Shown here one piece after another: positions 1 through 26,904 of a DNA stretch of 26,904 nucleotides (position 1 is the stretch's first letter; the number at the start of each line of letters is the position of its first letter). The notes under the pieces were generated by a model. The model worked only from the letters and a program-made list of their open reading frames with translations. It did not search any database and was not told the origin of the DNA. The stretch comes from a virus, in the IMG/VR virus record IMGVR_UViG_3300042402_000691, positions 1 through 26,904 of that record. One strand, given 5' to 3'. The position numbers and the translations under genes were made by a program.

Positions 1-783
1 TTCTTCATATGTGTATTTTCGATATAACTCCAAACTATCCATATGAACACGGCCAATAAAATCGTAGGTTACAGAAGTCTTACCATATTTTTCATATTCA
101 CGTTTCTTAGGATATTGGTTCCACAAACAAAAGCGTCGAGTATCTTCTTTTGACAGAACCTTAGTGACACGATTAACTGTGTAGGGAATATCAAAGCCTT
201 CGCTGTTCCAGCCACTTAATACATCTGCATCTTCAATTAAGTTGAGAAACGTATCTAACATCTCTCCTTCTGTCTCAAACAACATAGTGTTAGGAAATTC
301 TGCAACCTGTTTAGTTGCTTCTTCCATTGACAGAGTTTTTGGGGGAAGTGCAAGACATACTAGGGTATCTAACCATTGTAGGTGAACGGCGATAGCAGTA
401 ATTGGCATAAACGCATCGTCTGGACTAGCGTAGCCTCGTTCTGGGTCAAAGTCGACCTCAATATCGAAGAATGCTATATTTAATTTTGGAGCATCAACAT
501 TTAGATAGTTGTCTTCTAAACAACGATAGATTGGATTGATATCGCTTTCATGAAGTTTTTTATTATTATGAATAGCGAGTTCTTTTCTTAATTCTTTGAT
601 ATTTTTGCAGGTTACACGAGTAAGAGGCTCGCCTTTGATACTTTGATGTTTACCTTTTGGATCTGCAAAATAGAAAATATGCCTTGGGGTATATTCTTTG
701 TAGTGCCGTTGACCATTTTCACCACGTTCAACGATACGGATAATATCTTGCTCTCTATCATAGAAAGCATCTACGTAACTCAT
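1..783 (-). CDS. 43: Family B DNA polymerase gp43, N-terminal part (cut by window edge)
   Basis: Replicative DNA polymerase of the T4 gp43 family. Only the first 261 residues lie in the window, covering the N-terminal domain and much of the 3'-5' exonuclease. The exonuclease I motif FFDIEVDFD is at residues 105-113 and the exonuclease II motif GWNSEGFDIPY at 191-201; both carry the expected metal-binding acids. The ATG at 783 is preceded by AAGGAG at a normal distance. It is the last gene of the short operon that begins with the DsbA-like gene. The polymerase palm and fingers lie beyond the left edge. Family assignment is firm from the paired exonuclease motifs and the T4-like context. Confidence 0.93.
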   Translation of the reverse strand, partial: MSYVDAFYDREQDIIRIVERGENGQRHYKEYTPRHIFYFADPKGKHQSIKGEPLTRVTCKNIKELRKELAIHNNKKLHESDINPIYRCLEDNYLNVDAPKLNIAFFDIEVDFDPERGYASPDDAFMPITAIAVHLQWLDTLVCLALPPKTLSMEEATKQVAEFPNTMLFETEGEMLDTFLNLIEDADVLSGWNSEGFDIPYTVNRVTKVLSKEDTRRFCLWNQYPKKREYEKYGKTSVTYDFIGRVHMDSLELYRKYTYEE

Positions 784-823
784 TTATTCTCCTTATGCGA
801 CTTCCGGCTCGCAAATACCAAAA

Positions 824-843
824 TGATCATTTGTGGCTGATCA
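824..843. repeat. Paired TGATCA palindromes upstream of gp43
   Basis: TGATCA occurs at 824-829 and again at 838-843, separated by 8 bases, 41-60 bases upstream of the gp43 start. In RNA the two copies could pair into a short hairpin; in DNA they could be a paired operator. T4 gp43 represses its own translation through an RNA hairpin, but that hairpin overlaps the ribosome binding site, which this one does not. The function is therefore open. Confidence 0.25.
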
Positions 844-854
844 AACCTTACTCA

Positions 855-1154
855 CTAATTACTTAGCATCCTAATTAGGCCTAAAGTATCTATCGTGACA
901 AGTAATAGATAATTGGCCAACATACCAAAAGACCCACGACTATAAGAAGCCCAGCCGTACATAACACACCCAATAATCCATATAGGATAAAGAATAATAA
1001 GAGGAGGGTTAGGAACGGTGATTGCCATAGTAATAGAACACCCAATACTAATAAACCAAGCAATAAACTCAATGAAAAACCTAAAAGGATAAGTCCTATA
1101 GTCTGTTTTAGCCCATTTATATACGTCAACGAAGACATTAGTTATTTGATCCAT
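855..1154 (-). CDS. Small membrane protein, three predicted helices
   Basis: Unrecognised 99-residue protein. A short charged N-terminus (about 1-22) is followed by three hydrophobic stretches at about 26-47, 50-71 and 76-95, so it is expected to sit in the inner membrane. Its ATG at 1154 overlaps the stop of the DsbA-like gene in a TAATG junction, which means it is translationally coupled to that gene, and gp43 follows 72 bases later. The position in an early replication operon suggests early expression. No catalytic motif is visible. Confidence 0.75.
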   Translation of the reverse strand: MDQITNVFVDVYKWAKTDYRTYPFRFFIEFIAWFISIGCSITMAITVPNPPLIILYPIWIIGCVMYGWASYSRGSFGMLANYLLLVTIDTLGLIRMLSN

Positions 1155-1414
1155 TACTCGCCTGTATTTTTAGTGATACCAAGAATACCTTCTAATTCTT
1201 CCCATTCTTCTTCATGTGCTTTCCAATCGCCTTTATGTGCAATCTTAATTGCCTTATTAATGATGCTAGGTTTGATTTGTAATTCTTCTGCTACTGATTT
1301 AACAGTTTCACGTAGGCCTTCTGAAAGATCTTCTAGTTCATGTAAAACAGTTGAGCCTTCTTGGATAAGTTTTTGTAATTTTGCTGCTTCTTCTGGACCA
1401 TAAATTTTTGCCAT
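1154..1414 (-). CDS. DsbA-like small dsDNA-binding protein (putative)
   Basis: An 86-residue, all-helical looking, charged protein. Residues 36-62 (VKSVAEELQIKPSIINKAIK and onward to KGDW) resemble the conserved core of the T4-type DsbA family, small double-stranded DNA-binding proteins linked to late transcription in T4. The length is close to T4 DsbA (about 89 residues). The start is well set: AGGAG lies upstream of ATG 1414, and a sigma70-like promoter lies just before it. It heads the operon with a membrane protein and gp43. The family call rests on resemblance recalled from memory, so it is moderate; the gene itself is certain. Confidence 0.6.
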   Translation of the reverse strand: MAKIYGPEEAAKLQKLIQEGSTVLHELEDLSEGLRETVKSVAEELQIKPSIINKAIKIAHKGDWKAHEEEWEELEGILGITKNTGE

Positions 1415-1434
1415 ACTATTCTCCTATAATCACT

Positions 1435-1463
1435 ATTATATAGTCAACAAAAAAGCCAGTCAA
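1435..1463 (-). promoter_or_regulatory. Sigma70-like early promoter TTGACT-N17-TATAAT inside a terminator
   Basis: On the minus strand TTGACT is at 1463-1458 and TATAAT at 1440-1435, with exactly 17 bases between. The predicted start near 1428 leaves a short leader containing AGGAG before the ATG at 1414. The -35 box lies in the 3' arm of the preceding terminator hairpin, and its T-tract makes up part of the spacer. Confidence 0.75.
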
Positions 1464-1482
1464 TTAAAATTGCTGGCTTTTT
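1449..1482 (-). terminator. Rho-independent terminator after the 271-residue gene
   Basis: The arms AAAAAGCCAG (1482-1473) and CTGGCTTTTT (1459-1450, minus strand) pair. The inner bases form a further CAATT-TT-AATTG helix with one bulged A. Six T residues (1454-1449) follow the GC part. It lies 16 bases after the stop of the late gene at 1498 and insulates it from the early operon. Confidence 0.88.
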
Positions 1483-1497
1483 GTTATTTTGGTAATA

Positions 1498-2313
1498 TTA
1501 CTTTTGGTCTTCTGCAAGAACGTCGTACATTTCAAATACACCACCCATTCTTTCATAAACTAGACCAGCATACACTTCTTGTTTTGTTGATTCTGTAAAT
1601 TTAGCAGCAGCAACACGTTGAGCCCAAGCAAACAATTCTTGATCCACTGCGTCGATCTGTTGTTGACCGCCACTTTCTTGAACAAGTTTAACCATGTCTT
1701 TAAAAGTTAATTTTGGATCTATTGACTCTTTAACTGTTTTCTTTTTACCAAAGAATTTTTCTTGTTTAGCACTCATGCCTTTCTTACCAGCTGGTTTGTC
1801 GCCGCCTTTTTCTTTAGCAGCTTTCTTCATTGGCTCTTTCTTGTCGCCGTCTTTGTCAACGTCTAAGAAATCTGGTTTAGCAGCTTCTTTCATTGGTTTC
1901 TTTTTATCGTCTTTCTTTTCTTTCTTTGCTTCTACCATTTTAGCAAATTTGCCTTTAAACTCTTCTGTATCGATAGATTCTTTTTTAGCTTTTTTAGATT
2001 TTGGTGCGTCTTCATTGTCGTCTGACTTTTCTTCTTCGCCACCGTATTTTTTACCTTTGTGGATAATACCAGTTGTTGTTTTAGTAACTGTGCCACCTGA
2101 AGCAGTTTTTTTAGATTGCCCTACTTCTAATTCTTCTTTAACTTTTTCTTCTTTATCTTTTTTAGCTTCAGCAACGTATGTTGTACGACCACTTAGAACA
2201 CGCAATTGTGCATCTTCGTTGAGTTGAATAGCTTTTGGAAGCTCTGGAGAAGCAAAGGTCTTGATAGGATCGTCCATGCTTGTAATTTTTTGTACTAGTG
2301 ATTTAAAGTCCAT
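1498..2313 (-). CDS. Lys/Glu-rich phage protein, probable virion or prohead component
   Basis: A 271-residue protein with a structured N-terminus (1-48), a long low-complexity Lys/Glu/Asp region (about 50-195) and a helical C-terminus (about 200-271, ending YDVLAEDQK). The motif DFLDVDKDGDKKE near 148-160 looks like a calcium-loop DxDxDG element. Highly charged proteins of this kind occur as scaffold or internal-core proteins in T4-like phages, but no specific homologue is recognised. It has its own late-type promoter (GATAAATA, 2348-2355), AAGGAAT before the ATG, and a terminator after it, so it may be a single late gene. The function is unproven. Confidence 0.8.
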   Translation of the reverse strand: MDFKSLVQKITSMDDPIKTFASPELPKAIQLNEDAQLRVLSGRTTYVAEAKKDKEEKVKEELEVGQSKKTASGGTVTKTTTGIIHKGKKYGGEEEKSDDNEDAPKSKKAKKESIDTEEFKGKFAKMVEAKKEKKDDKKKPMKEAAKPDFLDVDKDGDKKEPMKKAAKEKGGDKPAGKKGMSAKQEKFFGKKKTVKESIDPKLTFKDMVKLVQESGGQQQIDAVDQELFAWAQRVAAAKFTESTKQEVYAGLVYERMGGVFEMYDVLAEDQK

Positions 2314-2347
2314 TTCGTTATTCCTTGGGTTTTAACGGGTCATATTG

Positions 2348-2355
2348 TATTTATC
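2348..2355 (-). promoter_or_regulatory. T4-type late promoter GATAAATA
   Basis: GATAAATA on the minus strand, 35 bases upstream of the ATG at 2313. It matches the NATAAATA late promoter of T4-like marine phages. The TAA of the octamer is also the stop codon of the gene at 2351-2611. Spacing leaves room for a ribosome binding site (AAGGAAT). Confidence 0.7.
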
Positions 2356-2611
2356 TTTTAATGGCAGAGCCACCACCAAATATATTGGTGCTTTTCATAT
2401 CTAGAGCATTTTTAGCTGTTCCGTCGGCATTTTTAGCCTGTACTATCTTGGGCACTTTAGGTGCTTTAGTACCGCTTTTACCTGGAGATCCAGTGTAGCT
2501 CTTATTCTTAAGATCTTTGCCGATAGCAAGATGGGGGCTTACAACAGGGGCTATATTGCCCGATGATGTAGCACCTGCTGTGGCTGATTCTAAAATATCT
2601 TTAATTTTCAT
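2351..2611 (-). CDS. Small basic protein with capsid-targeting-like N-terminus
   Basis: An 86-residue, Gly/Ser/Lys-rich protein with no recognised domain. It begins MKIKDILES, a short amphipathic peptide ending I-L-E before Ser, like the (I/L)-x-E cleavage sites of the T4 prohead protease. The rest (GKSGTKAPKVPKI, then FGGGSAIKR at the end) is basic and probably unstructured, as expected of a small protein packed with DNA. No clear Shine-Dalgarno sequence precedes the ATG; an AATAAATA octamer lies 7 bases upstream. It is inferred to be a virion or internal head protein, with modest confidence. Confidence 0.65.
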   Translation of the reverse strand: MKIKDILESATAGATSSGNIAPVVSPHLAIGKDLKNKSYTGSPGKSGTKAPKVPKIVQAKNADGTAKNALDMKSTNIFGGGSAIKR

Positions 2612-2618
2612 GACAGTA

Positions 2619-2626
2619 TATTTATT
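2619..2626 (-). promoter_or_regulatory. Late-promoter-like octamer AATAAATA, very close to the start
   Basis: AATAAATA lies 7 bases before the ATG at 2611 and contains the stop TAA of the upstream gene. If used, the mRNA would be nearly leaderless. It may equally be a chance result of an AT-rich gene end. Confidence 0.35.
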
Positions 2627-2966
2627 TCTTTTTACCGCTCTTCATGTTAGCACACCAATGCGCCATGCGAGCTTTTTCACCTGATGAATTTTTAGCAGTT
2701 TTGCGTAGATTTGTAACGCTGGCTTTACAGTTTACACCACTGCGCTTTGCCAGTCCTTTGCGACCTGGTTTTTTACCGTCTGCAAAGTTTTCATACTCTA
2801 TACTCTCCCCACCTCCACCATCACCACCGCCATCACCACCAGCTCCACTGTCGCCACTATAGCCCACAGCATAACCGTACCCGCCATACGGGCCTGGACC
2901 ATATGCGGCCCAACGAGGTCTACGTTTTTTACGTCTGGCTTCTGTGATAAATTCAAACGCTCTCAT
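2622..2966 (-). CDS. Gly-rich/basic protein with T4-internal-protein-like N-terminus
   Basis: A 114-residue protein when started at ATG 2966, chosen because GGAG lies just upstream and because the N-terminus becomes [10 protein letters not shown], strikingly like MKTYQEFIAEA of T4 internal protein III. Next come a very basic patch (RRKKRRPR), a Tyr/Gly-rich stretch, an Asp/Gly repeat (about 45-62) and a conserved-looking basic C-terminus with two cysteines (about 68-114, NLRKTAKNSSGEKARMAHWC). It overlaps the stop of the HAD-family gene by 14 bases. It is inferred to be a DNA-binding protein carried in the head; no enzyme motif is visible. Confidence 0.7.
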   Translation of the reverse strand: MRAFEFITEARRKKRRPRWAAYGPGPYGGYGYAVGYSGDSGAGGDGGGDGGGGESIEYENFADGKKPGRKGLAKRSGVNCKASVTNLRKTAKNSSGEKARMAHWCANMKSGKKK

Positions 2967-3603
2967 TTTTATCTCCAGGCGCGGCAATAGCACTGCTACC
3001 GCCTCTATCTTTACTGACTAATTGCTGCGGTTCATGGTTCTCTTCACCTTTAGCAACACGACGGGCACGTTTAAGTCCGTCTAATACTACTTTGAGGCTG
3101 CTCTCGTCTGCTTGATATTTAATGCCAATACCGCCTGCTGCCTCCCATGCTGAGATATTACTGCCACGATCATCGATCAATACATTAGGCATACCATCGG
3201 CATTTTTAGCATACTTGGCTTTATTTGGGGTAATGTGTATTAGTTTAGGTTGGGTCGCTAATTCTCTAGCAATCCAACTGCGTTTATATTTTGCTGATCC
3301 TTCATAATCTCCACGTAATGGACTTGAGCAAATATTATATCCACCTGCTGCATCAACAGCAATTTGTATTAGTTTATCAGTTGTAGGAAACTTAGGAAGT
3401 CTATCAAAGAAATCCGTGCCTACCATTTTATCTAATGTAGGATCTGCCTTGGCTGGAGGAATACTGCGATAATCGTGTTTACCATATTTGTTTGCCGGAA
3501 CACCTGCTAACTTAGCATACTCGTGAAAGAAGTCTGCAAGAACCCCATCCATATCTAGATAGATTTCCATTCCTTCCGGTAATGCTAAATCACTGGCTCT
3601 CAT
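2953..3603 (-). CDS. HAD-family 5'(3')-deoxyribonucleotidase-like phosphatase
   Basis: A 216-residue HAD-superfamily protein. Motif I is [11 protein letters not shown] (residues 15-25) with nucleophile Asp17 and Asp19. A Ser-containing motif II (ICSSPL) is at 91-96, and the acidic motif IV (LIDDRGSNI) at 142-150. This arrangement fits the NT5C 5'(3')-deoxyribonucleotidases, which remove phosphate from nucleoside monophosphates and could help balance pools during phage DNA synthesis. The C-terminal tail (about 180-216) is charged and extra to the fold. The start overlaps the ErpA gene stop as ATGA. The first residues ([11 protein letters not shown]) weakly resemble the capsid-targeting-like N-termini of neighbours. 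Confidence 0.8.
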
Positions 3604-3950
3604 GCGCTAAAAGAACTCCCACACCCACATGTAGTTTGTGCTTGTGGATTTTTAATATTGAACTGACTACCTTGTAATGACTCTGTATAGTCTACTTCTG
3701 CACCTTGTAGATATTGACTACTCATAGCATCAATCAATAAATGTATGCCTTCAAACTCTAGATCAAAATCATCTTCATTTGCTTCTTCTTCAAAGGTAAA
3801 GCCATACTGCATACCACTACATCCACCACCACTAACAAACATTCTTAATTTTAAGTTAGGATTATTTTCTTCTGCGATCAGTTCTTTGATCTTAGCGATA
3901 GCACCTGGATTCATTTTAACTAATTGTGGCTGTTCTATTACTGTATTCAT
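3600..3950 (-). CDS. erpA: ErpA/IscA-type iron-sulfur cluster carrier
   Basis: A 116-residue A-type Fe-S carrier, complete and close in length to bacterial ErpA (114). The conserved cysteines are all present: Cys44 in [14 protein letters not shown] and Cys108/Cys110 in [10 protein letters not shown] at the C-terminus. [19 protein letters not shown] is very like the E. coli ErpA segment, so ErpA is a better name than IscA. These proteins receive a [2Fe-2S] or [4Fe-4S] cluster and pass it to target enzymes in the cytoplasm. The gene overlaps both neighbours by four bases (ATGA), so it is part of the same transcript as the nucleotidase-like gene. Confidence 0.95.
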
Positions 3951-4156
3951 TTCTTATCTCCAATTGGCGGTTCACCAGTCATATAAGGTAAACTAAACCA
4001 TAATTGAAACCACTCTGGGGTTCCTGGTTTAATGTTATGCTCCCTTTCTAATTTCTGCTTTTCATTACCGGTAATGCTGATATTACTACCACCATAAGGT
4101 TGTAATCCTTTAAATTCCGTAATGCCTGCTAATTTTTTTAGTTCGTCTAATTCCAT
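3947..4156 (-). CDS. Small conserved-type phage protein, function unknown
   Basis: A 69-residue hypothetical protein beginning [17 protein letters not shown]. It contains [14 protein letters not shown] and a Trp/Phe-rich C-terminal part ([16 protein letters not shown]), which suggests a small folded domain rather than disorder. The N-terminus could form a helix ending I-T-E, the same (I/L)-x-E pattern seen in neighbouring genes, but it is longer than theirs. It overlaps the ErpA gene by ATGA and the upstream gene by TAATG, so translation of all three is coupled. No function is recognised. Confidence 0.7.
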
Positions 4157-4635
4157 TATTTTGCTTTGGCTAATTCTGGATCTAGATTAGCAATACCTTT
4201 CATTTGAGCATATTTTACTAGATCTTCATGACGCAAAGGGCCAACACTGTTAATTGATTTGCGATCAGGCATACCTAATTTAATCCAGATTTTTAAATCC
4301 TGTGGAGACATTTTATCGTACGGAGTCCAATCTACATTAAACTGCTTGCCATCGTCACTTTTTACAGCATGGAATGTTTTACGATTGTCTTCTTCTCTTT
4401 CATCGTATGTATAGTATGTGTATTTGCCAATACTAAATTCTCCATCCCATCCAGGCATACCTTCTTTAATTTTTTTTTCTTGTTCTTTTTGTTTATCTAA
4501 TTGTGCTTTACGTTCTTGCGGAGTAGGAACTTTAAGTTCACCGCTGGCAAACTTCTTAGCACGTTCAACGTCTTTTGATTTATTAGCAATAACGGTATGT
4601 CCTCGACTTTCGCTGATTATTTCATTTATCTTCAT
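4156..4635 (-). CDS. Hypothetical protein with capsid-targeting-like N-terminus
   Basis: A 159-residue protein starting MKINEIISESRGH, with the (I)-S-E before Ser pattern of T4 prohead protease sites. A Lys/Glu/Gln-rich linker (about 35-60) leads to a more structured region with several aromatic residues (GKYTYYTYDE, then VDWTPYDKMSPQDLKIWIKL) and a short helical tail. No catalytic motif is seen. It overlaps the nucleotidyltransferase gene by ATGA upstream and the 69-residue gene by TAATG downstream. It is likely a minor virion protein if the N-terminal peptide works as inferred. Confidence 0.7.
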   Translation of the reverse strand: MKINEIISESRGHTVIANKSKDVERAKKFASGELKVPTPQERKAQLDKQKEQEKKIKEGMPGWDGEFSIGKYTYYTYDEREEDNRKTFHAVKSDDGKQFNVDWTPYDKMSPQDLKIWIKLGMPDRKSINSVGPLRHEDLVKYAQMKGIANLDPELAKAK

Positions 4636-5309
4636 GATGATCTCTTTTGTTTAGGACCTTTACGTGTTTTCCATTTCTTATCAGTTGAACACCAATAACG
4701 TCCGTATCCTTCTTCTAGTCCTTCTTGTATGCCCATCCCCTGGCGAACTGCTTTAAACAATGGTTCTGCATATTGGCCTGCACCGGTTGATTCTTTAAAT
4801 GCTTCTAAATTATTGTTAGCTGCGGCAACTCGAGCGTTACTTGCACTAATCCCAGCAACACCTTCCGCACCATCTTCACGATCACCACTTGACTTAAAAT
4901 CAAGTAAATCAAACTGATAGAAACCGTGTGCTTTACCTTCTACTCCATTATATTGTGTAAGTAGCTGTTTCATGGTATCTAATCTATCGCTACCTGCTAC
5001 AAAGGTTACGTTTCTATAACCTAAATTATACACGTGACTAGCAACTTTTACAACCGTATTTAGATTTGAATCTTCTACAATATTTTTAGCATGTTCCGGA
5101 AACATAAGTTTCATAAACTTGATTTTGGTAGAATAATCTAAAGGATTTTTTTTAGGATCTTGTGATTGGCTAACAAAAATGAAATGATCCCCACCAACGC
5201 TTTTAACGGTGGTTAGTAATTGTTTATGACCAACCGTAGGAGGATTCATTCTACCAAAACAGAATGTCGCATGCTTCGAATCTGCTTCAAATAGTTCGTT
5301 AATTCTCAT
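4632..5309 (-). CDS. Cytidylyltransferase-like nucleotidyltransferase with capsid-targeting-like N-terminus
   Basis: A 225-residue member of the HIGH-type nucleotidyltransferase superfamily (NadR, PanC and cytidylyltransferase relatives). The nucleotide-binding motif GRMNPPTVGH is at 19-28, a GSDR segment at 106-109, and the second signature ISASNAR at 154-160, so the active site looks intact. It would move a nucleotidyl group from an NTP to an unknown substrate. The enzyme fold is preceded by MRINELFEAD, which has the L-F-E before Ala cleavage-like pattern of its neighbours. A basic tail (YGRYWCSTDKKWKTRKGPK, about 202-220) ends the protein. It overlaps the upstream gene by 11 bases and the downstream one by ATGA. 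Confidence 0.85.
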   Translation of the reverse strand: MRINELFEADSKHATFCFGRMNPPTVGHKQLLTTVKSVGGDHFIFVSQSQDPKKNPLDYSTKIKFMKLMFPEHAKNIVEDSNLNTVVKVASHVYNLGYRNVTFVAGSDRLDTMKQLLTQYNGVEGKAHGFYQFDLLDFKSSGDREDGAEGVAGISASNARVAAANNNLEAFKESTGAGQYAEPLFKAVRQGMGIQEGLEEGYGRYWCSTDKKWKTRKGPKQKRSS

Positions 5310-5637
5310 AGTCGCCGTTGGCTATATGGCCTTCTTGTTCTTTAGCCATTTGTTTAGCTAATTCAATAAGTTGTTCCTTGGGAAATTTTACTTCTGGATC
5401 TTGGATTTCGTATTGTTCGCAATAACTATCTAAACATTTTTCAATAGGTTTGATATAAATTTTATACGCATTTGGGTTGCCTTTATATTCTTGATGACGT
5501 TTAACAGCAGGAAAGAAATGATTGCTGAGCATTTTTTCATCATTATCGATATAAAATTTTAAGTCACCTATCCAATCGATATCTTGATCGGCTTCCTTAG
5601 GAGCTCCAATAGGACTAAACAGTTCAAATAACTTCAT
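5299..5637 (-). CDS. Small acidic hypothetical protein
   Basis: A 112-residue protein when started at ATG 5637, which has TAGGAG upstream and forms a TAATG junction with the previous gene; a TTG two codons earlier is less likely. The N-terminus MKLFELFSPIG resembles its neighbours' targeting-like peptides but lacks the final (I/L)-x-E. The remainder is predicted helical, with CLDSYCEQYE near the middle and KFPKEQLIELAKQMAKEQEG near the end. No family is recognised. Confidence 0.7.
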   Translation of the reverse strand: MKLFELFSPIGAPKEADQDIDWIGDLKFYIDNDEKMLSNHFFPAVKRHQEYKGNPNAYKIYIKPIEKCLDSYCEQYEIQDPEVKFPKEQLIELAKQMAKEQEGHIANGDYEN

Positions 5638-6698
5638 TACCAACTCCTACATGACCAATATCGTGCTTTCCAACGCGGCCCTGGATTTTTACAGTTGTGT
5701 CTAGCACGGAATGAACGTCTACGTGCTGGATTTGATTTCTTAATACGCATTTTCTTATCGCCAAAGTTTACTTTAACAATATTACCGTTAGGTTTGCGTA
5801 CATATACTTTTGATTTCTTTACATCGCCGGCCATCTTTTTACCTAATGGAACTTCGCGACCTTGATATTTGGCTTCGTCAACGTTATTATCTTCAGCATA
5901 TTTGTTAGCTTTCATATAATCACGTGCTGTATCTAAATAGTCCATGGCCTTAGTAATCTTAGCCTGCACCCACTCTGGAAGATTTTCATCTGCTTGGATA
6001 ATACTGTATAGTTCTTTAGCAGCATCATTTACAGTACGCAACTGATCTTTGGCCATATCACCTTCACGATCATATTCACCAACATTGTAACTTGCGTCTG
6101 GATTCTCAGGACCGTGATCTTCTTTCTTGTATTTGTCTTTGATTTTGCCGAGTTCTTCTTCACTAGCACCATCACGACCTGCTTGTGCAAGTGCAGTCAT
6201 GCCATCTTTACCGTATTTCTTTTTTCCGGTGTAGTATTGTAGACCGCTTTCACCTATCTTAGTGCAATCGTTCTTGCCTACTCTGCGATAGCCTTTCCAA
6301 CAGGCTTTGCCGTGTGTGCCTTTATCTTTGTCTTCTACAAGCTCGCCTTCTAAGAATGTTAATCCCTCATTGGTTAACATTTCTAAGGCTGTATCATCTA
6401 ATTCAATAACGATGCCATCTTCTAAGAATCCTATAATTTCTGTGCCAATTTCGTGATCTTCAGAAAAGCTAATTCCAAAAGAGTCACCAATTTGAAACAG
6501 GTCTTCTTTAACCCCTTTAGTATGTGCTTCTTTATCTAAATCTAATTTACGCTGCTTAATAGCTTCTGGATCTATATCTTTATTTTTTTCTAGATCTTGT
6601 AAAGTTTTAGATTTAGCAGCATAATCGCCTTTAGGATCGGCTACATTAAGTGCGGTTTCGTTAATTAATTCGTCTAATTTTGATATAAGGTCTCTCAT
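5637..6698 (-). CDS. Conserved-type phage protein with basic Arg-rich C-terminus, probable virion protein
   Basis: A 353-residue protein with start set at ATG 6698. An upstream ATG at 6719 exists, but the late promoter GATAAATA (6724-6731) would leave it almost leaderless, whereas 6698 has GGAAC upstream. The chosen start gives MRDLISKLDELINETAL, ending I-N-E before Thr like a prohead protease site. Further along are a segment GKACWKGYRRVGKNDC, a helical acidic region (about 200-270) and a very basic C-terminus (KSNPARRRSFRARHNCKNPG, then ARYWSC) that could bind DNA. It is the first gene of the late cluster. A virion role is inferred. Confidence 0.75.
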   Translation of the reverse strand: MRDLISKLDELINETALNVADPKGDYAAKSKTLQDLEKNKDIDPEAIKQRKLDLDKEAHTKGVKEDLFQIGDSFGISFSEDHEIGTEIIGFLEDGIVIELDDTALEMLTNEGLTFLEGELVEDKDKGTHGKACWKGYRRVGKNDCTKIGESGLQYYTGKKKYGKDGMTALAQAGRDGASEEELGKIKDKYKKEDHGPENPDASYNVGEYDREGDMAKDQLRTVNDAAKELYSIIQADENLPEWVQAKITKAMDYLDTARDYMKANKYAEDNNVDEAKYQGREVPLGKKMAGDVKKSKVYVRKPNGNIVKVNFGDKKMRIKKSNPARRRSFRARHNCKNPGPRWKARYWSCRSW

Positions 6699-6723
6699 AG
6701 TATGGTTCCGTAAGGTCATACTA

Positions 6724-6731
6724 TATTTATC
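6724..6731 (-). promoter_or_regulatory. T4-type late promoter GATAAATA
   Basis: GATAAATATA on the minus strand, 25 bases before the ATG at 6698, in the gap after the 120-residue gene. It fits the NATAAATA late promoter and probably drives the cluster running down to position 2351. Confidence 0.7.
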
Positions 6732-6743
6732 GCCTTTCAAAAC

Positions 6744-7106
6744 TTAGTGATTATATCGGATTTGGGTAATAGTACCGTTTTGTAGGTTATATGCAGCACG
6801 AATCCACACAAATTTACCAGTAAATGTAACTGAATTTGTAGTGGTCGATATAGAACTATCAGAACCAAAGCCTATTTCGGTACTGTTAACATCAAACCAA
6901 TCGTTATCACCAGGATACAGTTCTAGCGTAGCTTGTATTTTTATAGTGCCTATAAACGAGTCAACTTGATAAACAGCAGTATGCACACCATCGTTATACT
7001 TGTGATAGCCTGCTCCCTTTTGTTTGTCAGAATATATAAAGGAGGAATCCCCAGGGACAGCTTCTTGGGAAACGTTAGATAATAGAATTGTGCTTTCGGT
7101 GGACAT
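6744..7106 (-). CDS. Small beta-rich protein, possibly a virion protein
   Basis: A 120-residue protein rich in Thr, Ser, Ile and Val with a pattern typical of beta sandwiches (VYQVDSFIGTIKIQATLELY, then SVTFTGKFVWIRAAYN). No signal or catalytic motif is seen. Similar short beta domains occur in phage tail and head decoration proteins, which is the best guess for its role. The ATG at 7106 has no clear Shine-Dalgarno sequence; an NATAAATA octamer ends four bases before it. Confidence 0.7.
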   Translation of the reverse strand: MSTESTILLSNVSQEAVPGDSSFIYSDKQKGAGYHKYNDGVHTAVYQVDSFIGTIKIQATLELYPGDNDWFDVNSTEIGFGSDSSISTTTNSVTFTGKFVWIRAAYNLQNGTITQIRYNH

Positions 7107-7109
7107 CAG

Positions 7110-7763
7110 TTATTTATCGCTTAAGACGTAGTTATATACACTACCCATAACTTCTGGATTTCTTAATTTAAGCATTAATAAAGTGCCTTCATCTTCTACC
7201 AGGACATATCTCCGGTCCCAATTCCACTCAGTTTTCATAAACCAACCCTGTACAGCATCGGTGCAGGTAATTCTAGGTGATTGACCAATCAGCCAATTAA
7301 TATATTTCTGTTTGCCATCTGGATCATTCTTAAGTTTATGAGGTTGCAGATAAACCCTAAACTGATATTTTCCATGAGGTAGTTTAGGAGTTAGAATAGT
7401 TTTTGATTCTAAAGTTTGCCCGGACGGGGCAGATCTATGTATAACTTGATCATGGAACTTTTCAGAAAGATCTTCATATATACTAGGTTCGTTAGTATAA
7501 AAATCTATCTGTCGAGTTTCAATACGTTTGGTCCATGCCTTAGGATCTACCGTTTCTAAATAATCTATTAACGGAAGTATCTGATCTTTGTGAGATTTAA
7601 CACTAGCCGATAACCATCTAAACATATCATCTTGATCAGAATTACAAAGTTTTTTAATTTTATCAAAATCATACATTCTAAAAAGATTAGAATACGGAGC
7701 ATCAAAAGAAACTTTATACAACCATTTATTGTAAAATTTCTTGTTAGTTGTTAGTGTTTTCAT
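7110..7763 (-). CDS. Hypothetical protein, 217 residues
   Basis: Unrecognised protein started at ATG 7763 (MKTLTTNKKFYNKW); a TTG four codons upstream is less likely. It is rich in Lys, Trp and Tyr and looks globular, with two halves: a helical N-terminal part (about 1-95, including DMFRWLSASVKSHKDQILPL) and a more beta-rich part (about 120-217, including WFMKTEWNWDRRYVLVEDEG). It overlaps the clpA stop by 20 bases, so it is translated from the same transcript as the chaperone genes. No conserved catalytic residues can be named. Its position suggests early or middle expression. Confidence 0.7.
   Translation of the reverse strand: MKTLTTNKKFYNKWLYKVSFDAPYSNLFRMYDFDKIKKLCNSDQDDMFRWLSASVKSHKDQILPLIDYLETVDPKAWTKRIETRQIDFYTNEPSIYEDLSEKFHDQVIHRSAPSGQTLESKTILTPKLPHGKYQFRVYLQPHKLKNDPDGKQKYINWLIGQSPRITCTDAVQGWFMKTEWNWDRRYVLVEDEGTLLMLKLRNPEVMGSVYNYVLSDK
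7111..7118 (-). promoter_or_regulatory. Late-promoter-like octamer GATAAATA next to a start codon
   Basis: GATAAATA ends four bases before the ATG at 7106 and includes the stop TAA of the 217-residue gene. The proximity would make a leaderless mRNA, so this is a weak call. Confidence 0.35.
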
Positions 7764-10092
7764 CTGCGGTCTCAACTATAGGTTCTGCATTTTTTGCAGC
7801 TTTGAGAGCCTTACGTTCTGCTTTCGTTAAGGGTTTAGGTAATTCAGTTACGGTAAAAGATAACTCATCATTTTCAACGGTGATGTTTACACGACCACCA
7901 TCTACTAAATCTCCAAATAACACTCTTCGGCTTAATGGACTTTTAACTTTATTATCAATCAAGCGTGCTAATGGTCTAGCACCCATTTTACTATCGTACC
8001 CTTTTTCTGATAACCAACGAACAGCATTAGCACCTGCTACAATTTCAATACCTTTGTCTTTAAGTTGATCGTTAAGTTCTTCGATAAATTTCTTAACAAT
8101 CTGAGAAACAGTGTCTTGAGATAGTTTGGTAAATTTAATAATACCATCTAAACGATTACGGAATTCCGGAGCAAAGAATTTTTTAACTGCTTTTTCATCT
8201 TCACCATCGCGACCTAAGTCTCCAAATCCAATAGTGTTATTTTCATTATCAGCAGCCCCTAAATTTGATGTCATAATAAGAATAGTGTTACGACCGTCTG
8301 CTACTTTACCATTTGATCCTGTGACAAATCCATTATCCATGAATGCCAATAATATATTTGTAACATCTGGATGTGCTTTTTCGATCTCATCTAACAACAA
8401 GATACTGTTTGGAGTTTCTTGTAGTTTAGTAATAAGTTGGCCAGCATTATCTTCATAGCCTACATAACCCGGAGGAGCACCGATCAAACGAGCCACACTG
8501 TGCTTCTCTTGATATTCACCCATGTCAAATCTTACCAATGGCATGCCCATTTTTTCTGATAGTTGTTTAGCAGTTTCAGTCTTACCGCAACCTGTTGGTC
8601 CAAGGAAAAGGAATGAACCAATAGGTTTATTAGGCGACTTCATGCCGGCTTGTGCTACAAAGATCTTATCTAACAATGTATCTACAGCATTATCCTGCCC
8701 ATACACAGCACCTTTCATACCTGATTCTAGATCAGCGAGATTTTTACTTTCTTTTTGTGCTACAGTTTCAAGTGGCATATTGATCATTTTACTAAGTTCA
8801 TATGTAACCTGTTCGATGTCGACAATTTGTTCTACACCTTCGGTAGTTTCATCATCTTTAAGTTTATATCGAGCTGAAGCGCAATCGATGATATCGATAG
8901 CTTTATCTGGTAACTTCTTATCGTTCATGTATTTCACAGATAGTTTAACTGCTTGTTCGATAGCAGCATCACTGATCTTAACATTGTGATGTTTTTCATA
9001 ATACTTTTTAAGTCCTTTAAGGATCTTAACAGCCATCTCTGGACTAGGCTCGTCGATAGTAACACGTTGGAAACGTCGCATCAACGCACGATCTTTTTCA
9101 AAGTGCTTGCGATATTCTTCCCATGTAGTTGAAGCAATAAGTTTAATAACACCTTTAGTGAGTACTGGTTTTAATAAGTTAGCTAGATCATTTGGACTAT
9201 TACTTGCTGTACCAGCACCACTCATCATATGTGCCTCGTCGATGAAAAGAATGATCTTGCCTTTCTTTTCAAGAGCATTTAATACAGCTTTAATACGTTC
9301 TTCAAAGTCACCTCGATATTTACTACCGGCAAGTAATGCACCAATATCTAATGTGTAGACAGTATGGTCTTGAATAAATTTAGGAACTTTCTTTTCAAAG
9401 ATCTTACGAGCAATACCTTCAGCGATAGCAGTTTTACCTACCCCTGGTTCACCTACCATGAGAACATTTGATTTGTTACGTCTTGCTAACACAAGATTAA
9501 TTTTTTCAATTTCTTCATCTCGACCAATAACAGGATCGATAGTTCTTTGTTTTGCCTTCAATGAAAGATTGGTACAAAATTGGTTAAGGATTTTTTCACT
9601 ATTTCCATGATGTGCAGAAACTCTAGTTTCTTCACCCTCTTCTTCTAATTCTTCAACAACAATATTTTCTTGGAAGAATTTAACAAACTTTTCTTTAGTA
9701 ACTCCGCCTTTTTGTAAGAAGTAAAATCCAAAGCTATTTTTTTCTGAAAGTACACTAACAATAACATCAGATACTTCCATACGTTGACGGCCACTGAATA
9801 GAACCTGTGTAAAACAACGATTGAGCACACGTTCTACGCTGTTTGTTTTTTTAGGCTTGATATTCTTATTATCGGTTTTAATGTCAGCCATATTATTTTT
9901 AATATAATGTTCGAGATTGGACTTAATGAAATTAGCATCAGCACCAAATCCTTCCATAAGAGTATAAGAATCTTGATCGCATAGGATTGCATAAACTAAA
10001 TGTTCGATAGTTATATATTCATGCTGATGTTCTTGTGCAATCTTAATACTGTTTTCAAAGATAGCTTGCAGATTTTGACTTGGTTCGATCAT
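7744..10092 (-). CDS. clpA: ClpA-type AAA+ unfoldase
   Basis: A complete 782-residue Clp/Hsp100 ATPase, slightly longer than E. coli ClpA (758). The double Clp N-domain (about 1-150) is followed by the first AAA+ module with Walker A GEPGVGKT (214-221) and Walker B ILFIDEAH (281-288), then the second with GPTGCGKT (498-505) and LLLDEIEK (565-572), and sensor-2 GARPLAR (704-710). There is no ClpB/Hsp104 middle coiled coil, so ClpA is preferred. IGF at 621-623 sits where ClpA has its ClpP-docking IGL loop, so it probably feeds substrates to host ClpP; no clpP is in the window. It directly follows the deformylase gene (stop TAA, then ATG). Confidence 0.95.
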   Translation of the reverse strand: MIEPSQNLQAIFENSIKIAQEHQHEYITIEHLVYAILCDQDSYTLMEGFGADANFIKSNLEHYIKNNMADIKTDNKNIKPKKTNSVERVLNRCFTQVLFSGRQRMEVSDVIVSVLSEKNSFGFYFLQKGGVTKEKFVKFFQENIVVEELEEEGEETRVSAHHGNSEKILNQFCTNLSLKAKQRTIDPVIGRDEEIEKINLVLARRNKSNVLMVGEPGVGKTAIAEGIARKIFEKKVPKFIQDHTVYTLDIGALLAGSKYRGDFEERIKAVLNALEKKGKIILFIDEAHMMSGAGTASNSPNDLANLLKPVLTKGVIKLIASTTWEEYRKHFEKDRALMRRFQRVTIDEPSPEMAVKILKGLKKYYEKHHNVKISDAAIEQAVKLSVKYMNDKKLPDKAIDIIDCASARYKLKDDETTEGVEQIVDIEQVTYELSKMINMPLETVAQKESKNLADLESGMKGAVYGQDNAVDTLLDKIFVAQAGMKSPNKPIGSFLFLGPTGCGKTETAKQLSEKMGMPLVRFDMGEYQEKHSVARLIGAPPGYVGYEDNAGQLITKLQETPNSILLLDEIEKAHPDVTNILLAFMDNGFVTGSNGKVADGRNTILIMTSNLGAADNENNTIGFGDLGRDGEDEKAVKKFFAPEFRNRLDGIIKFTKLSQDTVSQIVKKFIEELNDQLKDKGIEIVAGANAVRWLSEKGYDSKMGARPLARLIDNKVKSPLSRRVLFGDLVDGGRVNITVENDELSFTVTELPKPLTKAERKALKAAKNAEPIVETADENTNN

Positions 10093-10587
10093 TTATTCTT
10101 TTTTCCTTATTTTCTTCATAGCTAATTGTAACTTCATTTGTGATACTCTGTCAACAAAACATACACCATTTAGATGATCATATTCGTGCTGAAAGCATTT
10201 GGCTAGATATCCCTCAGCTCTGATTTCTTTTAGATTACCGTAGCTGTCTTGATATTGCGCAATAATCCAGTCTGGTCTTTTTACCTTTAGAAATAGATCG
10301 GGATAACTTAAACATCCTTCTTCGTCTAATACTAATTCCGAACTGGCTTCTGTTACTATAGGATTAAACACAGCGAATGGCGCAGGGAATCCTTTAATAT
10401 TATTACTGCCCATAACGAACACACGTTTAGTTAATCCAACTTGATTAGCAGCTAATCCAATTCCGTTATTGGCTAACATAAATTCGATTAAGTCTTGTTC
10501 TAATTGTTTGGCATCACCGTCAACTCCAAACTTCCAATCAGTACTAACCTGTATAAGACTTTCGTGGGGACCTAGATTAAACCCCAT
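10093..10587 (-). CDS. def: Peptide deformylase
   Basis: A 164-residue peptide deformylase that removes the formyl group from the N-terminal Met of new proteins. All three signature motifs are intact: GIGLAANQVG (42-51), EEGCLSYP (89-96, metal ligand Cys92) and QHEYDHLNG (133-141, HExxH with His134, Glu135, His138). It is close to normal bacterial length, and slightly short at the C-terminus as in other phage versions. It overlaps the 3' end of dnaJ by 11 bases and is followed immediately by clpA. Phage deformylases are known auxiliary genes; here it sits in a three-gene protein-quality operon. Confidence 0.96.
   Translation of the reverse strand: MGFNLGPHESLIQVSTDWKFGVDGDAKQLEQDLIEFMLANNGIGLAANQVGLTKRVFVMGSNNIKGFPAPFAVFNPIVTEASSELVLDEEGCLSYPDLFLKVKRPDWIIAQYQDSYGNLKEIRAEGYLAKCFQHEYDHLNGVCFVDRVSQMKLQLAMKKIRKKE
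10125..10154 (-). promoter_or_regulatory. Sigma70-like promoter TTGACA-N18-TACAAT upstream of clpA
   Basis: TTGACA at 10154-10149 and TACAAT at 10130-10125 on the minus strand, 18 bases apart, inside the end of the deformylase gene. The predicted start near 10118 gives a leader of about 25 bases with AAGGAAA before the clpA ATG. It could be a secondary promoter or chance within coding DNA. Confidence 0.4.
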
Positions 10588-11413
10588 TCTTTAGTTCCTG
10601 TATTTTTTGATATTGATCGTGGGTTAGATTTCTTGGTACGCTAACTTTAATTCTAATTAAGAGATTGCCTCGGTGTTTAGTTCTCATGTCAGGAAGTCCT
10701 TCGCCGTTACAACTCATTACAGTGTCTGGTTGTGTACCTGGAGGTATTGTAATATGTAGATTTTTGTTATCCAATGTATTAATAGCGATCTTTGCACCTA
10801 ATATAGCATCCCAGACTGTGATAGATTTTTCAAATATTAGATTGTTTCCTTCTCTGCGGAAGGTGCTATTTGGTCGTATAAAAACATTAACTATTAGATC
10901 TCCCGGGCGTAGATCGGGCATACTATGATCGCCCATTCCTTGATATTTGATCTGCTGTCCGTGTTGTATGCCTGGAGGTATCTCAATATTAATCATCTTT
11001 TTATTACCGCCAGGAATACCAACCCCTGCATTAAGTTCTTTACCAGTTAATACTTCTTCTAAGTTAATTTCAACATTAATGCTTAAACTTCTATTTCGAC
11101 GCTGAGGTCTTCCACCAAATCCAAAATTTCCAAAAAGATCGTTTAAATCTTCAGTGCCAAAATGGAATTCAAAAGGATTCCCCTGCCCATGATGATAGGA
11201 TCCACCTCCTTGTGAATTTGGATCTCCCCCTAGGTCGATGATTGATTTCTTCTGGGGATCAGTAAGATATTCATAGGCTTGAGAAATTTCTTTAAATTTC
11301 TTTTCATCACCACCGCGGTCGGGGTGATGTTTCATTGCTAGGCTGCGATATGCTTTTTTAATATCGTCAGTATTAGCGCCGCGTGTTAATCCAAGAGTTG
11401 AGTAATAATCCAT
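10577..11413 (-). CDS. DnaJ/CbpA-like co-chaperone without zinc fingers
   Basis: A 278-residue J-domain protein. The J domain is at 1-65 with the HPD motif at 30-32 (MKHHPDRGG), which stimulates DnaK ATPase. A Gly-rich linker (about 66-100) and a DnaJ C-terminal substrate-binding region (about 105-278) follow. The CxxCxGxG zinc-finger repeats of DnaJ are absent, so it is a type II protein like CbpA. The start is fixed by the J domain itself (MDYYSTLGL), and no Shine-Dalgarno sequence lies upstream: the promoter places the transcript start at or next to the ATG. It leads the dnaJ-def-clpA operon and overlaps def by 11 bases. Confidence 0.93.
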   Translation of the reverse strand: MDYYSTLGLTRGANTDDIKKAYRSLAMKHHPDRGGDEKKFKEISQAYEYLTDPQKKSIIDLGGDPNSQGGGSYHHGQGNPFEFHFGTEDLNDLFGNFGFGGRPQRRNRSLSINVEINLEEVLTGKELNAGVGIPGGNKKMINIEIPPGIQHGQQIKYQGMGDHSMPDLRPGDLIVNVFIRPNSTFRREGNNLIFEKSITVWDAILGAKIAINTLDNKNLHITIPPGTQPDTVMSCNGEGLPDMRTKHRGNLLIRIKVSVPRNLTHDQYQKIQELKNGV

Positions 11414-11420
11414 AGCTTAT

Positions 11421-11449
11421 ATTATATAATAAAAAAAGGACTGTGTCAA
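11421..11449 (-). promoter_or_regulatory. Perfect sigma70 promoter TTGACA-N17-TATAAT inside a terminator
   Basis: TTGACA at 11449-11444 and TATAAT at 11426-11421 on the minus strand with 17 bases between, a full consensus match. The -35 box begins in the terminator loop and the seven-T tract forms part of the spacer. Only seven bases separate TATAAT from the dnaJ ATG, so the mRNA should be leaderless or nearly so. Confidence 0.82.
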
Positions 11450-11460
11450 GCAGTCCTTTT
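11431..11460 (-). terminator. Rho-independent terminator after the lysis operon
   Basis: On the minus strand AAAAGGACTG (11460-11451) pairs with CAGTCCTTTT (11443-11434) around a seven-base loop, followed by T to 11431 (seven T in a row). It lies 26 bases after the stop of the lipoprotein gene and separates the late lysis operon from the dnaJ operon. Confidence 0.92.
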
Positions 11461-11486
11461 ATTTAATCGAGATTTACTGAGGCAAA

Positions 11487-11711
11487 TTATTTTTTTGCTT
11501 TTTCTGGAACTTTAGTGCCTTCGAATTTTTTATGAATCTTAACAGTTTTGCATTGTTTAACTACTTTACCATCTTTACCTTTGGTATCAATACAAACTTG
11601 TTTGGTTTTTGGTGCTTCAACTGCTGGAGCTGCTGCTTCTTCTTTTGCACACGCTGTTAATGCAGCAAGTGATAAAACACTTGCAAAAACTAATGCTACT
11701 AATTTTTTCAT
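11487..11711 (-). CDS. Small lipoprotein, Lys-rich, function unknown
   Basis: A 74-residue predicted lipoprotein. A classic signal peptide (MKKLVALVFASVLSLAAL) ends in the lipobox LTAC with lipidated Cys21, leaving a mature chain of 54 residues that is Ala/Pro-rich and then Lys-rich, with two further cysteines (QVCIDTKG and VKQCKT). It is the last gene of the lysis operon, with AAGGAAAAC before its ATG and a strong terminator after its stop. It could be an accessory lysis factor or an envelope protein that changes the infected cell; the sequence does not decide. The signal peptide also looks like one taken from a bacterium. Confidence 0.82.
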   Translation of the reverse strand: MKKLVALVFASVLSLAALTACAKEEAAAPAVEAPKTKQVCIDTKGKDGKVVKQCKTVKIHKKFEGTKVPEKAKK

Positions 11712-11721
11712 TTTGTTTTCC

Positions 11722-12264
11722 TTATAGTTCTGGTTGTGGATCTGGGGTTGGCCCTAATTTACCACTTGCTGATGTAAATGTTGATCCCCCATAGCTAGGG
11801 ATAGATGTTGGTCTACTGCCGTAATATGCAGGAGTTGCTACGGGTGGAGCAACCGGAGCAGGTGCTGGTTGTGCCCAAGTTTGTTGTGGAGTTATTCCTT
11901 GATTAGGATTTCCAAGCCATTGTGGTTCTGGCGCTTTTACTTCGGGGAAAGCACCCGTCCCCAAATTAAAACCCTGTTTGTTTTCACCTGCCTCGATAGT
12001 TGCTATTTTTTCTTTACCACGAGTCCAAGCAGCAATACCTAAAATACCGCCCATTGCTAAGTGATATAAACCGCCACCTTGTAGTGTTAATGGAGTATAA
12101 CTAGTGATTGCCTGTCCTGGATTCCAATATTGTAAAATATTGAATAAGACTGGGCCTACGATAAAATCAAACCAAATAGTAGCCATATATGTTACGGCCA
12201 TTAACGGGCGCCACTTAGTGGTCATCCAATCCTCTGTTTTCTTTTCTGCTGCTGTTTGTGACAT
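11722..12264 (-). CDS. Putative holin with Pro-rich tail
   Basis: A 180-residue membrane protein. Two hydrophobic stretches lie at about 20-46 (PLMAVTYMATIWFDFIVGPV) and 62-80 (LYHLAMGGILGIAAW), separated by a short loop (TPLTLQGGG), and followed by a long Pro/Ala/Gln-rich hydrophilic tail (about 105-180). The opening KWRPLM and the FDFIVGPV element resemble phage holins of the 3TM gene-transfer-agent group. The place next to endolysin and spanin genes supports this. AAGGAG precedes the ATG. Holins make inner-membrane holes that release endolysin; the exact family is a judgement. Confidence 0.68.
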   Translation of the reverse strand: MSQTAAEKKTEDWMTTKWRPLMAVTYMATIWFDFIVGPVLFNILQYWNPGQAITSYTPLTLQGGGLYHLAMGGILGIAAWTRGKEKIATIEAGENKQGFNLGTGAFPEVKAPEPQWLGNPNQGITPQQTWAQPAPAPVAPPVATPAYYGSRPTSIPSYGGSTFTSASGKLGPTPDPQPEL

Positions 12265-12290
12265 ATTTCGCTCCTTAAACTGATACTATT

Positions 12291-12298
12291 ATTTACTT
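12291..12298 (-). promoter_or_regulatory. Weak late-promoter-like sequence AGTAAATA
   Basis: AGTAAATA on the minus strand, 26 bases before the holin ATG, one mismatch from NATAAATA, and overlapping the stop TAA of the o-spanin gene. The spacing is right for a late promoter but the match is imperfect. Confidence 0.3.
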
Positions 12299-12562
12299 AA
12301 TGTCTTCGAAAATCTTCTTTTGTTCTTGATGCCATTGTAAGAAAGCATCTACTTTAACACGGCATTCATAATATGTAGAATAGTTATCAACCACTATTTC
12401 CATAACTTTGCTTAATTGTGTAGTTCCTGGTTCTACTTTTTGTAATTCTGGACAGGCTGTTTTTAGTTCTGCTGGGATATCAGGAAAACTACGTTTAACA
12501 GGAACAGTTTCTAAACAACCGGTAAGTAAGAATACTGAAAATAATAATGCTATTTTTTTCAT
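12293..12562 (-). CDS. O-spanin-like (Rz1-like) outer membrane lipoprotein
   Basis: An 89-residue lipoprotein with signal peptide MKKIALLFSVFLLTGC, lipobox LTGC and lipidated Cys16. The mature part has a short Pro-containing stretch (FPDIPAELKTACPEL), as in many Rz1-like subunits, and then a helical region. Outer membrane spanins join with an inner membrane partner to fuse the two membranes in the last step of lysis. Its start overlaps the stop of the i-spanin-like gene by ATGA, the usual paired layout. Together with the endolysin next door, this makes the call fairly safe. Confidence 0.78.
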   Translation of the reverse strand: MKKIALLFSVFLLTGCLETVPVKRSFPDIPAELKTACPELQKVEPGTTQLSKVMEIVVDNYSTYYECRVKVDAFLQWHQEQKKIFEDIK

Positions 12563-13050
12563 TTTTTGTCCCCTTCGACTACAATAGGGCTAATTTCGAT
12601 AACCGGAACCTTTGCAGCGTCGTTGTGTATATCAACTGCTTCTTTAGGTACTTTACATTCTTTGTCGATAAGTTTTTCAACTACCTTAATTTTTTCTTTG
12701 GTAATCACTTTTGTATCATATATTATTTTTGTTTGTGATTTAACTTTATTATTAAGCTGTTCTGTAGCTTTTTTAGATTTATCTTCAGCTATCGCAATTT
12801 TAGCTTCTAGTTCTTTTACACGTTCACGCCATACCATCTCCGTAGCATATCCACCTTTAAAAAATAAACCAGCAGCTAATAATATAACACCAACTAATTG
12901 AAGTGGTAATTTATATCTATTGAAGAATGGAATCCATGCTAAGAAAAATCCAGAAATAGTAGAAAACAAACCTACATACAGGACAGTATTAATAATCCAT
13001 TGTAGCAAACTATCTGGTAACATGCTCCAAACGAAACTGAGCAACCACAT
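12559..13050 (-). CDS. I-spanin-like (Rz-like) membrane protein with coiled coil
   Basis: A 163-residue protein. Two hydrophobic segments (about 16-42 and 48-67) are followed by a long coiled coil of charged heptads (about 74-130, RVKELEAKIAIAEDKSKKAT and on) and a Pro-containing tail ending in VEGDKK. An inner membrane anchor with a periplasmic coiled coil fits the i-spanin role. A classical i-spanin has only one N-terminal helix; two would place the N-terminus outside, unless the first is a membrane-lying helix. It starts three bases after the endolysin stop and overlaps the o-spanin gene by four. Confidence 0.72.
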   Translation of the reverse strand: MWLLSFVWSMLPDSLLQWIINTVLYVGLFSTISGFFLAWIPFFNRYKLPLQLVGVILLAAGLFFKGGYATEMVWRERVKELEAKIAIAEDKSKKATEQLNNKVKSQTKIIYDTKVITKEKIKVVEKLIDKECKVPKEAVDIHNDAAKVPVIEISPIVVEGDKK

Positions 13051-13052
13051 AA

Positions 13053-13682
13053 TTAATGTGCTCCAAAGATATGAAGAGCGTGCTCGTAATGTTTAATACG
13101 ATCATCAAGCCCAATATACCCGCCGTTAATTTTGCGTGTCATAGTTTTAATATCGCCGGCATCGGCCTCTTTGTTTAATCCTGTACTTTCCCAGAAATAG
13201 CAGGCTGATTGAACAGCACCTTCAAATGTTTGAAGATATTCGGGAATATCTTCGATTGGGGTGTCAATAGACGCAGCGAACAGTGTATAGTTGTCTTTAC
13301 CTGTTAGTTGAATAAGACCACGACCGCAGTAACGGAACCCATCGCCACTTGATTCTGGACCATTTCCCATACGTCCACCATAGATTTTATTAGCAATCTT
13401 TTCTGGTTGTTTTTCGTATTTCTTTGCTTCGTCTAGAGTTTTGAAATACTTAGGAAATACTTTTACAAGGCTTTCTGCTTTGTAGTTTAAATTTTCTTTA
13501 AGGAATTTAAATCCGCCAGATTCGTGTGCGCATTGTGCTAAGAAAGCAGCTACACGTTTTGGTGTATTGATATCGTATTCTGAAAGAATCTCGCTAAGTG
13601 CATGAAACCAATGATCCAAATATGGATTTCCCGGAATAACTTGTGCTAGATGTTCTTTTTTAAAATCAAATGTAAAACTCAT
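13053..13682 (-). CDS. GH19 chitinase-like endolysin
   Basis: A 209-residue glycoside hydrolase family 19 enzyme, expected to cut the glycan strands of peptidoglycan from the periplasm once the holin opens. The catalytic Glu is in AHESGGF (Glu54), with a second conserved Glu at position 63 in LKENLNY, and the substrate-cleft motif GRGLIQLTGKDNY is at 120-132. There is no signal peptide or separate binding domain, so release should depend on the holin. AAGGATATAAG precedes the ATG. It is the first gene of the lysis set proper and is followed directly by the spanin genes. Confidence 0.92.
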   Translation of the reverse strand: MSFTFDFKKEHLAQVIPGNPYLDHWFHALSEILSEYDINTPKRVAAFLAQCAHESGGFKFLKENLNYKAESLVKVFPKYFKTLDEAKKYEKQPEKIANKIYGGRMGNGPESSGDGFRYCGRGLIQLTGKDNYTLFAASIDTPIEDIPEYLQTFEGAVQSACYFWESTGLNKEADAGDIKTMTRKINGGYIGLDDRIKHYEHALHIFGAH

Positions 13683-13683
13683 C

Positions 13684-14430
13684 TTATATCCTTTGCAATA
13701 TCATTGATTGACCGTTGTTGTCAAAAACAAACTTGTCACCTATTTTATTAATATTATAGTCACCTAAAACTTTAGTGAGCCAAAATATTTCGCTTGTTGC
13801 TTCTTGGTCTACAGAAATTGGATCTGTTGTGCCTTCGAGAATCTTATCGGTAGTTCCTTCTTTAATCATACGCAGTTGAACTTTTTTATCGAATGGTTTA
13901 TGGATAGTGATCACATCACCATCTAATGTTAAGTCGTCCATTAACGTCCTATTAAAGAAATGTTTAATACCTTCAACTTTGATTCGAGTCAACAATCCAT
14001 CATAATCTCTAGCGGTTGCTGGAATAACTGATCTTAAAGTTTCTTCTGTTACTTCATGCTCTTGATTTTTTTTATGATATTTAAATTTAAAATTCTCAAT
14101 GCCTGTTAATTTACGTACACCATAGGTTAATTCTTTAATTTGTTCTGCTAATCGTGAGCTTCTTGGAAGTTCGACAAATACAGAATATTCACCGTCAGCA
14201 TTTTCTCCTGAGCTAACATCGCTGTCTAATACGAAATGGTATCCCTTCTCAATAAATTCCATTAGGTCTTTTGCTGGTGCACGATCTTTAACTTGAAAGC
14301 TAACCACACAGACGTCACGGTCCTCTCCCATTTTAGAACTATATGTATCAACTTCAAAAGTTGGATAGACCATTTCTTCTAGGTCCATAGGACGAAGTCC
14401 TTCGTTAATCTGTTGGTTATTGTTCGGCAC
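13684..14430 (-). CDS. Conserved-type phage protein, 248 residues, GTG start
   Basis: Hypothetical protein. GTG 14430 is chosen because AGGAG lies at the proper distance upstream and because the N-terminus PNNNQQINEGLRPMDLEEM flows into the fold; a more upstream start would lie deep in the previous gene. It has two alpha/beta-like parts: about 30-125, with repeated beta strands (EDRDVCVVSFQVKDRAPAKD), and about 140-248. It overlaps the upstream gene by 14 bases and precedes the endolysin by one base, so it is in the same late transcript. A virion role is plausible but unproven. Confidence 0.75.
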   Translation of the reverse strand: MPNNNQQINEGLRPMDLEEMVYPTFEVDTYSSKMGEDRDVCVVSFQVKDRAPAKDLMEFIEKGYHFVLDSDVSSGENADGEYSVFVELPRSSRLAEQIKELTYGVRKLTGIENFKFKYHKKNQEHEVTEETLRSVIPATARDYDGLLTRIKVEGIKHFFNRTLMDDLTLDGDVITIHKPFDKKVQLRMIKEGTTDKILEGTTDPISVDQEATSEIFWLTKVLGDYNINKIGDKFVFDNNGQSMILQRI

Positions 14431-14941
14431 TTGCCATCTCCTGTGCTTGTTGTTCTGCTGGATCAATATGAGCATTTACTCCGCCATTCATAGTGATCAT
14501 ATCTTCAATCTTGTTTTTATCTAATTCAGTATATCCACGAGTAATATCGTGCATGAGTTTTTTAGGCATAGTGATCTTAACCATCCAAATAGGTTTTTGA
14601 TCAATTTTACCTTTGCGCGTCCCGGGGCGAATGTCATCTGGAGTTTTAATTTTTCGAACCTGATTTATTATGCTTTCTGCAAATTCTACTTTGCAACCAT
14701 AATCGAGTAACCGTTGTCCGCCTCTAGGTTCGGGCATCTTATCTTTAGGCCACATAAATGTACATTCCACATAGTACCTACTTTCTTTTGGACCAGAAAC
14801 TAATTCGCCGTCGATCCAGTTATCGTAAACGTAGGTATCTAATTCGTCAATAACACGCTCAAAGTCCTTAAGTAAATTAAGGCTATTGTTAGAACCGTAA
14901 ATCTGTTCTATATTAGTAATAATGTCTTTAATATCTGCCAT
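14417..14941 (-). CDS. Conserved-type phage protein, 174 residues, late
   Basis: Hypothetical protein with a clear pattern of a compact domain: an N-terminal helix pair (1-45), then beta strands with SRYYVECTFMWPKDKMPEPR, a GGQRLLDYGC element, and KPIWMVKITMPKKLM near 120-135. The tail (about 155-174) is Gln/Ala-rich. It is the first gene of the late lysis operon and has a textbook late layout: GATAAATA, then AGGAG, then ATG at 14941. It is probably a structural or assembly protein given late expression, but no family name is recognised. Confidence 0.78.
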   Translation of the reverse strand: MADIKDIITNIEQIYGSNNSLNLLKDFERVIDELDTYVYDNWIDGELVSGPKESRYYVECTFMWPKDKMPEPRGGQRLLDYGCKVEFAESIINQVRKIKTPDDIRPGTRKGKIDQKPIWMVKITMPKKLMHDITRGYTELDKNKIEDMITMNGGVNAHIDPAEQQAQEMASAEQ

Positions 14942-14956
14942 GATGTCTCCTAATTG

Positions 14957-14964
14957 TATTTATC
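14957..14964 (-). promoter_or_regulatory. T4-type late promoter GATAAATA for the lysis operon
   Basis: GATAAATACAATTAGGAG on the minus strand directly before the ATG at 14941: late octamer, short leader, Shine-Dalgarno sequence and start in 25 bases. It is the best-formed late promoter in the window and serves the genes down to the terminator at 11431. Confidence 0.82.
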
Positions 14965-14973
14965 TATGAAACT

Positions 14974-15001
14974 TTAACATAGACTATTATATTATTATCA
15001 T
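14974..15001 (+). promoter_or_regulatory. Candidate sigma70-like promoter for phoH, TTAACA-N16-TATCAT
   Basis: TTAACA (14974-14979) and TATCAT (14996-15001) on the plus strand, each one base off consensus, with a 16-base spacer. It lies in the 150-base divergent gap between the lysis operon and phoH. The remaining leader carries a small hairpin (TTAGGT 15046-15051 with ACCTAA 15056-15061) and the phoH Shine-Dalgarno sequence AAGGAGG. Confidence 0.45.
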
Positions 15002-15091
15002 TGACTTAAATAACATTGTGTTCGGTCGCGGACACTAGCTGTTTTTTAGGTCCGTACCTAACACTTCACAAAAAGGAGGCATTACCTTAAT

Positions 15092-15811
15092 ATGAAGAGA
15101 AAAAGAGCGGTATCAGCAGCTTTACAACATAACGTAATAAATATAGATCAACGACTCCAAGAGAAACGCAAGCGAGTTCAAATATATCCCAAAAATCTTA
15201 GCCAAGAAACGTACTTACTCAAACTGAATGACCCACAAAAAATGATAGTTTTTGCTATTGGGCCTGCAGGTACGGGTAAAACTATGTTAGCTGTGCAATG
15301 GGCTATAAATCAGCTTAAGGATAGTTTGGTTGATAAAGTTATTATTACTAGACCTGCTGTTTCAGTAGATGAGCAACACGGATTCTTACCGGGTTCTCTC
15401 CAAGAAAAGATGGAACCTTGGACTAAACCTATAATGGACGTGTTTTCCGAAAACTATACCGCAAGAGAGATTGAAAGCATGATTAGAGAAGGAATAATCG
15501 AAATCAGTCCGCTTGCCTATATGCGCGGTAGAACTTTTAAACGAGCAGCGATAATTGCTGACGAAATGCAGAATGCTACGCCTAGCCAAATGAAAATGTT
15601 ATTAACGAGATTAGGAACGGGATCTAAGATGGTTGTTACTGGTGATTTACAGCAAGCAGATCGACCAAGTAATAATGGTTTGTTAGAATTCTTAGGATTG
15701 TTTAACGATTTCCAAGATCATCGTTATGTTGAAACTTGCCACTTTACAGTTAAGGATGTTGAAAGACACGAAGCAGTAAAAGAAATTTTAGCAATCTACA
15801 AAGATTCTTAA
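15092..15811 (+). CDS. phoH: PhoH-like ATPase
   Basis: A complete 239-residue PhoH-family P-loop NTPase. Walker A GPAGTGKT is at 57-64, the Walker B region IIADEMQNAT at 154-163, and VVTGDLQQAD at 181-190. PhoH is a very common marine phage auxiliary gene, tied to phosphate stress by name; its biochemical role in phages is not settled. The N-terminal 50 residues are basic (MKRKRAVSAA, then EKRKRVQIYPK). A strong AAGGAGG precedes the ATG. It is the only plus-strand gene here, divergent from the lysis operon and tail-to-tail with the gene at 15808. Confidence 0.95.
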   Translation: MKRKRAVSAALQHNVINIDQRLQEKRKRVQIYPKNLSQETYLLKLNDPQKMIVFAIGPAGTGKTMLAVQWAINQLKDSLVDKVIITRPAVSVDEQHGFLPGSLQEKMEPWTKPIMDVFSENYTAREIESMIREGIIEISPLAYMRGRTFKRAAIIADEMQNATPSQMKMLLTRLGTGSKMVVTGDLQQADRPSNNGLLEFLGLFNDFQDHRYVETCHFTVKDVERHEAVKEILAIYKDS

Positions 15812-16044
15812 GGTAAATGGGGGGTTAATTGGTCCCCCAACAACCTTTTATAGAATTCTAGTAACTCTTCATACCCTAAATCGGGTCTGAGGGAATTCTT
15901 TACTATCTTTTTTTCCTTAAAATCTAAAATTACCTTAGCGGTAGTTAAGTGTTTCTTTGACACTCTATTTTTAAATTCCGTTAGTTCGTCCCATTTTTGA
16001 TAATGTTTTAAAATATATGTGACAATCATGTATCTTTCTTTCAT
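15808..16044 (-). CDS. Small hypothetical protein at the end of the gp44 operon
   Basis: A 78-residue basic protein (TYILKHYQKWDELTEFKNRV near the start, LEFYKRLLGDQL near the end), probably alpha/beta. The ATG at 16044 overlaps the DUF2452 gene stop by ATGA and has GGAG upstream; a second in-frame Met at 16029 is possible. Its stop shares the palindrome TTAA with the phoH stop on the other strand. Clamp loader small subunit gp62 would be expected near gp44, but this protein is far too short and shows no likeness that can be named. Confidence 0.7.
   Translation of the reverse strand: MKERYMIVTYILKHYQKWDELTEFKNRVSKKHLTTAKVILDFKEKKIVKNSLRPDLGYEELLEFYKRLLGDQLTPHLP
15818..15839 (+). terminator. 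Possible terminator hairpin after phoH
   Basis: TGGGGG (15818-15823) can pair with CCCCCA (15834-15839) across a ten-base loop, seven bases after the phoH stop. A T-rich stretch follows only after a few bases (CCTTTTAT), so termination may be weak. The hairpin lies in the coding end of the opposing gene. Confidence 0.4.
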
Positions 16045-16475
16045 AACGGTTCTCCAGCATCATTAACCTCAATCCATGAGTAATCTCCGAGCCATTTTAC
16101 ACGAGTGATATATTCATAGTGTTGAGGTTTACCGGTAGTCCAATTATCTGGACCTTGTAAACAAAGTCTGGTACATTCTTTTTGAGTATCGTATAATAAC
16201 CAATAGATATTACCATGCGCTATTTGAAACTCGTATAGAGCACCGTGAACTTGATCAGTTAGGTCGAGTCTTTGTTGTATCTCTCCTGCTTGTTTCTGTA
16301 ACACACCAACAAGTTCCATAATGCGATCGTATTCTTGCTTGGCATGTAACCTTGCAACGTTTAACATCACATCTTTTTGTTTTTTAATCGGAACGAGTTC
16401 AAACTTAGGAGCACCTACATCCATTGGGTAGGTTAGGCTATTTCTTTTGGCAGGATCTTCTGGTTTGAATTTCAC
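16041..16475 (-). CDS. DUF2452-family protein
   Basis: A 144-residue protein with the layout of DUF2452: a conserved N-terminal segment (MKFKPEDPAKRNSLTYPMDV), a helical middle with QAGEIQQRLDLTDQVHGA, and a C-terminal part with NIYWLLYD and VKWLGDYSWIE. The family is found in phages and bacteria and has no known function. The start is GTG 16475, right after the gp44 stop, with only a weak ribosome binding site, so translation is probably coupled to gp44. An ATGA junction joins it to the next gene. Confidence 0.78.
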   Translation of the reverse strand: MKFKPEDPAKRNSLTYPMDVGAPKFELVPIKKQKDVMLNVARLHAKQEYDRIMELVGVLQKQAGEIQQRLDLTDQVHGALYEFQIAHGNIYWLLYDTQKECTRLCLQGPDNWTTGKPQHYEYITRVKWLGDYSWIEVNDAGEPL

Positions 16476-17390
16476 TTAGAGTCTTGCTAGTTTTACTAAT
16501 GTTGCCGCTAGATTAACTTCTGAATCTACAATGAGCGTGTGATCAACAAGGCCTTGTTTAATAATCAATATAGCGGAATTCTGTTTTGCTTCATCACCAA
16601 AGATTGAAAGATTATCATAGAGCCAGCGATATACTTCTTCCATTTCTTCAGCACGAAGCTTTCCACATAACATCTTGCGAGCTTCGTTAATCTTTCCTGC
16701 TTTGAAAAGTTCAACCATATCAAACTTCCATTCTTGTTCTCCGGCGTCGGCCTCGTTAGCACCAACCAACTTACCATCTACTACATTTTGCTGTACAAGA
16801 TTAATACACTTACGTAAGTCTGGGTATGTAACTTTAACATAATTATCGAGAGTATCGAGATCAAACTCACTATTTTCTTCAACTAAGATTGTTGCTACAC
16901 GGGCAGTGAACTCTGTCTGATCAACTCGTTCGACATGAAATCCTTGACATCGACTGTGGATTGCTGGAATAATGCGATTAGGATAGTTACAGGTAAGTAT
17001 GAACCTAGCTGTCTGGCTGTATTCTTCCATAACCCCACGCAGTGCTGCCTGTGCGTTAGGACTTAGATAATCAGCCTCATCAAGCAAGACTACTTTGAAT
17101 GGGCCAAATGGAATCATCTGTACGAAGTTAGTGATCTTATCACGAACATCCTCTACCGAGTTTGTACGTGATGCGTTAATTTCTAATACATCATATTCTT
17201 CAATGCCTAATTCATTTATGAGAATTTTGGCCATTGTTGTTTTTCCAATGCCAGCACTTCCACTGAATAGTAAATGGGGAATAGATTTGTCCTTAACCCA
17301 TGTTTGGATTTGTTTCTTCTGATGATCGTCACGGAATACATATCCATCTAAAGTTTTAGGACGATATTTTTCTACCCACAATTCTTTCAT
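16476..17390 (-). CDS. 44: Sliding clamp loader large subunit gp44-like
   Basis: A 304-residue AAA+ ATPase matching T4 gp44 and RFC small subunits. It opens with ELWVEKYRPKTLDGYV; Walker A GSAGIGKTT is at 44-52, Walker B VVLLDEADYL at 100-109, sensor 1 TCNYPNRI at 133-140, and the RFC-type SRC motif HSRC at 145-148. It loads the gp45 clamp around DNA for gp43 using ATP. Its ATG overlaps the stop of the 53-residue gene. In T4, gp62 follows or precedes gp44; no gp62 is recognised beside it here. Confidence 0.95.
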   Translation of the reverse strand: MKELWVEKYRPKTLDGYVFRDDHQKKQIQTWVKDKSIPHLLFSGSAGIGKTTMAKILINELGIEEYDVLEINASRTNSVEDVRDKITNFVQMIPFGPFKVVLLDEADYLSPNAQAALRGVMEEYSQTARFILTCNYPNRIIPAIHSRCQGFHVERVDQTEFTARVATILVEENSEFDLDTLDNYVKVTYPDLRKCINLVQQNVVDGKLVGANEADAGEQEWKFDMVELFKAGKINEARKMLCGKLRAEEMEEVYRWLYDNLSIFGDEAKQNSAILIIKQGLVDHTLIVDSEVNLAATLVKLARL

Positions 17391-17548
17391 TCTTCAGCCT
17401 TTCGTTTTTCTTGTTTAACTATGTCGCTTATATCATCTGCAGATTTTCTAATCGATTTGCTAAGATCACTAACCCCTAATTGGGATTCAACAATCCTTGC
17501 TATATTATGTAGTGTAGTTACCGCGCCTGCAAGTTCTATATTATTCAT
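17387..17548 (-). CDS. Small hypothetical protein, 53 residues
   Basis: Short gene read directly from the sequence: start ATG 17548, stop TGA overlapping the gp44 ATG (AATGA). The product begins MNNIELAGAVTTLHNIARIV and ends KQEKRKAEE, looks wholly helical and has a charged tail, as for a small coiled-coil protein. ATGA coupling on both sides, and an open frame filling exactly the space between its neighbours, support it as real. No function is recognised. Confidence 0.65.
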   Translation of the reverse strand: MNNIELAGAVTTLHNIARIVESQLGVSDLSKSIRKSADDISDIVKQEKRKAEE

Positions 17549-17697
17549 TCAGACCTCATTTCAAGTTCATGATCCCCACATACAGGACAGCAGACATCGC
17601 CTTCGTCTTGTATATCGCATTCGTCTACATTACCCTTCCAATTACAAAGATTACATTTGTAATCCCAATAATCTTCTTGAGGTAACGGAGTTGTCAT
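17545..17697 (-). CDS. Small zinc-ribbon protein, 50 residues
   Basis: Short gene, start ATG 17697, stop TGA overlapping the next ATG. The product has a CNLC pair at 15-18 and a CPVC pair at 37-40, spaced like a zinc ribbon or rubredoxin knuckle, with an extra Cys27 and Cys36. It begins MTTPLPQEDYWDYKC and ends HELEMRSE. Such tiny metal-binding proteins in T4-like phages often act on transcription or nucleases, but the role here is unknown. It overlaps both neighbours by ATGA, within the gp44 operon. Confidence 0.72.
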   Translation of the reverse strand: MTTPLPQEDYWDYKCNLCNWKGNVDECDIQDEGDVCCPVCGDHELEMRSE

Positions 17698-17960
17698 ACT
17701 AATTCTTCAACAATACCTAAAATTTCAGCTAGTATTAGAACACTACCGGCAACAAGCACTTCACCAAAAATCAATGCGATACCTGCACCAATTCTCAAAA
17801 CACTTTTAGCTATACTGATTTGGAAATGTTTTAGTGGATCAGGATGTCTATGACTTACATCAGCATCGAGATCTGTTAATCCTTCGCCTTTATTGATTAC
17901 AGCATCTAATCTATTTCGTATATCTTTCATTGCTTCGATATTCTCATCATGTTGACTCAT
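17694..17960 (-). CDS. Small protein with C-terminal membrane region
   Basis: An 88-residue protein. A charged N-terminal half (about 1-46, with a helix MKDIRNRLDAVINKGEG) is followed by a long hydrophobic stretch (about 48-85, including SVLRIGAGIALIFGEVLVAG) that could form one or two membrane helices. AAGGAAT precedes the ATG at 17960. It follows the carboxypeptidase gene by 14 bases, so both may concern the cell envelope. No family is recognised. Confidence 0.7.
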   Translation of the reverse strand: MSQHDENIEAMKDIRNRLDAVINKGEGLTDLDADVSHRHPDPLKHFQISIAKSVLRIGAGIALIFGEVLVAGSVLILAEILGIVEELV

Positions 17961-17974
17961 TTTTTATTCCTTTG

Positions 17975-18781
17975 TTAATTAAAGTGAAACAAGTGAAACC
18001 TATTTTCATATCTATCTTTTTCTGTTTCATTTATTGTAGCATAGTTGAATATAAGTTGTCTAGCTTTTTCTTCACGATCTTTAGGAGTTAGTTCTCCTAA
18101 AATAACAATAGCGTATTTTTTATCACCTTTCTGAACCATTAAAGCAAGGCATCTGCCCGCTGGATTGGTCCATCCTGTTTTGGACAAAATAATTTCATCA
18201 AACTCAAACAAGAGTGTTTTATTAGTATTTCCAATAGAAACATAAGAAATCTTTTTCTTATTTTTACGTTCAATCATTAGGTATTTGGTTGTTGAGATAT
18301 TAGCAATTAGCTTGTGTTTGCTATCTTCAATAATTAATCTAGCAAGATCCTTAGCAGAACTAATATTTCTTTTATCTAATCCGTGCGGATCGAAAAATTT
18401 AGTCTGTGTCATTCCTAATTGTTCTGCACGCCCATTCATTGCTTTGATAAAGTAATTTCTACCGCCTGGCCAGCTATTTGCCAGTGCATCCCCAGCTGCG
18501 TTATCGCTTCGTATCAATAAAGAATCTAGTAGTTCTTGCCTTGATACCATGCTTGTTCGCCAAATACCGCCTTTGTATTTTACTTCCTCAGTAAGGTCAA
18601 GATTTGATTCAACAATCAATAGTGCAGTCATTAACTTTGTTAACGATGCGATCGGACGTGATTTATTCATGTCTTCACCATATTCTAAAACATTGTCAGT
18701 ATAGTTATAGACAATGCTAGAATGAGAATAACACAGCGTTGACGCGGTTAAAAACAGCACTAAAAATAAGAATCTTATCAT
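17975..18781 (-). CDS. Secreted D-alanyl-D-alanine carboxypeptidase-like protein (peptidase S11/PBP)
   Basis: A 268-residue serine-type penicillin-binding enzyme of the PBP5/PBP7 group, started at ATG 18781, which overlaps the mazG stop as ATGA and gives a clean signal peptide (MIRFLFLVLFLTASTLCYS). All three active-site motifs are present: SLTK (46-49, nucleophile Ser46), SDN (92-94) and KTG (201-203). In bacteria these enzymes trim or cut peptide cross-links of peptidoglycan in the periplasm. There is no C-terminal amphipathic anchor domain of the PBP5 kind, so it is close to the catalytic domain alone. The gene sits with early genes, not the lysis set. Confidence 0.92.
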   Translation of the reverse strand: MIRFLFLVLFLTASTLCYSHSSIVYNYTDNVLEYGEDMNKSRPIASLTKLMTALLIVESNLDLTEEVKYKGGIWRTSMVSRQELLDSLLIRSDNAAGDALANSWPGGRNYFIKAMNGRAEQLGMTQTKFFDPHGLDKRNISSAKDLARLIIEDSKHKLIANISTTKYLMIERKNKKKISYVSIGNTNKTLLFEFDEIILSKTGWTNPAGRCLALMVQKGDKKYAIVILGELTPKDREEKARQLIFNYATINETEKDRYENRFHLFHFN

Positions 18782-19137
18782 GTAACAAATGGTTTTAAAT
18801 CTGGTGGTGTCCAACCTATTGGTTTTAAAACCTTACCATCTTCACGCTTGCGAACTTTTCCTGTTTCTAAATCGATCTTGGCGAAGTTCGTTGCTATGAC
18901 TTCTTTCCAAGCACCTTCGGCATCGGCACCCATGCTATGGATAGCACCAATTGTTACAACTAAGATATCTATCAAAGCATCAAGTTCTTCAACTCTATCA
19001 CGAGCAAATTGCAGTTCTTTATATTCCTCTTCGATTAGATCCCTATATAAGAGAAATTGTGTTTGATTAGGCTCGCCAACACTTTGGTCGCAGGCACGCA
19101 TAAATTTCTCTTGATCACGGAATGGATTAGTCATCAT
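18778..19137 (-). CDS. mazG: MazG-like nucleotide pyrophosphohydrolase
   Basis: A 119-residue all-alpha NTP pyrophosphohydrolase. The metal-binding residues are in EEEYKEL (36-42) and EELDALIDILV (50-60), the EExxE...ExxD pattern of the MazG/HisE fold. Phage MazG proteins hydrolyse nucleotides, and have been proposed to act on (p)ppGpp or dCTP/dGTP; substrate cannot be read here. AGGAG lies upstream; the ATG at 19137 overlaps the previous stop (ATGA), and the adjacent ATG at 19134 is an alternative. Confidence 0.88.
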   Translation of the reverse strand: MMTNPFRDQEKFMRACDQSVGEPNQTQFLLYRDLIEEEYKELQFARDRVEELDALIDILVVTIGAIHSMGADAEGAWKEVIATNFAKIDLETGKVRKREDGKVLKPIGWTPPDLKPFVT

Positions 19138-19919
19138 TTTCTCCTGTGTCTTACATTAATAGTTTCGACCCGATCTAATAATTCAAAGTCGACGGTTAAA
19201 TCTATAGCTTCCATTGTTATAGCAGCTACGTCTTTAGGAAAGCATCCACCACCCCACCCATACTGGCCGTCTGGACCTGGAACATTCATATGAGTATCCC
19301 CAATCCGATTGTCATGTACAGATGCTTGTAATAGATCTCCCCAATTAACGTCCTCAGCATCAGCAAGTGATTTGAAGTCGTTCATAAAAGTTACCTTGGT
19401 GGCAAGATAACTGTTCATCATGTATTTGTATAAGGCAGCAGCTTTAATAGACATGATGATAAATTTACTATCAACTATCTGGTTACTTAGTTGTATAACT
19501 GATCGAGCTTTAACGCACCACGCTGGATCACCACCCAATACAAAATAATTACTTCTAGCATAGTCTCTGATATTGTCAGCAGCGGTTAGAAATTCTGGAC
19601 AGTGGACTATTGATGGATATTGTTTCTGTAGACTCTCATAAGCACTTGGCGGTGCTGTTGTTTTACAGATAATAGGTATTTCTTTGTTAATTAAAACGAA
19701 TAAGAGTTCTTTTAAAACATTTTCAAGAACACTAGTATCACACCGCCCGTCGTGGGTAGGCGGGCTTGGTACACAAACATAGATAGCTTCGCAAGAGTTA
19801 AATTCGTGAAGTTCTGCTGATTTTTCTAATTTTGGGTCTCTAACAACAAGATCGTCGTTGGTGTGTGCAAAAAAGATAGCTTTACCAACGTATCCAAACC
19901 CAATTATGCCGATACGCAT
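19134..19919 (-). CDS. Truncated UDP-glucose/GDP-mannose 6-dehydrogenase-like protein
   Basis: A 261-residue NAD-dependent sugar-nucleotide dehydrogenase relative. The Rossmann motif GFGYVG is at 7-12, VPSPPTHDG at 50-58, PEFL at 108-111, a helix with YMMNSYLATKVTFMND at about 166-181, and the catalytic-cysteine motif GGGCFPKD at 223-230 (Cys226). The C-terminal UDP-sugar-binding domain of normal enzymes (about 390-450 residues) is missing, so it may have changed substrate, dimerise differently or need a partner. Full enzymes make UDP-glucuronate or similar for surface sugars. It leads an operon from its own sigma70-like promoter; AAAGGATC precedes the ATG. Confidence 0.85.
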   Translation of the reverse strand: MRIGIIGFGYVGKAIFFAHTNDDLVVRDPKLEKSAELHEFNSCEAIYVCVPSPPTHDGRCDTSVLENVLKELLFVLINKEIPIICKTTAPPSAYESLQKQYPSIVHCPEFLTAADNIRDYARSNYFVLGGDPAWCVKARSVIQLSNQIVDSKFIIMSIKAAALYKYMMNSYLATKVTFMNDFKSLADAEDVNWGDLLQASVHDNRIGDTHMNVPGPDGQYGWGGGCFPKDVAAITMEAIDLTVDFELLDRVETINVRHRRK

Positions 19920-19928
19920 AATGATCCT

Positions 19929-20138
19929 TTACTCTGTCTTCAGTATGTGTATTATACGTTGTTTTTCTCTTTGAGTCAACCATTGGTCTTCAAAGATATA
20001 TTTAGGACAATGAGATAAAGTAGAGTCAACGAGTTCTTTAAGGCGATACAGATCTTGTTTAGATCCCCAACCCATGTCTTGACAAGCATCTTGTCCTAAT
20101 TTCCGGATATGATTATATACACTGTCTAAATCAGACAT
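19929..20138 (-). CDS. Small hypothetical protein, 69 residues
   Basis: A 69-residue charged, helical protein (SVYNHIRKLGQDACQDMGWG near the start, WLTQREKQRIIHILKTE at the end). It starts at ATG 20138 in a TAATG junction with the co-chaperonin gene, so it is translated along with it. Its last 30 bases hold the sigma70-like promoter of the dehydrogenase operon. No family can be named. Confidence 0.68.
   Translation of the reverse strand: MSDLDSVYNHIRKLGQDACQDMGWGSKQDLYRLKELVDSTLSHCPKYIFEDQWLTQREKQRIIHILKTE
19951..19979 (-). promoter_or_regulatory. Sigma70-like promoter TTGACT-N17-TATAAT
   Basis: TTGACT at 19979-19974 and TATAAT at 19956-19951 on the minus strand with a 17-base spacer. It starts transcription about 25 bases before the dehydrogenase ATG at 19919, which has AAAGGATC. 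It lies inside the end of the 69-residue gene and probably drives the operon down to 15808. Confidence 0.78.
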
Positions 20139-20533
20139 TATTTTTTCATGAAGTCTTCTGGTTTGATATCCAATCCAGCACCGTGACTATATTCTTGTCC
20201 AATATAGAAATCAGTTGGTTTTTCATCAGCTACAACTATGATAGATTTAACTTCTACTTTTTGGATTTCTTTAACACTCTCACCATCATCGATTTCAATC
20301 TTACGTGTCCAACGACCGTGCTCAACAAGTATCCATTGTCCTGGGTTGAATTTAGTCTGTGCAGGACCAACTTTGTACACCTGGCACCAACGAGGTTTGA
20401 TGCCGTGAGCCTTACCGTTATCGCTTTGTATCACAATTCCGGCGCTGGTTACTTGATCACCCATTTCCATATTGTAGGCAAGGACATCTTCCTTGATAGC
20501 ACGTATTTGACATTTTATTGGATCTAAGGCCAT
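20138..20533 (-). CDS. GroES/gp31-like co-chaperonin
   Basis: A 131-residue protein with the GroES beta-barrel pattern: an N-terminal strand (PIKCQIRAIKEDVLAYNME), a mobile-loop-like region with VTSAGIVIQSDNGKAHG (about 28-44), VYKVGP (52-57) and a WILVEHGRW strand near 67-75. T4-like phages carry gp31, which replaces GroES so that host GroEL can fold the major capsid protein; this is the likely role. It is somewhat longer than GroES (97) and T4 gp31 (111), with an extra C-terminal tail (YSHGAGLDIKPEDFMKK). AAAGGATAA precedes the ATG. Confidence 0.82.
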   Translation of the reverse strand: MALDPIKCQIRAIKEDVLAYNMEMGDQVTSAGIVIQSDNGKAHGIKPRWCQVYKVGPAQTKFNPGQWILVEHGRWTRKIEIDDGESVKEIQKVEVKSIIVVADEKPTDFYIGQEYSHGAGLDIKPEDFMKK

Positions 20534-20536
20534 TGA

Positions 20537-20764
20537 TTATCCTTTCTTGCGTGTTGGAACTTCTTCTCGGATCGCACGTGGATTAGCTGCGTAATAGTCT
20601 TGTAAAATCTGCTCACGTGTGCGAACAATCTTACCACCTGCACCAATTTCGTCGCCGCGAGCATTTAATTTAGCATTACCTACAGCTGGTTCTGTTTCGT
20701 GCTTTAGAGCTAATTTTTCTAAATCAATTTCTTTACCTCTAACACTTGTGTATACTTTACCCAT
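20537..20764 (-). CDS. Small conserved-type phage protein, 75 residues
   Basis: A 75-residue basic protein opening MGKVYTSVRGKEIDLEKLAL, with a Gly-rich centre (NARGDEIGAGGKIV) and a charged tail (IREEVPTRKKG). It overlaps the DnaE-like gene by eight bases and is followed three bases later by the co-chaperonin gene, so all three are read together. The opening looks like a small DNA-associated or assembly protein, but no function is recognised. Confidence 0.7.
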   Translation of the reverse strand: MGKVYTSVRGKEIDLEKLALKHETEPAVGNAKLNARGDEIGAGGKIVRTREQILQDYYAANPRAIREEVPTRKKG

Positions 20765-21227
20765 TTGTTTCTCCTTTGAAGAATTCTTCTATTGGTATAT
20801 TGTATTTAATGCTGTCGATCTTGTGGACCCCAATGATGTGAAGCACATAACTGGCCACACTAGATCCACGACCTACTCCCCAAACTATGTTATTAGCTCT
20901 AAGAGTATCTACTATGTATTTCATAGTTTTAAGTACAGGAATCATATTATGTCGTTGAAATAATTGGATTTCCTGTATTAATCTTTCGTAATTTTCTTTA
21001 GGACAGTTATCTACTAAAAACCCTTCGATATCCATATCTTGATAACTTTTTGGAATAAACCAATTCTTGCTATCAATTGTTGTTTGGGGAATTGGATAAT
21101 GCAGATGCTCGGAATCTATTCTATTTAGATACTGACTTATGTCGTCAGAAGAAAGACAATGATCCAGTATATCTGGTCCGTGTCTTAATACACCTTCTAT
21201 TAGTTCTTGTTCTGTGTTAGTCCACAT
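20757..21227 (-). CDS. Fragment-like protein related to DNA polymerase III alpha (DnaE)
   Basis: A 156-residue protein whose C-terminal third (about 95-150) matches the beginning of the C-family polymerase palm: KYIVDTLRANNIVWGVGRGS, then SVASYVLHIIGV, then an IEEFF element. This parallels the GPGRGSGAGSLVAY...FERFL stretch of bacterial DnaE. The protein ends at 156, just before the PDFDxDF metal-binding motif, so it cannot be a polymerase by itself. It may bind nucleotide or clamp, or be an evolved remnant. It overlaps the upstream gene by 11 bases. The DnaE link is a motif-level reading. Confidence 0.72.
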   Translation of the reverse strand: MWTNTEQELIEGVLRHGPDILDHCLSSDDISQYLNRIDSEHLHYPIPQTTIDSKNWFIPKSYQDMDIEGFLVDNCPKENYERLIQEIQLFQRHNMIPVLKTMKYIVDTLRANNIVWGVGRGSSVASYVLHIIGVHKIDSIKYNIPIEEFFKGETNG

Positions 21228-21450
21228 TAATCAGTTGATCCAAATCGCCATCTAGTTGTCCTCTCATACGTAACGAATTCCTATGATTTAATTCGTCTTT
21301 ATATATTGTAACAAAAGTTGCGAGCTGTGTCAACAGTTCTGGATTACCTAAACGGTGGGCAGCGAAGTATTTTTTGTTCAATTCGAACAATTTTTCTTCA
21401 ACCTCATTGTCTTTGAGTTGGCTAAGATCGCCTTCAAAGGGGTGAAACAT
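21217..21450 (-). CDS. Small conserved-type phage protein, 77 residues
   Basis: A 77-residue protein when started at ATG 21450, the choice that makes a TAATG junction with the structural gene upstream. The product begins MFHPFEGDLSQLKDNEVEEK and continues with a helix-rich region (YFAAHRLGNPELLTQLATFV, then DELNHRN) and an acidic tail. No function is recognised; the coupling to virion genes suggests a late role, such as tail or baseplate assembly. A strong sigma70-like sequence lies inside the gene. Confidence 0.72.
   Translation of the reverse strand: MFHPFEGDLSQLKDNEVEEKLFELNKKYFAAHRLGNPELLTQLATFVTIYKDELNHRNSLRMRGQLDGDLDQLINVD
21305..21333 (-). promoter_or_regulatory. Internal sigma70-like promoter TTGACA-N17-TACAAT
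   Basis: TTGACA at 21333-21328 and TACAAT at 21310-21305 on the minus strand, spacer 17, one base off full consensus. It lies in the 77-residue gene about 75 bases before the DnaE-like gene start and could give that gene and the co-chaperonin early expression. It is coding DNA, so chance is possible. Confidence 0.5.
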
Positions 21451-22040
21451 TATGCAAACGCACCTAAGTAACGCATGAAGATCGTGTCTGCGCTGCGACG
21501 CCAAACTTCAATGAATACAGGATTAGTTGATGATGATAATGTGAATGTTGCTGGAAAACTTGAGTCTTTTTTGATAACAGTACCACTAGATGTTGTAAAC
21601 GTGATAGTTCTCGAACTACCATCACTGTATAATTCTAATGTAAGTCTACCCATTCCCACAGGTATAACTTCTGATGCGTATGCTGGATCACCTGGTAAAT
21701 TTGAGAAAAATACTGAATTATTAGTATTGAATCGCCAAATTTGATATGAACCTTGCTGCCAATCGATACCTTGACCTTCTGTATAAAATACACCATTTCC
21801 TTCTAATGGAAATTTTTGTTCTCTGACAGTTTGTAATACACCATTTTCGATGACGTTTAAATTAAAATCGTTATCTGTATTAACTTTAGCGGTATTATTT
21901 TCTAAAGCAGTTACTTCACTTTGAGCTGTTCTCAAAGAAGTTTTAATAGTATCGAAGTTATCTCTAAATGTTTGTGTGTCATTATCTTGCCCTGCTACAG
22001 GGAAGTTTTCATTAATACTTAGGTAATTTATATTGCTCAC
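21450..22040 (-). CDS. Virion fibre/baseplate-type structural protein
   Basis: A 196-residue protein with GTG start 22040 and GGAG upstream. Residues 1-60 (NFPVAGQDNDTQTFRDNFDT and on) form a helix-rich segment typical of small tail-fibre or baseplate-attachment proteins of T4-like marine phages. The rest (about 75-196) is Ser/Thr-rich and beta-like (SRTITFTTSSGTVIKK, then PVFIEVWRRS). It has its own late promoter inside the upstream gene. The two neighbouring structural genes share the style, so a tail role is likely; the exact part is not known. Confidence 0.78.
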   Translation of the reverse strand: MSNINYLSINENFPVAGQDNDTQTFRDNFDTIKTSLRTAQSEVTALENNTAKVNTDNDFNLNVIENGVLQTVREQKFPLEGNGVFYTEGQGIDWQQGSYQIWRFNTNNSVFFSNLPGDPAYASEVIPVGMGRLTLELYSDGSSRTITFTTSSGTVIKKDSSFPATFTLSSSTNPVFIEVWRRSADTIFMRYLGAFA

Positions 22041-24784
22041 GGTAATTTTTCTCCACGTTGCGGGAATGCAAGGTATTTATCCTCTATCTGCCCGTCTATA
22101 ATGTCAATTAGATAACGATCTGCTGTGAAATCGATATCTTTAAAGTTAAAGTTTTTAACCCAATAATTAGTATCCTTATCAGGTGTTATATTTTTATTGT
22201 TTTGTATACAGGTAAAATATTGTCCATTATATTCTATAGAATCATTAACGGTATAATTGATAACATTAGACCAAGATCCTCTAGAAGCAAATGTAGTCTT
22301 TCCTTTTATCTTTGCTACAATATCTGCAGAACGCTCTGGTTTAGTATAACATAATACCAACGCTCTAGTAAACCCTAATTCATAATTAGATGTATCTTGG
22401 ATACTACGCATCCATAATGGTAAAAATTCACGATCGCGTTCGCCAACATTTTTAATGCGTCTGCGCATATTTTTTATGCTATTAGGAAATATTCTTTGAT
22501 GATCTGCATCGCTAACAAACGGAATATCACTATCTACTTTGATAGCATCATAACTTACAATAACTTTGCTATTGATATAATCAGCTAACTGTACTGTAGA
22601 ACTGATGCTCTTACCATTCTTTTCAAGATCATCGATAACATCGACATAGATAACTTCGTAGATAGTTTCTTGTGTCAAAAGATCCTTAGCCTTTGCTACT
22701 TTAAGATCACCAAACAATAATCTTTTGCGATAGTGATTACGGCTCATAGCCTGCACATAAGTTACTGCTTCTACACTTTCGATACCGGCAAACATCAGCA
22801 TTTTTAAATCAGTTTGTATTCCAAAATTTTCATCACCGTATCTGTAGATATCATCTGGATTGAATATAGTAGAATCTGTAATGAAGTTATACCAATTTAA
22901 TCTTTTATCTTTGCTTTGGAATGCTTTGACAAACATATTGGCAAATGTTTTAGATCCATCTGCAATTACGGTAATACTAAAGGATCTTAGAGATTCTGCA
23001 ACATTAGCAGTGTCTCTAGCCTTGATAACAAACTTAAATGTTTTATCAAAACTAGTAGTACCACCATCAAATGTAGTATTGAATGTTCTTGATCCTGTTG
23101 AATCTATTAAACTTGAATCTTGATCAAAGAAACGAGTTAACCCAGGCCCATCCCAATACTCTGTATCAAATGGAAGTTTATTGGTGTTTGATCTAATGCA
23201 ACGATAATAAAATCCGTTATATAGGATGGTATCATCGATCAAATATGATGTTGCATCATTCCATGTACCTTTTGATGCTGTGACAATATTATCATCGGCA
23301 AATTGTTTAACCTTTCCTTCAATGTCACCGGTAGGTAAGAATCTCAAACCTGGAGGTAATCTACCACTAACCCACTCGTATGATATTGAACCACCGTATA
23401 ACAGACTCTTGGCTTCGATATATATTTGGCTAGGTTGATTGGGTTTAATTGTTCCTCTATTGCTAGGAGTAACCCATTCTATAGCACTTTCAATTTCTCC
23501 AATAATATCAACAGTGAATGTTTTATCAGCGGTCGATACACCTTTAAACCAAAAATCACTGCCATCTTCAGGAGTTCTATTTCTATTAGTCTGTGTACAG
23601 GTGTACACAAATCCTTGATATCTTACTGCATCGTTAACAGCATAGATTGTAAAAGAATTCCAATCGCCTCTGAGAGTATAGGTGGCATATGAAAGTGTTA
23701 CTGGAAAATTCACAGCCATCATAGTAAAGGAATATGTTTTTGTTACGGCTGCCTGATAAGGAACTTTACCAGCAATCTCTCCAGTAACACTATCTAAAGT
23801 CATTCCTGGGGGTAATGCACTTGCACTGCCATCTGGATTGGTAGACAACAAGAAATATGTAATAGTTCCATTTAATGTTGGTGGATCATATACATCTAGG
23901 AAAATAGTTACATAATTATTAGCACGAAATCGTCCAAGGCCGCTTTCTGTGATCCATAAAGGTTTACGTCCACTGCCGCTGTCTGCTTGGAATAGATTAG
24001 TGTCAACTTGAACGATACTATTATCGGACTGTAGGAATTCTTCTGTAACTACGAATATTTTAAATAATCGGTTGACTACGTTAACTCCGTCAGTTACTGA
24101 AACTACAAAGTTGTAGATTCTGCTTAATCTTCTTGGTATCTGGCTAGGCTCGTTGTAGTCGTAAGTGACATTGTCATAAAAGAATGTGTCAAACCCGTTA
24201 GATCTAGATTCAACAAAATCAAGTGGAGTTACATCTAGTGGTCCGGTATCATACCCTCCACTAGGAAATCCAGTATACTCTAAAGCAAATACGGGATCGG
24301 TGAACCCAGAAATAAGACCGGTTTTACTTATTGATAATCCAGGAGGTAACTCTCCGGCATTGGGTGTTAGATAGAAAGTTAATTCGTCGCCGGCAGTAAG
24401 ATCTGTGTCTGAAGCATCAAGTTGAAAACTAACAAAACTGTTGTCTAGTATAAAATATGCGTCACCTTCGCCAACTTTTAAAAAGCCTTCGTTAGTTAAC
24501 CAATAAGGAACATCTGAACCATCGACTGATAAACTAAAGGTTCTATCTTCAAGATCAACGCCATCGCTAGCTCTAACAACGAATCTGCTTTCTGTGTATC
24601 TTTTAACTTCTACAGGACTACCTAAAATATGATTGCCGGAAAGACGTAGACCTCGAGGTAAGTTGCCAGCAATGATAGAATACGTAACGGCGCCTACAGT
24701 TGAAGTAGCTGACAACGGAATTTCTTGTATCACACGTTCAGTGATAACCCCTAAATTTCCTGCGGTAGTGTTCCATGTGATCAT
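22037..24784 (-). CDS. Large virion protein with Ig-like and carbohydrate-binding-like repeats
   Basis: A 915-residue structural protein. Four putative Ig (He_PIG-like) modules are marked by LPRGLRL (42-48), LPPGLSI (146-152), LPPGMTL (324-330) and LPPGLRF (476-482), each followed by a Gly-turn such as GEIAGKVP. Three related modules of about 42 residues, with W...Y...D.V.Y.G..Y.C patterns at 372-414, 505-546 and 835-877, resemble chitin-binding CBM5/12 folds. A separate region (about 610-830) carries no known motif. This is a good candidate for a baseplate or fibre protein that touches cell-surface sugars. It is near the two fibre-like genes and shares an ATGA-type overlap with the next. Confidence 0.85.
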   Translation of the reverse strand: MITWNTTAGNLGVITERVIQEIPLSATSTVGAVTYSIIAGNLPRGLRLSGNHILGSPVEVKRYTESRFVVRASDGVDLEDRTFSLSVDGSDVPYWLTNEGFLKVGEGDAYFILDNSFVSFQLDASDTDLTAGDELTFYLTPNAGELPPGLSISKTGLISGFTDPVFALEYTGFPSGGYDTGPLDVTPLDFVESRSNGFDTFFYDNVTYDYNEPSQIPRRLSRIYNFVVSVTDGVNVVNRLFKIFVVTEEFLQSDNSIVQVDTNLFQADSGSGRKPLWITESGLGRFRANNYVTIFLDVYDPPTLNGTITYFLLSTNPDGSASALPPGMTLDSVTGEIAGKVPYQAAVTKTYSFTMMAVNFPVTLSYATYTLRGDWNSFTIYAVNDAVRYQGFVYTCTQTNRNRTPEDGSDFWFKGVSTADKTFTVDIIGEIESAIEWVTPSNRGTIKPNQPSQIYIEAKSLLYGGSISYEWVSGRLPPGLRFLPTGDIEGKVKQFADDNIVTASKGTWNDATSYLIDDTILYNGFYYRCIRSNTNKLPFDTEYWDGPGLTRFFDQDSSLIDSTGSRTFNTTFDGGTTSFDKTFKFVIKARDTANVAESLRSFSITVIADGSKTFANMFVKAFQSKDKRLNWYNFITDSTIFNPDDIYRYGDENFGIQTDLKMLMFAGIESVEAVTYVQAMSRNHYRKRLLFGDLKVAKAKDLLTQETIYEVIYVDVIDDLEKNGKSISSTVQLADYINSKVIVSYDAIKVDSDIPFVSDADHQRIFPNSIKNMRRRIKNVGERDREFLPLWMRSIQDTSNYELGFTRALVLCYTKPERSADIVAKIKGKTTFASRGSWSNVINYTVNDSIEYNGQYFTCIQNNKNITPDKDTNYWVKNFNFKDIDFTADRYLIDIIDGQIEDKYLAFPQRGEKLP
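22074..22081 (-). promoter_or_regulatory. T4-type late promoter GATAAATA inside a structural gene
   Basis: GATAAATACC on the minus strand, 33 bases before the GTG at 22040, lying in the last codons of the 915-residue gene (Asp-Lys-Tyr). Spacing and a following GGAG fit late expression of the 196-residue structural protein. Confidence 0.65.
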
Positions 24785-24803
24785 CTATGAGGATCCTTAG
24801 ATG
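24782..24803 (-). promoter_or_regulatory. Possible hairpin covering the start codon of the 915-residue gene
   Basis: CATCTA (24803-24798) can pair with TAGATG (24787-24782), the second including the ATG start. AGGA of the ribosome binding site begins in the ten-base loop. Short hairpins of this kind can slow initiation. The stem is only six pairs, so this is tentative. Confidence 0.3.
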
Positions 24804-24805
24804 CG

Positions 24806-25381
24806 TTAAACAATTGGACCCAAATCAAGATCAATTCGTCCAGGAAGCAATACGGTACCAAAATCTACATTAGAAGCTGCGGTATTAAATTGCACCGCAT
24901 TGGTAAATGCACCGTTGATAGGACCAAAGTCGGCAGTTTCTAAAATATCACTAACAGGCAATATCGTTTTAAAATTTAAAAATTGTCCTATTGATGTAAC
25001 TTCGATATCTGGTCTATTTGAAGTAGACCCAGCTGCTGCAATACCTTGTAACGATATTTCTTGATGAGTGCTGGCTAATAATACCCCAGCATCTGTATCA
25101 AATCTAGTAAAAGCGTCTGGAGATAGATTATTGAATACAACACTATCACCAGTGTCAGCAACCTGCATTTTAGTACCGGCTACTAATGATTTGAAAATTA
25201 ATTCAGATCCAACTTTTTCTTTGAAGAGATCAACACCGGTAGTTGATGGTGTTCCTACAGTTACAGTTAATTCAGCAGCAAGACTGCTGAAGTTGGCATT
25301 TACTTTTTCAAAGGCCGTGCGTAGATCATCGCCTAAGCCATCATTTACTTGATTGCCGATATTAATTGGTTGTATTGTCAT
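24806..25381 (-). CDS. Virion tail-fibre-type structural protein
   Basis: A 191-residue protein. The N-terminus (INIGNQVNDGLGDDLRTAFE, then KVNANFSSL) is a repeated-looking helix also common at the start of small fibre proteins in T4-like marine phages, often used as an attachment part. The rest is beta-rich (TVGTPSTTGVDLF and on) with few charged residues. It comes after a late-type promoter and shares its style with the gene at 21450. No receptor-binding motif can be named. It is 21 bases from the 915-residue gene downstream. Confidence 0.78.
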   Translation of the reverse strand: MTIQPINIGNQVNDGLGDDLRTAFEKVNANFSSLAAELTVTVGTPSTTGVDLFKEKVGSELIFKSLVAGTKMQVADTGDSVVFNNLSPDAFTRFDTDAGVLLASTHQEISLQGIAAAGSTSNRPDIEVTSIGQFLNFKTILPVSDILETADFGPINGAFTNAVQFNTAASNVDFGTVLLPGRIDLDLGPIV

Positions 25382-25399
25382 AGTCTGTCCCGTTTTATG

Positions 25400-25406
25400 T
25401 ATTTAG
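25400..25406 (-). promoter_or_regulatory. T4-type late promoter variant CTAAATA
   Basis: CTAAATAC on the minus strand, 18 bases before the ATG at 25381. The TAA within it is also the stop of the desaturase gene. It fits the late motif with a C in place of the first two bases. Confidence 0.5.
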
Positions 25407-26110
25407 CTGGGTCGAACTTTTGCCAAGCCTACTGTTCTTAATATCTGTATATACATCCAAGCTATATCAAATTCCCAAGGTTTACGGCTAAACTTAGGAC
25501 TTGCTGTATCTAAATGATGATTATTATGTAGTTCTTCACCTGCAACTATAATACCAATTGGACTAATATTGCGGCTAAAATCTTTAGTTTCACCGTTGCG
25601 ATAACCCCACCAATGTCCTAGTCCGTTAATTAAACTACCTGCCGCCACAGGAATCCAAGCAACTTGTACTGCCCATACTAGTAATCCCCAGGCGCCAAAT
25701 AATAGTAAATCAAAAGATAGCATTATGAACAAACCTAGTATAGGATATGGAGTGTACAGTCGACGTTCAATCCAATCTTTAGGAGTACCAGCTCCATACT
25801 TCATAACAAAGTCTGCTGATCGACATGGTGTGTTGTACAACTTCATACCAGTGGTCATTACTGTTAGTAGTCCAAATACGTGCGGACTATGAGGGTCACC
25901 TTCTACATCAGTTGTTTGATGATGTTTGCGATGTACTGCTACCCATGCTCGAGTATTCATACCTGTGGTGAGCCACAACCACAATCGAAAGAAATGATTC
26001 AGTGCGGGATGAAATTCAACACCCTTGTGTGATTGGCTTCTGTGTAGATAAAGTGTAACACATGCCATAGTGACATGAGTCATTAGTAGAGTTGATAGTA
26101 TGATTCCCAT
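25403..26110 (-). CDS. Fatty acid desaturase
   Basis: A 235-residue membrane desaturase (acyl-lipid/acyl-CoA delta-9-like). The three His boxes that hold the di-iron centre are intact: HRSQSH (23-28), HRKHH (60-64) and HNNHH (195-199), with a GHWWGYRN segment at 165-172. Membrane stretches lie before and between the boxes (about 5-20, 124-160). It is shorter than most bacterial members, mainly at the N-terminus, but looks complete. It would introduce a double bond into membrane lipid acyl chains using O2. ATG 26110 is chosen over TTG 26113. It is placed between virion genes, not with early metabolic genes. Confidence 0.93.
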   Translation of the reverse strand: MGIILSTLLMTHVTMACVTLYLHRSQSHKGVEFHPALNHFFRLWLWLTTGMNTRAWVAVHRKHHQTTDVEGDPHSPHVFGLLTVMTTGMKLYNTPCRSADFVMKYGAGTPKDWIERRLYTPYPILGLFIMLSFDLLLFGAWGLLVWAVQVAWIPVAAGSLINGLGHWWGYRNGETKDFSRNISPIGIIVAGEELHNNHHLDTASPKFSRKPWEFDIAWMYIQILRTVGLAKVRPS

Positions 26111-26114
26111 CAAG

Positions 26115-26122
26115 TATTTATT
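26115..26122 (-). promoter_or_regulatory. Late-promoter-like octamer AATAAATA, close to the desaturase start
   Basis: AATAAATACTTG on the minus strand ends four bases before the desaturase ATG and includes the stop of the oxygenase gene. If active it would give a leaderless mRNA. Confidence 0.35.
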
Positions 26123-26549
26123 TGAAATTGAATGCTATGCTAATCCTAACCTGCTCGCTAGTGTTGGGCAGTACCCTATGCTCTAAACTACCGGGAAAAA
26201 CTAGCAGATCTCCTGCTTGCGGGCTCTCAGTCCAATATGCTTCACCCTGCTTGAACTCTATAAGACCCGCAGGCACACTAACATACAGCACACCTACTCT
26301 AGCCCACTGGCTGTGACTATGCCAACCTGTGCCTTCACCCTGTAGGTTCGCATTAAACCACCATGTGTCTATAGTACCCGCTTCTGCTTCAACTGCCCTA
26401 TATGTTGATTCAAACCAAGCAAAAGGCTGACCAGTATAACCTATACTCTGCCAGCCTGCTCCGTATCTGCGTCTATGATCTAATTCACGCTGATGTTGTA
26501 TCAGTTCTGCCAACCCTGCGTCAACTGCCAGCCTGCGTTGTTCAAACAT
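26118..26549 (-). CDS. 2OG-Fe(II) oxygenase-like protein
   Basis: A 143-residue protein of the phage 2-oxoglutarate/Fe(II) dioxygenase type (2OG-FeII_Oxy_5-like). WHSHSQWARVGVLYVSVP (76-93) holds candidate iron ligands His77/His79, and FPGSLEHRVLPNTSEQVRIS (118-137) holds the distal His124 and the 2OG-binding Arg135. Such enzymes hydroxylate proteins, nucleic acids or small molecules and are abundant in T4-like marine phages; target unknown. ATG 26549 is preferred to TTG 26552. It sits between the partial edge gene and the desaturase. Its DNA is clearly richer in G+C than the rest of the window. Confidence 0.8.
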   Translation of the reverse strand: MFEQRRLAVDAGLAELIQHQRELDHRRRYGAGWQSIGYTGQPFAWFESTYRAVEAEAGTIDTWWFNANLQGEGTGWHSHSQWARVGVLYVSVPAGLIEFKQGEAYWTESPQAGDLLVFPGSLEHRVLPNTSEQVRISIAFNFK

Positions 26550-26552
26550 CAA

Positions 26553-26904
26553 TTACCAGTAGAAGTTAAACACATGTGAAGTGCTGGTAACACCAGTCAA
26601 TCCTGTAGGATTGTATGATATAAATCTGTTGCCGCCCGTGACCAAGCTGTCCGTCACAGTTCTAATACCAAAGCCTGCTATGTTGCTGGTTATTCTAGCA
26701 CCGATTGGTATAGCCGCTGACTCGGCAAATCTAGGATCATTTGCAAGACAGTATGTAAGGCCTAGCGTGCCGCCACTATAAGGATGTATTAATCCAGTGA
26801 ATGTGTTCGGGAACTCTTCACTCACAGTTGTACCGTTGTTGACGATAGTATGTCTAGCACCAGTGAAGTTTACTGTGGTCACGCCGCCCCATCCGGGTGA
26901 AACA
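26553..26904 (-). CDS. Partial gene, probable virion protein (5' end beyond window)
   Basis: An open frame running off the right edge; the GTG at 26882 is probably not its start, because in-frame codons (reading SPGWGGVTTV) continue to the window end. About 117 residues are visible. They are Thr/Gly/Asn-rich and beta-like (TGARHTIVNNGTTVSEEF, then TSNIAGFGIRTVTDSLVTGG) and end with FNFYW. The make-up fits a C-terminal piece of a fibre or other virion protein. It directly precedes the 2OG oxygenase gene and shares its higher G+C. Confidence 0.6.
   Translation of the reverse strand, partial: VSPGWGGVTTVNFTGARHTIVNNGTTVSEEFPNTFTGLIHPYSGGTLGLTYCLANDPRFAESAAIPIGARITSNIAGFGIRTVTDSLVTGGNRFISYNPTGLTGVTSTSHVFNFYW

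Follow-up and report, generated by a model that had tools for sequence, protein, structure and literature searches.

Composite promoter-terminator cassettes, termed PeSLs, have been described in T4-type phages (Arbiol 2010; Comeau 2014; both as cited in PMC4503421). Leaderless mRNAs are produced in mass from the middle and late genes of the Thermus phage phiYS40 (PMC3594737), and a study of phage AR9 remarks that transcripts of phages often lack a leader (PMC5312081). Composite promoter-terminators and phages with mass leaderless mRNA are already known; what is new in the locus described here is a register in which the -35 hexamer lies in the loop of the hairpin with the T tract serving as promoter spacer, the gene-specific conservation of this register, and the occurrence of leaderless geometry at promoters of both classes in T4-related jumbo phages of one clade.

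The window, meaning the whole stretch of DNA analysed, is a virus contig of 26,904 nucleotides (IMG/VR record IMGVR_UViG_3300042402_000691). By its clamp loader, which is 53% identical, its closest sequenced relative is the jumbo phage PA5oct (Pseudomonas, Arenbergviridae), where phoH, the virion genes, dnaJ and clpA follow one another as they do here. The relatives of its DnaJ protein are mostly 57-88% identical and are encoded on viral contigs, the longest of 281 kb, apparently of freshwater phages; a scan of DnaJ proteins from bacterial genomes for a possible host returned distant cellular DnaJ only. Upstream of dnaJ on the minus strand, the sequence runs in the order AAAAGGACTG-CTTGACA-CAGTCCTTTT-TTT-ATTA-TATAAT-ATAAGCT-ATG, with the following features:

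11460-11466, minus strand: TTAAATA box, kept in relatives as [GT]TAAATA 3-4 nt ahead of the GG of the stem
11434-11460, minus strand: predicted intrinsic terminator hairpin with a 10-bp stem AAAAGGACTG/CAGTCCTTTT and a 7-nt loop CTTGACA (5' stem 11460-11451, loop 11450-11444, 3' stem 11443-11434)
11444-11449, minus strand: -35 hexamer TTGACA
11431-11437, minus strand: T7 tract, both terminator tail and a share of the promoter spacer
11421-11426, minus strand: -10 hexamer TATAAT, spacer 17
11413-11414, minus strand: predicted transcription start, on the A of the ATG or directly beside it, 7-8 nt past the -10 box by sigma70 geometry
10577-11413, minus strand: dnaJ (J domain and DnaJ C-terminal domain), first gene past the element
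10093-10587, minus strand: peptide deformylase, second gene of the dnaJ unit
7744-10092, minus strand: ClpA-like ATPase, third gene of the dnaJ unit

The original prediction of a full-consensus sigma70 promoter sequence built into a terminator proved correct to the base (12/12 promoter positions, a 10-bp hairpin and its T tract). TTGACA, which had been said to start in the loop, is located there and in fact lies entirely inside it (11449-11444). The seven-T tract (11437-11431), the first four T of which are shared with the 3' arm of the stem, was rightly assigned to the 17-base spacer (11443-11427), which consists of the 3' arm, the remaining T tract and ATTA; TATAAT follows directly (11426-11421), and the expected seven bases, ATAAGCT, separate it from the dnaJ ATG at 11413. 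Within the 20 kb scanned, this element is both the top-ranking terminator and the sole 12/12 sigma70 promoter, and TTGACA-N15-19-TATAAT occurs only here in the whole record, with 0.045 perfect promoters per window expected by chance from dinucleotide shuffles. The folding energy of the hairpin is -12.3 kcal/mol (z = -5.1), and a promoter interlocked with a terminator was found in 0 of 3 shuffled windows. Comparison of the element with known RNA families in Rfam gave sub-threshold matches only. The -10 box of sigma32 (heat-shock) promoters resembles CCCATNTA, and such a promoter before dnaJ was ruled out, the -10 being TATAAT. The [GT]TAAATA box is present in all relatives that have the element, with variable bases between it and the GG; it looks like a late-promoter core, yet a transcript started from it would begin inside the hairpin.

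The reading that we favour, with a probability of about 80%, is that this composite terminator-promoter gives a leaderless or nearly leaderless dnaJ-def-clpA mRNA, as one case of a habit in PA5oct-related jumbo phages. A polymerase that has transcribed the virion and lysis genes upstream would make the hairpin and its U tract and then stop, while host sigma70 polymerase would bind the same DNA as a consensus promoter that has its -35 in the loop and a spacer made up of the 3' arm and T tract; bound there, it could serve as a roadblock too. The new transcript would start past the hairpin, at the dnaJ AUG or no more than a few bases from it, and would not itself be terminated because its start lies beyond the hairpin; ribosomes would then start on the 5'-terminal AUG. 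The arrangement would represent a recurrent, selected way for a terminator and a promoter to share 40 bases while the new transcript escapes termination.

The geometry of PeSLs was measured on the genome of RB49, the phage from which they were described. The dnaJ element resembles them in joining a strong sigma70-like promoter (12/12) and a stem-loop terminator (by structure only) in a short intergenic stretch. It differs in register: of 18 strong hairpins near RB49 promoters, 17 are placed in the spacer or around the -10 and none on the -35, whereas the dnaJ hairpin is centred near the -35 and its T tract forms the spacer. RB49 copies are also many and alike, and PeSLs are shuffled cassettes, in contrast to the versions of this clade, each of which is bound to one gene. 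PA5oct shares the dnaJ-clpA order, the presence of a hairpin immediately ahead of dnaJ and one promoter-in-terminator at another gene, but its dnaJ hairpin has no promoter boxes and its genome shows nearly no leaderless geometry.

The Met codon at 11413 is taken to be the real start of dnaJ because the J domain, which had been expected to begin right at the start Met, matches from residue 2 and because an in-frame TAA lies just upstream, at a distance of two codons. The start codon is ATG, as a leaderless mRNA requires, and no Shine-Dalgarno motif precedes it, although many other genes in the window have one; the predicted 5' end of the mRNA is unstructured. The gap of 7 nt between TATAAT and ATG is one above the mode of the clade (6 nt), and an alternative start a few nucleotides upstream (for example at G 11416) would give a leader of 1-3 nt. 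The predicted leaderless or nearly leaderless dnaJ mRNA is supported by this geometry, which is conserved, by the covarying stem, and by a peak of promoters across the clade at 5-7 nt before ATG.

Conservation was assessed in 41 distinct 60-base regions upstream of dnaJ. A promoter matching at least 9 of 12 positions is present in 32 of them, with a spacer of 17 bp in 31 of these 32 and a gap from -10 to ATG of 5-7 nt in 24 and of 9-11 nt in five. The stem is 98.9% paired among 27 aligned sequences, in which five of its ten pairs have changed on both sides, and its covariation score is higher than in any of 500 shuffles or in any slid register. Two relatives have the stems GGCTGC/GCAGCC (L047) and GGCCGC/GCGGCC (L048), each with a -35-like sequence still in the loop. 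Because the stem covaries and a -35-like loop persists across changed stems, selection appears to act on the pairing, on the T tract that relatives retain, and on the promoter alike.

A second case of the design was found in the window, upstream of a gene (1154-1414) that matches phrog_639, annotated as 'transcriptional regulator', and that we read as DsbA-like:

1450-1482, minus strand: second terminator with an embedded -35, hairpin AAAAAGCCAG...CTGGCTTTTT
1435-1463, minus strand: second promoter, TTGACT-N17-TATAAT, overlapping the hairpin and followed by a leader and Shine-Dalgarno

This second element (1482-1435) reads AAAAAGCCAG...TTGACTGGCTTTTTT, then TATAAT. It is widespread in viral contigs, and its spacer is 17 bp in all 72 distinct relatives; where the ATG could be located (n=71), the leader is 17-28 nt long in 69 and an SD-like motif is present in 68. 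The dnaJ version was found only before dnaJ, and 70 of 71 occurrences of the second version precede DsbA-like genes, so that a mobile cassette was ruled out, each version being tied to its own gene. Hairpin and promoter are interlocked in the same register at metallophosphoesterase-like and nucleotidyltransferase-like genes in relatives and at one PA5oct gene.

This recurrence bears on a simpler explanation, namely that an ordinary terminator and promoter have been squeezed together for space, the overlap having no role of its own and the dnaJ leader being merely very short. Such compaction is a serious possibility, though we think it somewhat improbable. It would fit the existence of dnaJ upstream regions with a hairpin only, the other hairpins of the clade that sit just upstream of promoters without shared bases, and the many late boxes that lie near the stop of the preceding gene. 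It does not readily explain why several independent genes share the interlocked register (those for DnaJ and the DsbA-like, metallophosphoesterase-like and nucleotidyltransferase-like proteins, and the one in PA5oct), or why the -35 stays in or beside the loop though the letters of the stem change.

The original prediction called for a comparison of related phages, and named relatives that keep the hairpin and lose the boxes as evidence against it. Its expectation is borne out in 28 of the 41 regions (window included), where the promoter and hairpin are interlocked, with the -35 inside or touching the loop and, in nearly all, a spacer of 17 bases and a gap to ATG of 5-11 nt, but several distant lineages (L039/L041, L049 and L052/L063), and PA5oct, have a hairpin without boxes before dnaJ. 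The promoter and hairpin are therefore not inseparable. In L050 the overlap is kept, yet there is a 25-nt leader with AGGA and a GTG start; L021, L026 and L062 have neither the hairpin nor the promoter boxes upstream of dnaJ. The dnaJ hairpin of L053, L054 and L064 has the -10 (TATAAT) in its loop, an arrangement also found in RB49. The terminator looks to be the most widespread part, with the promoter apparently optional and fitted to it in various ways. The deep branches of the DnaJ tree lack the resolution that would be needed to order the gain and loss of the promoter.

The lineages in which a hairpin precedes dnaJ with no recognisable promoter also favour an attenuator, by which dnaJ would be read mainly through regulated read-through from the upstream unit, the sigma70 boxes being weak or unused in the real host. 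We consider this unlikely, as both boxes are kept at a fixed spacing of 17 bp in most lineages and a read-through mRNA would have no ribosome site between the hairpin and the ATG. A divergent dnaJ lineage (L056-L061) has an inverted repeat, GTTGACTAGTAGGTCAAC, over the -35, with no T tract and with 6 nt between -10 and ATG; this repeat may be an operator. That the inverted repeat of the window, which is centred on the -35, is an operator at which a dimeric phage or host protein represses dnaJ is very doubtful, since compensatory changes alter the letters of the half-sites yet keep the pairing, and only one side retains the T tract, both of which better fit an RNA terminator.

The composite terminator-promoter separates the dnaJ unit from an upstream unit, which the terminator would close:

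14957-14964, minus strand: GATAAATA, T4-type late promoter box; the upstream unit's first gene, which has a Shine-Dalgarno, starts 15 nt further on
11487-14941, minus strand: upstream unit, with genes for two virion proteins, an endolysin, and spanin-like, holin-like and small lipoprotein-like products

The GATAAATA box is kept in six relatives. That the element ends a late operon, as originally proposed, is well supported by the lysis and virion genes, by the conserved NATAAATA box ahead of them and by a gp55 homologue. This late sigma factor, the gene for which lies outside the window, gave a weak match in a search with RB49 and was then confirmed with PHROGs (phrog_12791, E 1.6e-80, in relative G009). 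The downstream dnaJ unit would be early, judging by its promoter type.

Leaderless geometry was surveyed in eight related contigs (about 0.99 Mb). There, 94 sigma70 sites that match 11 or more of 12 positions have an ATG that opens a reading frame no more than 80 nt downstream; 26 of them show a gap to this ATG of 5-7 nt, one of 8-19 nt and most others of at least 20 nt. The eight contigs are kin, and these per-site counts are not independent. Control TATAAT sequences without a -35 have a gap of 5-7 nt in only 3 of 77 (Fisher 2e-5 against 26/94), and the corresponding counts for sigma70 sites are 1/54 in RB49 and 1/19 in PA5oct. No close-gap peak was seen for sigma70 sites scoring 9-10/12, where it is lost in the background. 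Of the 141 T4-type late boxes (NATAAATA) in the clade contigs, 52 have a gap of 4-7 nt (peak at 4-5 nt), compared with 0/24 in RB49 and 4/54 in PA5oct; the control boxes TATAAAGA and TATAATTA gave no close-gap peak. Counted by gene family, leaderless geometry is present in 14 of 52 sigma70 families, four of the 14 being represented in at least two genomes, and in 27 of 65 late-box families.

Since the last base of TATAAT is normally at -7 and that of the T4 late box at -6, the modes of the gaps (6 nt for TATAAT, 4-5 nt for NATAAATA) set +1 at the A of the ATG or right beside it. SD-like motifs precede 2 of 26 close-gap sigma70 genes versus 38 of 46 leadered ones, and none of 52 close-gap late-box genes versus 52 of 73 leadered ones, a contrast that arises in part because the -10 box occupies the SD position. 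Start codons in the close slot are ATG in 22 cases, TTG in two and GTG in none. Since the stop of the previous gene is at most 20 nt away in 24 of the 52 close-gap late genes, packing may be one reason for the absence of a leader. Late boxes (GATAAATA or AATAAATA) lie 4-7 nt before the ATG of four genes in the window, for which leaderless late mRNAs are predicted:

2619-2626, minus strand: late box before the gene at 2351-2611
6724-6731, minus strand: late box before the gene at 5637-6719
7111-7118, minus strand: late box before the gene at 6744-7106
26115-26122, minus strand: late box before the gene at about 25403-26110

Some late boxes of the window include the stop codon of the previous gene. 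Like T4 late promoters (TATAAATA, gp55), those of the clade combine NATAAATA boxes with a gp55 homologue, but TATAAATA lies 26-40 nt before the ATG in 11 of 13 RB49 cases, whereas the commonest gap in the clade is 4-5 nt.

Many sigma70 (early) and gp55-type (late) promoters of the clade thus lie so near the ATG that +1 would fall on it. It is reasonably probable that these phages run a parallel, leader-free mode of expression across genes of both promoter types, with the A of the AUG as +1, and that they probably adjust host translation to it, as phiYS40 does. As in phiYS40, many genes of a large phage would be translated leader-free; the difference is in the phage and its promoters, which in this clade are of sigma70 and T4 gp55 types and are known here from sequence geometry. 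A large set of leaderless genes, in both temporal classes of an apparently freshwater jumbo-phage group, is predicted in this way; such genes lack the ribosome site on which gene finders and expression models depend, and they bear on the takeover of translation by phages. Two PA5oct proteins were rejected as clues to leaderless translation, its S21 because the relatives have no match to it, and its 'IF-2-like' protein because it looks small and of low complexity, not like an initiation factor.

Two genes on the minus strand of the window, as read from their translations only, are possible auxiliary metabolic genes: one resembling an A-type iron-sulfur carrier (3600-3950) and one resembling a fatty-acid desaturase (25403-26113).
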